Shown here piece by piece: positions 1 through 64,000 of a stretch of 64,000 nt of DNA. Source of the DNA: Pseudomonas sp. PSE14 (GTDB lineage Bacteria; Pseudomonadota; Gammaproteobacteria; Pseudomonadales; Pseudomonadaceae); NCBI RefSeq assembly GCF_029203285.1, contig NZ_CP115669.1, forward strand, positions 2,914,001-2,978,000, in the 5' to 3' direction. Under the pieces are notes generated by a model. The model ran no database searches. It saw nothing but the letters and a program-made list of their open reading frames with translations, and was not told the origin of the DNA. Every line of letters starts with the position of its first letter. Positions within the stretch are counted from its first letter, which is position 1. The translations under genes were made by a program, and so were the position numbers.

Positions 1-104
1 TACTGGCCCAGAACCGGCGGGACGAACTCGCCACCGATGTAGTTGCCGTAGCGCGGCTTGAGGGTGACAACGGCGCCGGGGGCTCCGGGTGGGGCGTAGA
101 TCAT
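1..104 (-). CDS. exaC: Acetaldehyde dehydrogenase ExaC/PedI, N-terminus only
   Basis: Only the first 34 codons are inside the window; the gene runs off the left edge. The visible start (MIYAPPGAPGAVV, then KPRYGNYIGGEFVPP) matches the N-terminus of the NAD-dependent aldehyde dehydrogenase that follows quinoprotein ethanol dehydrogenases in Pseudomonas (ExaC in P. aeruginosa, PedI in P. putida). The ATG at 104 is preceded by AGGAGAG at a good distance. The enzyme would oxidise the aldehyde made by PedH to the acid in the cytoplasm. The catalytic domain is not visible, so the call rests on the N-terminus and on its position next to pedH. Confidence 0.85.
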   Translation of the reverse strand, partial: MIYAPPGAPGAVVTLKPRYGNYIGGEFVPPVLGQ

Positions 105-205
105 GGAAAAGCTCTCCTGTCGGGTCCCAGCCTGAATCGGCCGGGTCATGGAGCGATCTTAGGCAGCGCCCTTCCCGGCCCGGAATGCACCCATGGGAGT
201 GGTGG

Positions 206-227
206 GTTACTCATTTGGTAGTAGAGG
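206..227. promoter_or_regulatory. Operator-like motif upstream of exaC
   Basis: Read toward exaC the site is CTACTACCAAATGAGTAAC. It shares the core TACC-NN-(G/A) and a trailing ASTA with sites before pedH, pedF, the ABC operon and the CXXCW gene. It lies about 105 bp before the exaC start codon, the same distance as the others. It is a candidate site for the LuxR-type regulator encoded at 11198 (inference). Confidence 0.5.
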
Positions 228-245
228 CGGCGAGCGTCGCAGGTT

Positions 246-321
246 GTAGGGCGCATAACCCGGAACGGGTTATCCGCCGACGCAACCACGGCGGATAACG
301 CTGTCGCGTTATGCGCCCTAC
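246..321. repeat. 76-bp palindromic intergenic repeat
   Basis: The outer arms GTAGGGCGCATAAC and GTTATGCGCCCTAC are perfect reverse complements. Inside them GTTATCCGCCG pairs with CGGCGGATAAC. Related palindromes occur at 6222-6249, 6315-6342, 15816-15848, 16163-16226 and 39952-39987. No coding sequence is present. It separates the two operator-like sites upstream of exaC. Confidence 0.85.
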
Positions 322-344
322 GGTGCTCATTTGGTAGTAGATGT
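322..344. promoter_or_regulatory. Second operator-like motif upstream of exaC
   Basis: This is a near copy of the site at 206-227 (shared TCATTTGGTAGTAGA on the plus strand), in the same orientation, about 115 bp further from exaC and on the far side of the palindromic repeat. It may be a second binding site or a duplicate made when the repeat inserted. Confidence 0.4.
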
Positions 345-360
345 GGAGCGTGGGCTCTTC

Positions 361-653
361 GTAGGAGCGGACTTTGTCCGCGATGCTTTCTGGTTGGGTG
401 TTTCTGCGCCGCTTCGGTGTGTGCTGAAAGTCCTTGTTTCGCCCCCTCGGGCGAGTCACTTCTTCCAAACGCCGAAGAAGTAACCAAGAAGGCTTGCCCC
501 TGCATCCGGGTCCCGCTTCGCGGGACTCCCCTCGTTCCATCGAAGTTTCAGGGGCCCGCCGCGAAGGGCCGCCCATGGCCCATCGCGGCTCTCGCGGCAT
601 CCATGCCGCTTAACCCCTGAAACTCCGATTCCACTCGGCCTCCTGAAGGGGCA
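361..653 (+). repeat. Structured intergenic element, copy A
   Basis: It starts with a REP-like palindrome (GTAGGAGCGGACTTTGTCCG) and ends at CCTCCTGAAGGGGCA. Four stems are visible: ACTTCTTC/GAAGAAGT (458-481, loop CAAACGCC), GTCCCGC/GCGGGAC (510-526), CCGCGA/TCGCGG (559-588) and a long outer stem GTTTCAGGGG/CCCCTGAAAC (545-623). A further fixed hairpin GCGGCatccatGCCGC lies inside the outer stem. Copies B (15780) and C (16380, reverse) keep the stems while changing their sequence. Short open frames across it have no recognisable protein and are not annotated. The rest of 654-796 shows nothing recognisable. Confidence 0.85.
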
Positions 654-796
654 GTCCGGAGCGTGCGGATGTTTTTCTGGAAGTCTCATAAGAGCCAGGG
701 CAATGCGGCGGACCGGCTCGCGTAGGAGCACATCCCTAGCCCGCAAAAACAAAAGGCCGGCTCAACGGCCGGCCCCCTGCTCACCTCACAGCAACC

Positions 797-2569
797 TCAC
801 TTTTTCGCCACCAGGTCTTTCGGCAGCTTGAAGGTCCAGATCATCCCGCCCTGGTCCAGGTCCTTGATCCGCTTGGCCACCTCGCCACCCCACAGCGGTA
901 CCGCACCACCCCAGCCGGAGAGCACAGTCACGTACTGCTCGCCATCCATCTCCCAGGTGATCGGCGAGGCGATCACGCCCGAGCCGGTGTTGAACTCGTA
1001 GAGTTTCTTGCCGGTCTTGGCGTCGAAGGCCATCAGGAAGCCCTCGGGGTTGCCGGTGAATACCAGGTTGCCGTGAGTTGCCAGCACCCCACCCCACAGC
1101 GGCGCGTAGTTCTCGTAGCGCCATACCTGCTTGCCGGTCTTGGGATCGATGGCGCGCAGCACGCCGATGTACTTCTCGTTCAGCGGCTTGATGGTGAAGC
1201 CCGCGCCCAGGTACGCCGCACCCTTCTTGTAGGCGATGTTCTCGTTCCACATGTCCATGCCCCACTCGTTGGAGGGCACGTAGAACAGGCCGGTGTCCTG
1301 GCTGTAGGCCATGGGCATCCAGTTCTTGCCGCCGAGGAAGGAAGGCGAGACGAACACCGAGGAGCCCTTCTCGGTCCCCTGCCCCGGCGCGCCCGGACGG
1401 TGGGCGTCGTCGTAGATCGGCCGGCCGTCCTTGTCCAGGCCCTTGGCCCAGGTCACCTTGTCGACGAAGGGGAAGCCGCGGATGAACTTGCCGTTGGTGC
1501 GGTCCAGCACGTAGAAGAAGCCGTTGCGGTCGGCGGTGGCGGCGGCCTGCACGGTCTTGCCGCCGTCCTGGTAGTCAAAGGACACCAGCTCGTTCACGCC
1601 GTCGAAGTCCCAGCCGTCGTGCGGGGTGGTCTGGAAGTGCCACTTGATCGAGCCGTCCTCCGGGTTCAGCGCCAGGCGCGAGGAGGAGAACAGGTTGTCG
1701 CCCGGACGCAGGTGCGAGTTCCACGGCGAAGGGTTGCCGGTGCCGATGAACAGCGAGTCGGTGCTCGGATCGTAGTAGCCGCCCAGCCAGGGCGCGGCGC
1801 CGCCGGTCTTCCACAGGTCGCCCGGCCAGGTCTTGCCCGCTTCGCCGCCGGAGATGCCGTTCTCGATGGCCTTGCCGTCCTTGTAGACGTAGCCCATATG
1901 GCCTTCCACGGTCGGGCGGCTCCACAGCAGCTCGCCGTTGGTGGGGTTGTAGGCCTCGATCTTGCCGACCACGCCGAACTCGCCGCCGGCCACGCCGGTG
2001 ATCAGCTTGCCCTTGGCGATCAGCGGCGCGGCGGAAATGGAGTAGCCGGCCTTGTAGTCGGCCACGGTCTTCTTCCACACCACCTTGCCGGTGTCCTTGT
2101 TCAGCGCGACCAGCTTGGCGTCGAGGGTGCCGAAGATCACCAGGTCGCCGTACAGGGCCACGCCACGGTTGATCACGTCACAGCAGGGCATGATGCCGTC
2201 GGGCAGGCGCGCATCGTACTGCCACAGCTTGCGCCCGGTGCGCGCGTCGGCGGCGAACACCCGAGAGTAGGAGGCGGTGACGTACATCACGCCGTCCTTG
2301 ATCAGCGGTTGCGCCTGCTGGCCGCGCTGCTTCTCGCCGCCGAACGACAGCGCCCACACCGGCCGCAGCTCCTTCACGTTGTCGCTGTTCAGCGTGTTCA
2401 GCGGGCTGAAGCGCTGGCCCTGCTGGTTGATGCCGTTGACCACGACCTGGTCGGTGCGCTTGGCGGAATCACTGATGTCCTGGTCGGTGACCCCGGCGTG
2501 AGCGCCCAGGGCGGCCAGGCTGATGGCGGTGAACAGCACGGTGCGGGCGAAAGGTTGAAGCTGTCTCAT
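797..2569 (-). CDS. pedH: PQQ-dependent alcohol dehydrogenase, lanthanide type (PedH)
   Basis: This is a periplasmic quinoprotein that oxidises ethanol and other short alcohols and passes electrons to cytochrome c. The 590-aa protein has a signal peptide (about 1-25, ending AHA), beta-propeller repeats with tryptophan-docking segments, and a PCC motif (Cys129-Cys130) for the vicinal disulfide near PQQ. The catalytic segment is WDFDG (320-324): Asp321 is the catalytic base, and the extra Asp323 is the residue that marks lanthanide-dependent XoxF/PedH enzymes, where calcium enzymes such as ExaA have Ser or Ala. The start at 2569 was chosen because the signal peptide begins there; an in-frame extension to 2800 runs into intergenic repeats. 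It is its own transcription unit, 455 bp from the next gene upstream. Confidence 0.93.
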
Positions 2570-2585
2570 GGCGTGCGCCTCTGCG

Positions 2586-2596
2586 ATTGTTGTTGT
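2586..2596 (-). promoter_or_regulatory. Hfq/Crc-type A-rich motif at the pedH leader
   Basis: On the minus strand the leader reads ACAACAACAAT, just before the weak AGAGG ribosome site of pedH. The AAN repeat pattern is the known Hfq/Crc target that blocks translation under catabolite repression in Pseudomonas. Its presence is seen; its activity is inferred. Confidence 0.5.
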
Positions 2597-2674
2597 ACCC
2601 GGGAAAATGTCCCGGTCTGCCGCAGATTCTTGGTTTGGTGCGGCGGGCCAACAATTGAACGCAGTGCCGAATTT

Positions 2675-2694
2675 CCTAGTTCCTTGGTAGCAAT
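2675..2694. promoter_or_regulatory. Operator-like motif upstream of pedH
   Basis: Read toward pedH the site is GCTACCAAGGAACTAGG, containing TACCAAGG and ACTA in the same register as the other sites of this locus. It lies about 106 bp before the pedH start codon. Confidence 0.5.
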
Positions 2695-2757
2695 ACCGGG
2701 CTGCAGAGGCGCGAAATTCGGGGCTTGCGTAGGAGCTCAGAGGGTGGATGTCCCCTT

Positions 2758-2980
2758 GTAGGAGCGAGCTTGCTCGCGAACCGGATTGACCGGCGGTCAT
2801 GGTGCCCTGGATGAACTCGGCGACCCTCTCCCAGAGGGAGAGGGAGTCATTCGGCGCGAAGGGGGGACACAGGAGTTCATCCTGCTGGAAGGTTCGCGAG
2901 CAAGCTCGCTCCTACAACAGGGTCGGAGCGGCAATCAGCAAGGCCGCTCCAGACAGCCCCCTCTCCCTCCGGGAGAGGGT
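2758..2980. repeat. REP palindromes and a second inverted repeat, pedH upstream region
   Basis: GTAGGAGCGAGCTTGCTCGC (2758) and its reverse complement (2896-2915) form an inverted REP pair. Interleaved are two copies of CCCTCTCCC/GGGAGAGGG hairpins (2824-2844 and 2960-2980). The REP type recurs at 50054-50130. These elements fill the gap between pedH and the hydrolase gene; nothing coding is seen here. Confidence 0.85.
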
Positions 2981-3024
2981 TGGGATGAGGGCAACGCCGG
3001 TGCGCCGGAACATCCGGCAAGGCT

Positions 3025-3954
3025 TTACTGCTTGTCCACGCGGGGTAAAGCCTTCTGCTCATACCGCGGATAGAGATGGCTGACGCTGCGGATCAGCTCA
3101 TAGCGCGTCAGGCTGACCCCGGCGAAGCGCTCGGGGATCGGCGTGCGCAACAGGTCGTTCATGTCCGCGCCCTGGGCGATGCCGTCGCGCATTACGTTAT
3201 CGAGCCAGCCGAGGTAGTCGCGCATCTGGGCAAACGGCGCAGCATCCGTGGCGATGGGCCCGTGGCCAGGGACGATCAGTTTCCACGGCAGCTTCTGCAA
3301 GGTGTCGAGATCGCCCAGCCAAACGTCGATGCCTGGGCTGTTGGGCGTGGTCAGCGCACGCTGATAGAAAACGATATCGCCGGCGAACAGCACGCCAGTG
3401 GTCTCGTCGAGAATCGCCAGGTCCGCACCGGTATGCCCGCGCAGCCCCACCAGCCGGAACCTGTGACTGCCCATCTGCACGATGCCCGGCTCCACCGTCT
3501 CTGTAGGCAACACCACTTCCGTGCCGCGCATCCAGTCGCCCACCAGGCGGTACATGTTCTCCGCCATGGCGTTGCCCTGCTCCTTGAGCAACTTGCCGGT
3601 GCCGGCCAGCGCCCCGATGGGCACGTCGGTGAAGGCCTGGTTGCCCAGCACGTGATCGGGGTGATGATGAGTCAGCAGAACCCGCTTCACCGGCTTGCCG
3701 GTGGTCTGCTGGATCAGCACGCGCAGGGCTTCGCCATAGCGTTTCGAGGGGCCGGTGTCGATCACCAGCACACCATCGCCGGTGTCGATGAAGGCGACGT
3801 TGACGATGGCGCCGCCATTGTCCTTGCCGAAGTTGTCGGTGCTGCCTTCCACCAGCCAGGTGCCGTCGGCGATCTGCCGGGGTTGAAGGTGGTACTGCAG
3901 GTCGGCCAGCGCCGGCAGGCACAGGCACGCGAGGGCGATCAGGAGGAAACGCAT
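3025..3954 (-). CDS. Quinoprotein-associated MBL-fold zinc hydrolase
   Basis: A 309-aa exported metallo-beta-lactamase-fold protein. It has a signal peptide (1-18, ending ALA) and the zinc motif HxHxDH (His96, His98, Asp100, His101 in LLTHHHPDH). Proteins of this SoxH-related type are encoded with PQQ alcohol dehydrogenases and a SoxYZ-like carrier, and have been called a quinoprotein relay system; their substrate is not established. The start at 3954 gives a proper signal peptide. It is the last gene of the pedF operon, 10 bp after the carrier gene, matching the gene order remembered for P. putida. Confidence 0.85.
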   Translation of the reverse strand: MRFLLIALACLCLPALADLQYHLQPRQIADGTWLVEGSTDNFGKDNGGAIVNVAFIDTGDGVLVIDTGPSKRYGEALRVLIQQTTGKPVKRVLLTHHHPDHVLGNQAFTDVPIGALAGTGKLLKEQGNAMAENMYRLVGDWMRGTEVVLPTETVEPGIVQMGSHRFRLVGLRGHTGADLAILDETTGVLFAGDIVFYQRALTTPNSPGIDVWLGDLDTLQKLPWKLIVPGHGPIATDAAPFAQMRDYLGWLDNVMRDGIAQGADMNDLLRTPIPERFAGVSLTRYELIRSVSHLYPRYEQKALPRVDKQ

Positions 3955-3964
3955 GGGCACCTCG

Positions 3965-4714
3965 TTAGCGCAGAGCGGCCTGGAATTGGTTGCCATTGTT
4001 GTCGTGCAGCCAGAGTTCGGTGTGCGGGTGACCACGCACTTCGAAGGTGAACGTCGGGTTCTCGCTCACCGCCGGGAACAGCTCCAGCCGGGCGAAGACC
4101 TCGCCGTCCGGGCCACGCAGTTCGGCGTGGTCGATGTAGAACTCGGGGATGCCGCCGACCAGGCCGTTGTCCATTGGATGGGACACCGACAGGCGCACGC
4201 GGCTGTATTCGCCCCTGGGGTAGGACTCGCCGTGGACCTGGCCGAGCCTGTCCTCCCACCCCGGCTGTGCGCGCACTACGCTGGGCGCCGTGCAACCGCC
4301 GCCGGCGGCGTCGATCCAGGCCGAGCCGACATGCCAGACGCCCTTCTCGTCCCGCAGGGCGGCGCGGATCGGCGTGGCCTGTTCGATGCGGATGCGTACC
4401 GCCAGCAGCGGCTCCAGGTGCTCGCCGGGATAGAGTGTCAGCACATGGGGAATCGGGTTCAGCTCGGCCCACAGCAGCAGGCGGTCGAAGCGTCCCGGCA
4501 AGGCACGGGCGTCCACTTCCACCGGCACCTGCCGGGAATCCTCGGCGAAGGGCGGCACGCCCAGCTTCACGCGCTCGTCGAAGACATAGGGCTCACCATT
4601 GAGGAGCCGCTTGTGGTGGTACTCCCACATCACCGAGGGCAGCGGGTCGCCCTCCACCGCCGCCGCCAGCAGCGGCAGTGCGCACATCCCGAGCAACACG
4701 TGGCGCCTGTGCAT
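3965..4714 (-). CDS. Quinoprotein-associated SoxYZ-like carrier protein
   Basis: A 249-aa protein with a short signal (1-19, with Cys11 in the hydrophobic part). The central GGGCTAP segment carries Cys141, which corresponds to the swinging-arm cysteine of SoxY. The C-terminal half resembles SoxZ, so the protein is a natural Y-Z fusion. It probably carries an intermediate to the MBL-fold hydrolase encoded next. The cargo is unknown; sulfur compounds are unlikely given the locus (inference). It lies 10 bp downstream of the binding-protein gene in the same operon. Confidence 0.85.
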   Translation of the reverse strand: MHRRHVLLGMCALPLLAAAVEGDPLPSVMWEYHHKRLLNGEPYVFDERVKLGVPPFAEDSRQVPVEVDARALPGRFDRLLLWAELNPIPHVLTLYPGEHLEPLLAVRIRIEQATPIRAALRDEKGVWHVGSAWIDAAGGGCTAPSVVRAQPGWEDRLGQVHGESYPRGEYSRVRLSVSHPMDNGLVGGIPEFYIDHAELRGPDGEVFARLELFPAVSENPTFTFEVRGHPHTELWLHDNNGNQFQAALR

Positions 4715-4724
4715 CCTGTTTCCC

Positions 4725-5612
4725 TCACTGCACGTCCTGATAAAGCCCCGGCAGTTCGTAGCGCACGCCGTAGGCCGCATAGAGCTTTTCCATCTCGCCG
4801 CTGCGCACCAGCTCTTCCAGTTCGCCGTCCAGGGCATTGGAGAGCTGGCGGTTGCTTTCGTGCACCGCCATGCCGATGTCCCACTCGGGCTGGCCGAGGT
4901 TGGGGTAGGTATTCTCGGCGTTCTTCAGGTGCTCATCGGCGGCCTGGGCGCGCATCCAGTCCAGCTCGCCGCGCAGGGCCATCACCGCATCCACCTTGCC
5001 CGCGCGCATGCCGTCGAAGGCCGCCTGCGTGCTGGGGAAATGCACGGTCATGCGGCTGAGCTGGCCGCCCAGCACCGAGGTCAGGTAGAACGACGGCACG
5101 CTGTCCAGCTCGACGCCGATGGGGTGTTCGCGGAAGGCCGCGATGGTGTCCACCTTCGGCAGCCGCCGGTCATCGTTGACGACCTGCCAGCGTTCGCGCT
5201 GGTAGGGGCCGAACATCACCACCTGCTCGTTGGCGAACTCGCCCACGTCGTTGCGCCGGTTGGCGTATTCGCGGTCGTAGGGCACGCGCAGCATCACGTC
5301 GGCGACCACGCCGGGGCGCAGGTAATGGCCCTTCCAGATGAAGTTGCGCAGGTCGTCATCCAGGCGCTCGCCCGGCGTGACCCAGAGGAATTCCGCGCGC
5401 AGACCCAGCCCGCTGGCCAGGCGCGTCGCCAGGTCGATATCGATGCCGCGCGGCTGCCCGCCCTGCATGAAGCTGTAGGGCGGGAAGTTCTCGTACACGG
5501 CCACCCGCAGCACGCCGCTGGCGACCATGTCCTCGTAGGGGCGGACCTGTGCCTGAGCCTGCCCCAGCAGCAGGCTCAGGACCACGCCGAACAGCAGCTT
5601 GAGCAGGCGCAT
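4725..5612 (-). CDS. Quinoprotein-associated periplasmic substrate-binding protein
   Basis: A 295-aa type 2 solute-binding fold (SBP_bac_3-like), with a signal peptide ending at QAQA (about 22) and the usual opening VLRVAVYENFPPYSF. This family is regularly encoded between cytochrome c550 and the SoxYZ-like carrier in PQQ alcohol dehydrogenase loci. It has no dedicated permease here. Binding of PQQ, a metal or an alcohol-derived solute is possible, but none is shown by the sequence. The gene begins 5 bp after the pedF stop, so the two are surely cotranscribed. Confidence 0.87.
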   Translation of the reverse strand: MRLLKLLFGVVLSLLLGQAQAQVRPYEDMVASGVLRVAVYENFPPYSFMQGGQPRGIDIDLATRLASGLGLRAEFLWVTPGERLDDDLRNFIWKGHYLRPGVVADVMLRVPYDREYANRRNDVGEFANEQVVMFGPYQRERWQVVNDDRRLPKVDTIAAFREHPIGVELDSVPSFYLTSVLGGQLSRMTVHFPSTQAAFDGMRAGKVDAVMALRGELDWMRAQAADEHLKNAENTYPNLGQPEWDIGMAVHESNRQLSNALDGELEELVRSGEMEKLYAAYGVRYELPGLYQDVQ

Positions 5613-5617
5613 GGCGG

Positions 5618-6055
5618 TCACTCGTCTACGTGCACGCTGTCCAGGTAAGTGCGGATCGCCCAGAGGCCTTCCTGGCTGATGTAGTCGGCCATCTTCGGCA
5701 TGTACACGGCGCCGTCGCGCACCGCACCGTTGATCACGCGCTCCTTGAACCACTCGTCACCCTCAGCGCCGACGTCGAGCTTGCGCAGGTCGGGGGCGAT
5801 GCCGCCGGACTTGGCTTCCAGGCCGTGGCAGCGCGCGCAGTTCTGGTTGTAGGCCGAGGCGCCGATCTCCACCGCCTTGGCGTGGTTGGCGTAGGGTTCG
5901 CGGTAGGGGTTGGTGTCGCGCCATTCCTTGCCCAGAGGTTCCAGCCCCGTGGTATCCACTGCCTGGGGCGTCACATTGCCGTGGGACAGGGCCAGGCCCG
6001 AGGCACTCAGTCCAGCCAGCAACAGCAGGCCGCACAGCACGTTCTTGTTGTTCAT
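5618..6055 (-). CDS. pedF: Cytochrome c550 PedF, electron acceptor of PQQ alcohol dehydrogenase
   Basis: A 145-aa periplasmic c-type cytochrome with a signal peptide to about residue 25 and one heme motif, CARCH (Cys73-His77). Met119 in YMPKM is the likely axial ligand. It takes electrons from the quinoprotein dehydrogenase and passes them to the respiratory chain; the P. aeruginosa counterpart is ExaB. ATG at 6055 is preferred over the adjacent GTG because GAGAGG is then well spaced. Codons 2-5 (AACAACAAGAAC) form an Hfq/Crc-like A-rich motif. It is the first gene of a four-gene operon. Confidence 0.92.
   Translation of the reverse strand: MNNKNVLCGLLLLAGLSASGLALSHGNVTPQAVDTTGLEPLGKEWRDTNPYREPYANHAKAVEIGASAYNQNCARCHGLEAKSGGIAPDLRKLDVGAEGDEWFKERVINGAVRDGAVYMPKMADYISQEGLWAIRTYLDSVHVDE
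6041..6052 (-). promoter_or_regulatory. Hfq/Crc-type A-rich motif in the first pedF codons
   Basis: Codons 2-5 read AACAACAAGAAC directly after the ATG, a position where Hfq/Crc could block initiation. Function is inferred from the known AAN-repeat target. Confidence 0.4.
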
Positions 6056-6166
6056 CACTTCATCCTCTCATCGAGATGCTTGGCAAGGCTCGGCGCCCGG
6101 AGCGGCGACCGTGATGACGATGGTAAGAACGCTTGCTCGCAGGCCGAATCCTGCTTTGGGTGATGC

Positions 6167-6189
6167 CATCTACTCCCTTGGTACTAGGG
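6167..6189. promoter_or_regulatory. Operator-like motif upstream of pedF
   Basis: Read toward pedF it is CCTAGTACCAAGGGAGTAGA: TACC-AAGG followed by AGTA, 112 bp before the start codon. It is the closest match to the consensus of the sites in this locus. Confidence 0.55.
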
Positions 6190-6221
6190 CGACGGGAGGC
6201 CAGGGGCCACAGCGCCCGCAG

Positions 6222-6342
6222 GGCGTACAACCGTTCGCGGTTGTACGCCGATACACCTCGCCATGGAACCGCCCCCTGGGTCAGACCCGGAGCGCCCTGG
6301 AGCCCAGGCTGATCGGCGTATAACGCGGAGCGTTATACGCCC
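6222..6342. repeat. Two palindromes of the GTAGGGCG family
   Basis: GGCGTACAACCG/CGGTTGTACGCC (6222-6249) and GGCGTATAACG/CGTTATACGCC (6315-6342) are hairpins of the family seen at 246-321. Their stems differ by paired changes (ACAACC versus ATAACG). They lie in the 650-bp divergent region between pedF and the ABC operon. Confidence 0.8.
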
Positions 6343-6391
6343 TACGCTCCTGGCGACCACGCGATGTGGAGGGGTTTCCCCGAGCATGCGG

Positions 6392-6541
6392 CTAAGGCGC
6401 ACCACGACAGCTGTCGACACACCCCGCCGGGGCATGCCGCTCGACCGGACTCGGATAGCTGTTGCGGGCATAGAAGAAATCGAAGCCGAGCAGGCTGAGC
6501 ATCAGCAGGATCGGCAGGACGAGAGTGACGGCGATACGCAT
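6392..6541 (-). CDS. Possible small single-span membrane protein (49 aa)
   Basis: ATG at 6541 follows GAGAAAGG at 5-6 nt and opens a 49-codon frame. A hydrophobic stretch (AVTLVLPILLMLSLLGF, residues 4-20) is followed by a polar tail with two cysteines (residues 41 and 45 in GCVDSC). This fits a small inner-membrane protein or lipid-free signal anchor. It lies upstream of pedF on the same strand, with two palindromes and the pedF operator between, so it may be a separate unit. No family is recognised. Start signal, composition and position favour a real gene; conservation is untested. Confidence 0.45.
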   Translation of the reverse strand: MRIAVTLVLPILLMLSLLGFDFFYARNSYPSPVERHAPAGCVDSCRGAP

Positions 6542-6600
6542 GGCGACCTTTCTCTTCGGGTTCTTGTAGGGCCATCCTAGGTCGCGGGCGCGGCGCGCAA

Positions 6601-6620
6601 CCTACTACCTTGGTACTGCC
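6601..6620. promoter_or_regulatory. Operator-like motif upstream of the ABC operon
   Basis: CTACTACCTTGGTACTG contains TACC-TT-GGTA, a perfect palindrome apart from its centre, 88 bp before the start codon at 6708. It is nearly identical to the site at 10466. Confidence 0.55.
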
Positions 6621-6675
6621 TCAACGGTACTTTCTGCATATTTGCCGCACCCCGCGCGATTCCTATGCTGGCCGC

Positions 6676-6686
6676 ACAACAACAAG
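6676..6686 (+). promoter_or_regulatory. Hfq/Crc-type A-rich motif before the ABC operon
   Basis: ACAACAACAAG lies 9 nt before the AAAGGAG ribosome site of the gene at 6708. The same sequence is in the pedH leader. Confidence 0.45.
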
Positions 6687-6707
6687 CCGGCCCCAAAGGA
6701 GTCGCCC

Positions 6708-7910
6708 ATGCGCCAGTTCCTATTGCACGGCGTGGCCTACCTGCTCGCAGTGGCCTGCGCCGCCTCGCTCAGCCTCGGCGTGCGCGCTGGCGAGGTGCCC
6801 GTCCTGGAGGTCCGCATCGGCTACCTTGGCTACACGCCCGATCCCGGCCCGCTGCTGTCCAACGTCATCCCCGAACCAACGGACGCCGGCCTGCGCGGCG
6901 CGGAGCTGGCGATCACCGACAGCAACAGCACCGGGCGTTTCCTCAAGCACCGGTACAGCCTGGAAGCCGCCAGCACCGACAGCCCAGAAAAGCTGCTGGC
7001 CGCAGCCAAGCGCCTGCACGACGCCGGCCTGCGCCTGTTCGTGGTCAACGCCCCCGCCGACACCCTGCGCCAACTGGCCGCCGCCCTGCCCGATAGCCTG
7101 CTGTTCAACGCCGGCGCCGCCGATGACGAGCTGCGCGCCAGCCAGTGCGCGCCGAACGTGCTGCACACCCTGCCCAGCCGGTTGATGCTGACCGACGCCC
7201 TCACCCAGTTCCTGGTGCTGCGCAAGTGGACGCGCTGGCTGCTGATCGTCGGCCAGCGCCCGGAAGACGCCGCCTATGCCAACGCCCTGCGCCGCTCGGC
7301 CAAGCGCTTCGGCGCGAAGATCGTCGAGGAAAAGCCCTTCACCTTCGCCAACGACCAGCGCCGCAGCGCCCAGGCCGACATGGCGCTGTTCACCCAGTCC
7401 AGCGAGGACTACGACGCCGTGCTGGTGGCCGACGAGCACGGCGACTTCGGCGAATACGTGCCCTACAACACCTGGCTGCCGCGCCCCGTGGCCGGCACCC
7501 AGGGGCTGGTCGCCACCGGCTGGCACAAGACCGTGGAAACCTACGGCGCCGCACAGTTGCAGAAACGCTTCGAGGAACACGCCGGGCGCTGGATGAACGA
7601 CCGCGACTTCGCCGCCTGGATCGCCGTGCGCAGCGTCGCCAGCGCGGTCACCCGCCTGCATGACGCAGAGCCCATGGCGGTCCGCAAGCTGTCGCTCTCC
7701 CCCGACCTGCCGCTGGACGGTTTCAAGGGCTACAAGCTCGGCTTCCGCGCCTGGGACGGCCAGCTGCGCCAGCCGATCCCGCTGGTGCAACCGCGCGCCC
7801 TGGTCAGCACCTCGCCGCAGGAAGGCTTCCTGCACCCCGCCAGCGAACTGGACAGCCTCGGCCTCGATGCTCCGGAAAGCCAGTGCCACCTCGCCGACGC
7901 CCAGCCATAA
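6708..7910 (+). CDS. PQQ-dependent alcohol dehydrogenase-associated ABC substrate-binding protein
   Basis: A 400-aa periplasmic-binding-protein type 1 fold (branched-chain amino acid receptor style) with a signal peptide (about 1-26). The start VPVLEVRIGYLGYTPDPG and the whole gene order mark it as the binding protein of the ABC system that goes with PQQ alcohol dehydrogenases. AAAGGAG is 7 nt before the ATG. It heads an operon with the beta-propeller, ATPase and permease genes. The ABC-2-type permease suggests an exporter, so this protein may act as a periplasmic partner rather than an uptake receptor (inference). Confidence 0.87.
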   Translation: MRQFLLHGVAYLLAVACAASLSLGVRAGEVPVLEVRIGYLGYTPDPGPLLSNVIPEPTDAGLRGAELAITDSNSTGRFLKHRYSLEAASTDSPEKLLAAAKRLHDAGLRLFVVNAPADTLRQLAAALPDSLLFNAGAADDELRASQCAPNVLHTLPSRLMLTDALTQFLVLRKWTRWLLIVGQRPEDAAYANALRRSAKRFGAKIVEEKPFTFANDQRRSAQADMALFTQSSEDYDAVLVADEHGDFGEYVPYNTWLPRPVAGTQGLVATGWHKTVETYGAAQLQKRFEEHAGRWMNDRDFAAWIAVRSVASAVTRLHDAEPMAVRKLSLSPDLPLDGFKGYKLGFRAWDGQLRQPIPLVQPRALVSTSPQEGFLHPASELDSLGLDAPESQCHLADAQP

Positions 7911-7921
7911 GGAAACTGCCC

Positions 7922-8920
7922 ATGAGGACCGCAGCCATGCCCTGCCCCGCCCTGCCCCGCCTGCTGGCCCTGGCCTGCCTGGGCGCCGCGCTCTACCAGA
8001 CGCCGCCGGCCTTCGCCGCCACGGCCTACGTGTCCAACGAGAAGGACAACAACCTCAGCGTCATCGACCTGGACAGCATGACCGTCACCGGTACCATCGA
8101 CACCGGCAAGCGCCCGCGCGGCCTGGCGCTGTCCCACGACAACAAGCTGCTCTATATATGCGCGAGCGATTCGGACACCGTGCAGGTGCTGGACCTCGCC
8201 ACCCGCAAGATCATCAGGCAGTTGCCCTCGGGCGCAGACCCCGAGCAGTTCGCCCTGCACCCCAACGACCGCTGGCTGTACATCTCCAACGAGGACGATG
8301 CACTGGTCACAGTGGTCGACACCCAGACCGCCCAGGTGCTCGGGCAGATCGACGTTGGCGTCGAGCCCGAAGGCATGGCGGTGAGCCCGGATGGCAAGTG
8401 GGCGGTGAACACCAGCGAAACCACCAACATGCTGCACTGGATCGACACCTCCACCCAGAAGCTGGTGGACAGCACCCTGGTGGACCAGCGCCCGCGCCAC
8501 GCGGAGTTCACCCGCGACGGCTCGCAGGTCTGGGTTTCGGCGGAGATCGGCGGCACCGTCAGCGTGGTGGACACCGCCAGCCGCAAGATCCTCAAGACCC
8601 TGCGCTTCGCCATCCAGGGCGTGCATCCGGACAAGGTGCAACCGGTGGGCGTGAAGCTGACCGACGACGGCAAGACCGCCTTCGTCGCCCTCGGCCCGGC
8701 GAACCATGTGGCGGTGGTCGATGCCAAGACCTTCGAGGTCCTCGACTACCTGCTGGTGGGCCGCCGCGTCTGGCACCTGGCGTTCACCCCGGACGAGAAG
8801 ACCCTGCTGGCCACCAACGGCGTCAGCGGCGATGTGTCGGTGATCGACGTGGCCTCGCGCAAGGTCAGCAAATCCATCAAGGTCGGCCGCTATCCCTGGG
8901 GCGTGGTGGTGACGCCATGA
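7922..8920 (+). CDS. PQQ-dependent catabolism-associated beta-propeller protein
   Basis: A 332-aa exported protein (signal to about residue 35, ending AFAA) made of YVTN/NHL-like blades: repeated D-x(n)-GTIDTGKRPRGLALS-type units at about 40-residue spacing. It is common in PQQ alcohol loci and probably stays in the periplasm. ATG at 7922 has AAGGAA upstream; Met at 7937 is an alternative. The stop overlaps the next start in ATGA, so translation is coupled to the ATPase. It may act with the ABC system at 8917-10463; a direct enzyme role is not evident. Confidence 0.87.
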   Translation: MRTAAMPCPALPRLLALACLGAALYQTPPAFAATAYVSNEKDNNLSVIDLDSMTVTGTIDTGKRPRGLALSHDNKLLYICASDSDTVQVLDLATRKIIRQLPSGADPEQFALHPNDRWLYISNEDDALVTVVDTQTAQVLGQIDVGVEPEGMAVSPDGKWAVNTSETTNMLHWIDTSTQKLVDSTLVDQRPRHAEFTRDGSQVWVSAEIGGTVSVVDTASRKILKTLRFAIQGVHPDKVQPVGVKLTDDGKTAFVALGPANHVAVVDAKTFEVLDYLLVGRRVWHLAFTPDEKTLLATNGVSGDVSVIDVASRKVSKSIKVGRYPWGVVVTP

Positions 8921-9648
8921 ACGCGCTCACTGTCCGCGACCTGAGCTTTGCCTACGGCCCACGACGCGCCCTCGACGGGCTGGACTTCGAACTGCCCGCC
9001 GGGCGCTTCACCGCACTGCTGGGGCCCAACGGCGCCGGAAAATCCACCCTGGTAGCCCTGCTCACCCGCCTCTACGACCTGCAGCAGGGCGAGATCGAGG
9101 TGCTCGGCTGCAGCCTGCGCCGCCAGCCGCGCCTGGCCCTGCGCGAACTGGGCGTGGTGTTCCAGCAGAGCACCCTGGACCTGGACCTGAGCGTGGAGCA
9201 GAACCTGCGCTACCACGCCGCCCTGCACGGCCTGCCGCGCCGCCTGGCGAACGAGCGGATCGACGCCGAACTGGCCCGCCAGCAGTTGCAGGAACGCCGC
9301 CGCGACAAGGTCCGCGCGCTCAACGGCGGGCACCGCCGCCGGGTGGAAATCGCCCGCGCTCTGCTGCACCGCCCGCGTCTGCTGCTGCTCGACGAGGCCA
9401 GCGTCGGCCTCGACCCGGCGGCGCGCCAGGCGCTCAACGAACATGTACGACGGCTGTGCCGGGACGATGGCCTGGCGGTGCTCTGGACCACTCACCTGCT
9501 GGATGAAGTCCGAGGCGACGACGCATTGCTGGTGCTCGACCGTGGCCGCCTGGTCGCCCGTGGTGAAGCCCGGGACATCTGCGCGCCGGACGCCGGCGAC
9601 CTGGAGCGTACCTTCGACCGCCTGACCCGCCTGGAGGCCTGCGCATGA
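8917..9648 (+). CDS. ABC transporter ATP-binding protein, PQQ alcohol locus type
   Basis: A 243-aa ATPase subunit with Walker A GPNGAGKST (36-44), Q-loop VVFQQ, Walker B LLLLDE (155-160) and H-loop TTHLLDE. The signature motif is LNGGH (135-139) in place of LSGGQ, followed by an Arg-rich segment. It belongs to the NatA/DrrA-type exporters. ATGA overlaps on both sides couple it to the propeller and permease genes. The exported substrate is unknown; this system is required for or linked to ethanol oxidation in related loci. Confidence 0.9.
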   Translation: MNALTVRDLSFAYGPRRALDGLDFELPAGRFTALLGPNGAGKSTLVALLTRLYDLQQGEIEVLGCSLRRQPRLALRELGVVFQQSTLDLDLSVEQNLRYHAALHGLPRRLANERIDAELARQQLQERRRDKVRALNGGHRRRVEIARALLHRPRLLLLDEASVGLDPAARQALNEHVRRLCRDDGLAVLWTTHLLDEVRGDDALLVLDRGRLVARGEARDICAPDAGDLERTFDRLTRLEACA

Positions 9649-10463
9649 GCGCCCTGGAAAGCCCGCGCTTCGACCCGGCCGCCTACTGGCAATGCCTGCG
9701 CGGCATCGTCGTGCGCGAATGGCTGCGCTTCGTCCTGCAACGCTCGCGCTTTCTCAGCGCGCTGGTGCGGCCGCTGCTCTGGCTGCTGGTGTTCGCCGCC
9801 GGCTTCCGCGCCGCGCTGGGCATCTCGATCATCGAGCCGTACGACACCTACGTCACCTACGAGACCTACATCGTGCCGGGGCTGTGCTGCATGATCCTGC
9901 TGTTCAACGGCATGCAGGGCTCGTTGTCGATGGTCTACGACCGCGAGATGGGCAGCATGCGCGTGCTGCTCACCAGCCCGCTGCCGCGCGCCTTCCTGCT
10001 GGCCAGCAAGCTGCTGGCCACGGCGCTGGTGTCGCTGCTGCAGGTCTATGCCTTCCTGCTGATCGCCTGGCTGTATGGCGTGCAAACACCGGCCATGGGC
10101 CTGCTCGCCGCCTTGCCGGCGCTGCTGCTGGCCGCCCTGCTGCTGGGCGCGCTGGGGCTGCTGCTGTCCAACGGCATCCGCCAGCTGGAGAACTTCGCCG
10201 GAGTGATGAATTTCGTCATTTTCCCGCTGTTCTTCCTCTCCTCCGCGCTCTACCCGCTATGGAAGATGCGCGAGGCCAGCCAGTGGCTCTACTGGCTGTG
10301 CGCGCTCAATCCCTTCAGTCACGCCGTGGAACTGGTGCGCTTCGCCCTCTACGAGCGCTTCAACCCGCTGGCGGCGGGCGTCTGCCTGGGCCTGACCCTG
10401 CTCTTCGCCGGGCTCGCCGTGCTGACGTTCAACCCGCAGCACGCGGCGCTGCGCAAGGGGTGA
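9645..10463 (+). CDS. ABC-2 type permease, PQQ alcohol locus type
   Basis: A 272-aa membrane protein with about six hydrophobic segments and the ABC-2 region (GLCCMILLFNGMQGSLSMVYDREMGSMRVLLTSPLP). It pairs with the ATPase encoded just upstream (ATGA overlap). The protein is of the exporter type, which argues for release of a compound or lipid to the periplasm rather than alcohol uptake. It is the last gene of the operon, as an operator-like site for the next gene lies 3 bp after the stop. Confidence 0.9.
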   Translation: MSALESPRFDPAAYWQCLRGIVVREWLRFVLQRSRFLSALVRPLLWLLVFAAGFRAALGISIIEPYDTYVTYETYIVPGLCCMILLFNGMQGSLSMVYDREMGSMRVLLTSPLPRAFLLASKLLATALVSLLQVYAFLLIAWLYGVQTPAMGLLAALPALLLAALLLGALGLLLSNGIRQLENFAGVMNFVIFPLFFLSSALYPLWKMREASQWLYWLCALNPFSHAVELVRFALYERFNPLAAGVCLGLTLLFAGLAVLTFNPQHAALRKG

Positions 10464-10465
10464 AA

Positions 10466-10484
10466 CCTACTACTTTGGTACTGG
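10466..10484. promoter_or_regulatory. Operator-like motif upstream of the CXXCW gene
   Basis: CCTACTACTTTGGTACTGG nearly duplicates the site at 6601 and lies 85 bp before the start at 10569. Confidence 0.55.
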
Positions 10485-10568
10485 TTCGCCCCTCCTGACG
10501 TCGAATTTCCAAAGCCGTACAGCTGGCATGTAATGGCCACTACAAAAAGAACGATTAGAGATACCGCC

Positions 10569-11144
10569 ATGCCTCGCCTTGCCACTGCCCTGAATGGCCA
10601 TGTGAGCGGCTGCCTGTCCGCCTGCCTGCTCAGTCTGGCCCTCGCGCTCCCGACCGCGCAGGCCGACGATGCGCCGCTGTTTTCCGCTGACGGCTATCGC
10701 CTCACCCAGTACCGCAGCCCGACGCCGCCGTCCGCCGACCATGCCACCACCCTCGACACCCACGCCCTGCAGGCGCTGCTCAAGGGCGAACCACAGACCC
10801 GTCTGGTGGATGTCTACCGCCGCACCTTCCTCAACGGCCAGTTCGTCGAGGACGAGAAGCACCGCAACCTGCCCGGCAGCCTGTGGCTGGCCAACGTCGG
10901 CACCGGCACCCTGGAGCCGCAGTGGCAGGCCTACTTCGAGCAGAATCTCGCTCGCCTGACCGGGGGCGATAGCCAGCGACCGCTGGTGTTCTACTGCCGC
11001 TCCGACTGCTGGATGAGCTGGAATGCCATCCGCCGCGCACACGCGCTGGGCTACGCCCGCCTCTACTGGTACCGTGACGGTATCGACGCCTGGGAACAGG
11101 CAGGACTGCCCCTGCAGGACGCACAACCGCAACCGCTGAAGTAG
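10569..11144 (+). CDS. PQQ-dependent catabolism-associated CXXCW protein
   Basis: A 191-aa rhodanese-fold protein with a signal peptide (to about residue 32). In the active loop FYCRSDCWMSW the cysteines 143 and 147 and Trp148 form the CXXCW-type motif that defines this family (here C-R-S-D-C-W). It is exported and always found with PQQ alcohol dehydrogenases; a thiol, sulfur or metal relay role is plausible but unproven. The start at 10569 was chosen for the signal peptide; an in-frame ATG at 10533 has no ribosome site. It lies 53 bp upstream of erbR and is probably cotranscribed with it. Confidence 0.87.
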   Translation: MPRLATALNGHVSGCLSACLLSLALALPTAQADDAPLFSADGYRLTQYRSPTPPSADHATTLDTHALQALLKGEPQTRLVDVYRRTFLNGQFVEDEKHRNLPGSLWLANVGTGTLEPQWQAYFEQNLARLTGGDSQRPLVFYCRSDCWMSWNAIRRAHALGYARLYWYRDGIDAWEQAGLPLQDAQPQPLK

Positions 11145-11197
11145 CCTGCGACTGCACGCCGCTCGCCACCCATAACGACAACAACGAGGTGTAGGCC

Positions 11198-11863
11198 ATG
11201 TACAAGATCCTGATCGCCGACGATCACCCGCTGTTCCGCGAGGCCATCCACAACGTCATCGCCGAGGGCTTCCCCGGCAGCGAAGTGATGGAGACCGCCG
11301 ACCTCGACAGCGCCCTGGGCCTGACCCAGGAACACGACGATCTCGACCTGATCCTGCTCGATTTGAACATGCCCGGCATGCACGGGCTGAACGGCCTGAT
11401 GAACCTGCGCAACGAGGCCCCGACCATTCCCGTGGTGATCGTCTCCGCCGAGCAGGACAAGCAGGTGGTGCTGCAAGCCATCACCTACGGCGCGGTGGGC
11501 TTCATCACCAAGTCGTCGCCACGGGTGCAGATGACCGAAGCCATCGAGCAGATCCTCAACGGCAACGTCTACCTGCCCTCCGACATCATCCGCACCCAGC
11601 AGAGCTCGCCGCGGCGCAGCAACCATGAGGAGCACGGCATCCCGTCGGAGCTGCTGCAGGCGCTGACCCGCAAGCAGCTGCTGGTGCTGGAGCGGATGAC
11701 CAAGGGCGAGTCGAACAAGCAGATCGCCTACAACCTGGAGATCGCCGAGACTACGGTGAAGGCCCACGTCTCGGCGATCCTGCACAAGCTCAAGGTGCAC
11801 AACCGCGTGCAGGCCATCCTCAGCGCCAGCGACATCGACTTCTCCGCCTACCTGCGCCGCTGA
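11198..11863 (+). CDS. erbR: LuxR-family response regulator ErbR/AgmR (PedR1)
   Basis: A 221-aa two-component regulator: receiver domain with phosphoacceptor Asp55 ([10 protein letters not shown]) and a C-terminal LuxR helix-turn-helix ([22 protein letters not shown]). The sequence closely matches remembered AgmR/ErbR of P. aeruginosa and PedR1 of P. putida, the central activator of quinoprotein ethanol oxidation. The leader has AACGACAACAACGAGG, an A-rich Hfq/Crc-like stretch overlapping the ribosome site. It is a good candidate to bind the repeated TACC-NN-GG sites of this locus (inference). Its cognate kinase is not certain; NahK next door is a hybrid kinase. Confidence 0.92.
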
Positions 11864-11899
11864 AGCTCCGGCCCTACATCATTCCCCCGCAAACGAGAC

Positions 11900-11928
11900 G
11901 GCTGGCGAACATCGGAAGTTCGCCAACC
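11900..11928. terminator. Hairpin between convergent erbR and nahK
   Basis: GGCTGGCGAAC and GTTCGCCAACC pair with one mismatch around a 7-nt loop. There is no long T tract on either side. Its position between two convergent stops fits a bidirectional terminator. Confidence 0.5.
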
Positions 11929-11952
11929 GCTTTCCGCCGCATGTAGTCCTGA

Positions 11953-14580
11953 TCAGTCGGTACGCTCCAGCAGGTGGCAGAGCGCGGTCTTCAGCTTCAT
12001 CGGCCTTACCGGCTTGTGCATCAGCATGTGGCCGAGCTCGCGGACCTGCTGCTTGAGCTCGTTGCTGTAGTTGGCGGTGATCATCAGCGCCGGTAGCGGC
12101 GTGCCGCGCCGGGCATTGATCGAGGCGACCGCATCGACGCCGTTCAACCCGTCATCCAGGTGGTAGTCGACGATCAGCAGGTCGGATTCGGCGTGGAAGT
12201 TGTCCACCTGGCGCGCCAGGTCCTCTTCCGAGAGCGCGGTCACCACCCGACAACCCCAGGTTTCCAGCAGCGTGCGCATGCCGGCGCAGATCGAAGCGTC
12301 ATTATCCAGCACCCACACCCGCGAGCCGCGCAGGCGCTCCACCAGATCGGCGGCCGGGCGTTCCGGCTCGGGTGCGGCGCGCGCCACACGGCGCGCCAGG
12401 GGCACTTCGACGGCGAAGCGCGAGCCCTTGCCGGGCACCGACTCCACCTGGATGCGATGGCCGAGCATCCGCGCGATCTTCTCGACGATGGCCAGGCCCA
12501 GCCCGAGGCCGCGATCCTGGTTCGAGCGCTGCACGTCGCCGCGTTTGAACTCCTGGAATATCTCGCCGAGCTTGTCGGCCGCGATGCCGACACCGGTGTC
12601 CCAGACCTCGATCCACAGGCTGTGCCGGCGCCGCCGGCAGCCCAGCAGCACACGGCCCGACGGCGTATAGCGGATGGCGTTGGTCAGCAGATTGCGCAAG
12701 ATGCGCGCCAGCAATTGCATGTCGCTGCGGACCTGGGCGCCACAGGCAACGAAGTCCAGCGCCAGCCCTTCGCTGGCCGCAACCTGGCGGTACTCGGCAG
12801 CAAGGTTGTCGAGCAGTTCGCCGACATCGAACGAGGCGATGTCCGGCTTGATCACCCCGGCATCCAGCTTGGAAATCTCCACCAGGGTACCGAGCAAGTT
12901 CTCCACGTCTTCCAGCGACTGGCTGATATTGCGCACCAGGGCTTCGCCGCTGCGCTCCTGCAGCGCACTGGTGAACAGCCGCGCGGCATTCAGCGGTTGC
13001 AGCAGGTCGTGGCTGACGGCGGCGAGGAACTTGGTCTTCGACAGGTTGGCCTGCTCCGCCTCGCGCTTGGCCTCGCGCAGGCGCGCCTCGACCTGGCTGC
13101 GCTCGTCGATCTCGCGCTTGAGCTGGTCATTCAGGCTGGTCAGCTCGGCGGTGCGTTCGCGCACCCGCTGTTCGAGGTTCTGGTAGGCCTGGTGCAGCGC
13201 CTCGGCGGTGCGGCGGCGCTCGGTGATGTCGCGGATCAGCACGAACAGCCCGCTCACCGTGCCGTCGGCCTGGCGGTTGGGCACGTAGGAGCGCTGCATG
13301 TAGCGCTCCTGCCCGGAGAGATTGGTCTCGGCGATCTCGAAGGTGACGCTCTCGCCCGACAGCGCACGCTCGAAGTACGGCTCCAGGCGCTGGCAATGGT
13401 CCTCGCTGTGCACGTCGCGCAGGTTGCGCCCGAGCATCGAGCCGCTGGGCCAGCGGTACCACTCCTCGTAGACCTTGTTGGTGAACTCGTAGTTGAGTTC
13501 GGCGCTCAGGTAGGCGATCAGCGCCGGCACCTGGTCGGTGATCAGGCGTATCCAGCGTTCGCTCTCGCGCAGCGCCTCGGCGTTGCGGTAGCGCTCGGTG
13601 ATGTCGGTGAAGGTGTTGACGAAGCCGCCGGTGGGCAGCGCGTGGGTGCGGATTTCCAGCATGCGGCCATCGAACAGGCGCTGTTCCAGCACGCCTTCCG
13701 CACTGCCGTGGCGGGCGCGGCTGCGCGGGGTCAGCAAGGGCAGTTCGCTGTCGGCCATGACCTCGGCGAAAGGCCGGTGCGCCTCGATCGGCGCCAGCCC
13801 GCAGAGTTCGAGGAAGCGCCGGTTCCACAACTCCAGCGCGCCATCGGCGCCGACCATGGCCACGCCCTGGGACAGGTTGTCGACGGCGCGCTGCAACAGG
13901 TGCGACTTCTGCGCCACCGCCTGTTCGCGGCGGGCCATCTCGCTCTGTTTGATCTCGGTGATGTCGCTGTAGAGCACCACCAGCCCGCCGTCGCGGGTCG
14001 GCCGCTCGGTGACGCGCACCCAGCGGTCGTTGCGCAGGCGGTAGAGGGTGTGTTCGTCGTCGCTGCTGCGCTGCTCCTCGACGATCAGCCCGCTGCTCTG
14101 TGCCAGCCGGCGTACTTCGGTGAGCCGGGTTCCCGCGCCGACGCGGGCGCGGGTCTGCGCCCAGAAGGCGCGGAAGCGCTGGTTGTAGAGGACGATGCGC
14201 TGCTGCGGATCGAACAGCACGAAGGCATCGGAAATGCTCTCGATGGCATCCAGCAGGTGCTGGTGCGCGGTCTCGGCGCGCAGGCGAGCGTCGCTGAGCA
14301 GCTGGTTGCTGGATTTCAGCTCGACCATTGCCTCGCTCAGCGCATCGGTGCGCTCGCGCACCTGTTCGGCCAGCACCACCGAGTGCTGGAAGGCGCCGTA
14401 GGCGTTGTCGCCACGCGAGGTGGCCGACTCCACGCGTTCGATCAGCGCCGCGTTGATCCGCTGCAGCTTGCGGTTGTCGCGCTCCAGCTCGTCGATGCGG
14501 GCGCGCAGCTCAGTGTCCGGCGTTGCCGCGAGGACGGCCAATGGCGACACCGGTGAAGGTCTGGTTGATGTGCATGCCAT
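11953..14580 (-). CDS. nahK: PAS hybrid sensor histidine kinase NahK/ErcS'
   Basis: An 875-aa cytoplasmic hybrid kinase: N-terminal coiled coil (about 20-115), three PAS-like domains (about 105-210, 225-330, 335-455), a second coiled coil, HisKA with phospho-His near residue 524 (AAVSHDLLQPLNAA), HATPase (GLGLGLAIVEKIARMLGH) and a receiver with Asp near 805 (LLIVDYHLDDG). No membrane span is seen. In P. aeruginosa the same gene (PA1976) is linked both to NO signalling through NosP and to ethanol oxidation. ATG at 14580 has GGAGAG 7 nt upstream, so the 71-bp overlap with nosP is accepted; GTG further in is an alternative. Confidence 0.87.
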   Translation of the reverse strand: MACTSTRPSPVSPLAVLAATPDTELRARIDELERDNRKLQRINAALIERVESATSRGDNAYGAFQHSVVLAEQVRERTDALSEAMVELKSSNQLLSDARLRAETAHQHLLDAIESISDAFVLFDPQQRIVLYNQRFRAFWAQTRARVGAGTRLTEVRRLAQSSGLIVEEQRSSDDEHTLYRLRNDRWVRVTERPTRDGGLVVLYSDITEIKQSEMARREQAVAQKSHLLQRAVDNLSQGVAMVGADGALELWNRRFLELCGLAPIEAHRPFAEVMADSELPLLTPRSRARHGSAEGVLEQRLFDGRMLEIRTHALPTGGFVNTFTDITERYRNAEALRESERWIRLITDQVPALIAYLSAELNYEFTNKVYEEWYRWPSGSMLGRNLRDVHSEDHCQRLEPYFERALSGESVTFEIAETNLSGQERYMQRSYVPNRQADGTVSGLFVLIRDITERRRTAEALHQAYQNLEQRVRERTAELTSLNDQLKREIDERSQVEARLREAKREAEQANLSKTKFLAAVSHDLLQPLNAARLFTSALQERSGEALVRNISQSLEDVENLLGTLVEISKLDAGVIKPDIASFDVGELLDNLAAEYRQVAASEGLALDFVACGAQVRSDMQLLARILRNLLTNAIRYTPSGRVLLGCRRRRHSLWIEVWDTGVGIAADKLGEIFQEFKRGDVQRSNQDRGLGLGLAIVEKIARMLGHRIQVESVPGKGSRFAVEVPLARRVARAAPEPERPAADLVERLRGSRVWVLDNDASICAGMRTLLETWGCRVVTALSEEDLARQVDNFHAESDLLIVDYHLDDGLNGVDAVASINARRGTPLPALMITANYSNELKQQVRELGHMLMHKPVRPMKLKTALCHLLERTD

Positions 14581-15667
14581 TGAACTGCTCTCCGTAGGTG
14601 TTGAAGCCGATCACCTGCTGGCTTCGGAGAAACTCGGCGGTGGCCTCGGTATCGCCGGCCACTTCCAGCTCCAGGCGGCGCAGGAAGCAGTCGCAGCCGA
14701 TGGTCAGGAGTGGCGGACCGAGGCGTTCGTGCAGGCGCCGGAACTGTTCCTGCAACCCCGGCAACAGCGGTCCGGTACGCATGGCGGTGAGGACGATGCC
14801 GTTCTCCACCGCGCAGTAGAAGGTCAGGCTGAGGTCGTCATTGACCTGCTGGATCGAGCGCACGTAGTACTGGTCGCGCACCCGCACGGCCAGCGGGTGG
14901 CTGGGGAACAGGGCGAAATCCAGTTGCTCCAGCGGCACCCCGACCAGGCGGGCGAACTCCAGCGCGGCCGGCTCGGCGTTGAGCTCCAGCACGCGGCGGC
15001 TGTCGCTGTCGGCACGGGTGACCACCAGTTTTTCGTCGCTGGGCAGCACGTGGTGGGTGGTGAACACCTCGAAGTCCAGCCAGGTATTGAACAGCACCAC
15101 CACCGCCGCGCCGGTGTGGAACTGGCCCTGGTAGTAGACGTGGGTGTGGGTCAGGTGGTTGTCGTCGCCGGCCGAGCCGCCGAAATGCGGGATGGCGCCC
15201 AGCGCGGCGCTGAGCGCGGCGAGCACCACTTCCTCGCGGCTGGAGAGGCCGTCGAGCAGGGTCAGGGCGAAGCTGTGGTCCTTGATCGGCGCCAGTCCGG
15301 CGCTGCGGCAGTCGGCCACCAGCGACTCGACCATCTGCTGCGCGTCGATCAGGCTGAAGCGCTCCATCTCGTCCACCAGCGCACAGGAGATGGCGAAGCT
15401 GCGCAGGTCGAAACCCACGGCGGTGATGCAGCCGCGGCCGTAGCCTTGCGGGGTGATCTCCCCGGCGGTGGTGCAACCCACCAGGTCGATGCCGCCGAAA
15501 TACTGCTCCAGCGCGCCGGCCAGGCCCGGCAGGTCGTACTCGGCCGAGCAGAAGAACAGCACGAAGCCCAGATGCGGATGGATCAGCTGGCGCGCCAGGT
15601 CCTGGGCGACTTCCTCGACGTCGCGGGCACTGGACATGCCGCGAACGACCCCTTGTGTTTCGTGCAT
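14510..15667 (-). CDS. nosP: FIST-domain sensor protein NosP
   Basis: A 385-aa soluble protein with FIST-N (about 30-220; signature LVGCTTAGEITPQGYG) and FIST-C (about 225-365) domains. FIST proteins sense small ligands; the P. aeruginosa counterpart (PA1975) is a heme-binding NO sensor that inhibits the co-encoded kinase NahK. The conserved pairing and the 71-bp overlap with the kinase gene support the same pair here. Heme-ligand His cannot be fixed without alignment. The upstream region is filled by repeats from 15780. Confidence 0.85.
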   Translation of the reverse strand: MHETQGVVRGMSSARDVEEVAQDLARQLIHPHLGFVLFFCSAEYDLPGLAGALEQYFGGIDLVGCTTAGEITPQGYGRGCITAVGFDLRSFAISCALVDEMERFSLIDAQQMVESLVADCRSAGLAPIKDHSFALTLLDGLSSREEVVLAALSAALGAIPHFGGSAGDDNHLTHTHVYYQGQFHTGAAVVVLFNTWLDFEVFTTHHVLPSDEKLVVTRADSDSRRVLELNAEPAALEFARLVGVPLEQLDFALFPSHPLAVRVRDQYYVRSIQQVNDDLSLTFYCAVENGIVLTAMRTGPLLPGLQEQFRRLHERLGPPLLTIGCDCFLRRLELEVAGDTEATAEFLRSQQVIGFNTYGEQFNGMHINQTFTGVAIGRPRGNAGH

Positions 15668-15779
15668 GGCGTGCGCCTGGTCAGGATATCGACGTTGGCA
15701 TTCTACGAAGTGGTCGGGGTGCGACCCATGCTACTTGGGGCGTGGTGGGGACCTCCGAAAGTAGTGGGATACCCTCACC

Positions 15780-16116
15780 GCAGGAGCGGACTCCGTCCGC
15801 GATGCTCTTGCTCTTCGTAGGGCGAATAACGCGAAGCGCTATCCGCCGTTTTGGAGTTCGGCATTTCTGCGTCGCTTCGGCATGCGCGAGGACTTTTTGT
15901 TTCGCCCCCTCGGGCGAGTCACTTTTCTCAAACGCCAGAAAAGTAACCAAAAGGTCTCGTCCCGACATCCGGGTCCGGCTTCGCCGGACTCCCCTCGCTC
16001 CGGTATCGCTCCGAGGGTCGGCGTAGAAGGGCCATCCTTGGCCCTCTACGCCTCTCGCGGCATCCATGCCGCTCGCCCCTCTGCGCAATACCTCCACTCG
16101 GCCTCCTGACGGGACT
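15780..16116 (+). repeat. Structured intergenic element, copy B
   Basis: It begins with a REP-like palindrome (15780-15802), then a palindrome of the GTAGGGCG family (15816-15848) that is absent from copies A and C, then the shared body. Stems: ACTTTTCT/AGAAAAGT (15921-15944, loop CAAACGCC), GTCCGGC/GCCGGAC (15973-15989), GCGTAGA/TCTACGC (16021-16051), and outer GGTAT/ATACC with GAGGG/CCCTC (16002-16092). These stems differ from copy A at both arms together. Copy C follows in opposite orientation. Confidence 0.85.
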
Positions 16117-16162
16117 CTGCGCGCGCCTGGAACTTTGGCTGCTTCATGCTGGATCGCTCTTC

Positions 16163-16226
16163 GTAGGATGGCGTAGAGCGAAGCGAAACCCATCACGGCG
16201 GATAACGCTGCGCGCTATTCACCCTA
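16163..16226. repeat. Imperfect palindromic repeat of the GTAGG family
   Basis: The unit runs from GTAGGATGGCGTAGAGCG to CTATTCACCCTAC, with an inner CGGCGGATAACGC like the element at 246-321. It lies between the inverted structured elements B and C. The rest of 16227-16379 contains only REP-like fragments (for example TCGCGGACAAGG and CTCCTACGGGAG). Confidence 0.7.
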
Positions 16227-16379
16227 CAGGTGTTCATCCTGCAACGTGGGTGCTGTGGCAAGCCTTCGCGGACAAGGGCTAGGCGCCCCCGTCTCTCCTA
16301 CGGGAGCAGAAGCAGCGCGGAGCAGGACGCTCTGCTTTGGCTGTTGAGGTCTTCCAGAGAAATCTCCTTGTACTCCGAG

Positions 16380-16658
16380 TGCCCCTTCAGGAGGCCGAGT
16401 GGAATCGGAGTTTCAGGGGTTGAGCGGCATGGATGCCGCGAGAGCGTCGTTGGGCCATGGATGGCCCGTCGACGCGGGCCCCTGAAACTTCGATGGAGCG
16501 AGGGAACCCCGGCGAAGCCGGGGCCGGATGATGGGGCAGAGACCTTTGCCTACTTTGCGTCGTTTGGCAAAGTAGGTCGCCCGAGGGGGCGAAACAAGAA
16601 ACATCCGAGCACACAGAAGCGGCGCAGAACACCCAAACGAAAATGACCGCGGACAAGG
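16380..16658 (-). repeat. Structured intergenic element, copy C (reverse)
   Basis: The reverse complement of this segment follows copy A closely. Stems on the plus strand: outer GTTTCAGGGG/CCCCTGAAAC (16410-16488), GCGTCG/CGACGC (16444-16475) with inner GGGCCA/TGGCCC, CCCCGGC/GCCGGGG (16507-16523) and CCTACTTTG/CAAAGTAGG (16549-16576, loop containing the complement of CAAACG). Compared with A, three stems have changed on both arms. It ends next to a REP-like CCGCGGACAAGG. Confidence 0.85.
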
Positions 16659-16670
16659 GTCAGCACCGGG

Positions 16671-17063
16671 TCATCCCACCGGCCAAAACATCAACGTCAC
16701 CCCCAACATCCCCGCATAGAACCCCGTCTCCAACGTCTCCGTCCACGGCTGAATCCCTCGCAGCGCGCCGTAGACATGAACCACCGCCATGAACCCCGCC
16801 ACCGCCGCCAACACCTCGAACGTCGTCACCAACGCCTCCCCCGTCAGCGCCGCCCGCAGCATCAGCCCCTCGACGATCAGGATGAATGCCCCCAGGCAAC
16901 GCCCGAAGTACGCCGCCAGGTCCGTGTGCTCCGGCAAGGTCCACTGCATCACCCGCGCCCACGTCAGCGGCACGAGGAAGATGGGCAAGGCGAACGCCAG
17001 CGTAGTGGCGATGGCTAGAACCAGCAGGTAACTCTGCGCATGCGCGCTCCACAGTCCGATCAT
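16671..17063 (-). CDS. Small integral membrane protein, unknown function
   Basis: A 130-aa protein with four predicted membrane spans: about 10-33 (LLVLAIATTLAFALPIFLV), 49-68, 77-97 and 109-126. GGAAGG lies 8 nt before the ATG at 17063. It follows the porin gene by 84 bp on the same strand and may be cotranscribed. No catalytic motif or family could be named with confidence; the four-span layout with an acidic loop resembles small uncharacterised inner-membrane proteins common in Pseudomonas. Confidence 0.7.
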   Translation of the reverse strand: MIGLWSAHAQSYLLVLAIATTLAFALPIFLVPLTWARVMQWTLPEHTDLAAYFGRCLGAFILIVEGLMLRAALTGEALVTTFEVLAAVAGFMAVVHVYGALRGIQPWTETLETGFYAGMLGVTLMFWPVG

Positions 17064-17147
17064 GGGAAACCTTCCGTGAGACGAAGAAAAAAGGCGGGCA
17101 ACCCGAAGGTCGACCCGCCGAAATGGAGCCAAAGGAGTTTGGGGGAG

Positions 17148-18347
17148 TTACCAGTTGAGCACCGCGCCCACGGCGAAGGTGTCGGTGTCCTCGCTGACGG
17201 TGGAGCCCTTGCGGCCGTCGATCTCGTAGACGTTGTACTCGGCCACCAGCTTCAGGTTGTCGTTGATGGTGCGGAAGTAGGCGACGCCCTTGGTCGAGTA
17301 GTCGGCAGCGGTGCCCAGGCCGTTGCCGTCGTCGCGGGTTTCGCCGTAGGACAGCGCCATGCGGTTCTTGCCCCAGGTATAGGAGCCCTGCAGCAGCATG
17401 CCATTGCTGTCCACTTCGCGCAGCGCGGCTTCGCCGGCGTTGTTGGTGAAGAACGGGTTGATGCCCTTGGCGGTAAAGCCCGAGCCGGTCAGCGAGACGC
17501 CGCCCATCTTCGCCTGGATGCCATAGCCCAGGCCCTTGGAGGTGACGTCGTCGACTTCGTCGTTGGTGTTCTTCGAGGTCTGGTAGGCGCCGTTGACCCA
17601 GCTGTAGATCTTGGCGCCGGCCAGGTCGAACTGGTAGCTCACCTCGCTCTCGTAGCGCGGGTTGTCCTGGTAGGCCTTATCGTCGAGACCGTCGCTGGCG
17701 TCCTTGTCGATCTGGTTGGTGTCGATCGGGTCCATGATGCCGACCGCGACACGCAGGCCGTCCAGCAGGTTGTTGTTGCGGTAGGTGATCTGCGAGGTCG
17801 GGAACGGGTACGGGTAACCGGTGCCGATGTTGCCGAAGGACACGCCCTTGCCGTCCACCAGGCCCAGGGTGTCGCTGGCGTTGCCGAAGCCGGCGAGCAG
17901 TTCGTCGAGGAAGATGTTGGAGCGCGAGAACAGGCCGAAGTCCTTGCCGATCAGCACCTCGCCCCAGTCTCCGGCGACGTTGCCGTAGAACTGGCGGACG
18001 TCGATGGCGGTGTCGGTGCCGTCCTGCTCGCTGTCGTTGATGGTCACCCAGAACGAGGAGCGCCCGGTGAGGGTCAGGTCGTCGACTTTCTTGCCGAAGT
18101 TGAAGCCGATGTAGTTCGGCAGGAAGCCCATCTTCACCCGCGACTGGCGGCGGTCGTAGGTTTCGCCGTTACGGTCCACGTCGCTGTTGACGTAGAAGGC
18201 GTTGAAGTAACCGTCGGTGGAAAAGGTGGTGTCGTCCTTGTCGTACAGCTTGATGTCGGCGACGGCCGCCTGCAGGAAACCCAGCGCCCCGAGGGAGACC
18301 AGGGACAGGGGCAGGAAACGGCGAATGGCGGTGTTGTTCTTGTTCAT
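17148..18347 (-). CDS. Outer-membrane porin
   Basis: A 399-aa beta-barrel protein with a signal peptide (to about residue 30, AAVADI), alternating strand pattern throughout and a C-terminal aromatic end (AVLNW) for BAM recognition. It resembles general diffusion porins (Porin_4 type) rather than the OprD family. Position beside the PQQ alcohol locus suggests entry of small alcohols or related solutes (inference). Codons 2-6 contain AACAAGAACAAC, an Hfq/Crc-like motif. The next gene upstream, pqqF, ends 279 bp away, with no clear feature in the gap, so the porin has its own promoter. Confidence 0.87.
   Translation of the reverse strand: MNKNNTAIRRFLPLSLVSLGALGFLQAAVADIKLYDKDDTTFSTDGYFNAFYVNSDVDRNGETYDRRQSRVKMGFLPNYIGFNFGKKVDDLTLTGRSSFWVTINDSEQDGTDTAIDVRQFYGNVAGDWGEVLIGKDFGLFSRSNIFLDELLAGFGNASDTLGLVDGKGVSFGNIGTGYPYPFPTSQITYRNNNLLDGLRVAVGIMDPIDTNQIDKDASDGLDDKAYQDNPRYESEVSYQFDLAGAKIYSWVNGAYQTSKNTNDEVDDVTSKGLGYGIQAKMGGVSLTGSGFTAKGINPFFTNNAGEAALREVDSNGMLLQGSYTWGKNRMALSYGETRDDGNGLGTAADYSTKGVAYFRTINDNLKLVAEYNVYEIDGRKGSTVSEDTDTFAVGAVLNW
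18333..18344 (-). promoter_or_regulatory. Hfq/Crc-type A-rich motif at the porin start
   Basis: AACAAGAACAAC follows the ATG directly. Placement at a start codon is typical of known Hfq/Crc targets; activity is inferred. Confidence 0.45.
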
Positions 18348-18626
18348 GACGCGCTCCGCGTGGGTGGTACGACTGCGGTTCAGTCGTGGCGGAGGCGATT
18401 ATCGAAACGTGCTGGCGCCGCCCATACGCTGCCTTCGGCGCGGTTCGCTGCTGCCTTGGCCGGGGCGTGGGGACTGCTGCGCAAGGCCATGAAACGCCCC
18501 GACGGCAGGCCAGGGACCTTGGGCGGAACCGGTAGCGGCACTTTGGGGGCAGCCCGTTTGGAGGCGGACAAAAGTCGCAGGAAGGCCTCCGTCACGACGG
18601 GGCCCGGAGGTGTCACAAGGATGAGG

Positions 18627-20885
18627 TCAGGTGCGGTTGGCGAGCAGCCACCAACCGCCGCTGGCAGCCAGCAGCTCTGTGTGGGCTGCCTTGAGGTTGG
18701 CGCGGGTCAGGCGGCGTGCGGCGTTGATCAGATGTTCGTGGTGATCGTCGGCGACACCGGCGAGGCGGTCCTGCCAGGCGTCGACGGGGCCTGCCAGGGT
18801 GGCGGCCAGACTCTGCAGGTGCTGTTCGGAAATGCCATCCAGCAGCGCAGCATCAAGGAAGTCCTGCAAGTGCTGCAGCAACTCGTCAGGGCCTGCGTGG
18901 GGCGATTGCACGGCAAACAGCACGCCACGCCAACCGGCAACCTGGCGGAAGCCGCAGTACAGCGCATAGCCCAGGTTCAGTTCGCCGCGCATACGCTGAT
19001 GGAAGCCGGGCTCCAGCACACGGGCGAGCAGCCGCCAACGGGACTCGATGGCCGCGTCCCGATCGGGCACGGGGCAGAACAGCAACAGAGCCGCTTCCCC
19101 CCCGCCCGCCCCGCGCTGCCAGTGGCGCCCGCCGGGCAGCGCAGGAGGAAGTAGCGGCTCGGCGGCACGCGCGCCGGGCACCGGGGCGTTTGTCGGAAGC
19201 GTTGCGTGCTGCTCCAGCAGATCCCAGCGGGCAACCGCCCAGTCGGGAGCTGCCATGGCGTTTCCCGCCAGGGCCGAGGGCAATGCGGCGAGCAACTGGC
19301 GTATCGGCAACTCGGCGGCCTGACGCTGGCGCTCACGCTGAAGCAGACGCTCGCCCTGCTGCAGTACCGCCGAAGGTGGCTGTTGTAACACCCTCAACGC
19401 CTCGACCAAGGGCTCGTCCAGCCGGTCGACCGGTCCGCTTACCGAGAGGGCCCAGTCGGCGCCCTCCTCCTCAAGCCGCAACGCCACACCGCGCAACCGC
19501 GCCTGGCCAACGAGTGGCCGCAAGGCCAGGCGCATGGCGAGGAAGTAGCTGCGGCAAGGGCGCGCCGGGAAACGCCAGCGCAGGTGCAGCGCGCCCGCCT
19601 TGGCAGTGCTGGTTGGCAAAGGCGCAGGAAAGCGCCAGGAGTGTGATCCCGGAACAACGCTTTGCAGGCTCGCTTCGGCGAGCATCAGCGGGAAGCCGGC
19701 GACCTCGACCGGCAGCCCCTCGATATCCGGCGCCACCAGCAGGCGAATCATCGGCGCCCTGGCGAGCCTTTCCAGCCAATTGGCGTCCGCAGCAGCCGGC
19801 AGGCCACGCACACGCAGGCGCAGTTGCTCAAGCGCGGGCAGGCTCTGGAAGTTCCCCAGGCTGTCCGCGCCGCATTCGTACGAGGCCCGAAGCCAATCGA
19901 GAAACGCGGCCTCCACCACGGCGGCGGCACCGACATCCGCCAACTCGAAGGTCACCGCCAGCAGCGCTTGTTCCTGGGCGCGATAGACGACTCTCAGGCT
20001 GGCCTCATCCGCCACCCCACGCTCGCCCAGCCAGGCCAACAGGCTGCCGGGAGAGTCGTCGCCAAGGCGCTCACCCAGATTTTCCAGGGCCTGCTCGGCG
20101 CAGGCATCCAGGCCATCGAGCACGAGCGCGAGCACCAGGCGCGGGGCTCCGGGCAGTTGCAGGGCGAGCGAGTCCTGGATCAGCGGCAGCAACGGCGGCG
20201 CGGCTTCGCGCACCGTCGCGGGTTGCGCCGGCCAGCCCAGGCAATCCCGCTCGGCCAGTGCCTGCAGCGCATCCAGCGACTGCGGGCCGTGCAACCACAG
20301 TTCCATATTGCCGGGATGATAGTGCTCGCGATGGAAGTGAGTCAGTGCGTGCTGGAAAGCCTCGCTCTCCACCGGAAGGCTGGCACGTCGGCCGGCCACG
20401 AAGCGTCGCAGCGGATGATCCTTGGCAACGGCGGCGGCCAAGGCCGCATCGATCAAGGTGCCGGCATCCGCCGAGCGGGCGATGTACTCGGCCTCCAGGA
20501 CTTCGCGCTCGCTCAGTTGCGCGGCCTGATCGAGCAACGGCCGGGCCAGCATGTCCACGAGACGCGCCAGTCCATCGCCCAGATCGTTGGGCGCCACTTC
20601 GAAGAAATAATCGGTGGTGCGCGCCTGGGTGCTGGCATTCAATCGCCCGCCGCGCCCCTGCACCCAGGGCATCAGCCGCTGCGCCGAACGGTGGTTCGCG
20701 CTATCGAGAAACAGCAGGTGTTCGAGGAAATGCGCAAGCCCCGGAAAATCCTCCGGCTCGTCATGACTCCCCGCTGCGACCCGCGCCAGGGCGGCGGCCT
20801 TCGGCGAATCCGGCGCATGCACGAGCACGACGCGCAGGCCGTTGGCCAGGCGCAACTCTCGTGTCGGGGCGGAAACGGCGGTCAT
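18627..20885 (-). CDS. pqqF: PqqF, M16-type peptidase for PQQ biosynthesis
   Basis: A 752-aa insulinase-like zinc protease. The inverted zinc motif HxxEH is HFLEH (His52, Glu55, His56), and a downstream acidic cluster (LSEREVLEAEY) supplies the third ligand. Four M16-like domains are expected across this length, which fits PqqF. It trims the PqqA peptide after cross-linking. ATG at 20885 was chosen because the motif position and length fit the family; upstream in-frame sequence belongs to the intergenic region and the neighbouring gene. The other pqq genes are not in the window. No good ribosome site is seen. Confidence 0.88.
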   Translation of the reverse strand: MTAVSAPTRELRLANGLRVVLVHAPDSPKAAALARVAAGSHDEPEDFPGLAHFLEHLLFLDSANHRSAQRLMPWVQGRGGRLNASTQARTTDYFFEVAPNDLGDGLARLVDMLARPLLDQAAQLSEREVLEAEYIARSADAGTLIDAALAAAVAKDHPLRRFVAGRRASLPVESEAFQHALTHFHREHYHPGNMELWLHGPQSLDALQALAERDCLGWPAQPATVREAAPPLLPLIQDSLALQLPGAPRLVLALVLDGLDACAEQALENLGERLGDDSPGSLLAWLGERGVADEASLRVVYRAQEQALLAVTFELADVGAAAVVEAAFLDWLRASYECGADSLGNFQSLPALEQLRLRVRGLPAAADANWLERLARAPMIRLLVAPDIEGLPVEVAGFPLMLAEASLQSVVPGSHSWRFPAPLPTSTAKAGALHLRWRFPARPCRSYFLAMRLALRPLVGQARLRGVALRLEEEGADWALSVSGPVDRLDEPLVEALRVLQQPPSAVLQQGERLLQRERQRQAAELPIRQLLAALPSALAGNAMAAPDWAVARWDLLEQHATLPTNAPVPGARAAEPLLPPALPGGRHWQRGAGGGEAALLLFCPVPDRDAAIESRWRLLARVLEPGFHQRMRGELNLGYALYCGFRQVAGWRGVLFAVQSPHAGPDELLQHLQDFLDAALLDGISEQHLQSLAATLAGPVDAWQDRLAGVADDHHEHLINAARRLTRANLKAAHTELLAASGGWWLLANRT

Positions 20886-21001
20886 TTCGCTGACGGGCTC
20901 CGGTGGCGGTACAACTGTCGCCACCTTAGCGGCATTGCAGGGGAAGAAAAATACTTCCTTGGGCAGGGTGCAGTCTTGCCATGCGCGGCGCCCCTCCGCC
21001 G

Positions 21002-21601
21002 TCATCGCAGGAAGGGTGCGATGTTCTCCAGGGCACGGCTGACGTAGAACTCCTTCTCCCCCACCGGCGCGGCATGGAACAACACGCCCCGCGCCGCCTC
21101 GACATCCGCCAGGCGGGCGATGAACCAGGCCGCCAGGTACTGCGAGGACAGGCACCCGCCAGCCGTCGCCACGTTGCCCTTGGCGGTGAACGGCTGGTTG
21201 ATCACGGCGATGCCCGCTTCCTCCACCCAGGGCTTGGTGACCAAGTCGGTGCAGGCAGGAACGCCGTCCAGCAGGCCGAGTCTGGCGAGGATGAGCGTCC
21301 CCGAGCATTGCGCACCCAGCAGCTGCCGCGCTGGGTCGAAGCGGAGCCGCGACATCAGTTCGGGTGTGGCCACCACGTCGCGCGTATTGACTCCGCTGCC
21401 CACCAGCACCGCATCCGCCTGGCAGGCGTCCTCCAGGGTGGCCTGCGCCTCCAGCGCTAGCCCGTTCATCGAGCGCACCGAGCGTTCGGGGCTGGCGATG
21501 GAGACCCGCCAGTTCGGGCGCTTCACGCGATTGAGCAGATTGAAGGCGATCAGGGAGTCCAGTTCGTTGAACCCTTCGAAGGTCACAATGGCGATGTGCA
21601 T
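21002..21601 (-). CDS. DJ-1/PfpI family protein
   Basis: A 199-aa protein of the class I glutamine amidotransferase-like fold. The opening MHIAIVTFEGFNELDS is typical. The nucleophile elbow is QCSGTLILAR, with Cys in the usual place (about 109), and FTAKGNVATAGG follows. Members of this group act as isonitrile hydratase-like enzymes or sensors; the substrate cannot be told. GAGGTAG precedes the ATG at 21601. It stands between pqqF and an SDR gene, with 116 bp and 139 bp gaps, so it may be a single-gene unit. Confidence 0.85.
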   Translation of the reverse strand: MHIAIVTFEGFNELDSLIAFNLLNRVKRPNWRVSIASPERSVRSMNGLALEAQATLEDACQADAVLVGSGVNTRDVVATPELMSRLRFDPARQLLGAQCSGTLILARLGLLDGVPACTDLVTKPWVEEAGIAVINQPFTAKGNVATAGGCLSSQYLAAWFIARLADVEAARGVLFHAAPVGEKEFYVSRALENIAPFLR

Positions 21602-21740
21602 GGCTACCTCGCACGATCTCGGCGGTGGGGCGGATATGCGCCCTGCTCCTGGCATCCCGCTCTTTGGCGGGCACGAAAGAATGCGGGCCTGCGTCAAGTA
21701 GGCCCGTATTCCTTGTACTCCAATGTCTGCTATCGCGACA

Positions 21741-22535
21741 TCAATGGCGATAGCGTGCAGCAGGCGTACTCAGCGACAGGTTGGGCATCAGCTTCTGGCG
21801 CGCCGCCTCGTAGTCGTTCAGGTCGGCAATCTCCGGAAGGGCCGGAATGGTGGCGAATTCGCCCTGGTCGAAGCCGGCCAGCGCCGCATCCACCATGTCT
21901 TCGGCCTTCATCACGATGGCCTCCGGCAGATACTCCAACGGAGTTCCCGCCACGCCCCAGAAATCGGTAGCCGTCGCGCCGGGCAGTACCACCTGCACCC
22001 TGACGTTCTTGTCCGCCAGCTCATGATGCAGGGATTGGCTGAACGCCAGGACGAACGCCTTGGAGCCGCCATACACACCGTTCAGCACCTCCGGGGCGAT
22101 GGCGACGATGGACGCGATGTTGATCAGGGTGCCGCCACCCCGGGCGACGAAACCCGGCACCGCCGCATAGGTCAGGCGAGTCAGCACGTTCACGTTGAGC
22201 GTGAGCAGCTCTTCCAGTTTGTCGACATTGGATTCCAGCAGCGGCCGGGTCGCGCCGACGCCGGCATTGTTCACCAGCAGGGAGATGCTGGCATCGGTCC
22301 TGAGCAGCTCTTCGACCCGCGCCAGGTCGGACCTGTCGGCCAGGTCGGCGACCACCACCTCGACGGAGCGACCGGTTTCGTCGCTCAGGCGCTGGGCCAG
22401 GGCATTCAGGCGGCCGCGATTGCGGGCGACCAGGATCAGGTCATGGCCACGGCGGGCCAGGCGCTCGGCATAGATGGCGCCAATGCCGGAGGATGCACCG
22501 GTGATCAGGGCGGTGCCGGGATGGGACTGGGTCAT
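21741..22535 (-). CDS. Short-chain dehydrogenase/reductase
   Basis: A 264-aa classical SDR with the cofactor motif TGASSGIG (13-20), NNAG, catalytic Ser in NIASIVAIAP and YxxxK (YGGSK). Arg in VARNRGR after beta-2 favours NADP(H). It is divergent from the GlxA-type regulator at 22639, with a 103-bp shared promoter region, so it is the likely target of that regulator. The substrate is unknown. GGAG is well placed before the ATG. Confidence 0.88.
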   Translation of the reverse strand: MTQSHPGTALITGASSGIGAIYAERLARRGHDLILVARNRGRLNALAQRLSDETGRSVEVVVADLADRSDLARVEELLRTDASISLLVNNAGVGATRPLLESNVDKLEELLTLNVNVLTRLTYAAVPGFVARGGGTLINIASIVAIAPEVLNGVYGGSKAFVLAFSQSLHHELADKNVRVQVVLPGATATDFWGVAGTPLEYLPEAIVMKAEDMVDAALAGFDQGEFATIPALPEIADLNDYEAARQKLMPNLSLSTPAARYRH

Positions 22536-22638
22536 GTCGGTTCTCCAGGTTGGGGGGTACTGGAGATCAGGATGCGACGGCTTGGCGATATCTCAAATGA
22601 CGTATAAGGTAGTGATTCAGGACATAGGAGTATCGACT

Positions 22639-23619
22639 ATGCATCGCATCGGCTACTTGCTGACTGACGGTTTCCAGGTGCTCTCCCTGGCCACCCAGAC
22701 AGTCTTCGAATTCGCCAACCTGGTCGCCGGGGAGCCGTTCTACAGCGTCGAGAACTTCTCCCCGGCCGGCGGCCTGGTGTGCTCCTCCCTGGGGCTTGCC
22801 GTGGAAACCCGCCCCCTGCAGGCGCCGGGGCTGGCCGATACCTGGATAGTGGTCGGGGTCAACGATCCCGTCACCAGCGAGACGCCTACCGCCGTGCTCG
22901 ACTTCGTGCGCCGGGCTGGCGGCCAGGCGCGGCGTACCGTCGGCGTCTGCACCGGCGGCTTCATTCTCGCCGAGGCGGGCCTGCTGGCCGGGCGCCGCGC
23001 GACGACCCACTGGGCCTACGCCCAGGCGCTGCACAAGCGCCATCCGGACATCACCGTCGAGGACGACCGCATCTACATCGTCGACGGCCCTATCTGGACC
23101 TCGGCGGGCATGACCGCCGGGCTCGACCTCGCCGTCGGCATGGTGGAGAAGGACCTGGGCGCGGACGTGGCCCGCTCGGTGGCGCACAAGCTGGTGATGC
23201 ACCAGCACCGCTCCGGCGGACAGTCGCAGCACTCGGAAATGCTCGACCTCGCGCCCAAGTCGGACCGTATCCAGAGCGCCCTGAACTACGCGCGCAACCA
23301 CCTGAGCCGCCCGCTCAGCGTCGAGGAGCTGGCGGACTTCGTGCACCTGAGCCCGCGCCAGTTCACCCGCGTATTCACTGCCGAAACAGGGCAATCCCCG
23401 GCCAAGGCCATCGAGGGACTGCGCCTGGAAGCCGCCCGGCTGATGATCGAACAGAGCCGCCACTCCCTGGACGTAGTGGCACGGGAAGCCGGCTTCCGCG
23501 ATCGTCGCCACCTGCGCGAAGCCTTCATCCGCGGCTTCGGCGTACCCCCGCAGGCGGTACGCCGCGATGCTCGCCGGGTGATGGCCGACCGGCCTGGGGC
23601 TGCTGAATCCGGGGCGTAA
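22639..23619 (+). CDS. GlxA-family transcriptional regulator (DJ-1/PfpI plus AraC)
   Basis: A 326-aa regulator: DJ-1/PfpI-like sensory domain (about 1-190, with Cys in GVCTGGFILAEAG) and a C-terminal AraC helix-turn-helix pair (about 220-315, PLSVEELADFVHLSPRQFTRVF). ATAGGAG is 8 nt before the ATG. It is divergent from the SDR gene, which it probably controls. Similar fused regulators in Pseudomonas sense small nitrogenous metabolites; the ligand here is unknown. Confidence 0.88.
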   Translation: MHRIGYLLTDGFQVLSLATQTVFEFANLVAGEPFYSVENFSPAGGLVCSSLGLAVETRPLQAPGLADTWIVVGVNDPVTSETPTAVLDFVRRAGGQARRTVGVCTGGFILAEAGLLAGRRATTHWAYAQALHKRHPDITVEDDRIYIVDGPIWTSAGMTAGLDLAVGMVEKDLGADVARSVAHKLVMHQHRSGGQSQHSEMLDLAPKSDRIQSALNYARNHLSRPLSVEELADFVHLSPRQFTRVFTAETGQSPAKAIEGLRLEAARLMIEQSRHSLDVVAREAGFRDRRHLREAFIRGFGVPPQAVRRDARRVMADRPGAAESGA

Positions 23620-23727
23620 TGGGCCGAGCACGAAGCTGCGCCCAGAGAGTTCAACACAATCGTCCAAGACAACCGCCCGGCGCGCACGATACTTGCCAGC
23701 TCAACGAAAAACCCACGAGGAGCCGGG

Positions 23728-24639
23728 ATGAACCGTAACGATCTGCGCCGCGTCGACATGAACCTGCTGGTGATCTTCGAGTCGCTGATGTTCGAAAGGA
23801 ATCTGACCCGCGCCGCCGAAAAGCTCTTCCTCGGCCAGCCCGCCGTGAGCGCCGCGCTGGCCCGCCTGCGCGACCTCTTCGACGACCCGCTGCTGGTGCG
23901 CAACGGCAAGGGCTACGAGCCCACACAGCGTGCCCTGGCGATCCTCCGTGAACTGCAGCCGGCCATGGACACCATTTCCAGCGCCGTCAGCCGCGCCCGT
24001 GAGTTCGACCCGGCGACCAACCGCGACACCTTCCGCATCGGCCTGTCCGATGACGCCGAGTTCGGCCTCTTTCCGCAATTGCTCAGGCAGATCCGCGAGG
24101 AAGCACCGGACGTGGTCGTGGTGGTGCGGCGGGTGAACTTCCTGTTGATGTCGGCGATGCTGGCCTCGGGGGAAATCTCCGTCGGCGTCAGCTACACCAC
24201 CGAGCTGCCGGCCAACGCCAAGCGCCGCAAGCTGCGCGACATGAAGGCCAAGGTGCTGCGCGGCGACGATCGTCCCGAGGCGCTCACCCTGGATGACTTC
24301 AGTGAGCGCCCCCATGCGCTGGTGTCGTTCTCCGGCGACCTGTGCGGCAACATCGACAACGACCTGGCCAGAGTCGGACGCACTCGCCGCGTGGCGCTGG
24401 CGGTCCCGCAGTTCAGCGGCCTGCGCTCGATACTGCCGGGCACCGAGCTGCTCGCCTGCGTCCCGGATTATGCGGCGGCGGCTCTCATCGATGGCAGTCG
24501 CCTGCGTGCCGACGACCCGCCCTTCCCCATCGCCACCTCGGAGCTGTCCATGGTCTGGGGCGAAGTCACCGACAACGACCCCGCCGAGCGCTGGCTGCGC
24601 AACAAGATCGTCGAACACATGGCCGAGCCGGGGGCCTGA
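23728..24639 (+). CDS. LysR-type regulator, MexT-like
   Basis: A 303-aa LysR protein with an N-terminal winged helix (VDMNLLVIFESLMFERNLTRAAEKLFLGQPAVSAAL) and effector domain. The wording of the N-terminus and of the IGLSDDAEFGLFPQLL and PHALVSFSGDL segments resembles MexT, the activator of mexEF-oprN, but several segments differ, so it may be a paralog. The GGCCAGC stretch in the helix is present once, in frame, without the 8-bp duplication known from mexT. Its neighbours are another LysR gene (3 bp away, convergent) and an MFS exporter. Confidence 0.82.
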   Translation: MNRNDLRRVDMNLLVIFESLMFERNLTRAAEKLFLGQPAVSAALARLRDLFDDPLLVRNGKGYEPTQRALAILRELQPAMDTISSAVSRAREFDPATNRDTFRIGLSDDAEFGLFPQLLRQIREEAPDVVVVVRRVNFLLMSAMLASGEISVGVSYTTELPANAKRRKLRDMKAKVLRGDDRPEALTLDDFSERPHALVSFSGDLCGNIDNDLARVGRTRRVALAVPQFSGLRSILPGTELLACVPDYAAAALIDGSRLRADDPPFPIATSELSMVWGEVTDNDPAERWLRNKIVEHMAEPGA

Positions 24640-24642
24640 GGG

Positions 24643-25542
24643 TCAGCGCCGCAACGCGTCTTCAAGAAAGGCGATGAACGCCCTGATGCGACTGGAACCC
24701 CGGTGGTTGGGCAGGTACAGCGCATTGATCAGGCAGCTGGCGCCACCTGGGCTTGCGTCATAGCCGGCCAGTACGCGCGTCAGGCGTCCCTGGCGCACGT
24801 CCTCGGCGACCAGCCAGTCCGCCAGCAGGGTCAGGCCGGCACCTGAGAGCGCGGCCTCGCGGAGTATCTCGGCGTTGTTGCTCTGCAGGCGCCCCTGCAC
24901 GTTGATCGCAAAGCTCTCCACGTCATCGCGCAGCACCCAGTTCGGCGGCGCGCTGTCGTAATCGAAGCACAGGCATTGGTGCTCCAGCAGGTCGTGCGGA
25001 TGGGTGGGAACGCGGGTACGCGCCAGGTACTCGGGGCTGGCCACCACCCAGCGCTCGAAGCGCCCCACGGGCTTGCTGATGATGTCGTCGTTCGCCAGGC
25101 TCGAACCCAGGCGGACCGAGACGTCGATCCGTTCCTTCAGCAGGTCGGTCATCTGGTCGCTCAGGGAAAGGCTGACTTCCAGTTCGGGATGCTGCGCCAG
25201 GAAGCGCCCGATGTGCGGCGCGATGATCCGCCGGCCGAACTCCACCGGCATGCTGACCCGCAGGCGTCCCCTGGCCTCGCTGCCACGGTCGAAAATGGCG
25301 CCGTCCGCCTCGGCCAGCGCATCGAGGATGCTCACGGCCTTTTCGTAGTACCCCAGGCCGACTGCGGTTGGGCTGTTCTGCCGCGTGGTGCGATTGAGCA
25401 GCGCGGCGCCCAGTTCGGCTTCGAGGCCAGCGACCTGGCGGGCCACCGAGGAAGTCGCTACGCCCAGCCGGCGTGCCGCGGCGGAGTAACCGCCACAGCG
25501 TACGGTTTCGACGAACATGGTGAGGGCCAGCAGTTTGTCCAT
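24643..25542 (-). CDS. LysR-type transcriptional regulator
   Basis: A 299-aa LysR protein with the helix-turn-helix at about 16-40 (GGYSAAARRLGVATSSVARQ) and a substrate-binding-like domain with the usual SLSDQMTDLLKERIDVSVRLG segment. It resembles the LysR regulators that sit beside drug or redox genes in Pseudomonas. It lies 63 bp downstream of the MFS gene on the same strand and may be cotranscribed with it and control it. Its stop faces that of the MexT-like gene with 3 bp between. Confidence 0.87.
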   Translation of the reverse strand: MDKLLALTMFVETVRCGGYSAAARRLGVATSSVARQVAGLEAELGAALLNRTTRQNSPTAVGLGYYEKAVSILDALAEADGAIFDRGSEARGRLRVSMPVEFGRRIIAPHIGRFLAQHPELEVSLSLSDQMTDLLKERIDVSVRLGSSLANDDIISKPVGRFERWVVASPEYLARTRVPTHPHDLLEHQCLCFDYDSAPPNWVLRDDVESFAINVQGRLQSNNAEILREAALSGAGLTLLADWLVAEDVRQGRLTRVLAGYDASPGGASCLINALYLPNHRGSSRIRAFIAFLEDALRR

Positions 25543-25605
25543 GGCAGAACTCCCGGATCGGCGCCAAGGCTCGACATCTGACTTCCGAGCCTAGGCAGCC
25601 GAGCC

Positions 25606-26841
25606 TCAGTTGACTTGCACGTCTGTGCTCTTCTTCATGTTCGAATGCAACAGGAACAGCAGCAGCGCCAGGGCCGGGAACAGTGCGGACAAACCTGAGA
25701 AGGATGCCCAGCCCAGGTGTTCGTAGAGCGGGCTGGCGATCAGCGAACCGAAGGCCCCGCCGACGAAGATGCTGGTCATGTACACGGCGTTCAGGCGTGC
25801 CCGGCTGTTCGGGTCGAGGGCGTACACCTCGCGCTGGCCGAGCACCATGTTCAGTTGCACGGCGAAGTCCAGCAGCACCGCGGCGACTACCATCCAGACC
25901 CAGCCGGCGCCCGGCAGTGCACCGGCCAGAAGCGACAGCGGAGCCAGCAGCAAGGCGACGGTGGTACCGCGGAGGCCATGCCCGGCGTCGGCCAGTCGGC
26001 CGGCGATGGGGGCGGCAACGGCGCCCACCGCGCCGACCAGGGCGAAGAGCGCCACCTGGTTCTGGCTGAAGCCGTGCTGGCGGACGAGCTCGATCGGGGC
26101 GATGGTCCAGAAGCTGCTGAAGCTGGCAAACAGCAGCCCCTGATAGAGCGAGCGCTCGCGCAGCACCGCGTGGCGGCGAGCCAGGGCGAACACCGAGGCG
26201 ATCAGCGCGGCATAGCTGGCCTGGTGCGCCGGGACCCGGCGCGGCAGCACCCGCCCCATCACCACGGCCATCACCGCCATCAGCACTGCTGCGCTGTAGA
26301 ACACACCGCGCCAGCCGAAGGCTTCGGCCAGGGTGCTGGCCAGCGGGCGCGACAGCAGGATGCCCAGCAGCAGGCCGCTCATGATGTTGCCCACGACGCG
26401 GCCCCGGGAGGCTTCCGGGGCCATGTGCGCGGCCAGCGGCACGAGGATCTGCACGGCCACCGAGGTCAGGCCGATCAGCAAGGAGCTGACGAGGAACAGC
26501 GAAGGCGTACGGCTCAGCGCGGCGGCGGCCAGGCACAGCGCCACGGCCAGGGTGAAGCCCACCAGCAGCCGGCGGTTCTCCAGCAGGTCGGCCAGCGGAA
26601 CCAGGAACAGCAGACCCAGGGCATAGCCGAACTGGGTCAGGGAAACGATCAGGCTGGCATGTGCGGTGGAGAGACCGATGGAGGGCGCGATCATCTCCAC
26701 GATCGGCTGGGCGTAGTAGAGATTGGCGACGACCGCGCCACAGCAGAAGGCGAGAAAGATCACCAGGGCCGTGGACAGCGTCGGCGTTGCGTTGACGGAA
26801 ATGGAGTCGGGATCGGCCGTAGCGGAATTGGCAAAGGACAT
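25606..26841 (-). CDS. MFS transporter (YgaY/Bcr-like exporter)
   Basis: A 411-aa transporter with 12 predicted spans. The typical first loop (YYAQPIVEMIAPSIGLS) and the A-motif variant PLADLLENRRLLVG are visible. It is probably a proton-driven exporter of small organic compounds; the substrate is unknown. The N-terminal 22 residues are polar and Ser/Asp/Thr-rich. The upstream region faces the cytochrome operon at 27175 across 333 bp that contains an inverted repeat at 26968. Confidence 0.85.
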   Translation of the reverse strand: MSFANSATADPDSISVNATPTLSTALVIFLAFCCGAVVANLYYAQPIVEMIAPSIGLSTAHASLIVSLTQFGYALGLLFLVPLADLLENRRLLVGFTLAVALCLAAAALSRTPSLFLVSSLLIGLTSVAVQILVPLAAHMAPEASRGRVVGNIMSGLLLGILLSRPLASTLAEAFGWRGVFYSAAVLMAVMAVVMGRVLPRRVPAHQASYAALIASVFALARRHAVLRERSLYQGLLFASFSSFWTIAPIELVRQHGFSQNQVALFALVGAVGAVAAPIAGRLADAGHGLRGTTVALLLAPLSLLAGALPGAGWVWMVVAAVLLDFAVQLNMVLGQREVYALDPNSRARLNAVYMTSIFVGGAFGSLIASPLYEHLGWASFSGLSALFPALALLLFLLHSNMKKSTDVQVN

Positions 26842-26967
26842 GGTGGCACCTCATGGGGGTGATTCGAGAGTGAGGACGCCAGACTAGAGCGCGCCACCGT
26901 GGTCCGGAATCCGGCGGCCAGGCAACACAGCGATGCACAGCACGCAACGCTGCCCGGCATTGCCATT

Positions 26968-26988
26968 CGCGCAAAACGGCATTGCGCG
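26968..26988. promoter_or_regulatory. Inverted repeat in the MFS/cytochrome divergent region
   Basis: CGCGCAA and TTGCGCG are perfect reverse complements with a 7-nt spacer. The dyad lies in the 333-bp gap between divergent genes and suits a dimeric regulator such as the LysR protein at 24643. The remainder of this gap shows no gene. Confidence 0.35.
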
Positions 26989-27174
26989 CGGAGGCGATAC
27001 CGTCGCCGCGCAATGGCTGCCTACCATGTCGTTCCAAGCACCGGGCCGCCCGCCGGCCATGAGCGTTCAGAAGGAAGCCCCCATGCAGCCCATCACTCTG
27101 GCGAACGTCCTCCGCGCCGCGCCCGGAGCAGCGCTTGAAACACCATTGCAACTGGCGGGTTGGAGGTGTCGCGA

Positions 27175-28440
27175 ATGAAGCGCAAGACGCTCTGGAGCGG
27201 CGCCCTGGCCGTAGCCGTCATTGGAGCGGCCTGCGCCGGCGTGCTCATGTGGCGGCCCGCCATCGCTCCCCTCGCCCAGCTGGCAGTCGCCGCCCCGGAA
27301 CAGATCCGCCGAGGCGCGCAGGTCGTAGAGGCCGGGGACTGCGCCGTCTGCCATACCCGCCCCGGTGGCGCCTATCTGGCCGGCGGTCTGCCGTTGGTCA
27401 CGCCCTTCGGCACCCTCTACAGCACCAACATCACCCCCGATCCGCAGACCGGCATCGGCCAGTGGTCGTACGACGCCTTCGAGCGCGCCATGCGCAAAGG
27501 CATTGCCCGCGATGGCCATTTCCTTTATCCCGCCTTCCCCTACGTGCACTACCGGCGGATGAGCGACGACGACCTGCGCGATGCCTACGCCTACCTGATG
27601 AGCGGGCCGCCGGTGGATGCACCGGCCAGGGAGAACCAGATGAATTTCCCGATGAATCTGCGGCCCCTGGTGTCCTTCTGGAACCTGCTGTTCCTGCGCG
27701 GCGAACCCGCGCCGACCGACGCCAGCCGTTCGGCGCAGTGGAACCGTGGCCGTTATCTGGTGGAAGGCGCCGGGCACTGCGCAGCCTGCCACTCCCCGCT
27801 GAACCTGCTGGGCGCGGAGAAATCCGCGCAGCGCATGGCCGGTGGCATCGTGGATGGCTGGGAAGCTCCGTCGTTGCTGGGAATGGCCAAGGCGCGCAAT
27901 CCCTGGAGCAGCCCGCAATTGATCGCTTATCTGCGCGGCGACGTGGCGGCGGGACACGGCGCGGCTGCCGGCCCCATGCGTCCGGTCAGCGAGGGGTTGG
28001 GCAATCTGCCCGCAAGCGACGTGGAGGCCATCGCCGATTATCTGCTGAGCCTGGAGGGAGCCACTGCCGCCCTCCCCGCCGGCAATGCGCAAGCGGCTGC
28101 CGAGCCGGACTCGAAGGCGCCTGGCGCGGCACTGTTCCAGGCGTCCTGCGCCGGCTGTCATGGCGAGGCCGCGCCGATGCGCGCCATCGACGCCCGCCCG
28201 GCGCTGGCCCGAACCTCGGCGCTGCGCGCGGCGAGCCCGCGCAACTTCCTCAAGACCGTACTCGAAGGTCTTCCCCCCATCCCGGGGCAGCCCGGCCCGC
28301 AGATGCCCCCGTTCGCCGACAGCCTCGACAACCGCCAGCTCGCCGAACTCGCCGCCTACCTGCGCGCAGGCGCCGAGCCTGGCCAGCCCTGGGCCGATCT
28401 TGCCACGACCATCGACGCCCTGCGCCAGGAGGCGCCATGA
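27175..28440 (+). CDS. Triheme c-type cytochrome, subunit of molybdenum hydroxylase
   Basis: A 421-aa exported cytochrome with an N-terminal membrane anchor (about 8-27) and three heme motifs: CAVCH (56-60), CAACH (202-206) and CAGCH (325-329). This is the cytochrome subunit layout of membrane-bound alcohol and aldehyde dehydrogenases. It takes electrons from the molybdenum subunit and reduces quinone or the terminal chain. GGAGG lies 8 nt before the ATG at 27175. The stop overlaps the next start in ATGA, so the three genes to 31141 form one operon. Confidence 0.9.
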   Translation: MKRKTLWSGALAVAVIGAACAGVLMWRPAIAPLAQLAVAAPEQIRRGAQVVEAGDCAVCHTRPGGAYLAGGLPLVTPFGTLYSTNITPDPQTGIGQWSYDAFERAMRKGIARDGHFLYPAFPYVHYRRMSDDDLRDAYAYLMSGPPVDAPARENQMNFPMNLRPLVSFWNLLFLRGEPAPTDASRSAQWNRGRYLVEGAGHCAACHSPLNLLGAEKSAQRMAGGIVDGWEAPSLLGMAKARNPWSSPQLIAYLRGDVAAGHGAAAGPMRPVSEGLGNLPASDVEAIADYLLSLEGATAALPAGNAQAAAEPDSKAPGAALFQASCAGCHGEAAPMRAIDARPALARTSALRAASPRNFLKTVLEGLPPIPGQPGPQMPPFADSLDNRQLAELAAYLRAGAEPGQPWADLATTIDALRQEAP

Positions 28441-28907
28441 CCCTTCTGACCCTGAACGTGAATGGCACGCTGCACAAACTCGACATCGACCCCGACATGC
28501 CGCTGCTCTACGCCTTGCGCAACCAGCTCGGCCTCAACGGTGCCAAGTACGGCTGCGGCCTGGGCCAGTGCGGCGCTTGCACCGTACTGGTCGACGACAA
28601 GCCGGTGTTTTCATGCCTGACACCCTGCCTCGGCCTGGAGGACAAGCGCATTCGCACTGTGGAAAGTCTGGGCAGTGCCGAGCATCCGGGGCCGCTGCAG
28701 CGGGCCTTCATCGACGCCCAGGCGGCGCAGTGCGGTTACTGCATCGCCGGCATGCTGATGCGCGCCCAGGCCCTGCTGGAGCGCGAGCCGCACCCTGACG
28801 AGGCGACGATTCGTGCGCACATGGCCAGCAACCTGTGCCGCTGCGGCACGCATCTGCGGATCATCCAGGCCATTCGTGCCGTCGCCGGCCAAGGGGGCGC
28901 AGCATGA
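28437..28907 (+). CDS. 2Fe-2S subunit of molybdenum hydroxylase (IorA-like)
   Basis: A 156-aa two-cluster iron-sulfur subunit. The plant-ferredoxin-type cluster uses Cys40, Cys45, Cys48 and Cys60; the second cluster uses Cys99, Cys102, Cys134 and Cys136. It passes electrons from the Mo-pterin site to the cytochrome. CAGGAGG precedes the ATG, and ATGA overlaps join it to both neighbours. The family includes isoquinoline 1-oxidoreductase alpha and related aldehyde oxidases. Confidence 0.93.
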   Translation: MTLLTLNVNGTLHKLDIDPDMPLLYALRNQLGLNGAKYGCGLGQCGACTVLVDDKPVFSCLTPCLGLEDKRIRTVESLGSAEHPGPLQRAFIDAQAAQCGYCIAGMLMRAQALLEREPHPDEATIRAHMASNLCRCGTHLRIIQAIRAVAGQGGAA

Positions 28908-31141
28908 AAGCCGATGCCGAAATCGATCCCGGCCGCCGCGCCTTCCTGCGCGACGGAGCCCTGCTGGTGGCGTTCTCACTGCTTCCGGGCGCGCGCCATG
29001 CGCTGGCCGACACCGAGGTGGATACCCTCGGCACCCAGGTGCTGGCGCCGGACCTCCCCGGCAGCCTGCGCACCAATCCCTTTCTCGATGCCTGGATTCG
29101 CGTGGATGCCCAGGGCATCACCGTCTACACCGGCAAGGTCGAGCTGGGTACGGGGGTCAAGACCGCCCTCTTGCAGATCGCCGCCGAGCGCCTGGAGGTT
29201 GCGCCAACGGCGATCCGCCTGCTCACCGCGGATACCGCCCTCACCCCCAACGAAGGCTATACCGCCGGCAGCCACAGCATCTTCGACAGCGGCACGGCGC
29301 TGTTCAACGCGGCGGCCCAGGTCCGGCAGTTGTTGCTGGAGTCGGCGGCCCGGCACTGGAGCGTCGAGCCCGGCAGCCTGATCACCCGTGACGCGCAGAT
29401 CATCGGCCCAACGGGACAACGCATGGAGTACTTCGAGGCCGTGGCCGGGGTCGACCTGCATCGCTATGCCCAACCGAAGTCGCCGCCGAAATCGGCCGAC
29501 AGCTTCCAGGTGATCGGGCAATCCCTGGCGCGCCTGGACATTCCGGCCAAGGTCAGCGGCGGCGCGGCGTTCGTCCATGACCTGCGCCTGCCGGGCATGC
29601 TGCATGCTCGGGTGATCCGCCCGCCCCGCCCCAGCTGCCGTCTGGAGCGCTTCGACGCCGACGCCGTACAGGCCCTGCCCGGAGTAGTGAAGGTGGTGCG
29701 CGACGGCAACTACCTGGCGGTGGTCGCACGCGACGAGTGGCAAGCAGTCAAGGCCATGCGCGCCGGGTATGAGCAGGCGGCCTGGAGCGGTGGCGACACC
29801 CTGCCGGAGGCGCGCCATATCCACGAACTGCTCACCCGCCTGCCGTCGCGGCTCTACCCGATCCGCCAAACCGGCAGCCTTGCCGCGCAACCGGGCCAGG
29901 GCTTCAAGGCACGGGTCACCAAGCAGTACCTGATGCACGGCTCCATCGGCCCGTCCTGCGCAGTGGCCTGGTTCAAGGACGGGCTGTTGACGGTCTGGAC
30001 CCACACCCAGGGCGTCTATCCATTGCGTGCCGGCATCGCCGAGATGCTCGGCCTGCCCCCTGGGCGAGTGCGCTGCATCCATAGCGAAGGCGCCGGTTGC
30101 TACGGCCACAACGGCGCCGACGATGCGGCTGCCGACGCCGCGCTGATCGCCATGCAGGTGCCCGGCCAGCCGGTCCGGGTGCAGTGGATGCGCGAACAGG
30201 AAAATCTCTGGGAGCCTTACAGCTCGGCGATGCTCACCCAGGTGCAGGCCAGCCTGGATGCCGATGGCCGGCTGCAGGACTGGAACTACGAGCTGTGGAC
30301 CACGCCGCACAACGAACGCATCGTCAACGCGGGCCGGCTGATCCCCGCACGCCTGCTGGCCAAACCCTTCGCCTCGGCACCCTCGGTACCCATCGCGCAA
30401 CCGGAGGGCGACGGCGACCGCAATGCGGTGCCGTTGTATCGCCTGGCTTCCACGCGCATCGACATGCACTTCGTCACCCAGATGCCCTTCCGCACCTCGG
30501 CCATGCGCTCCCTGGGCGCGCACATCAACGTGTTCACCATCGAGGCCTGCATCGATGAACTGGCCAAGCGTGCCGGGAGCGACCCGGTCAGCTTCCGCCT
30601 GGCGCACCTGGACGACCCGCGTGCCCGCGCCGTGGTGGAGCGCGTGCGCGATGCCTTCGGCTGGCCGCGCAAGGCCAGCGTGCCGGGGACGGGCATCGGT
30701 TTCGCCTTTGCCCGCTACAAGAACATCATGGGTTACTGCGCGATCGCCGTGCAGCTGCGGGTGCATCCGCAGACCGGAGACATACGGGTGGACCGGGTGG
30801 TGACGGCCGTCGACGTCGGACAGATCGTCAACCCGGACGGCCTGCGCAACCAGGTAGAGGGCGGCATCGTGCAGTCAACCAGCTGGAGCCTGTTCGAAGC
30901 GGTGGACTATGACTCGGAAGGGGTTCGCAGCTACGACTGGAGCGGCTATCCCATCCTGCGTTTCCCGCAGTTGCCCCAGCAGGTCGAGGTCCATCTGCTC
31001 GACCAGCCCGGCCAGCCCTTCCTCGGTGCCGCCGAGATCGTCCAGGGGCCGATGGCTGCCGCGCTGGGCAACGCCGTGGCCGATGCCACCGGGCAGCGGC
31101 CCTTGCGCCTTCCCCTCGCGCGCAGGGAAACGGCAGTCTGA
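28904..31141 (+). CDS. Tat-exported molybdopterin hydroxylase large subunit (IorB-like)
   Basis: A 745-aa xanthine-oxidase-family catalytic subunit. The N-terminus has a Tat signal (RRAFLRDGALLVAFSLLPG). The molybdenum site includes the C-terminal FLGAAEIVQGP with catalytic Glu near 711. With the 2Fe-2S subunit and the triheme cytochrome it makes a periplasmic three-subunit dehydrogenase for aldehydes or N-heterocycles. The substrate cannot be read. A maturation XdhC-like gene is not next to it. The N-terminal third aligns less clearly with IorB proteins and has the usual duplicated domains. Confidence 0.88.
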   Translation: MKADAEIDPGRRAFLRDGALLVAFSLLPGARHALADTEVDTLGTQVLAPDLPGSLRTNPFLDAWIRVDAQGITVYTGKVELGTGVKTALLQIAAERLEVAPTAIRLLTADTALTPNEGYTAGSHSIFDSGTALFNAAAQVRQLLLESAARHWSVEPGSLITRDAQIIGPTGQRMEYFEAVAGVDLHRYAQPKSPPKSADSFQVIGQSLARLDIPAKVSGGAAFVHDLRLPGMLHARVIRPPRPSCRLERFDADAVQALPGVVKVVRDGNYLAVVARDEWQAVKAMRAGYEQAAWSGGDTLPEARHIHELLTRLPSRLYPIRQTGSLAAQPGQGFKARVTKQYLMHGSIGPSCAVAWFKDGLLTVWTHTQGVYPLRAGIAEMLGLPPGRVRCIHSEGAGCYGHNGADDAAADAALIAMQVPGQPVRVQWMREQENLWEPYSSAMLTQVQASLDADGRLQDWNYELWTTPHNERIVNAGRLIPARLLAKPFASAPSVPIAQPEGDGDRNAVPLYRLASTRIDMHFVTQMPFRTSAMRSLGAHINVFTIEACIDELAKRAGSDPVSFRLAHLDDPRARAVVERVRDAFGWPRKASVPGTGIGFAFARYKNIMGYCAIAVQLRVHPQTGDIRVDRVVTAVDVGQIVNPDGLRNQVEGGIVQSTSWSLFEAVDYDSEGVRSYDWSGYPILRFPQLPQQVEVHLLDQPGQPFLGAAEIVQGPMAAALGNAVADATGQRPLRLPLARRETAV

Positions 31142-31143
31142 AA

Positions 31144-31181
31144 CGGCACCCGCGCCCCGCCATCACGGGGTGCGGGTGCCG
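31144..31181. terminator. Strong hairpin after the molybdenum hydroxylase operon
   Basis: CGGCACCCGC-g-CCCCG and CGGGG-t-GCGGGTGCCG pair almost fully around CCATCA. There is no T tract. Between convergent stops at 31141 and 31200 it can serve both sides. Confidence 0.65.
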
Positions 31182-31199
31182 CTCAGATGGGGCAGCAGG

Positions 31200-33164
31200 T
31201 CAGAAGGCGAAGCAGGAGCAGCCGAAGGCGCCCCAGAAGCCCTGGAAGTCACTCACCGGCACGTTGGACTGGCGCGCCCGCTCGTGGCTGTGCGCATGCA
31301 CGGCGCAGGCGCCGACGCATTGGTGCACCTGGGCGGTGAGCGGCGCGGCGGGCTTCCAGTGACCCGGTACCCGGCTTACCGGCGACCAGTCCGGCAGCAC
31401 CGGCAATTGCGGCGGGCCGAGTTTTTCGAACTCGGCGGCGGCATACACCACCTTGCCATCGACCACGGTCAGCACCGACTCGATCCACTTGATGGCTTCC
31501 TCCTCGACGCTGAAGAAGTCCTCCGACAGCGCCACCAGATCGGCCAGCTGGCCCACCTTGATCTGGCCCTTCTTGCCCTGTTCGGTGGAGAACCAGGCGC
31601 TGCCGTGGGTGAACAGCTCCAGCGCAGTGGCGCGCGGCAGGCCCTGCGGGTACAGCTCCATGCCACCTACGGTCTTGCCGCTGACCATCCAGTACAGCGA
31701 GGTCCAGGGGTTGTAGCTGGAGACGCGGGTGGCATCGGTGCCGGCGCCTACCGGGACGCCTTCGCTGAGCATGCGCTGGATCGGCGGCGTGGCCTGGGCG
31801 GCCTGCTTGCCGTAACGGTCGACGAAGTATTCGCCCTGGAAGGCCATGCGGTCCTGGATGGCGATGCCGCCGCCCAGCGCCCGAACGCGCTCGATGTTCT
31901 GCGGCGTGATGGTCTCGCAGTGGTCGAAGAACCAGTGCAGGCCATTGAACGGAATGTCGCGGTTGACCTTCTCGAACACGTCGAGCATGCGCGAGATGGA
32001 TTCGTTGTAGGTCGCATGCAGGCGGAACGGCCAGCGCTGTTCGGCCAGGTGGCGCACCACCGGCTCCAGCTCCTGTTCCATGGTCTGCGGCAGGTCCGGG
32101 CGCGGTTCGAGGAAGTCCTCGAAGTCGGCGGCGGAGAACACCAGCATCTCGCCGGCACCGTTGTGGCGGAAGAAGTCGCTGCCGTCGCCCGGCTTGACGA
32201 TCTTGCTCCAGTTCTGGAAGTCCTGGAGTTCTTCCTTGGGCTTCTGGGTGAACAGGTTGTAGGCGATACGCACGGTGAGCTGGCCCTGCTTGGCCAGTTC
32301 CTGGATCACCTGGTAGTCGTCCGGGTAGTTCTGGTAGCCGCCACCGGCGTCGATGGCACTGGTCAGCCCGAGGCGGTTCAGCTCGCGCATGAACTGGCGG
32401 GTGGAATTGACCTGGTATTCCAGCGGCAGCTTCGGTCCCTTGGCCAGGGTCGCATAGAGGATGGTCGCGTTGGGCCGGGCGATCAGCATGCCGGTGGGTT
32501 CGCCGTTGCCGTCGCGGACGATCTCGCCGCCGGGCGGGTTCGGCGTGTCCCTGGTGTAGCCCACGGCCTTGAGCGCGGCGCGGTTGAGCAGCGCGCGGTC
32601 GTAGAGGTGGAGGATGAACACCGGGGTGTCCGGCGCCGCGCGGTTGATCTCTTCCAAAGTGGGCATGCGCTTCTCGGCGAACTGGAATTCGTTCCAGCCG
32701 CCCACCACCCGCACCCACTGCGGCGTGGGCGTGCGCTCGGCCTGGTCCTTGAGCATGCGCAGGGCGTCGGCCAGGGACGGCACGCCTTCCCAGCGCAGTT
32801 CCAGGTTGTAGTTCAAACCGCCACGGATCAGGTGCAGGTGCGAGTCGTTGAGGCCGGGGATGACCGTGCGCTGCTTGAGGTCGATGGCCTGGGTGGCGTC
32901 GCTGCGCAGGCTCATGATTTCGGCATCGCTGCCCACGGCAATGAATTTGCCGTCGGTGATGGCCACGGCGGTGGCCGTGGGTTTCTCACGGTCGACCGTG
33001 TGGAAGCGGCCGTTGAACAGGATCAGATCGGCTTTCATGGCGTTTCTCGATGGGTTGGCGAAGGATGTACCCGGCAGGGCGGACCAGAGAACGCCCGCCG
33101 CGCCCAGTACGGAACTGGAGGCCAGGAAGCGGCGACGGCTCTTGCTGGTAGGGTCTTCGTTCAT
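31200..33164 (-). CDS. Tat-exported amidohydrolase (YtcJ-like, amidohydrolase family 3)
   Basis: A 654-aa metal-dependent hydrolase with a Tat signal (SRRRFLASSSVLGAAGV, to about 37). Visible metal-site pieces are NDSHLHL, LHATYNES, FDHCET and the late Asp in VGAGTDATR. An in-frame Met just after the signal (MKADLILFNG) could give a cytoplasmic form. The C-terminus is odd: QCVGACAVHAHSH, then GAFGCSCFAF at the very end, with four cysteines and three histidines that look like an extra metal site. It overlaps the upstream ABM gene by 4 bp, so the pair is translationally coupled. Substrate unknown. Confidence 0.85.
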   Translation of the reverse strand: MNEDPTSKSRRRFLASSSVLGAAGVLWSALPGTSFANPSRNAMKADLILFNGRFHTVDREKPTATAVAITDGKFIAVGSDAEIMSLRSDATQAIDLKQRTVIPGLNDSHLHLIRGGLNYNLELRWEGVPSLADALRMLKDQAERTPTPQWVRVVGGWNEFQFAEKRMPTLEEINRAAPDTPVFILHLYDRALLNRAALKAVGYTRDTPNPPGGEIVRDGNGEPTGMLIARPNATILYATLAKGPKLPLEYQVNSTRQFMRELNRLGLTSAIDAGGGYQNYPDDYQVIQELAKQGQLTVRIAYNLFTQKPKEELQDFQNWSKIVKPGDGSDFFRHNGAGEMLVFSAADFEDFLEPRPDLPQTMEQELEPVVRHLAEQRWPFRLHATYNESISRMLDVFEKVNRDIPFNGLHWFFDHCETITPQNIERVRALGGGIAIQDRMAFQGEYFVDRYGKQAAQATPPIQRMLSEGVPVGAGTDATRVSSYNPWTSLYWMVSGKTVGGMELYPQGLPRATALELFTHGSAWFSTEQGKKGQIKVGQLADLVALSEDFFSVEEEAIKWIESVLTVVDGKVVYAAAEFEKLGPPQLPVLPDWSPVSRVPGHWKPAAPLTAQVHQCVGACAVHAHSHERARQSNVPVSDFQGFWGAFGCSCFAF

Positions 33165-33733
33165 TGCGTTCCTCCGGCACTCAGCCAGTTGGCGAACAGG
33201 CGCGTCGCTGCCGGCATGAACAGGTAAACCACCAGCAGCACGATGCTGGCGGTGATCACGACGTTGCTGGCCAGGTAACCGCCCAACCAGGGCTGCAGCC
33301 TGAACAGCGGACGCCAGAGCAGCGGCACCAGCAGCGACAGCGGCAGGATCACCAGAAAGGTCACGCAGGCCTGCTTCCAGCGCGGCGATGGGGGCGCCTG
33401 GCGTGGGGTGAACCAGAACTCGGCGTCGTTCTGGATCAGCGGATGGTCGCCCTCCTCCAGCAACGCCTGCACTTCACCGATCAGTGCAGCACGCTCGGTC
33501 GAATCGATCCAGGCCTGTAGCTGATCGGCCCGGGCGAAGCGCACCACGGTGGTGAACAGGGAATCGCAGCCGTCCGGGCGGATCACGTTGACGCCCAGGT
33601 GGCCGGGCCAGCGTTGCGCAGCCTTGACCGTCCGGCGCAACCAGGCTTCGTACTCGGGCAGCGACTCGCCGCGCACCTTGTGCTGGATCACCAGCGTCAC
33701 CACGCTGTTCAGGTCGATAGCATTGGTGCTCAT
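33161..33733 (-). CDS. Membrane-anchored antibiotic-biosynthesis-monooxygenase-domain protein
   Basis: A 190-aa protein. The N-terminal ABM-like ferredoxin fold (about 10-100; ESLPEYEAWLRRTVKAAQRWPGHLG) is followed by two membrane spans (about 121-141 and 153-173). It resembles proteins annotated as antibiotic biosynthesis monooxygenase in Pseudomonas, which usually lack a proven activity. The ATGA overlap with the Tat amidohydrolase links the two. The ABM domain faces the cytoplasm by the charge pattern, so the two products may be on opposite sides of the membrane (inference). Confidence 0.8.
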   Translation of the reverse strand: MSTNAIDLNSVVTLVIQHKVRGESLPEYEAWLRRTVKAAQRWPGHLGVNVIRPDGCDSLFTTVVRFARADQLQAWIDSTERAALIGEVQALLEEGDHPLIQNDAEFWFTPRQAPPSPRWKQACVTFLVILPLSLLVPLLWRPLFRLQPWLGGYLASNVVITASIVLLVVYLFMPAATRLFANWLSAGGTQ

Positions 33734-33828
33734 GTGCGTACCGTGGGCGCGTCCGTCGATGGGCTCACTATGTCGTGGCCCGTCATGCCGGGATTGGACG
33801 CATGTGCTGCGCCCGCATGACCCCGCAA

Positions 33829-33863
33829 TTACCCGCGTTAACCAGGATTAACCCGCTTTAACT
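33829..33863. promoter_or_regulatory. Phased TTAACC repeats upstream of the mini-AraC gene
   Basis: Four TTA(A)CC-like units start at 33829, 33838, 33848 and 33858 (TTACCC, TTAACC, TTAACC, TTAACT). Spacing is 9, 10 and 10 bp, one helical turn, so they lie on one face of the DNA. The array is 59 bp before the mini-AraC start at 33922 and 96 bp upstream of the divergent ABM gene at 33733. Confidence 0.5.
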
Positions 33864-33921
33864 GGCCGCCCGCGCCCGCCTCCCCAACCATCTGCTCATG
33901 GCAATTGGATTAGGGAGAACG

Positions 33922-34299
33922 ATGATGCTGCAGACCGCCACCACGCAGGCCACTGTCGGGCAATCGGTACGGGGGCTTGCCCCCTGGCAATGCAAGCGCG
34001 CCCTGGAACTGTTGCTGGAGCATCTGGACGAAGGCATCGACGTCTCCACCGTGGCCAACGCCTGCGCCCTGTCGCGCAGCGACTTCAGCCGCAAGTTCAA
34101 GGTCAGCACCGGGGATTCGCCACAGGCGTGGTTGCGTCGGCAGCGGGTGGAGAAAGCCAAGCGACTGCTGGCCGAGGCGCGCCTTCCGCTGGCGGAAATA
34201 GGACTGGAGTGCGGGTTCTGCGACCAGGCTCACTTCTGCCGGATCTTCACCCGCATGGAAGGGATCACGCCGCTGAGCTGGCGGCGCCTGGCGGGCTGA
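33922..34299 (+). CDS. Short AraC-family transcriptional regulator (DNA-binding domain only)
   Basis: A 125-aa protein made only of the two AraC helix-turn-helix motifs (about 25-120; VSTVANACALSRSDFSRKF and LAEIGLECGFCDQAHFCRIF). Stand-alone AraC domains of the SoxS/MarA type exist, so it may be complete. AGGGAG sits 6 nt before the ATG at 33922; ATG at 33925 and 33898 are alternatives. Its 3' end overlaps the convergent NTPase gene by 35 bp. It likely regulates the amidohydrolase-ABM pair divergent to it. Confidence 0.85.
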   Translation: MMLQTATTQATVGQSVRGLAPWQCKRALELLLEHLDEGIDVSTVANACALSRSDFSRKFKVSTGDSPQAWLRRQRVEKAKRLLAEARLPLAEIGLECGFCDQAHFCRIFTRMEGITPLSWRRLAG

Positions 34300-35632
34300 G
34301 CACGTAAGCGCGGGCGGTGTTGGGAATCCGGTAGGCCAGCCCGCCCTCGCCCTGCTCCACCATCAGCAGCGACTTGTCCGCCAGTTGGCGCACCGCGGCG
34401 AAGATGCATTCGGGGCGCAGCCGGGAGCCATCGAGCATGGCCACCGCCGCCTCGAGGGTGAACCTGTCCTTCTTGCGCGCCAGCAGGCGCAGGCAAAGCT
34501 GCTCGCTGGTGCTGAGCTGGCCGAAGCTCCAGTCGTAGGTCGCCCGCAGGCTCTGTTGACGCGCCGGCGCCGTACGCCGCCCGGGCATCTGCAGCGGATA
34601 GGGGGTGTCGAGCAGCGCCGCCAGCTCAGTGAGGCCGAGTACGCCCACCTGCCGCGCCGCCATCTCGATGGCCAATGGGATGCCATCCAGGCACCGGCAG
34701 ATATCGACGATCGACTGCACCTGTGGCCGGCGCAGTTGCAAGCGCGGCGAGACTTCACGCGCCCGCTGGATGAACAGCTGCACGGCCGAACAGGCCAGAA
34801 CCTGCGCCATGGGCAGATCGTCCCGCTCGGGCACTTCCAGCGCCGGCAGGCGCAGCAGGTGCTCGCCCTCGGCCCGCAACGGCTCGCGGCTGGTGGCCAG
34901 CACGTGCAGCCCCCGGTGCAGGCGCAGCAGGTGCTCGATGGCTTCGGCGCAGACGTCGACCAGGTGCTCGCAGTTGTCGAGCAGCAGCAGGGTGGGTTGC
35001 TCGCTGGGCTCGCCAAGCATCCGCGCCAGGGTATGGTGCAGCGATACGCCGTCGGGGTCCGACGACAAATCGAGGAAGTGGGTCTGGGCGAACTGCGTGC
35101 GCGCCAGCTCGGCGGCACGGATCGCCGTGGAAGTCTTGCCCATGCCGCCGGGCCCGACCAGCGTCAGCAGACGGACGCGGGGCAGTTGCGTGAGCAACTG
35201 CTGGATCAGCTCGTCGCGCCCCACCAGCCCCATCAGCATGACCGGCAGGTTGCACAGCGGAGCTTCGCGAACCGGCAGCGTCGCCGACTCCCGCAGGGTC
35301 TCGACCACGCCGACGAAGCCGTAACCGCGCAGAGGCACGTTGGCGATGTAGCGCTCACCGGTCCGCCCCTCGCCGAGCGCGCGGCGCAGTGCGGCGATGT
35401 GCACCCGCAGGTTGATTTCCTCGACCACGGTCGAGCCCCAGACCTGGGCAATGATGGCGTCCTTGCCGATGATTTCGCCCGGGTGTTCGATCAGCACCTG
35501 GAGGATGTCCAGTGCGCGGCTGCCGATGCGTACGGGGCGGTCGTCCTGCAGCAGCTGGCGCTTGTAGGGATGGAAGCGGAAGCGCCCGAACTGCAGGACG
35601 GTATCGGTGCTGGAGTCTGTGTTTGCGCTCAT
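34265..35632 (-). CDS. Winged-helix regulator with NTPase domain (OmpR-type DNA binding)
   Basis: A 455-aa regulator: OmpR/PhoB-type winged helix (about 10-110; KRQLLQDDRPVRIGSRALDILQVL) followed by an AAA/NB-ARC-like NTPase with Walker A GPGGMGKTST and Walker B LLLLDNCEHLVD, and a short winged-helix tail. Homologs of this layout are often near 900 aa with a C-terminal TPR region; here the protein ends soon after the NTPase, in a segment that overlaps the mini-AraC gene. It may be a short natural version or a trimmed gene. ATG at 35632 follows the MSANTDSS opening; no strong ribosome site is seen. Confidence 0.8.
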   Translation of the reverse strand: MSANTDSSTDTVLQFGRFRFHPYKRQLLQDDRPVRIGSRALDILQVLIEHPGEIIGKDAIIAQVWGSTVVEEINLRVHIAALRRALGEGRTGERYIANVPLRGYGFVGVVETLRESATLPVREAPLCNLPVMLMGLVGRDELIQQLLTQLPRVRLLTLVGPGGMGKTSTAIRAAELARTQFAQTHFLDLSSDPDGVSLHHTLARMLGEPSEQPTLLLLDNCEHLVDVCAEAIEHLLRLHRGLHVLATSREPLRAEGEHLLRLPALEVPERDDLPMAQVLACSAVQLFIQRAREVSPRLQLRRPQVQSIVDICRCLDGIPLAIEMAARQVGVLGLTELAALLDTPYPLQMPGRRTAPARQQSLRATYDWSFGQLSTSEQLCLRLLARKKDRFTLEAAVAMLDGSRLRPECIFAAVRQLADKSLLMVEQGEGGLAYRIPNTARAYVLSPPGAASSAA

Positions 35633-35803
35633 CTGCCATTCATCTCTTGAGTCGGTACATCGCTCCGGGGCCAGGCGCCGGAGCGATACCGCAACAGTCG
35701 GGCGGATGCTTCGTGTCGAGGTACTGGAAATACTGGTGCCGTGCAGGTGACCACGCAATTCGACCAGGGGGCCTGATACGGCCAATCTGGATGCGCAAAA
35801 CGG

Positions 35804-36760
35804 TCAATCGCAATTGAAGTGCTGGCGGTACTGGGTCGGCGTCATGCCGATGCGCTCGCCGAACACCGTCCGCATGTGCCGTGGACTGCCGAAACCACTG
35901 CGGCGGGCTACCACTTTCAAGGGCAGCTCGCTGCCTTCGAGCAGCTTGCGCGCATGGTCGATGCGCGCGTTCTGCACGTACTGCATGGGCGTCAGGTTCA
36001 CCTCCCGCTGGAACGCCCGCGAGAAGTTGCGCGGGCTCATCGCCACCAACTCGGCCAGGCGGTCCACCGACAGCGGTTCGTCGATGTGATCCACTACGTA
36101 GGCCTGGGCCTGGGCAATCGCCGAACCGTTGCGCACCACCGCCGCCAGCAGCGGTTTGTAGGCGTTCTGGCCACCCTGGCGGCGCATCACCACCAGCAGC
36201 ACCTTGGCCACTTCCAGCGCCACGTCCTTGCCGTGATCCTCGGCGACCACCGCCAGGGCCATGTCGATACCGGCGGTCACGCCGCCCGAGGTGATCAGGT
36301 TGCGATCCGCGACGTAGATCTGCTCATCCTCGACCCGCGTCGCCGGAAAGCGCTGGGCCAGGCGTTCCAGGTAGTTCCAATGGGTGGTACAGCGATACCC
36401 GTCGAGCAACCCGGCCGCACCGAGCAGGAAGGCGCCGGTACAGATCGCGCCGTAACGCCGCGCGCCACGCGCCGCCTCGGGCAACCAGGCGGTGAGCACC
36501 TCGCAGGGCGTGTTGTAGGCCCCTGGGCCACCGGGCACCAGCAGCAGGTCCACAGCGGGCGGCAGGTCACCCAGCCGCAGGTCCGCCTGCAGGCTCAGCC
36601 CGCTGGAGGCGCGCACCGCTCCGTCGTGGGCCGCCACCGTCAGCAAGCGGTAATGGCGCGCCGGCGGCAGATAGCGGTTGGCCACGGCAAACACTTCCAT
36701 CGGCCCCGACACATCGAGCGCCAGGACATCAGGGTACAGCACCATTGCCACCGTCTTCAT
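35804..36760 (-). CDS. GlxA-family transcriptional regulator (DJ-1/PfpI plus AraC)
   Basis: A 318-aa regulator: DJ-1/PfpI-like domain (about 1-180, AICTGAFLLGAAG elbow) plus AraC helix-turn-helix (about 215-312, LSVDRLAELVAMSPRNFSRAF). CAAGGTAG precedes the ATG at 36760. It is divergent from an isochorismatase-like hydrolase gene across 251 bp, which holds a perfect 7-bp dyad at 36839. That gene is its likely target. Confidence 0.88.
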   Translation of the reverse strand: MKTVAMVLYPDVLALDVSGPMEVFAVANRYLPPARHYRLLTVAAHDGAVRASSGLSLQADLRLGDLPPAVDLLLVPGGPGAYNTPCEVLTAWLPEAARGARRYGAICTGAFLLGAAGLLDGYRCTTHWNYLERLAQRFPATRVEDEQIYVADRNLITSGGVTAGIDMALAVVAEDHGKDVALEVAKVLLVVMRRQGGQNAYKPLLAAVVRNGSAIAQAQAYVVDHIDEPLSVDRLAELVAMSPRNFSRAFQREVNLTPMQYVQNARIDHARKLLEGSELPLKVVARRSGFGSPRHMRTVFGERIGMTPTQYRQHFNCD

Positions 36761-36838
36761 CGAACTACCTTGGTTGCGATCAATCTCTTCGGGCTCCTTG
36801 GCTGAGATACGCCTTATGTGTCGTGTAGCCGACAATCT

Positions 36839-36856
36839 ACCTAGCCAATGCTAGGT
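36839..36856. promoter_or_regulatory. Inverted repeat in the GlxA/isochorismatase divergent region
   Basis: ACCTAGC and GCTAGGT pair around CAAT, a compact 18-bp dyad. It is placed between divergent genes, where the GlxA-type regulator could bind. Confidence 0.4.
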
Positions 36857-37011
36857 CGAATAGAACATTTGCGCCCTGGCGCTGCGAAAGCGCCGAGCAC
36901 ATCGATCCAAGAAATACCAGGGCAGCGGACTCCATAGTTTGATCGCCACGCCGGCCTCGGGCCGGCGAATCCTGCGCAGAAACCGTGCGCACCACCCTAG
37001 GAGATCCGCTC

Positions 37012-37665
37012 ATGCCCACCGCCTCGGCCGTTCCCGGCAAAACCCTGCTGAACCCAACCGACCACACCCTGATCATGATCGACCACCAGTCGCAGATGTC
37101 CTTCGCGACCAAGTCCATCGACGCGGTAACCCTGCGCAACAACGCGGCGCTGGTGGCCAAGGCGGCGAAGGAATTCGGCGTCTCCACCATCCTCACCACC
37201 GTTGCCGAGAAGAGCTTCTCCGGCCCGATCTTCGACGAGATCAAGTCGGTATTCCCCGACTACAAGGTCATCGACCGCACCAGCATGAACACCTGGGAAG
37301 ACCCGCGCATCGCCGTCGAGGTGAACAAGCACGGCAAGCAGAAGATCGTCCTCGCCGGCCTCTGGACCTCGGTGTGCATCGTCGGCCCGGCGCTCTCGGC
37401 CATCGACCAGGGCTTCGAGGTGTACGTGATCGCCGACGCCTGTGGCGACGTGTCCACCGAGGCCCACGAGATGGCCCTGCAGCGCATGATCCAACTGGGC
37501 GCTCGCCCCATGACGTCCCTGCAATACCTGCTCGAACTGCAGCGCGACTGGGCCCGTGGCGAAACCTACGACCAGACCGTGAAGACCTCCATCGCCCACG
37601 GCGGCGCCTACGGCCTGGGCCTGATCTACGCCAAGACCATGTTCAACGCCAGCGAAGGCCACTGA
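37012..37665 (+). CDS. Isochorismatase-like cysteine hydrolase (YcaC-type)
   Basis: A 217-aa alpha/beta hydrolase of the isochorismatase superfamily. The triad residues visible are Asp24 (IMIDHQ), a Lys near 67 (AEKSFSGP) and Cys122 (LWTSVCIVGP), with the cis-peptide segment before Cys. It resembles YcaC-like proteins of Pseudomonas. The natural substrate is not known; such enzymes act on amides or isochorismate-like compounds. CTAGGAG is 8 nt before the ATG at 37012. A classical terminator follows. Confidence 0.88.
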   Translation: MPTASAVPGKTLLNPTDHTLIMIDHQSQMSFATKSIDAVTLRNNAALVAKAAKEFGVSTILTTVAEKSFSGPIFDEIKSVFPDYKVIDRTSMNTWEDPRIAVEVNKHGKQKIVLAGLWTSVCIVGPALSAIDQGFEVYVIADACGDVSTEAHEMALQRMIQLGARPMTSLQYLLELQRDWARGETYDQTVKTSIAHGGAYGLGLIYAKTMFNASEGH

Positions 37666-37674
37666 GCCTGAACA

Positions 37675-37695
37675 GGGAGCGGCACTGCCGCTCCC
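37675..37695 (+). terminator. Rho-independent terminator after the isochorismatase gene
   Basis: GGGAGCGGC/GCCGCTCCC forms a strong stem with a 3-nt loop, followed by TTTCCTTT. It ends 30 bp before the convergent MFS stop. Confidence 0.8.
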
Positions 37696-37724
37696 TTTCC
37701 TTTACCGGGTCATCGAATACCCGC

Positions 37725-38951
37725 TCAAGGCTGTGCTCTGAACTCGCCATCGACAGCCTCTCCCGCCTCCGCTTCAGCCCGGAACAGCAGCGCCGTCTCC
37801 ATCACCAGGGCCAGCGCAATGGCGCCGGCGGCCATGGCGAACAGCAGGGTGTAATGACCGTGGCTCGCGCTGAACAGCGCCGAATAGGCGTAGCCGGCAA
37901 TGGCCTGGAAGCTGGCGAAGGACACCGTGGCACGGCTCCAGGTGGCGTTCTGCGCAGCGTGACCGGGCACCAGTTGATGCACCCGTGCCAGGGCCAACGG
38001 CACGATGCCCGGCGGGAACGAGCCAATAGCCAGGCTGGCCAGGCCAAGCAGGCGCAGGTCGGTGGTTTCCAGCAGCAGCCCAAGGGCGATCAGTTGCGCC
38101 GCCAGTACCAGGCGAATCGCCGCCCGCGCACCGAGGTGGTCGGCGAGGAAGCCGTAGATCACTGGCCCGACGATGGCGCCGACGCCGTAGAGCGTCCAGA
38201 TCAGCGCGCCGCCATGGGTGCCGGCGCCGAGTCCGCGCGTCACGTAGTCCACCAGGAACATCATCGGCGCCACCAGCGCAGTCGCCATCAGCGCGTATTG
38301 GGCGAACAGCACATGGATGCCCGCCGTGGCGCGCGGCGCCTCGACCGGGTGCGCCTGGGCATGGGGCTGCTCCTGCGGCCAGCCGAACCAGCTGCTCAGG
38401 CTCAGCGCCAGGGCCAGCGCACCGAGGCCGAGCCAGGTTTGCAGCAGGCCCAGCGACAGCAACAGTGGCACCAGGGTGCCGGACGCGGCGATGCCCAGGC
38501 CGATGCCGAGGAAGATCGCGCCACTGGCCAGCCCGCGACGGTGGGCGGCCACGTGCGGGAGGATGGTGCTGGCGGCCAGCACCATGATCACCCCGCCGGA
38601 AATCCCCGACACCAGGCGCCAGAAGAAGAACCAGGCCTGGTTCAGCGGCCAGGCGCAGGCGAAGAACGACAGCGTGACCAGCAGCATCATCGCCCGCAGC
38701 ACCGCCGTGCTGGACCAGCGCGCGGCCAGCGGACGCCCGGCCAGTGCACCGAGCAGATAGCCGGCGAGATTGGCCGCACCGAGGTAGACCACGGCGGAGG
38801 CGGAGAACCAGTGCGCCTCGATCAGCGCCGGAATCAGCGGCGTGTAGGCGAAGCGCGCAAGACCGATGCCGACCAGGCTGGCGCAAAGTCCGGCCCAGAT
38901 CGGCAACCAGAGGGAGCCTCGGCTGGCGAGGCGGGAAGCATCGGCATTCAT
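37725..38951 (-). CDS. MFS transporter (YbfB/YjiJ family)
   Basis: A 408-aa transporter with 12 predicted spans and the YbfB/YjiJ-type opening (LPIWAGLCASLVGIGLARFAYTPLIPALIE). The start at 38951 avoids a 36-codon leader that overlaps the LysR promoter. It is divergent from the LysR gene at 39083, which probably controls it. The substrate is unknown; the family is thought to export small organic compounds. Confidence 0.85.
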   Translation of the reverse strand: MNADASRLASRGSLWLPIWAGLCASLVGIGLARFAYTPLIPALIEAHWFSASAVVYLGAANLAGYLLGALAGRPLAARWSSTAVLRAMMLLVTLSFFACAWPLNQAWFFFWRLVSGISGGVIMVLAASTILPHVAAHRRGLASGAIFLGIGLGIAASGTLVPLLLSLGLLQTWLGLGALALALSLSSWFGWPQEQPHAQAHPVEAPRATAGIHVLFAQYALMATALVAPMMFLVDYVTRGLGAGTHGGALIWTLYGVGAIVGPVIYGFLADHLGARAAIRLVLAAQLIALGLLLETTDLRLLGLASLAIGSFPPGIVPLALARVHQLVPGHAAQNATWSRATVSFASFQAIAGYAYSALFSASHGHYTLLFAMAAGAIALALVMETALLFRAEAEAGEAVDGEFRAQP

Positions 38952-39082
38952 GACGACCCCTATCGCGCCGTCAGGCGGCGCCGTTGAGTGGTGATGGGGG
39001 AAATCATAAAGTTGCCGGGAAATGAAATAATGCAGCGAGTTTCCTTCCCTGAGCTGCATTTATGCATCAACAAGGAGTCGCC

Positions 39083-39955
39083 ATGATGAACTGGGACGAT
39101 GCGCGGGTATTCCTCGCCCTGTGCCGCGAGCAGACCCTGCGCGGTGCTGCCCGCGTGCTGGCGGTGGACCAGGCCACGGTGGGCCGGCGCCTGGCCTCGC
39201 TGGAGCGTTCGCTGGACGCCACCCTGTTCCTGCGCACCTCCGCCGGCTACAGCCTGACCGCGGCCGGCGAGATCGCCATGAGCGCGGCGCTGAACATGGA
39301 ATCTTCCGCTGCCGAGCTGCAACGGCAGATCCTCGGCATGGACGACCGCATGAGCGGCGTGGTGCGGATCACCACCACCGATGCATTCGCCACCGATTTC
39401 ATCATCCCCGCCATCGCCACGCTGCACCGCCAGGAGCCGGGCATCGAGGTTCAGCTGCAGACCTCGACGCAGATGCTCAACCTGAGCAAGCGCGAGGCGG
39501 ACATCGCCGTGCGCACCCACCAGCCGGAGAACCCCGACCTGATCGTGCGCCGCCTGGCGCGCTGGGACAGCGGGCTGTTCGCCTCACGCGGGTACATCGA
39601 GGAGCGCGGCGTGCCCGAGCCGGGCAGTGCCTTCGCCGGGCACGACCTGGTGGTCTATCAGCCCTATCTGGACAGCGGCAAGGACGTGCTCCTGGCCTCG
39701 GAGCCGATCATCCACGGCCGCATCGCCATGACCTGCACCTCCGGCTTCATGGTCCGCCGCGCCCTGCTCGGTGGCCTGGGCGTGGGTGAATTGCCGTTGC
39801 CGCTGGGAGCATCGGAGGGGCTGGTGCGCCTCTGGCCCGAGCGCACCCTGCCCTATGACGTGTGGTTGGTGACCCACAAGGACGTGCGCCACACCGCGCG
39901 GGTGCGGGCGGTGATCGATGCGATCGCGGCGGCCTTCGGCGAGGTCACCGCGTAG
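39083..39955 (+). CDS. LysR-type transcriptional regulator
   Basis: A 290-aa LysR protein with the helix-turn-helix near 17-36 (LRGAARVLAVDQATVGRRLASLE) and an effector domain. It resembles regulators that repress or activate a divergent MFS gene, here at 37725-38951. AAGGAG lies 6 nt before the ATG at 39083; Met codons at 39062 and 39086 are alternatives. Its stop codon TAG is part of a palindromic repeat. Confidence 0.88.
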   Translation: MMNWDDARVFLALCREQTLRGAARVLAVDQATVGRRLASLERSLDATLFLRTSAGYSLTAAGEIAMSAALNMESSAAELQRQILGMDDRMSGVVRITTTDAFATDFIIPAIATLHRQEPGIEVQLQTSTQMLNLSKREADIAVRTHQPENPDLIVRRLARWDSGLFASRGYIEERGVPEPGSAFAGHDLVVYQPYLDSGKDVLLASEPIIHGRIAMTCTSGFMVRRALLGGLGVGELPLPLGASEGLVRLWPERTLPYDVWLVTHKDVRHTARVRAVIDAIAAAFGEVTA

Positions 39956-39987
39956 GGCGTACAACCCCGAACGGTTGTACGCCCTGC
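39952..39987. repeat. GTAGGGCG palindrome overlapping a LysR stop codon
   Basis: GTAGGGCGTACAACC and GGTTGTACGCCCTGC pair around CCGAAC. The TAG at 39953-39955 is the stop codon of the LysR gene. The repeat fills the gap between the convergent LysR and MBL genes, so it may also serve as terminator. Confidence 0.8.
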
Positions 39988-39989
39988 TC

Positions 39990-40997
39990 TCACTGAATCA
40001 GCGGTACCTGCGCGGGACGCTGGTAAGGCCCGTAGTTCACCGGCGCCCAGTCGAAGGCCTTGCCTTCGCGGCTGACATGGCCGATGCCCGGGAACGGCAA
40101 GTGCGCGGCGGCGACCCAGGTACCGCCCTTGGCCAGGGCCGTGAACTCGGCGTCGCGGGTCTTGATCGCCTGTTTCGGATCGACATCGAAGCGGATCGCC
40201 ACTTCCGGGTGGGCGAACTGCACCGCCACGTTGTGGATCAGGTCGCCGATGAACACGATGGACTGCCCCTTGGACTCGAAGCGGTAGCTGGTGCTGCCCG
40301 GCGTATGGCCGACGGTGCTCTCGGTCTTCAGCTCGGGGATCGGCGAGGCCGGCGGCACGAAGGTCTGCAAGCGGCCGGCGGACTGGTACGGCGCCAGGGA
40401 CTTCTGCGCGACCTCGAAGAACCCGCGCGCTTCTTTCGGCGCCTGCTCCAGGCGCTTCGCATCGAGCCAGTAATCGGCCTCCGCGCGGGCGGCATACACC
40501 GTGGCATTGGGGAACAGCGCCCCGTCCTGCCCGTCCACCAGGCCGCAGACGTGGTCCAGGTGCATATGGGTCACCAGCACGGTGTCGACCTGTTCGGGGC
40601 TGTAGCCGGCCGCCTTCATGTTCTCCAGCAGATGCCCGGCGGTGCCGCCGAGGCACTGCCCGGCGCCGCTGTCCACCAGCACCAGGTGCTGGCCGGTATT
40701 GACCAGGAAGGCGTTGAAACTGGTCTGCACCCGATCGCCGGCCATGGCCTGCCGTGCCAGCAGCGCCTGGATGCGCTCGGGGCTCATGCCCAGCAACAGA
40801 CCGGGGGACAGGTCGTTGAAGCCATCGAAGAGCGCCGTCACTTCGTAGTCACCCACCGCCAGGCGGTAGTAGCCCGGCACCTGCGTCCTCGGTGCGGCCG
40901 GTGCCTGGGCCTGTGCGTGAGCGGCTGCCAATAGCGAGAGGCTGGCCAGCAGGGTGAGTCCGTGCCTGGACCCGCTCCTGGAAAGTAGTGCCGGCAT
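39990..40997 (-). CDS. Exported MBL-fold metallohydrolase
   Basis: A 335-aa protein with a signal peptide (to about residue 32, AQAQA) and zinc motif THMHLDH (His144, His146, Asp148, His149), with later ligands in STVGHTPGS and IFIGDLIH-like segments. It belongs to the broad family that includes quorum-quenching lactonases and alkyl sulfatase-like hydrolases; substrate unknown. The start at 40997 gives the signal peptide. A hairpin at 41077 separates it from the DsbA-like gene, so it is a separate unit. Confidence 0.85.
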   Translation of the reverse strand: MPALLSRSGSRHGLTLLASLSLLAAAHAQAQAPAAPRTQVPGYYRLAVGDYEVTALFDGFNDLSPGLLLGMSPERIQALLARQAMAGDRVQTSFNAFLVNTGQHLVLVDSGAGQCLGGTAGHLLENMKAAGYSPEQVDTVLVTHMHLDHVCGLVDGQDGALFPNATVYAARAEADYWLDAKRLEQAPKEARGFFEVAQKSLAPYQSAGRLQTFVPPASPIPELKTESTVGHTPGSTSYRFESKGQSIVFIGDLIHNVAVQFAHPEVAIRFDVDPKQAIKTRDAEFTALAKGGTWVAAAHLPFPGIGHVSREGKAFDWAPVNYGPYQRPAQVPLIQ

Positions 40998-41076
40998 GAT
41001 GGGCGAATCTCCGTGGGAAGTGGGAGGTCCATCCTCCGGCAAGTCCACCGGCGCCTCTTGTACCGGTGTGCTGAGT

Positions 41077-41108
41077 CGATCGCCCAGGCCCCGGGCGCTG
41101 GGCGATCG
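41077..41108 (-). terminator. Hairpin after the DsbA-like gene
   Basis: CGATCGCCCAG and CTGGGCGATCG form a perfect 11-bp stem with a 10-nt GC-rich loop. It lies just past the stop at 41117 on the minus strand. No T tract. Confidence 0.55.
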
Positions 41109-41116
41109 CGGGAGCC

Positions 41117-41752
41117 TCAGGCCAGCAGGCTCTGCAACTTTTCCTTGAAGCGCTCGGGGTGGGACAGGTAATGCCCCACCGGCAGCACCTCCAGGCGACC
41201 GTCATGCTCCAGGGCGAAGGCCGGAAAGCCGCGTGCCTGGAGGCGCTGCATCCAGCCCTGGCTGTCGCGCAGGTGCGCCTTCAGCTCGTCGCCGGTGAAG
41301 GCGGCGAAGCGCTCCGCGAAGGCCTGGCGATCCAGGCCGATCTCGGCTGCCAGCTCGATCGCCACCTGCGGGTCCGCAACTTCGCGGCCTTCCTGGAAAT
41401 AGGCGCTGTGCAGCCGTTCGAGCAGTTCGACGCCGCGTCCGGCCAGCTCTTCGGCCACCAGCATCGCGACGATGGGCACCGAGGAGTCGAGACGGACGTC
41501 CTCGCGCTCCTGGATACCGTCGGTATAGGCCACCCCGAACGGCTGGCCGGTCAGTTGGGTCACCCGTTCCTCATGAGGACGGACGAAGTCGCGCCAGTCG
41601 GCCCCCATGAAGCGGGCCTTGTCGCCGGACAGCATGCCCACGCCATGGGGCTGGATGGCCAGGCCGGCCACGCCGCGGGCGGCATCGATCATCGGTGCCG
41701 CGCCATAGCACCAGGCGCAGAAGGGATCGTAGAGGTAGTGCAGTGTGCTCAT
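41117..41752 (-). CDS. DsbA-family thioredoxin-fold protein
   Basis: A 211-aa cytoplasmic DsbA-like protein with active site CAWC in YDPFCAWCYGAAPMID near the N-terminus and no signal peptide. It is of the FrnE / 2-hydroxychromene isomerase-like type, so glutathione or protein-disulfide chemistry in the cytoplasm is likely. AAGGAGG precedes the ATG. It lies 24 bp downstream of the alkene reductase gene on the same strand, in a stress-type redox operon with the reductase and FAD monooxygenase. Confidence 0.88.
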   Translation of the reverse strand: MSTLHYLYDPFCAWCYGAAPMIDAARGVAGLAIQPHGVGMLSGDKARFMGADWRDFVRPHEERVTQLTGQPFGVAYTDGIQEREDVRLDSSVPIVAMLVAEELAGRGVELLERLHSAYFQEGREVADPQVAIELAAEIGLDRQAFAERFAAFTGDELKAHLRDSQGWMQRLQARGFPAFALEHDGRLEVLPVGHYLSHPERFKEKLQSLLA

Positions 41753-41776
41753 GGCTCGTTCCTCCTTCAGGTTCGT

Positions 41777-42889
41777 TCAGCCGTGCAATGGGTAGTCGGT
41801 GTAGCCGCGATGGTCGCCGCCGAAGAAGCTGGCGGCATCGGGCAGGTTGAGCGGCAGCCCCTCGCGCAGCCGGCGCGGCAGGTCTGGGTTGGCGATGAAG
41901 GGCCGGCCGAAGGCGATCAGGTCCGCCCGGCCATTGGCCAGCGCAGTCTCCGCGGTCTGTGCGTCGTACCCGCCGGCCAGGATCAGCACGCCACTCCAGG
42001 CCTCGCGAAGTTGGCCGATGATGAGATCCCAGCGCGGGTCGACCTGCTCGTCCTTCACGGTGCCGACCATCATCGGTTCGACCAGGTGCAGGTAGGCCAG
42101 CCCGTAGCGGTTCAGCGCTTCGACGATGTAGCCGAAGGTGGCCTCCGGGGTGTCGTCGCCCATGCCCATGAAGCGTCCCATGGGTGTGAGGCGCACACCG
42201 ACACGCTCGGCCCCGACCTCCTCGACCACCGCTTCGACCACCTCCAGCAGCAGCCGGGCGCGGTTGCGGTAGTCGCCGCCGTAGGCGTCCTGTCGCTGGT
42301 TGCTCTGGCTATTGATGAACTGGTCGATCAGGTAACCATTCCCGGCGTGGATCTCCACCCCGTCCATGCCGGCCTGCAGGGCCTTGCGGGCGGCCTGGCG
42401 GTAATCCTCGACGATGGCCTGGATGCCCTGGATCGTCAGTTCCTGGGGCACCGGGATCTCACCCCAGGTGCCCTCGCCGTTCGCATCGACGATGAAGGTC
42501 CTGCCCGGCACCGGCAAGGCGCTGGGCGCCACCGGCAAGGCGCCGTCCGGCTGGAAGCTGGGGTGTGAAACGCGGCCCACGTGCCAGAGCTGCATGAAGA
42601 TCAGCCCGTCGGCATCGTGCACGGCATCGGCGACCTGGCGCCAGGCGTCGACCTGCGCCTGGCTGTAGATGCCCGGAGTCCAGGCATAGCCCTGGCCCTG
42701 GCGGGAAATCTGCGTCGCCTCGGTGATGATCAGTGCGGCACTGGCGCGCTGGCGGTAGTACTCGATGTTCAGGCCCGTGGGGACGTCGCCTGGCTGGCCG
42801 GCCCGCGAGCGGGTGAGCGGTGCCATGACCACGCGGTGGGGCAAGTCGAAAGGACCTACGGCAATGGGCTGGAAAAGGTTCTGAGTCAT
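41777..42889 (-). CDS. Alkene reductase, Old Yellow Enzyme family
   Basis: A 370-aa FMN enzyme that reduces activated C=C bonds of enals, enones or nitroesters with NAD(P)H. The signature substrate pair is His-Asn in HAGNGYLIDQF, with the FMN segment FGRPFIANPDLP and the N-terminal PLTRSRA. It resembles NemA/XenA-type reductases. It lies between the FAD monooxygenase (27 bp upstream) and the DsbA-like gene, so the three are an operon divergent from a LysR gene at 44197. Confidence 0.92.
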   Translation of the reverse strand: MTQNLFQPIAVGPFDLPHRVVMAPLTRSRAGQPGDVPTGLNIEYYRQRASAALIITEATQISRQGQGYAWTPGIYSQAQVDAWRQVADAVHDADGLIFMQLWHVGRVSHPSFQPDGALPVAPSALPVPGRTFIVDANGEGTWGEIPVPQELTIQGIQAIVEDYRQAARKALQAGMDGVEIHAGNGYLIDQFINSQSNQRQDAYGGDYRNRARLLLEVVEAVVEEVGAERVGVRLTPMGRFMGMGDDTPEATFGYIVEALNRYGLAYLHLVEPMMVGTVKDEQVDPRWDLIIGQLREAWSGVLILAGGYDAQTAETALANGRADLIAFGRPFIANPDLPRRLREGLPLNLPDAASFFGGDHRGYTDYPLHG

Positions 42890-42916
42890 GTCGGAATCTC
42901 CGTATCGGGGTTGGGG

Positions 42917-44095
42917 TCAGGCAGCCGGATGCGCCGGCAAACGGTGGAACAACAGGTGATCGCCGATCTCCCGGCCGTAGTCGTAGAGGCTGCGGCCCAG
43001 CGCGAGCTGCGGGCCTTCCCAGAGTGCGAGCGCGCGATCGGGATCGTTCGGGTAGCGCGCCAGGGCGTTCATCAGGGCCAGCGCGTTGCTGGCGGCCTTC
43101 GAGGTACTGGCGGCGGTGTGTGGCCGGGGTATCGCGGCGGCATCGCCGATCAACACCACGCGGTGGTCCACCATGTGCGGCACGGCGAGGTCGCGAATGG
43201 CCTGGACGAAAGGCTCCGGCGTGGCCCGGACCGTCGCGCGGAAGGCTGGCGGCAGCAACGCATCGGCATCGCGGTAGAGGTGTTCGCGCCAGGCCGGCGC
43301 GAGCTGGCCTTCGGGCACCGAATAGCCCCGATGGCGGCCATCGGCATCGGTCATTACGTCCGGCAGGACCGCAGCATCGACGACGCGGTACCAGACCCAG
43401 TTGTAGAAGCGGTGCCCCGGCCGGGTGTCGTTGCCCTCGCCGGGCACGAGGTAGCCCAGGATGTGCGACTGCTGGTTGTTGGCGAAACCGAAGTCACCCA
43501 GCAGCACGTCGCGGGCGATGGCGGGTACGTCGTTCTCCGGCAGCAGTCCGCGCCAGGCGACGTAGCCGGCATAGGTCGGCTCGGCGTCCGGCCAGAACTG
43601 GGCACGCACCGCCGAGTTGCCGCCGTCCGCGCCGATCAGCAGGTCGGCGCGCTCCTGGTGTCCGTCGGCGAAATGCGCGATCACCTGCCCGGCGTCCGGC
43701 TGCTCGATACTCACCAGCGCCTGGCCACGGTGGTAGTGCTCGTCGCCAAAGGCATTGCGCAAGGTGGTGTAGATCAGCGACCAGGACGTCTGCATCTGCG
43801 GGGAATGGTGCTTGCTGCGGATCGAACCGTCGGGCCGCAGCACGGTGCGGTGCACCGAGGGCACGCCGAGGTCCAGGTGGCTGGCGTCGATGCCGGCGAC
43901 GCGGATCGCCGCCACCACTTCGGGTTGCAGCACGATTCCGCCGCCACGGCTGTCCAGGTCATGGGCGGAGCGCTCGAAGATGTCCACGCTCCAGCCGATG
44001 CGCCGCAGCAGGTTGCCGACGAACAGGCCGGCCAGGGAGCCGCCGATGACCAGTGCGCGGCGTGGGGTTTGCGAGGTTGCTTGGGTGTCAGACAT
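42917..44095 (-). CDS. FAD-dependent monooxygenase
   Basis: A 392-aa class A flavoprotein hydroxylase: GxGxxG-like FAD motif ALVIGGSLAGLFVGNLLRR near residue 15-35, and the second FAD motif VVLIGDAAAIPRPHTA. It is close to 2,6-dihydroxypyridine 3-hydroxylase-type enzymes. It probably hydroxylates an aromatic compound with NADH and O2; the substrate is unknown. AGGAGG precedes the ATG. It is the first gene of the operon and divergent from LysR at 44197 across 101 bp. Confidence 0.87.
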   Translation of the reverse strand: MSDTQATSQTPRRALVIGGSLAGLFVGNLLRRIGWSVDIFERSAHDLDSRGGGIVLQPEVVAAIRVAGIDASHLDLGVPSVHRTVLRPDGSIRSKHHSPQMQTSWSLIYTTLRNAFGDEHYHRGQALVSIEQPDAGQVIAHFADGHQERADLLIGADGGNSAVRAQFWPDAEPTYAGYVAWRGLLPENDVPAIARDVLLGDFGFANNQQSHILGYLVPGEGNDTRPGHRFYNWVWYRVVDAAVLPDVMTDADGRHRGYSVPEGQLAPAWREHLYRDADALLPPAFRATVRATPEPFVQAIRDLAVPHMVDHRVVLIGDAAAIPRPHTAASTSKAASNALALMNALARYPNDPDRALALWEGPQLALGRSLYDYGREIGDHLLFHRLPAHPAA

Positions 44096-44196
44096 GGTTG
44101 CGTCCTCCTGTTGGGAAGCAATCTATGCTTGACGAACCAGATTGATAATCCGGAAGATTCAGGCAACTTCGTTGCACAGAACGCAATGGTGAAAGC

Positions 44197-45117
44197 ATGG
44201 ACAGTTTCGCGGCACTCAACGCGTTCATCACCACCGTGGAAGCTGGCGGATTCGCCTCCGCCGGGCGGCAGATGGGCCTGGCGACCTCCTCGGTCACCCG
44301 CCAGGTGGATGCTCTGGAGCAGCACCTGGGAACACGCCTGCTCAATCGCTCGACCCGGCGGGTCACGCTGACCGCGGCCGGGGAAACCTACTACGAGCAC
44401 GCCGTGCGTCTGCTGGCGGACCTGGAGAGCGCCAACCTGGAAGTCAGCGAGGCGGAGGGCCCGCCACGCGGTCAGTTGCGCGTCAGCCTGCCGGTCGCCT
44501 TCGGGCAGCTGCACATCGCCCCCGGGCTTTCGGACTTCGCCGAGCGTTACCCCGGCATCACCCTGGACCTGGTGCTGTCCGACGAGATGGCGGACCTGGT
44601 GGAGCAACGCCTCGACCTCGCCGTTCGCCTGGGCAACGTCGACTCGCCCCACGTGGTTGCCCGCCGCATGGCGCCGCACCGCCGCCTGCTCTGCGCCAGC
44701 CCGGACTACCTGCAGCGCCACGGCAGCCCACGCACCCCGGCCGAGCTCGCCCAGCATGCGTGCCTGACCTTCGCCTATGCCCGGGGCAGCCGCCTATGGC
44801 ACTTCTGCGGACACAGCGAGGAAAGCGTGCGGGTCAGTGGACCGCTGCGCGCCAACAGCTCACAGGTACTGCGCCAGGCGGCGCTGGATGGCATGGGGCT
44901 GATCCTGATGCCCAGCTGGCTGCTGGGCGAGGACATCGAGGCCGGCCGGTTGCAGGTCCTGCTGCCGGAATGGCGGGCGGGCGTGAACGGCGAGGACAGC
45001 GGCGTGTATGCCGTCTACCTGCCGAACCGACGCAATTCGAAGAAGGTCCGGGCATTCGTCGACTTCTTCACCGAACGCTTCGGCGATCCACCGTACTGGG
45101 ACCATTCAGCGCCATGA
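44197..45117 (+). CDS. LysR-type transcriptional regulator
   Basis: A 306-aa LysR protein with helix-turn-helix at about 15-40 (GGFASAGRQMGLATSSVTRQ) and effector domain, close in type to the one at 24643. It is divergent from the monooxygenase-reductase-DsbA operon and its likely regulator. A weak ribosome site precedes the ATG at 44197. Confidence 0.87.
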   Translation: MDSFAALNAFITTVEAGGFASAGRQMGLATSSVTRQVDALEQHLGTRLLNRSTRRVTLTAAGETYYEHAVRLLADLESANLEVSEAEGPPRGQLRVSLPVAFGQLHIAPGLSDFAERYPGITLDLVLSDEMADLVEQRLDLAVRLGNVDSPHVVARRMAPHRRLLCASPDYLQRHGSPRTPAELAQHACLTFAYARGSRLWHFCGHSEESVRVSGPLRANSSQVLRQAALDGMGLILMPSWLLGEDIEAGRLQVLLPEWRAGVNGEDSGVYAVYLPNRRNSKKVRAFVDFFTERFGDPPYWDHSAP

Positions 45118-45219
45118 AACGCCCCGTCGCCCCCGCACCCCAGTGATGCCAAGCGGTGGGCCGGCACTGCACGACCGGTAGCCAGGCCCCTGTATTCCGT
45201 TCACGAGGACCGCGTACCC

Positions 45220-46098
45220 ATGCACAAGCCCACCGACGCCCGTGCCGCAGCCCACCCGGCCACCCCGCCATTCAGCGCCGGCCAGTACTCGATCCTGCGC
45301 AACAGCCACCGCAACCCCGATCCGAACAGCATCCTGGACATCCCCTGCAGCGACAGTTTCTCGGTCATCGTCCAGCTCGAAGACTTCGCCTCCCACCGCC
45401 TGTGGCGTGGCGGGCGGCTGAGCTACAAGGGCGGCCACGTTCGTGAGAGCACCTCCATCGCCTACCTGGGCGACGAGGTGAAATGCCAGCACCTCGCGCC
45501 TTACGACAACCTGCGCATCAACCTGCCACGCGCCCCGCTGGAAGAGGCGCTCTACGAGGAAGGTCTCAGCCGGCGCATCGCCCTGAACTGCCCGCCCGGC
45601 ACCCTGGACCCGGTCGTCTACCACCTCACCCAATCCCTGCTGCCCGCCCTGACGATGCCCGGCCAAGTGAACCGGCTGTTCGTCGACCAGGTCATGCTCG
45701 CGCTCTGTACGCACATCAGCGCCCGCTACGGGAATACGGCGGATTGGCCCGAGCCGGCCAAGGGGCTGTCCGACTGGCAGGCACGGCGCGCCAAGGAGCT
45801 GATCGCCCATCACCTGTCCGATGGCCTGTCGGTTGCCGAGCTGGCCCAGGAGTGCGCGCTCTCGCGCAGTTATTTCACCCGCGCCTTCAAGCGCAGCACC
45901 GGCATGACGCCCCATGAATGGCTGCTGCAAATGCGCGTGGACAAGGCCAAGCAGCTGATGTTGCACACGGCGCTGAACCTGTCGCAGATCGGTCTGGACT
46001 GCGGTTTCTCGGACCAATCGCACTTTTCCCGGGTATTCCAGAGGATCACCGGCGCGTCCCCGTCGAGATGGCGACGTTCCCATCGGGCCGGTGACTAG
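45220..46098 (+). CDS. AraC-family transcriptional regulator
   Basis: A 292-aa regulator with an N-terminal cupin-like domain of the AraC_N type (about 30-180) and a C-terminal double helix-turn-helix (about 195-288, LSVAELAQECALSRSYFTRAF). It precedes a DoxX-like gene and an EntS-type exporter on the same strand, so it may control them. It begins 102 bp after the LysR stop. Confidence 0.85.
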   Translation: MHKPTDARAAAHPATPPFSAGQYSILRNSHRNPDPNSILDIPCSDSFSVIVQLEDFASHRLWRGGRLSYKGGHVRESTSIAYLGDEVKCQHLAPYDNLRINLPRAPLEEALYEEGLSRRIALNCPPGTLDPVVYHLTQSLLPALTMPGQVNRLFVDQVMLALCTHISARYGNTADWPEPAKGLSDWQARRAKELIAHHLSDGLSVAELAQECALSRSYFTRAFKRSTGMTPHEWLLQMRVDKAKQLMLHTALNLSQIGLDCGFSDQSHFSRVFQRITGASPSRWRRSHRAGD

Positions 46099-46196
46099 GC
46101 TATCCATCTGACTGCCAATCCGGCACATCGATACAAGACACCCGGCGGCGCATGGACCATCCTCAAGATTCCTCAACAGATCTGGAAGGTGACGCC

Positions 46197-46610
46197 ATGC
46201 CCCGCTCCTCGACCGACTGGGCGCTGCTGTACCTGCGCGTGTCCGGCTGCCTGCTCCTGCTCTGGGTCCATGGCCTGCCCAAGCTGCTGAATTTCAGCCA
46301 TGAGCTGACCGTCATCGAGGACCCGTTCCACCTGGGGCCCGTGCCGACGCTGAGCCTGGCGATCTTCGCCGAAGTGATCTGTCCCCTGCCGATCATGCTG
46401 GGCGTGCTGACCCGTCTCGCCTGCCTGCCGATCCTCAGCGTGCTGCTGGTGGCGCTGGTCTTCGTGCATCCGGAATGGAGCGTGGCCGAAGGGCAGTTCG
46501 CCTGGTTGCTGTTGATCATCTTCGTCACCCTGCTCATTGCCGGGCCCGGTGGACTCTCCCTGAGCGGCAAAATCTCCAAAGAGCGGGCGGTGCCTGCGTG
46601 GCTGTCCTGA
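46197..46610 (+). CDS. DoxX-family membrane protein
   Basis: A 137-aa protein with four predicted spans (about 12-30, 52-72, 78-95, 103-122) and the DoxX-type opening LLYLRVSGCLLLLWVHGLPKL. DoxX proteins are membrane parts of quinone-linked oxidoreductases or osmotic and redox stress systems; no catalytic residue is shown. ATG at 46197 follows GGAAGG; an in-frame ATG at 46152 is an alternative. Confidence 0.8.
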   Translation: MPRSSTDWALLYLRVSGCLLLLWVHGLPKLLNFSHELTVIEDPFHLGPVPTLSLAIFAEVICPLPIMLGVLTRLACLPILSVLLVALVFVHPEWSVAEGQFAWLLLIIFVTLLIAGPGGLSLSGKISKERAVPAWLS

Positions 46611-46674
46611 AGCGCCTTCTCGGCGATCGCCTATACCTGATTCACGAATCCCTTCCGAAACCCTGGCGCTGAAC

Positions 46675-48261
46675 ATGTCCCAATCCTCGACCGCCTCGTC
46701 TCCCTGGAGCCCGCTGCGCCAGACCACCTTCCGCTGGCTGTGGCTGGCCAGCATCGCCTCGAACATCGGCACCTGGATGCACGAAGTGGGCGCCGGCTGG
46801 CTGATGACGTCACTGTCGGCCAGCCCCCTGAACGTGGCCCTGGTGCAGGTGGCCGGCTCCCTGCCGATGTTCTTCCTCGCGCTGCCGGCCGGCGCCCTGG
46901 CCGATATCGTCGACAAACGCCGCTACCTGCTGGGCGTGCAACTGTGGATGGCGGCGGTCGCCACGCTGCTGGCCGCACTCACCCTGCTCGGCCTGACCAC
47001 GGTCTGGCTGCTGCTGGGATTGACCCTGTGCATGGGCATCGGCACCGCGTTGATGATGCCGGCCTGGAGCGCGACGACTCCCGAGTTGGTGGACAAGGGC
47101 GAACTACCGGCGGCGGTGGCGCTGTCCAGCGTCGGGGTCAACCTGGCGCGGGCGGTCGGCCCGGCCATCGCGGGTGTGCTGGTCAGCCTCGTCGGTCCCT
47201 GGCTGACCTTCGCCCTGAATGCCCTGTCGTTCTTCGCGGTGATCGGCGTGCTTTGGGCCTGGAAGCGCGAAACCAGGCCTTCGGTGCTGCCGGCCGAACG
47301 TCTGCTCGGCGCGCTGCGCGCCGGCTGGCGCTACAGCCGAAGTTCCCGCCCCTTGCAGGCGGTGCTGGTGCGCGCGCTGGCGTTCTTCCTCGGCGCCAGT
47401 GCCGGCATGTCGCTGCTGCCGTTGATCGTCCGCGGCGAGCTGCACGGCAGCGCCATGGACTTCGGCCTGCTGCTGGGCAGCGTCGGCGTTGGCGCGGTAC
47501 TGGGCGCAGCGTTCCTGCCGGCCTTGCGCGAGCGCCTGGGCAGCGACCGCCTGGTGGTGCTCTCCAGCGCAGTCTACGCGCTGGTGCTGATCGCCCTGGC
47601 ACTGCTGCGCAACCTGTACCTGCTGGTGCCGGTGATGCTGCTCAGCGGCGCGGCGTGGATCGCCGTGCTCTCCAGCCTGCAGGTGGCGGCCCAGACCTCG
47701 GTGCCGGCGTGGGTCCGGGCACGGGCGCTGGCCGTGTACATCCTGGTGTTCTTCGGCAGCATGGCCGCCGGCGGCACCCTGTGGGGCTTCGTCGCCAGCC
47801 GCGCCTCGATCACCCTCGCGCTGCTGTGCGCCAGCGCGGTGCTGCTGGCGGGGCTGCTCGCCAGCCTGCGCTTCCGCCTGCCCGTCACCGAGGCGGAAGA
47901 CCTGGCGCCGTCGCTACACTGGCCGGCGCCGATCCTCGTCGAAGGCGTGGACCAGGAGCGCGGCCCGGTGCTGATCACCCTGGAATACGACATCGATCCG
48001 GCCAAGGCCGACGCCTTCCAGCAGGCGATGAAGGATGTGCGCGGCATGCGCCGGCGCAACGGGGCGATTTCCTGGGAACTGGTGCAGGACAGCGAGAACC
48101 CGCGCCATTGGCTGGAATTCTTCATTGATGAGTCCTGGCTGGAGCACCTGCGCCACCACCAGCGGGTCACCCGCGGCGAACTGAAGATCGAAGCGGCAGC
48201 GCGCCAGTTCCAGACCCAGGGCGTGGACATCCGCATCCGGCATTACCTCAAGAGCGCCTGA
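46675..48261 (+). CDS. MFS exporter of the EntS/MFS_3 type with C-terminal ABM-like domain
   Basis: A 528-aa protein: about 11-12 spans (1-405) in the MFS_3 style ([27 protein letters not shown]), followed by a cytoplasmic domain (about 425-525) resembling the ABM/NIPSNAP fold ([20 protein letters not shown], then [18 protein letters not shown]). This length and tail are usual in the family, so the fusion is not new. Siderophore or drug export is the common role of relatives. There is no good ribosome site. The gene ends with a bidirectional hairpin facing etfA. Confidence 0.87.
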
Positions 48262-48285
48262 GGAGCCGCAGCTACAGAGAACGAA

Positions 48286-48311
48286 GCTCCGGGGCCGCAA
48301 GGTCCCGGAGC
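48286..48311. terminator. Bidirectional hairpin between the exporter gene and etfA
   Basis: GCTCCGGG and CCCGGAGC pair perfectly around a 10-nt loop, between convergent stops at 48261 and 48323. Confidence 0.6.
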
Positions 48312-48322
48312 GGCGGCACGCC

Positions 48323-49252
48323 TCAGACGGCCGCTTCGAGGCTCGGCACGGCCTCGAAAAGATCCCCCACCAGACCGTAGTCGGCAACCTGGAAGATCGG
48401 CGCCTCTTCGTCCTTGTTGATCGCAACGATCACCTTGGAGTCCTTCATGCCCGCCAGGTGCTGGATGGCACCGGAGATGCCCACCGCGATGTACAGCTGT
48501 GGTGCAACGATCTTGCCGGTCTGGCCGACCTGCATGTCGTTCGGCACGAAGCCGGCGTCGACCGCGGCGCGGGAAGCACCGACAGCGGCGCCCAGCTTGT
48601 CAGCCAGGGCGTAGAGGATCTTGAAGTTGTCGCCATTGCCCATGCCGCGGCCGCCGGAAACGACGATCTTGGCAGCGGTCAGTTCCGGACGGTCGGACTT
48701 GGCCAGTTCTTCGCCCACGAAGGCGGACTTGCCGGCGTCAGCCGGGCCGGAAACCGCTTCAACAGCAGCGGAACCACCTTCGGCAGCAGCGGCGTCGAAG
48801 CCGGTGCCACGTACGGTGATGACCTTGACGGCAGCCGAGGACTGCACGGTAGCGATGGCGTTACCGGCGTAGATCGGGCGCTTGAAGGTGTCGGCGCTGA
48901 CCACTTCGATGATCTCGGAGATCTGGTCGACGTCCAGCAGGGCGGCGACGCGCGGCAGGAAGTTCTTGCCATTGGTGGTCGCCGGGGCCAGCACATGGCT
49001 GAAATCGCGGGCGATGGACGCCAGCAGCGGAGCAACGTTCTCCGGCAGCTGGTGAGCGTAGGCAGCGTTGTCGGCGACCAGCACCTTGGAAACACCAGCG
49101 ATCTTGGCAGCGGTTTCGGCCACGCCACCGACGTTCTGGCCAGCGACCAGGATGGCGATATCGCCACCGATCTTCTGCGCGGCGCTAACGGTGTTCAGCG
49201 TCGCCGAGGCCAGCGCGCCATTCGAATGTTCTGCAACAACCAGGACAGCCAT
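48323..49252 (-). CDS. etfA: Electron transfer flavoprotein alpha subunit
   Basis: A 309-aa FAD-binding ETF alpha subunit. The C-terminal FAD domain is typical ([30 protein letters not shown]-type region, then [16 protein letters not shown]). It accepts electrons from acyl-CoA dehydrogenases through FAD and passes them to ETF-quinone oxidoreductase. Its start overlaps the etfB stop in ATGA. It is the last gene of a minus-strand unit that also holds two acyl-CoA dehydrogenase genes. Confidence 0.95.
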
Positions 49253-50001
49253 CAGATCACCTTCGCTTCGTTCTTCAGTTTCTCGACCAGTTCGGCCACC
49301 GATTTCACCTTGATGCCGGCGCTGCGTGCAGCAGGCGCTTCGACCTTGAGCGTCTTCACCGTCGAGGCCGTGGAGATGCCCAATGCCTCGGGCGTAAGGG
49401 TTTCCAGCGGCTTCTTCTTCGCCTTCATGATGTTCGGCAGCGACGCATAGCGCGGCTCGTTCAGGCGCAGGTCGGTGGTGACGATCGCCGGCAGGTTCAG
49501 GGCAACGGTCTGCAGGCCGCCGTCGATTTCACGGGTGACGTTGACCTTGTCGCCAGCAACGATGACCTTGGAGGCGAAGGTGCCCTGGGCGTAGCCGGAC
49601 AGCGCAGCCAGCATCTGGCCGGTCTGGTTGTTGTCGCTGTCGATGGCCTGCTTGCCGAGGATGACCAGCTGCGGCTGCTCTTTGTCGACCAGGGCTTTCA
49701 GCGACTTGGCGATAGCCAGGGAGCTCAGTTCTTCGTTGGTTTCAACGAGGATGGCGCGATCAGCACCCAGAGCCAGCGCGGTACGCAGTTGCTCCTGGGC
49801 GGCAGTCGGGCCGACGGAGACCGCAACGATCTCGGTGGCGACGCCTTTCTCTTTCAGGCGAACGGCTTCTTCCACGGCGATTTCGCAGAAGGGGTTCATG
49901 GACATCTTGACGTTGGCGAGATCGACGCCGGAGTTGTCCGCCTTGACGCGGACCTTGACGTTGTAATCGACCACGCGCTTTACCGCGACCAGTACTTTCA
50001 T
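49252..50001 (-). CDS. etfB: Electron transfer flavoprotein beta subunit
   Basis: A 249-aa ETF beta subunit: [20 protein letters not shown] start, AMP-binding segment and the recognition loop region [14 protein letters not shown] that docks dehydrogenases. AGGAAA precedes the ATG. It pairs with etfA. A pair of inverted REP sequences (50054-50130) lies between it and the acyl-CoA dehydrogenase gene upstream, so expression of etfBA may differ from that of the catabolic genes. Confidence 0.95.
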
Positions 50002-50053
50002 CAGTTATTTCCTCGGCTAACGCCGGCTTGCATCGGCGCTGCGGTTGGGGAGG

Positions 50054-50130
50054 TTCGCGAGCAAGCTCGCTCCTACAGATCCGGGCTTGCGCCGGTGCGA
50101 TTTTTTGTAGGAGCGAGCTTGCTCGCGAAT
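50054..50130. repeat. Inverted REP pair between etfB and acyl-CoA dehydrogenase
   Basis: TTCGCGAGCAAGCTCGCTCC (50054-50073, ending at TAC 50076) and GTAGGAGCGAGCTTGCTCGC (50108, ending GAA 50130) are reverse complements 31 bp apart; the spacer has ATTTTTT. This is a typical paired REP unit of the Pseudomonas type and matches the copies near 2758-2915. Confidence 0.85.
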
Positions 50131-50134
50131 GGTG

Positions 50135-51274
50135 TCAGGCCACATCCATCAAATGGACGAAGGTCTGCAGGTGATGGTCGTCGTCGCCGAACTGGTGGCT
50201 GATCATCACCAGGTGCTTGGCGTAGTGCGAACCCAGGTATTCGTCGGTCAGGCCGATGCCACCGTGCAGCTGGATGCATTGCTCGGCGATGAAGCGTCCG
50301 GCGCGGGTGACGATGTACTTGGCGGCAGCCAGGGCGCGGCTGCGTTCGGCGCTGTCCGGCTGGTCGGCGACGCAGGCGGCGAGGATCGCCATGCTGCTGG
50401 CCTGGTCAAGTTCGGCGCGCATGTCCACCATGCGGTGTTGCAGCACCTGGAAGGAGCCGATAGTGACACCGAACTGCTTGCGGGTCTTCAGGTACTCCAG
50501 GGTCAGCTCGCAGGTCGCCTCCATGGCGCCCACCGCCTCGGCGCACTGGGCGGCGATGGCGCGTCCCTGCTGGTAACGCAGCGCGTCGAAAGCCTGCCCC
50601 GGCTCGCCCAGCACGTGCTCGGCGGAGACGAAGGCACCGTCCAGGAACAGTTCGCAAGCCTTGAAGCCATCGGCGGTCGGGTAGACGCGACGCTTCACGC
50701 CCGCTTCGGCCGGATCGAGGAGGAACAGGCCGATGCCCTGCTGGTCATGCTCGCCGCCGGCGACGCGGGCGGACACCAGGATCAGCCCGGCGCTGTGCCC
50801 GCCGATCACCGCGACCTTGCGCCCGGACAGCCGCCAGCCGCCGTTCACCGGCTCGGCGCGGGTCGCCACGGTGTTCAGTTCGTAGTGGCTCTGCGGTTCC
50901 TCGAAGGCCACCGCCAACTGCAGCTCGCCACTGGCAACCTGAGTGAGCAGCTGGTCCTTCTGCGCGTCGCTGCCGAGTTGGTCCAGCAGGCCGCCGGCAA
51001 AGACCACCGACTGCAGGTAGGGCTCCAGGCACAGGCCACGGCCCAGCTCGGTGTGCACCAGCATGCTGTCCACGCCGCCGCCGAAACCGCCGTAGGCTTC
51101 GGGCAGGGACACGCCGGTCAGGCCCAGCTCCCCGAGCTGGCGCCAGAAGTCGGCGCTGAAGCCCAGCTCGCCACGGCGATAGGCCTCGCGCTGTTCGAAT
51201 CCGTAGGCATCACGCACCAGACGCGCCGCCGTGTCTTGCAGCATCTGCTGCTCTTCAGTGAGTTTGAAGTCCAT
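50135..51274 (-). CDS. Acyl-CoA dehydrogenase, alpha2beta2-type partner subunit
   Basis: A 379-aa ACAD-fold protein. Its N-terminus MDFKLTEEQQMLQDTAARLVRD matches that of the protein at 55946 rather than that of its neighbour. It has no YEGT-type Glu segment at the C-terminus (QFGDDDHHLQTF instead). It is encoded 13 bp from the 397-aa ACAD gene at 51288, like the paired unlike subunits of steroid side-chain dehydrogenases, where the FAD site forms at the interface. Likely substrate: a branched or cyclic-side-chain acyl-CoA. Confidence 0.85.
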   Translation of the reverse strand: MDFKLTEEQQMLQDTAARLVRDAYGFEQREAYRRGELGFSADFWRQLGELGLTGVSLPEAYGGFGGGVDSMLVHTELGRGLCLEPYLQSVVFAGGLLDQLGSDAQKDQLLTQVASGELQLAVAFEEPQSHYELNTVATRAEPVNGGWRLSGRKVAVIGGHSAGLILVSARVAGGEHDQQGIGLFLLDPAEAGVKRRVYPTADGFKACELFLDGAFVSAEHVLGEPGQAFDALRYQQGRAIAAQCAEAVGAMEATCELTLEYLKTRKQFGVTIGSFQVLQHRMVDMRAELDQASSMAILAACVADQPDSAERSRALAAAKYIVTRAGRFIAEQCIQLHGGIGLTDEYLGSHYAKHLVMISHQFGDDDHHLQTFVHLMDVA

Positions 51275-51287
51275 GGTCGGCTGCCTC

Positions 51288-52481
51288 TCAGAGTCCGAGG
51301 TTCACTTTGGAAACGATGTTCTTCTGGATTTCGTTGGAGCCGCCGTAGATCGAGAGCTTGCGCATGATGAAATACTGGCTGGCAGCGGTGGCGCTGTAGT
51401 CGGTGTGCAGCAGGTCGCCCGAGCAGGCTTCCATTTCCTCTTCGAGGAACGGTAGTGCGTAGGGGCCGACGGCCTTGCGCAGCAGGTGGGTGATGGCCTG
51501 GCGGATCTCGGTGCCGCGCACCTTGAGGATCGAGCTTTCGGCGCCGCTGCCGCCGCCTTCACGGGCAGCGGCAAGGATGCGCAGGTTGCTCATCTCGGCG
51601 GCCATCAGTTGCATCTCCAGCTCGGCGATCTGGGCACGGAACAGCGGATCGTCGATCAGCGCCCTGCCCCCCTTGCGCTCACGGGCGGCGATGGCCTTGA
51701 GCTGGCGCAGCAACTGCTTGGAGAAGCCGATGCCGGCAAGGCCGGTGCGCTCGTGGGTGAGCAGGTACTTGGCGCAGGTCCAGCCGTCGTTCTCCTGGCC
51801 GACCAGGTTGGCCACCGGCACCTTTACGTTGTCGAAGAAGACTTCGTTGACCTCATGCTCGCCATCCAGGGTGATGATCGGGCGCACGGTGATGCCTGGG
51901 GATTTCATGTCGATCAGCAGGAAGCTGATGCCACGTTGGGCCTTGGCCTGCGGGTCGGTGCGCACCAGGCAGAAAATCCAGTCGGCATGCTGGCCCATGG
52001 TGGTCCAGGTCTTCTGGCCGTTGACGATGTAGTGATCACCCTCGCGCACGGCGCGGGTCTTCAGGCTGGCGAGGTCGGAGCCGGAGCCCGGCTCGGAGTA
52101 GCCCTGCGCCCACCAATCGGTCATGTCGAGGATGCGCGGCAGGTAATGGGCCTTCTGCTCCTCGGTACCGAAGTTGATGATCACCGGGCCGACCATCACT
52201 GCGCCGAACGGCAGCACACGGGGCGCGCCGGCAATCGCGCATTCTTCCTCGAAGATGTACTTCTGCACCACGCTCCAGCCGGTACCGCCGTACTCCACGG
52301 GCCAGAGGGAGGCGTGCCAGCCGCGATCGTTCAGGGTGCGCATCCAGAAGACGTTGTCTTCCTTGCTCAGGCGCTTGCCGAGCTTGACCTTGGCGGCCAA
52401 CTCGGCCGGCAGCTTGTCGCGCAGGAAGGCCCGCACTTCCTCGCGGAAGGCCAGCTCTTCGGGCGTGTAGTGGATGTCCAT
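51288..52481 (-). CDS. Acyl-CoA dehydrogenase, alpha2beta2-type partner subunit
   Basis: A 397-aa ACAD. The N-terminus MDIHYTPEELAFREEVRAFLRD and the C-terminal YGGSNEIQKNIVSK are typical of the FadE-type half of alpha2beta2 dehydrogenases; Gly stands where single-chain medium-chain enzymes have the catalytic Glu. FAD-contact motifs GYSEPGSGSDLAS and NGQKTWTT are present. GAGGAA precedes the ATG. It begins a unit running to etfA; a terminator at 52630 separates it from the thiolase gene upstream. Confidence 0.87.
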   Translation of the reverse strand: MDIHYTPEELAFREEVRAFLRDKLPAELAAKVKLGKRLSKEDNVFWMRTLNDRGWHASLWPVEYGGTGWSVVQKYIFEEECAIAGAPRVLPFGAVMVGPVIINFGTEEQKAHYLPRILDMTDWWAQGYSEPGSGSDLASLKTRAVREGDHYIVNGQKTWTTMGQHADWIFCLVRTDPQAKAQRGISFLLIDMKSPGITVRPIITLDGEHEVNEVFFDNVKVPVANLVGQENDGWTCAKYLLTHERTGLAGIGFSKQLLRQLKAIAARERKGGRALIDDPLFRAQIAELEMQLMAAEMSNLRILAAAREGGGSGAESSILKVRGTEIRQAITHLLRKAVGPYALPFLEEEMEACSGDLLHTDYSATAASQYFIMRKLSIYGGSNEIQKNIVSKVNLGL

Positions 52482-52629
52482 CGAGGTGTTCCTCAGACCT
52501 GTTGTTCTTGTCGGCCGCGCAGGCGCGACGGGTTGGGTTCTGCCGTCGAGTATCGGGATGCGGCGCGGAGCTGGCTGTAGTTCGTTCGGACCAATTTCGG
52601 GGTGGATCTTTCGGCTGCCGAAAAAGCAG

Positions 52630-52662
52630 AAAGCCCGCGCGGCACAGGGCCGAGCGGGCTTT
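52630..52662 (-). terminator. Terminator after the thiolase gene
   Basis: AAAGCCCGC and GCGGGCTTT pair with a 15-nt loop. On the minus strand the stem is followed by a T-rich run (TCTGCTTTTTC). It lies past the stop at 52701, so the 51288-48323 genes need their own promoter in 52482-52629. Confidence 0.75.
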
Positions 52663-52700
52663 TGCGTTTCGTAGGTGCGTCCTGCAACCCCGACGCGGGG

Positions 52701-53852
52701 TCAGAGCACCGCTTCACTCCCCAGGAAGGCCGTGACCTGGCTCGACAGCGTGCCGCCATTGCCATGCAGCAGGGCGATATCGGCCTTCTTCAGCTGTCGC
52801 GCGCCTGCCTGGCCACGAATCTGCGTTACCGCTTCGAGGATCAGGAACATCCCGTACATCCCCGGATGCACGCAGGACAGGCCGCCACCGTTGGTATTCA
52901 CCGCCAGCTCGCCGCCGGGAGCGATACGCCCACCCTGGACGAAGTGGCCGCCCTCCCCCTTGGCGCAGAAACCGAGGTCTTCGAGGAACAGGATGGTGTT
53001 GATGGTGAAGGCGTCATAGAGCATCACCAGGTCCACATCGGCGTGGCTCACGCCGGCCATCTGCATGGCGCGCGGACCGCTTTCCGAGGCGGCGGTGACG
53101 GTCAGGTCGGGCATGCACACCACCGAGCGGTGCCATTGCGCACCGGCAGCGCCGAGGAAGTACGCCGGCTTGTTCGGCAAATCTCGGGCGCGATCGGCGC
53201 GGACCATGATGCAGGCGCCGGCGCCATCGGTGACCAGGCAGCAGTCGGCGGCGCTCAACGGATCGCTGACCATCCGCGCGGCAAGGACGTCGTCCATCGT
53301 CAGCGGACCGCGAGCGAAGGCCTCGGGATTGAGGTTGGCCCAGCCCCGCGCGGCCAGCGCCACTTCCGCCAGTTGCTCGCGGGTGGTGCCGTACTGGTGC
53401 ATGTACCGGCTGGCCGCCAGCGCATAGGAAGTGATCGGATGGCGTGGCTTGTACGCCGTCTCGTGCCACTGCGGTTCGCTCATCGACACCAGCTTGCCGC
53501 CGGCGGTGCGCTGGTTGGAGCCGTAGCAGATCAGCGCCACGTCGCACAGCCCGGCCTGCAGCGCCAGGGTCGCCTGCAGCAAGTGCCATTCGAAGCTGGA
53601 GCCGCCGACATTGGTGCCATCGACGAATTTGGGTTTGATGCCGAGGTATTCGCACACCGACAGCGTCGGGAAGGCATGGGAACTGGTGGCGGCGAATACC
53701 GCGTCGACGTCGGAGAGTTTCAGCCCGGCATCGGCGATGGCCTTCAGCGAGGCCTCGCCGAGCAGTTCCATGGCGCTGAAGCCGTGGGCCTCGCCGATGC
53801 CGGCGCTGCCGATACCGACGATGGCGGTCTTGCCGCGGAGGGACGAATTCAT
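52701..53852 (-). CDS. Ltp-type thiolase-fold protein, probable retro-aldolase
   Basis: A 383-aa SCP2-thiolase-like protein. The usual nucleophilic Cys position reads GTNVGGSSFEWHLLQA, with Gly in place of Cys. The segment YDAFTINTILFLEDLGFC holds the Tyr that aligns with the catalytic Tyr of Ltp2-type aldolases, and the tail has CVHPGMYGMF and LLHGNGG. This points to C-C cleavage by retro-aldol chemistry rather than thiolysis, as in steroid side-chain degradation. It overlaps its DUF35 partner in ATGA, the usual arrangement for such pairs. A plain thiolase role is less likely. Confidence 0.8.
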   Translation of the reverse strand: MNSSLRGKTAIVGIGSAGIGEAHGFSAMELLGEASLKAIADAGLKLSDVDAVFAATSSHAFPTLSVCEYLGIKPKFVDGTNVGGSSFEWHLLQATLALQAGLCDVALICYGSNQRTAGGKLVSMSEPQWHETAYKPRHPITSYALAASRYMHQYGTTREQLAEVALAARGWANLNPEAFARGPLTMDDVLAARMVSDPLSAADCCLVTDGAGACIMVRADRARDLPNKPAYFLGAAGAQWHRSVVCMPDLTVTAASESGPRAMQMAGVSHADVDLVMLYDAFTINTILFLEDLGFCAKGEGGHFVQGGRIAPGGELAVNTNGGGLSCVHPGMYGMFLILEAVTQIRGQAGARQLKKADIALLHGNGGTLSSQVTAFLGSEAVL

Positions 53853-54238
53853 GCCTGCACCTCGTCGATCACGTCGAACACCACGAGCGCCTGCCCGTCT
53901 TCCTCGATCACCCGGGCCTTCACGCGGCTGCCGATGGGCGCGGTTTCGCGGCCTTCGATGCGCGACATCATGCGTACGCCCTCGTCCAGGTCGATCAATG
54001 CCACGTTGTGGCTGGCGTTGCGCGAGCGGTTCACGGTGATGGCGTAGATGCGTCCGGTGCCGGCGGCTTCGACCCATTCCAGGTCGGTCTCGCCGGTGCC
54101 GGGGATGGCCACCCGCGGGTAGAACACGTAGCGGCCACTGGAGACGCTGCGCTGCAGCATGAAGCGGCCCTGCTGGAGGAACCGCTGGTACTGCGCCTCC
54201 GGCCCGACGGGCGCGGTGGCTTGGGAAGTCTCGGCCAT
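53849..54238 (-). CDS. DUF35 OB-fold protein, partner of the Ltp-type protein, Cys-free
   Basis: A 129-aa protein with the DUF35 layout: short helix (QYQRFLQQGRFML), the rubredoxin-like region, and an OB fold (GTGRIYAITVNRSRNASHNVALIDLDEGVRMMSRI). In relatives the middle holds a CxxC...CxxC zinc ribbon; here the whole protein has no Cys, so zinc cannot be bound in the usual way. It probably shapes the acyl-CoA entrance of the Ltp protein encoded with it. Translation is coupled by the ATGA overlap. Confidence 0.82.
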   Translation of the reverse strand: MAETSQATAPVGPEAQYQRFLQQGRFMLQRSVSSGRYVFYPRVAIPGTGETDLEWVEAAGTGRIYAITVNRSRNASHNVALIDLDEGVRMMSRIEGRETAPIGSRVKARVIEEDGQALVVFDVIDEVQA

Positions 54239-54252
54239 GTCTGGCTCCTGGG

Positions 54253-54717
54253 TCACTGCGTCCGGCCGTGCAGGCTGCGCGTGTTGTTGATGAAGGTGCC
54301 CTTGCCCCGCGCCACCAGGGTGTCGCCGTCGAGCAGGCTGCAACTGGCCACGCTGATGCTGCGGCCAAGCTTGTGGATCTGCACCTGGACCTCGATCCAG
54401 CGCCCGGGCAGCGCCGGGCTCAGGTAGTCCATGTCGAGGTTGATGGTGGCCGGCGGCAGCTCGGAACCTGCGGTCAGCTTGATCGCGGTGCCAAAGCCGG
54501 TGTCGGCCAGGGTGGCGAGAAAGCCGCCATGGGCGATGCCCAGCGGGTTGAGATGTTCCGGCAGGATGCGCGCGGCGACCATCCGGCGTTCCAGGTTCAC
54601 GTACATGCCACCGCAGTTGTTGACGAAGCCGGGACGGGCCATCGGCTGGAAGCCAGGCGGCAGCTCCGGCTCGCAGCCGGGCTCGACAGGGTCTTGCGAA
54701 TTCACGGGAAGATTCAT
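54253..54717 (-). CDS. PaaI-family hotdog thioesterase
   Basis: A 154-aa single hotdog domain. The catalytic region LNPLGIAHGGFLATLADTGFGTAIK has the HGG-type helix and acidic residue. PaaI-type enzymes hydrolyse small aryl- or acyl-CoA thioesters and can free CoA from blocked intermediates. It lies 15 bp from the DUF35 gene and 9 bp from the next ACAD gene. The N-terminal 25 residues are Pro- and Glu-rich. Confidence 0.87.
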   Translation of the reverse strand: MNLPVNSQDPVEPGCEPELPPGFQPMARPGFVNNCGGMYVNLERRMVAARILPEHLNPLGIAHGGFLATLADTGFGTAIKLTAGSELPPATINLDMDYLSPALPGRWIEVQVQIHKLGRSISVASCSLLDGDTLVARGKGTFINNTRSLHGRTQ

Positions 54718-54725
54718 GGCAATGC

Positions 54726-55949
54726 TCAGAGTCCGAGTATCTGCTTGGCGATGATGTTGCGCTGGATCTCGCTGGTGCCGCCGTAGACGGATGTCTTGCG
54801 GTAGTTGAAGTAGCGCGGCAGCAACGCCGCCAGCTCGGGCGAACCGGGATTGGCCTCCACGTCGCGACCACGGTTCTCGGCCCAGGTGTCACGAACGAAG
54901 GGCCAGCCCCGTGGCCCGGCCACCTCGATCGCCAGCTCGCTGATGGCCTGCTTGGTTTCGGTGCCGACCAGCTTGACCATGCTGGAGGCGGCACCCACCG
55001 AACTGCCGGAGCGCTGCCCGGAAAAAAGTCGCAGTTCGGTCGCCTCCACGGCCTCGACGCGAATCGCCAGTTCGCAATAGCGCCGCTGGAAATCGAGGTC
55101 CTCGGCCATCGGCCGGCCGTCGTCGCCGGGCAGGCGTTCGGCCAGCTGCAGTACCTGCCCCAGCTGGTAGCGCAGTGCTGGTCCGTAGCTGTTGCCGCGT
55201 TCGAATTCGAGCAGGTACTTGGCGCAGGTCCAGCCTTGACCTTCCTCGCCGATGCGGTTGGCCAGCGGTACCCGCACATTGTCGAAGAACACCTCGTTGA
55301 CCTCCTGCTCCCCCGGGTAGGGGCCATCCAGCAAAGGCAGCGGACTCACGCGGATGCCGGGGCTCTTCATGTCCACCAGCAGGAACGAGATGCCGGCCTG
55401 CTGCTTCGCCTCCCGGCTGGTGCGAACCAGGCAGAACATCCAGTCCGCCCACTGCGCGTGGGTGGTCCAGATCTTCGAGCCATTGAGCAGGTAGTCGTCG
55501 CCGTCGCGCTCCGCGCGCATCTTCAGGGCCGAAAGATCGGAGCCCGCTCCTGGCTCGGAGTAGCCCTGGCACCAGAAGATATCGGACGACAGCGTCGGCG
55601 GCAGGAAGCGCGCCTTCTGCGCTTCGCTGCCGAAACGCATGATCACCGGCGCCACCATCTTGATGCCCATCGGCGAAATCGGCGGGCAGCCGGCAGCGGC
55701 GATTTCACACTGGAACAGGTAGCGCTGCGTCGGCGTCCAGCCCGGGCCGCCATGCTCGGCGGGCCAGTCTGGCGCGGCCCAGCCGCGAGCGTGGAGTTTC
55801 TTCTGCCAGCACTGCTGGCCAAGCTTGTCGAGGAAGCCGTTCTTCGAGCGTCGCATCAGCGCGCGCAGCTCGTCGTCGAAGGCCTCGTCGATCCAGGCTC
55901 GCACTTCTTCGCGGAAACGTTGTTCTTCGATGCCGAATTGCAGATTCAT
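54726..55949 (-). CDS. Acyl-CoA dehydrogenase, alpha2beta2-type partner subunit
   Basis: A 407-aa ACAD. N-terminus MNLQFGIEEQRFREEVRAWIDE and C-terminus VYGGTSEIQRNIIAKQILGL match the 397-aa protein at 51288, again with Gly at the YEGT position. FAD motif GYSEPGAGSDLSA and NGSKIWTT are present. It overlaps the start of the smaller ACAD at 55946 by 4 bp, so the two subunits are made together. Confidence 0.87.
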   Translation of the reverse strand: MNLQFGIEEQRFREEVRAWIDEAFDDELRALMRRSKNGFLDKLGQQCWQKKLHARGWAAPDWPAEHGGPGWTPTQRYLFQCEIAAAGCPPISPMGIKMVAPVIMRFGSEAQKARFLPPTLSSDIFWCQGYSEPGAGSDLSALKMRAERDGDDYLLNGSKIWTTHAQWADWMFCLVRTSREAKQQAGISFLLVDMKSPGIRVSPLPLLDGPYPGEQEVNEVFFDNVRVPLANRIGEEGQGWTCAKYLLEFERGNSYGPALRYQLGQVLQLAERLPGDDGRPMAEDLDFQRRYCELAIRVEAVEATELRLFSGQRSGSSVGAASSMVKLVGTETKQAISELAIEVAGPRGWPFVRDTWAENRGRDVEANPGSPELAALLPRYFNYRKTSVYGGTSEIQRNIIAKQILGL

Positions 55950-57097
55950 GCCTGTGCCCTCCGCGGTAGCGCCAGGCTGGCGTACCGGCGCACGTGGTGG
56001 TCGAGGGAGCCGAACTGCTGCTCCATCACCGTGGCCCGCTTGAAGTAGTGCCCCAACGCCAGCTCCTCGGTAATGCCCATGCCGCCGTGGATCTGCACCG
56101 CGGCCTGGCCGACGAAGCGCAGGGCCTTGATGGCCTGCGCCGTTGCCGCGCAGGCAGCGAGCGCGAGATCGGCGGGTGATGCCAGGGCGCGCATGGCCGC
56201 CAGATAGGTCAGCGACAGCGTCTGCTCGATCTGGATATGCATCTCCACCATGCGGTGCTGGAGCACCTGGAAGCTGCCGATGGGCACGCCGAACTGCCGC
56301 CGCTCGCGGGCATAGGCCAGGGTGTCGGCGAGCATCCGCTGCATGCAGCCGACCGCCTCGGCGCAATGCGCCAGCCGGGCCTCGTCGAGCACGCCCTGCA
56401 ACAGGGCAAAGCCCTGACCTTCCGGCCCCAGCAAGGCGCTTTGCGGCACCCACAGGTTGTCGAAATGAATATCGGCGGCGCGGCTGCCATCCACTGTCGG
56501 ATAGTCCAGGCGCCGCAGCCCCTTGGCATCGTTCTCGACGAGGAACAGGCTGATACCGTCGCGCTCGCGCGAGGTGCCCGCGGTGCGCGCGCTGACCAGC
56601 AGATGGCTGGCCCAGGGTGCGCCCAGCACCAGGCACTTCTTGCCGTTGAGACGGTAGCCCTCGGCCTCCCGCTGCGCGCGACAGGCAACATCGTGCAGGC
56701 AGTCGCTCCCCTGCTCTTCCCGCTGCGCAAGGGCGATACGCAGGTCACCGGCGATGATCTGCGGGATCAGTCGCTGCGCCTGTGCCCCACCCACCCGCTG
56801 GAGCAGGCCGCCACCAATCACCACGGTGGACAGGTACGGCTCGACCACCAGCGCGCCGCCGAAGGACTGCATGACCAGCAGGTTCTCCAGCAGGCCGCCA
56901 CCGAGCCCGCCATGTTCCTCGGCGAAGGATGCCCCCAGGACCCCCAGGTCCTCCGCCAGGGCTTCCCAGCATTGCGGCCGCCAACCGTCAGCGGAGTTCA
57001 CCGCTTCCATGCGCTGGGCAAAGCCGTAATGCTCGTCGAGGAACCGCTGCAGGCTGTCCTGCAGCAGTTTCTGTTCCATCGTCAGTTCGAAGTCCAT
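55946..57097 (-). CDS. Acyl-CoA dehydrogenase, alpha2beta2-type partner subunit
   Basis: A 383-aa ACAD-fold protein (MDFELTMEQKLLQDSLQRFLDE) like the one at 50135. Its C-terminus is ATVMEQQFGSLDHHVRRYASL, without the usual Glu segment. It forms the second unlike pair with the 407-aa protein. Two such pairs in one cluster suggest two successive dehydrogenation steps on a branched side chain. GAGG precedes the ATG. Confidence 0.85.
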   Translation of the reverse strand: MDFELTMEQKLLQDSLQRFLDEHYGFAQRMEAVNSADGWRPQCWEALAEDLGVLGASFAEEHGGLGGGLLENLLVMQSFGGALVVEPYLSTVVIGGGLLQRVGGAQAQRLIPQIIAGDLRIALAQREEQGSDCLHDVACRAQREAEGYRLNGKKCLVLGAPWASHLLVSARTAGTSRERDGISLFLVENDAKGLRRLDYPTVDGSRAADIHFDNLWVPQSALLGPEGQGFALLQGVLDEARLAHCAEAVGCMQRMLADTLAYARERRQFGVPIGSFQVLQHRMVEMHIQIEQTLSLTYLAAMRALASPADLALAACAATAQAIKALRFVGQAAVQIHGGMGITEELALGHYFKRATVMEQQFGSLDHHVRRYASLALPRRAQA

Positions 57098-57104
57098 GGC
57101 GACC

Positions 57105-59181
<2,077 letters not shown>

Positions 59182-59243
59182 GACTACCTCGAAAAGAGAT
59201 CGGCCCGGCGTGACGGAACCCGTCCGGCGCGGCCGGGCCGGAA

Positions 59244-60656
59244 TCAGCGGGTGATGAGCGAAGCGACGATCTGTTTCAACTGATCGACGTAGGGCGGGCG
59301 CATCAGGTCCGGGCCCTCGGCCGGGCGGAAGATCGCCTTGGCATGGCTGAAGGTGCGGAAGCCATCGCGGCCGTGGTAGGCGCCCATGCCGCTGGGCCCC
59401 ACGCCGCCGAATGGCAGGCTTTCGACAGCGACGTGCTTGAGCACGTCGTTGAGGGTGACGCCGCCCGAGGTGGTGCGGGTGAGCACGTACTCCTCCTCCG
59501 CCGCGTCGCTACCGAAGTAATACAGGCCGAGCGGACGCGGATGTGCGTTGACATAGGCGACCACGTCGGCGATCTCCTTGTACGGCTTGACCGGCAGCAG
59601 AGGACCGAAGATTTCGTCCTGCATGACGCGTAACCCGTCCACCGGATCGATCAGCAGGGTCGGCGCGATCTTGTGATGGGCCTGGTCGCTGAAGTCTTCG
59701 CCAGCGGGATTCAGCTCGACCAGTTCGACACCGGCCTCCCGAGCCTCGCTCAAGTACCCCAGCAGGCGCTCGAAATGCCGTGCATTGATCACCGAGGTGT
59801 AATCCGGATTGTCCTTGAGTGTCGGGAAGTAACCGGCCAGTACCGCCTTGGCGATGGCGATGAACTCTTCCAGCGATTCCTCGGGAACGAAGACGTAGTC
59901 CGGGGCCAGGCAGATCTGCCCGGCGTTGTGCATCTTGCCGGTGATGACCTTGGTCACCGCGGCCTTGAAGTCGGCCGAACGGGAAATGATGGTGGGCGAC
60001 TTGCCGCCCAGCTCCAGGGTCACCGGTACCAGGTTCTCGGCGGCGGCGCGCATCACTTGCCTGCCGATGCTGGTGGCGCCGGTAAACAGCAGATGGTCGA
60101 ATGGCTGGGTGCAGAACGCCTGGCCGACATCCGCTCCGCCAGTGACCACCGCGACCTCGTCCTCGGCATACACCGAGCGAATCATCCGAGCCATCAGCGC
60201 CGAGGTCCGGGGCGTGAACTCGGAGGGCTTGATCATCACCCGGTTGCCCGCCGCCAGGGCGCCGGCCAGGCCGCCGAAGGCCAGGTTTACCGGGAAGTTC
60301 CACGGACTGACGATACCCACCACACCCAGGGGCTGGTACTGCACCCAGGCGTCGCCACGATCACTGTGACGTTGCTCCGGCTTCATCCACTCGGCCAATT
60401 GGGCCTTCGTCTGCTTCAAGGTCATCAGCGGCGACAGGACCTCGGTCACGCGGCTGAAGTCCTTGCTTCGATGGCCAAAATCGGCGGCCACGGACTCGAC
60501 GATCTCTTCCTGGTGATCGACCAGCAGGCCGATGGCGCGGTCGATCAGTTCGATACGCTGCTCGGCCGAAGACGGGCCGGCCGCGAGAAAGGCGCTGCGC
60601 TGCCTGTCGAGAAGCGCACGGATCTCCGTGCCGTTCGGGTGGTCATACGCGCTCAT
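59244..60656 (-). CDS. Coniferyl-aldehyde-dehydrogenase-like aldehyde dehydrogenase
   Basis: A 470-aa NAD(P)-dependent ALDH. Catalytic residues are Glu in TLELGGKSP and Cys in NAGQICLAP; Asn is in SPWNFPVNLAFGG. The N-terminal region and length fit coniferyl aldehyde dehydrogenases (CalB type), which also act on fatty and terpenoid aldehydes, so the name gives no firm substrate. The leader holds ACAACAACAATGAGGGG, an Hfq/Crc motif touching the ribosome site, as for other catabolic genes in Pseudomonas. Confidence 0.88.
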   Translation of the reverse strand: MSAYDHPNGTEIRALLDRQRSAFLAAGPSSAEQRIELIDRAIGLLVDHQEEIVESVAADFGHRSKDFSRVTEVLSPLMTLKQTKAQLAEWMKPEQRHSDRGDAWVQYQPLGVVGIVSPWNFPVNLAFGGLAGALAAGNRVMIKPSEFTPRTSALMARMIRSVYAEDEVAVVTGGADVGQAFCTQPFDHLLFTGATSIGRQVMRAAAENLVPVTLELGGKSPTIISRSADFKAAVTKVITGKMHNAGQICLAPDYVFVPEESLEEFIAIAKAVLAGYFPTLKDNPDYTSVINARHFERLLGYLSEAREAGVELVELNPAGEDFSDQAHHKIAPTLLIDPVDGLRVMQDEIFGPLLPVKPYKEIADVVAYVNAHPRPLGLYYFGSDAAEEEYVLTRTTSGGVTLNDVLKHVAVESLPFGGVGPSGMGAYHGRDGFRTFSHAKAIFRPAEGPDLMRPPYVDQLKQIVASLITR

Positions 60657-60668
60657 TGCAAACCCCTC

Positions 60669-60680
60669 ATTGTTGTTGTG
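60669..60680 (-). promoter_or_regulatory. Hfq/Crc-type A-rich motif at the aldehyde dehydrogenase start
   Basis: ACACAACAACAAT on the minus strand leads directly into the GAGGGG ribosome site. It is the clearest such motif in the catabolic operon. Confidence 0.5.
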
Positions 60681-60694
60681 TCTGGTTTCACCGC

Positions 60695-61501
60695 TCAGGC
60701 GTTATCGCGCTTGGCGGCGGGCCACTGATAGAGCGGCGCCTCCTTGCGAGCAAAGCGCCCGGCAGCCTCCTTGAGGTAGGTAGAGGCCATGCTCACCGCC
60801 TGGTTACTGGCTTCGGCATCGAGCATCGTGAGCAGGTCGCTCTCCAGTGAGACGCCAAGAAGACGCTTGGTCATGCTGAAGGCAGTGGGCGACAGGTTGG
60901 CCATGGCTCGGGCCAGCTCTTGGGCGCGAGCGCGGAAGCTGTCTGCCGGATGGACTTCAAGGGCGATGCCCAACTGCTGGGCTTCCTGCGCGGAAACTTC
61001 GCGGGCGGAGAAGATGATTTCCCTGGCTTTCTGCAGTCCGACGATACGCGGCAGCGTATAGGACGCCCCCAGATCCGGCCCCAGGCCAAGGCGGGCAAAG
61101 GACATGCAGAAACGCGCCCGCTCAGAGGCAATCACAAAATCCGCCGCGAGCGCGATGCTGAAACCGGCACCGTAGGCAGCACCGTCAACCGCAGCGATGA
61201 TCGGCTTGTCAAAGTCGACCATGGCCATCAGGAGGCGATTGTTTTCCTCCATGCGGCGCCGGACATTCGCGGCCTCGATGTAATCGCCCTGCATGTTGCC
61301 AATGTCGCCACCGGAGCAGAAATCGTTTCCAGCGCCAGTGAGCAATACGGCTCGCACTTCAGGATTGCGTCGCAGATCCGTCAGTGCGTCGAGCAGCTCA
61401 GCAAACATCTGCGGGATCAGGGCGTTCTTGCGCTCGGGACGGGCCATGACCAGAGTGGCCAGGCCGTTGTCGATGGACAGGTCGATGGTCGACGCATTCA
61501 T
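60695..61501 (-). CDS. Enoyl-CoA hydratase/isomerase (crotonase family, PaaG-like)
   Basis: A 268-aa crotonase. The oxyanion-hole segments are NDFCSGGDI and DGAAYGAGFS. The first catalytic Glu of hydratases is absent (FARLGLGPDLG), leaving Asp at the second site, as in PaaG-type isomerases. So double-bond shift is as likely as hydration. ATG at 61501 was chosen; ATG at 61513 is an alternative. It lies between ACAD and aldehyde dehydrogenase genes of the operon. Confidence 0.87.
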   Translation of the reverse strand: MNASTIDLSIDNGLATLVMARPERKNALIPQMFAELLDALTDLRRNPEVRAVLLTGAGNDFCSGGDIGNMQGDYIEAANVRRRMEENNRLLMAMVDFDKPIIAAVDGAAYGAGFSIALAADFVIASERARFCMSFARLGLGPDLGASYTLPRIVGLQKAREIIFSAREVSAQEAQQLGIALEVHPADSFRARAQELARAMANLSPTAFSMTKRLLGVSLESDLLTMLDAEASNQAVSMASTYLKEAAGRFARKEAPLYQWPAAKRDNA

Positions 61502-61587
61502 GGCAGGTCTCATTCCGTTTCCAGGGGGCGGTGGGTCGGTGGTCGAACGCGCCGGCAGTCCCCGAGGGACCGCGGCGGGCGGATCGC

Positions 61588-62736
61588 TTACAGCGTGCGG
61601 GCGATGATTTCCTTCATGATTTCGTTGGAGCCGCCGAAGATCTTGCTCACCCGCGAGTTCACGAACTGACGCGCGATCGGGTACTCGATCATGTAGCCGT
61701 AGCCACCGTGCAGTTGCAGGCACTCGTCGATGATTTCGCAATTGCGCTGGGTGGCCCACCACTTGGCCATGGCCGCCGTTTCGGCATCCAGTTCGCCGTT
61801 GAGCACCTTGACCATGCAGTCGTCGATGAAGGTACGGGCGATGGTGTAGGTGGTCCGCATCTCGGCGAGCTTGAAGCGGGTGTTCTGCATATCCAGCAGC
61901 GACTGGCCGAATACCTTGCGGTTGCGCACGTACTCGACGGTGTCGTTCAGCGCGCGCTCCATGCTGCCCAGCGCGCCGAGGGCGATGATCATGCGCTCCT
62001 GCGGCAGCTGCTGCATGAGCTGGATGAAGCCCTTGCCCTCCTCCGGGCCCAGCAGGTTTTCCTGCGGTACGCGCACGTCGTCGAAGAACAGCTCGGCGGT
62101 GTCCTGGGCCTTCTGGCCGATCTTCTCGAGGATCCGGCCACGACGGAATCCGGGCAGGTCCTGGGTCTCGACCACGATGATCGAGGTGCCCTTGGCGCCC
62201 TTCTCCGGGTCGGTCTTGGTCACCACCAGGATCAGGTCGGCGTGGTAGCCGTTGGTGATGAAGGTCTTCGAACCGTTGATGACGTAGTCGCTGCCATCCT
62301 TCACGGCGCGGCACTTGATGCTCTTTAGGTCGGAACCGGCACCCGGCTCGGACATGGCGATGGCGCCGACCAGCTCGCCGCTGGCCATCTTCGGCAGCCA
62401 CTTGAGCTTCTGCGCCTCGCTGGCATAGCGCAGGATGTAGTGGGCAACGATGCCGCTGTGCACGTTGGTGCCCAGGCTGGCGGTCACCTGGCGGCTTTGC
62501 TCCAGGGTCAGAATGGCGTCGTGGGCGAAGTTGCCGCCCATGCCGCCGTACTCCTCGGGAATGCTCAACAGCAGCATTCCGCACTGGCCGGCGCGCAGCC
62601 AGGTTTCACGGTCGACGTGCTGCTGCTTGGCCCAACGCTCTTCGTGGGGCACCTGTTCTTCGGCGACGAAGCGCCGCACGGATTCCTGGAAGATGTTCAG
62701 GTCTTCAGTGATCCAGGGGGATTTGTAGGCACTCAT
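61588..62736 (-). CDS. Acyl-CoA dehydrogenase
   Basis: A 382-aa homotetramer-type ACAD. It has FAD motif AIAMSEPGAGSDLKS, NGSKTFITNG, and a C-terminal KIFGGSNEIMKEIIARTL. Unlike the paired proteins it stands alone and may start the cycle. The catalytic Glu could be in the central helix as in long-chain or isovaleryl enzymes; this needs alignment. GAGGAA precedes the ATG at 62736. Confidence 0.9.
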   Translation of the reverse strand: MSAYKSPWITEDLNIFQESVRRFVAEEQVPHEERWAKQQHVDRETWLRAGQCGMLLLSIPEEYGGMGGNFAHDAILTLEQSRQVTASLGTNVHSGIVAHYILRYASEAQKLKWLPKMASGELVGAIAMSEPGAGSDLKSIKCRAVKDGSDYVINGSKTFITNGYHADLILVVTKTDPEKGAKGTSIIVVETQDLPGFRRGRILEKIGQKAQDTAELFFDDVRVPQENLLGPEEGKGFIQLMQQLPQERMIIALGALGSMERALNDTVEYVRNRKVFGQSLLDMQNTRFKLAEMRTTYTIARTFIDDCMVKVLNGELDAETAAMAKWWATQRNCEIIDECLQLHGGYGYMIEYPIARQFVNSRVSKIFGGSNEIMKEIIARTL

Positions 62737-62826
62737 GGGGCATTCCTCAGGAGACGCTTGCATCGGGTATCGGACGTGCAGCCGTGCGATACCGAGGAGG
62801 TACCGCAGGGCGCTTGACGGAGGGGC

Positions 62827-63663
62827 TTAGAAGTTGCCGCCGGGGCCGCCGCCGCAGTAGATGGTCTGGCCGGAGCAGTAGTTGGATTCCGGCAGGCAGA
62901 ACAGCACCACGGCACCGGCAGCCTCTTCCGCCTTGCCCGGACGGCCGAGGGGAATGGTGGTGCTGAGCGCGTCGAGACGGGCCTTCTGCACGCCGACCCG
63001 GATCTCGCGACCCTCGATGTTGACGGTCTTGCTGTCTTCGCCGGCCAGCGCCTGGGTCAGGCGGGTATCGATCACCCCGAAGGCCACCGCGTTGACGTTG
63101 ACCTTGTAGCGGCCCCACTCCTTGGCCAGCGCCTTGGTCATGCCGAGGATGCCGGCCTTGGCCGAGGAGTAGTTGGCCTGCCCGGCGTTGCCCCCGGCGG
63201 CGCCGGAGGAGATGTTGACCACCTTGCGCAGGACCTCGCGGCCCTCGGCGGCGTCTTTCTTGGCCAGCTCGCTGAGGATCGGCTGGGCAGCGCGCAGGAT
63301 GCGGAACGGTGCGGTCAGGTGGCAGTCGATGATGGCGCCCCACTGCTCGTCGGACATCTTCTGGATCACGTTGTCCCAGGTGAAACCGGCGTTGTTGACG
63401 ATGATGTCGACGCTGCCGAAGTTGTCCATGGCGGTTTTCAGGAAACGATCGGCGAAATCGGTTGCGGTGACGCTGCCGATGCAGGCGATCGCATCGCCAC
63501 CGGCGGCGCGGATGTCGGCGACGGTTTGTTCCGCCGGCTCCTGGTCCAGGTCATTGATGACCACCCGTGCACCCAGCGCGGCAAGCTGCAGCGCGACTTC
63601 ACGGCCGATGCCGCGGCCGGAGCCGGTGATCAGGGCGACTTTGCCGTCGAGTTTCTTGTTCAT
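62827..63663 (-). CDS. SDR, 3-hydroxyacyl-CoA dehydrogenase-like
   Basis: A 278-aa SDR with TGSGRGIG (14-21), NNAG, Ser in NISSGAAGG and YSSAK. The Asp after beta-2 (VINDLDQEP) favours NAD. Of the type related to (3R)-hydroxyacyl-CoA dehydrogenases of peroxisomal multifunctional enzyme, it would follow the MaoC hydratase encoded 14 bp upstream. AGGAG precedes the ATG. Confidence 0.88.
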   Translation of the reverse strand: MNKKLDGKVALITGSGRGIGREVALQLAALGARVVINDLDQEPAEQTVADIRAAGGDAIACIGSVTATDFADRFLKTAMDNFGSVDIIVNNAGFTWDNVIQKMSDEQWGAIIDCHLTAPFRILRAAQPILSELAKKDAAEGREVLRKVVNISSGAAGGNAGQANYSSAKAGILGMTKALAKEWGRYKVNVNAVAFGVIDTRLTQALAGEDSKTVNIEGREIRVGVQKARLDALSTTIPLGRPGKAEEAAGAVVLFCLPESNYCSGQTIYCGGGPGGNF

Positions 63664-63677
63664 TGCGTTCTCCTGTT

Positions 63678-64000
63678 TCAGGCGTCCAGGGCCACTACGG
63701 CTTCGCCGGACAATTTGATTTCACCCGCCTGGTTGCGGGTGGTGATTTCCACGCGTACGGTGCCGGCGGCTTCGTCCTTCTCCAGAACGCGGCCGGAGCA
63801 GGTGATGGCGTCGCCCAGGTGGGTAATGGCGGCGAAGCGCACGGAGAATCCGCGCAGGCGCTCCTGCGGCACCCAGTTGGTCAGTAGCCGGCCCAGGTAG
63901 GCCATGGACAGCATCCCGTGGGCGAACACGTCCGGCATGCCCGCCTTCTTCGCGAAGTCGATGTCGACGTGGATCGGGTTGTGGTCCCCCGAGGCGCCGC
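63678..64000 (-). CDS. MaoC-like hydratase, C-terminal part
   Basis: The gene is cut by the right edge; 106 C-terminal residues are visible. The hydratase-2 signature SGDHNPIHVDIDFAKKAG with a following HGMLS helix is present, which holds the catalytic Asp and His. MaoC-type R-specific hydratases act before an SDR of the kind encoded next. Both genes are in one operon (14-bp gap). Confidence 0.9.
   Translation of the reverse strand, partial: GASGDHNPIHVDIDFAKKAGMPDVFAHGMLSMAYLGRLLTNWVPQERLRGFSVRFAAITHLGDAITCSGRVLEKDEAAGTVRVEITTRNQAGEIKLSGEAVVALDA

Follow-up and report, generated by a model that had tools for sequence, protein, structure and literature searches.

A TwoAYGGAY-type fold dispersed as a REP-like intergenic repeat in Pseudomonas, with a putative link to Rsm proteins

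What kind of element keeps its hairpins while both arms of their stems change, and on which strand does it act? The question is raised by three intergenic copies, A, B and C, in the window (the whole stretch of DNA analysed here, 64,000 nucleotides of Pseudomonas sp. PSE14). A first-pass annotation made from the letters alone had listed three stems (I to III) with constant loops, argued for selection on structure "as RNA or as extruded DNA", and knew no named family or function. The three copies and stems I to III are present in the sequence as claimed, and the core of the element does have a name, the Rfam family TwoAYGGAY (RF01731).

Structure of the element and its three copies

The boundaries of A, B and C were set with a profile built from 31 aligned copies (Table 1). 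The copies are real, but the extent first given for copy A, 361-653, began with a REP that lies outside its profile element; the same REP or its GTAGGGCG variant stands ahead of many copies in the oriented alignment of these 31. Copy B, taken at first for a third equivalent copy, does share the element but belongs to a diverged "type 2" and forms the partner arm of C, which is "type 1", and the loop of stem I, given as CAAACG, is actually the 8-mer CAAACGCC in A and B or CAAACGAC in C. That the elements are folded also stands, but the relevant strand is the opposite one: the reverse complement at A and B and the plus strand at C. Two features had been overlooked: an outer stem, of 18 pairs in both A and C, encloses stem III and another hairpin, and the conserved loops read ATGGAT on this strand.

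In all three copies the minimum-energy fold of the RNA strand is a three-way junction, its two hairpins having loops of the form C-ANGGAN-G. In core C the order along the plus strand is outer stem, GCGGC-ATGGAT-GCCGC, linker, a hairpin ending GGCC-ATGGAT-GGCC, and outer stem again. Beyond the core on its 3' side lie the variable hairpin II, then stem I, which is a long hairpin, and then the left hairpin. All three cores fold better than 200 of 200 dinucleotide shuffles (z from -4.85 to -6.81) on either strand, so stability alone does not pick the strand. An outermost helix, in which the 5' CCCC would pair with GGGG after hairpin II, is not claimed because no more than 3 of 28 and 8 of 108 sequences did better than every one of 20 shuffles. 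In several families (L172, L185, L188 and others) complementarity between 5' CCCC..CTTG of the core and CAAG..GGGG past hairpin II would allow it.

With cmscan, copy C on the plus strand scores above the RF01731 gathering threshold of 43, and B (matched to part of the model) and A, both on the minus strand, fall below it. Elsewhere, copies from other families included, scores at or above gathering were found for nine matches in 8 of 10 loci of the same genome, five matches in 4 of 5 loci of named genomes, and nine matches in 7 of 20 loci of a further set. Like TwoAYGGAY, the core holds two AYGGAY-type hairpins in a junction and an outer stem with G.A pairs; that this stem surrounds both hairpins is seen with RNAalifold, in the minimum-energy folds and through covariation at alignment columns 27-115 and 31-111. 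Loop 1 is ATGGAT in most copies and loop 2 has the form A-N-GGA-Y, in which N is mostly G, making the second loop wider than the family name. Unlike TwoAYGGAY as described, the element here is interspersed in many copies, has additional hairpins on its 3' side and REPs at its flanks, and forms inverted twins, and its placement does not suggest the Rfam type "Cis-reg".

An insert of some 14 bp, GGACTAGGCGTCCCC in one orientation or the other, recurs on either side of hairpin 2 in the type 2 copies L107, L110, L118, L124 and L100 and in L094, L120 and L121, and a similar string also occurs inside REP-type hairpins. Past the right end of the element, at its inner end, the hexanucleotide AGAGCC is tandemly expanded in L005, L012 and L029.

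Table 1. Features of copies A, B and C, in coordinates of the window
Feature	Position	Strand	Basis or remark
Copy A, type 1 element	401-686	+	nhmmer 295.5 bits, model 1-284 (L111:2002-2287)
Copy B, type 2 arm, inverted twin with C	15864-16141	+	nhmmer 211.5 bits; twin alignment
Copy C, type 1 arm, inverted twin with B	16349-16629	-	nhmmer 296.3 bits
REP GTAGGAGCGGACTTTGTCCGCGA (GTAGGAGCGG-ACTTT-GTCCGCGA)	361-383	+	sequence; beyond outer end of profile element of copy A
Core of copy A (three-way junction, RNA strand, TwoAYGGAY-like)	528-654	-	R1 138.4 bits; RF01731 38.8 bits
Outer stem of copy A, arm 1	539-554	-	partner 614-629; sequence and RNA fold
Outer stem of copy A, arm 2	614-629	-	partner 539-554; sequence and RNA fold
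Hairpin 2 of copy A (earlier stem III)	558-589	-	sequence and RNA fold
Hairpin 1 of copy A, loop ATGGAT on minus strand	594-609	-	sequence and RNA fold
Hairpin II of copy A (earlier stem II)	510-526	+	sequence
Stem I of copy A	458-481	+	sequence
Left hairpin CGCCCCCTCGGGCG of copy A	440-453	+	sequence
Terminator-like site, GGCCGTTGAGCCGGCC then TTTTGTTTTT	755-770	-	between gene 797-2800 and core A
Core of copy B, RNA strand, loops ATGGAT and AAGGAT	15991-16117	-	R1 110 bits; RF01731 42.2 bits
Core of copy C, RNA strand	16379-16505	+	R1 142.3 bits; RF01731 45.9 bits at 16397-16501
Hairpin 1 of copy C, GCGGC-ATGGAT-GCCGC	16424-16439	+	sequence and RNA fold
Hairpin 2 of copy C, loop ATGGAT	16444-16475	+	sequence and RNA fold
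Centre of the B/C twin	16142-16348	none	composed of REP-type hairpins (GTAGG..CCTAC)

Copy number, spread and genomic placement

The genome holds 60 copies of the left hairpin, 33 forward and 27 reverse (up to 3 mismatches over a 21-base pattern; 0 with the reversed control), and the covariance model counts 62 cores. Where two left hairpins are separated by less than 1 kb, all 13 pairs (15 of 15 by profile) share one arrangement, an inverted twin with the RNA strands directed away from a common centre, of which B and C are an example. Each of 14 aligned pairs joins one type 1 and one type 2 arm, and REP sequences occur near the outer ends and in the centre of the twin. These GTAG-type REP palindromes flank and sit inside the unit; the element itself is not a REP. 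In other genomes, neighbouring cores within 1 kb are divergent at 34 of 38 loci, tandem at 3 and convergent at 1, where the count is of loci, several from one genome, after removal of opposite-strand shadow matches. A further set of close neighbours gave 9 of 10 divergent and one convergent, the latter a reversed twin at L037:1084-1755 in which the RNA strands face each other.

A DNA search found the element in 21 of 24 genomes of the genus (the PSE14 genome included) and in none of 13 from other families. The covariance model reached further, with matches in 22 of 25 genus genomes (0 to 80 per genome), in 69 of 99 family genomes (15 of 19 genera) and in 37 of 274 class genomes (34 of 222 genera, the PSE14 genome included). 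Other families keep the fold although their stems are quite different, and so the copies are not merely recent duplicates with random changes, an outcome that the first-pass annotation had named as refuting it. Its remark that similar GAGTCACTTTT...AAAGTAACC text occurs in other gamma-proteobacteria was also right: of 39 class-wide matches, 24 have a downstream hairpin of at least 9 bp, and in about 15, judged by eye, the core is followed on its 3' side by a long, A/T-rich hairpin comparable to stem I, for instance CTTTTCTTTG..CAAAGAAAAG. In the class-wide cores L174, L176, L177, L180, L183, L184 and L187 the outer stem is long and TTCACGGC or a similar sequence comes after the second hairpin, and no stem I hairpin was seen in them by eye.

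Core-pattern matches in named genomes, 80 among the matches listed (at least 120), fall to Pseudomonas (76), Pantoea (2), Pseudomonadaceae (1) and Gammaproteobacteria (1). Divergent twin cores occur in L254 (Pantoea sp. Mb-10) and L322 (uncultured Pantoea), possibly through horizontal transfer or misassignment of contigs. Plasmids yielded one partial match in 72,556 records, covering the element's right end, on a plasmid of 847 kb from Pseudomonas aeruginosa (NZ_CP131792.1:338108-338164). None of 50,697 phage records held the element, and nine stretches on 8 viral contigs hold the core pattern.

With genes called by a simple codon-usage script, 30 of 50 clusters in the PSE14 genome lie between convergent genes, 19 between co-directional and 1 between divergent ones; the 54 neighbouring gene pairs of the window comprise 7 convergent, 40 co-directional and 7 divergent. 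Single copies between co-directional genes are sense in 6 cases and antisense in 7, so there is no bias toward the mRNA strand. Downstream of the gene at 797-2800 the element was found in 13 of 18 orthologous loci (some partial), in either orientation and twice as twins. Upstream of the gene at 14510-15667 it was found in 5 of 21, one of these (G020) a fragment near a contig end, and the 385 bp of flank examined at this site in G005 held no element. Compared by eye, orthologous sites gave no clean empty site and no resolved target duplication, and in most of the species compared these regions hold REP-type repeats whether or not the element is there; of the MITE features, inverted twins exist.

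A consensus scan for sigma-70 promoters gave none around A and none around B/C. A sense gene lies on the 5' side of 47 of 61 cores and is absent from the other 14. Between gene and core, a simple scan placed a terminator-like site in 12 of the 47 (2.3 expected from shuffled intervals) and none in 35. Copy A is among the 12, which makes read-through doubtful at A and possible for most others. Around B/C there are three terminator-like sites (1.1 expected), the left hairpin of B among them, and around A also three (0.8 expected).

Covariation, strand asymmetry and loop constraint

In an alignment of 69 cores, RNAalifold supports 27 pairs, 17 of them with double changes that keep the pairing. The rows, fetched by BLAST with copy A, were hand-picked from 92 with near-identical copies and copies with inserts excluded, the list of 92 itself omitting two cores (one with N) and exact duplicates. 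Covariation was tested with our own reimplementation of the R-scape idea, not R-scape itself, on 145 sequences aligned with MAFFT without regard to structure (mean identity 76%) against 60 null alignments made by shuffling substitutions on the tree; only rows of 115-132 nt entered, and 27 of 172 rows were dropped as opposite-strand shadows or duplicates. Five column pairs reached E<0.05: 49-58 in hairpin 1, 69-94 in hairpin 2, 27-115 and 31-111 in the outer stem, and 19-23, which is no base pair. Four of the five thus lie inside proposed helices, with none of the three core helices left without one, and the next-ranked pairs, 30-112 (E 0.083) and 68-95 (E 0.167), belong to the structure as well. 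The selection on structure proposed at the outset is supported by this tree-aware covariation.

The strand can be read from the kind of change. Over 36 helix pairs in the TwoAYGGAY sense, Watson-Crick pairs changed to G.U 74 times (71-77 over 50 reconstructions) and to A.C 23 times (21-27), next to 87 changes (80-95) to another Watson-Crick pair and 69 (64-74) to other mismatches, partly at G.A positions. G.U and A.C would be equally frequent if neither strand mattered, so the imbalance (two-sided binomial p 2e-7, assuming independent events) indicates a structure selected as a single strand, in the TwoAYGGAY sense. The standing pairs, 41 named pairs in the 69 cores, count 2314 Watson-Crick, 111 G.U, 21 A.C, 263 G.A and 120 other. 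These data support selection on the fold as a single strand, RNA or single-stranded DNA. Of the two forms left open by the first-pass annotation, strand asymmetry together with the ANGGAN loops favours RNA of one strand over extruded DNA, although it may also be single-stranded DNA.

The loops are constrained position by position. Loop 1 reads A.GGA in all 69 aligned cores; in loop 2 the A, G, G and A are kept in 69, 69, 67 and 68 of the 69, and N is G in 48, T in 16, A in 3 and C in 2. On the tree of 145 sequences the N of loop 2 changed 25 times and its last position 14 times, and the A, G, G and A 0, 0, 3 and 2 times; conservation of loop 1 in this set is biased, because the search pattern behind part of the rows prescribed loop 1 and left loop 2 free. 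Of 61 cores in the PSE14 genome, 56 retain both loops (55 by pattern and L104 by eye). The exceptions are copy A (second loop ATGGGC), L095 and L118, which have lost the second GGA, and L100 and L128, which are truncated.

A putative Rsm-binding role and its rivals

GGA in hairpin loops within the consensus ANGGAN is what CsrA/Rsm proteins recognise, and the cores carry it; as a sequence pattern, a varying N between fixed loop neighbours is the ANGGAN signature of CsrA/RsmA. The 39 class-wide matches have different stems and loops that are mostly ANGGAN or CAGGA-type, with exceptions such as a second loop ACGA in L179 and in the minus-strand core of L185. In CsrB of E. coli the repeat is CAGGA(U/C/A)G. 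The GGA loops of these matches are supportive and not independent, because the covariance model itself favours GGA. Most loops in the cores are ATGGA and AGGGA; according to the available portion of PMC9928087, RsmE bound no other ANGGA form effectively when probed with hairpins of single-stranded DNA. TwoAYGGAY shares the Rfam clan CL00106 with RsmY and RsmZ, which are likewise RNAs with GGA hairpins for Rsm proteins. Unlike those dedicated sRNA genes, the element is multicopy, sits mostly at gene ends and has no promoter in the consensus scan of A and B/C. The PSE14 genome has one CsrA and one above-cut-off match each to RsmY (RF00195) and RsmZ (RF00166). CsrA occurs in 34 of 37 genomes with a core and in 201 of 237 without, so its co-occurrence does not discriminate; in one genome with 3 cores (G233, 98% complete) CsrA was not found.

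The conserved parts would be best explained by an Rsm protein binding to RNA of one strand. We therefore hypothesize, as the reading that is on balance probable if only just, that the element is a TwoAYGGAY module, putatively Rsm-binding, which has been dispersed as a REP-like repeat and acts as a distributed decoy. It would encode a structured RNA on the strand opposite to that first read, with a long outer stem leading into a three-way junction in which each C-ANGGAN-G loop could fit one RNA-binding face of the RsmA/CsrA dimer, and with further hairpins on the 3' side. The module has spread as a REP-like intergenic repeat to some 60 copies, single or as inverted twins. Most copies lie past the 3' ends of genes, so that read-through transcripts could carry the hairpins and titrate Rsm proteins; transcription, protein binding and titration are all conjectural steps. 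Jointly the copies would form a decoy beside the dedicated RsmY and RsmZ, and local effects on the carrier transcript are conceivable. The main weaknesses of the decoy proposal are the near-equal use of sense and antisense positions, the terminators, and expression that is putative.

The strongest rival is a DNA-level repeat of the BIME, REPIN or MITE kind, in which a transposase or recombinase would act on hairpins of one DNA strand and mobility, not an RNA role, would maintain the fold; we regard it as a serious possibility that is nonetheless rather doubtful. Like REPs, BIMEs and REPINs, the element is intergenic, palindromic, high in copy number and biased toward convergent genes, with REP sequences at its borders, and its many copies, the REPs at ends and centre and the inverted twins all suit such a repeat. 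So do its presence in only part of the orthologous sites at one locus and in both orientations at another, the promoter scans that gave none, and the terminator that separates the neighbouring gene from core A. Even the strand asymmetry could be accommodated, in that G.T pairs are tolerated in single-stranded DNA too. The element differs from these repeats, however, in its length of about 285 nt and its conserved multi-helix fold on one strand, and no gene of the RAYT type was found with it: Y1_Tnp (PF01797) had 0 matches in the PSE14 genome (G000), although 5 of 14 control genomes were positive. Near-absence from plasmids and absence from the phage records also speak against mobility, the 8 viral contigs notwithstanding, and mobility leaves unexplained why N of ANGGAN varies between fixed neighbours and why stems are exchanged under kept loops between families. 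Mobility and an Rsm role may both hold for one element.

A 3'-end element, either a bidirectional terminator or a stabiliser of mRNA 3' ends between convergent genes, seems unlikely to us. The excess of convergent and scarcity of divergent settings would be expected of it, as would the very stable folds and the terminator-like sites above expectation near A and B/C. Yet no core hairpin on the RNA strand is among these sites, the one strong T-run near A belongs to the side of the neighbouring gene, and a terminator requires neither a conserved loop nor a three-way junction. The tail-to-tail bias, moreover, is seen in other P. fluorescens repeats and is explained there as a "least worst" site (PMC2718517, available portion). 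Most improbable is a coding repeat, a short peptide after the conserved AGGAGG: this motif is nearly invariant and GTG comes next in many type 1 and type 2 copies, but we rejected the idea because single-base indels fall in the frame (e.g. hairpin 2 of L045-L049) and a change in one arm is compensated in the other; the start is also lost in other copies. Triplex repeats were set aside for their different motif, as given in the available portion of PMC4666352. R26 (352 bp), R200 (320 bp) and Ppu-1 (617 bp) resemble the element in size class, copy number and intergenic location and may be the same repeat under other names, the comparison being with their descriptions in the available portions of PMC2718517 and PMC2267715.

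The core is a TwoAYGGAY member, and the idea that TwoAYGGAY binds CsrA is in print, proposed from its loop motifs (PMC4333381, available portion). In the open-access text of PMC4333381, PMC2864571, PMC11701678 and PMC11661157, as far as available, we found no binding test of TwoAYGGAY, and the available part of PMC9029176 does not name the family. As far as we searched in open-access text, what is new is the high-copy REP-like dispersal, the inverted twins, the strand asymmetry and the position-specific loop constraint. Titles and abstract openings in the open-access literature yielded no element linking Csr/Rsm with repeats. The Rsm-decoy reading would join dispersed REP-like repeats with Csr/Rsm RNA regulation, a pairing that we did not find in that literature, and would provide a repeat family with a testable biochemical activity, for which the range of 0 to 80 matches across 25 genomes of one genus would be a natural experiment on Rsm titration. 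A bolder form of it, which we advance only tentatively from the loop sequences, is that the interspersed repeat is a genome-wide Rsm/CsrA sponge whose more than 100 ANGGA hairpin sites, scattered along gene flanks, would set the level of free RsmA, copy number thereby tuning a global post-transcriptional regulator. If so, read-through from either neighbour of an inverted twin would meet one core in sense.

Some sRNA families were observed near the element. The repeat hairpins beside copy A (window 258-351) have a sub-threshold likeness to the Pseudomonas sRNA P33 (27.3 bits, gathering 45). In other loci, Rfam sRNA-Xcc1 (RF02221, 67.9 bits) lies a few hundred bases from a twin (L123:1220-1303), and P24 sRNA (RF00629, 202.8 bits) lies less than 1 kb from a core in another genome (L139:2494-2748).
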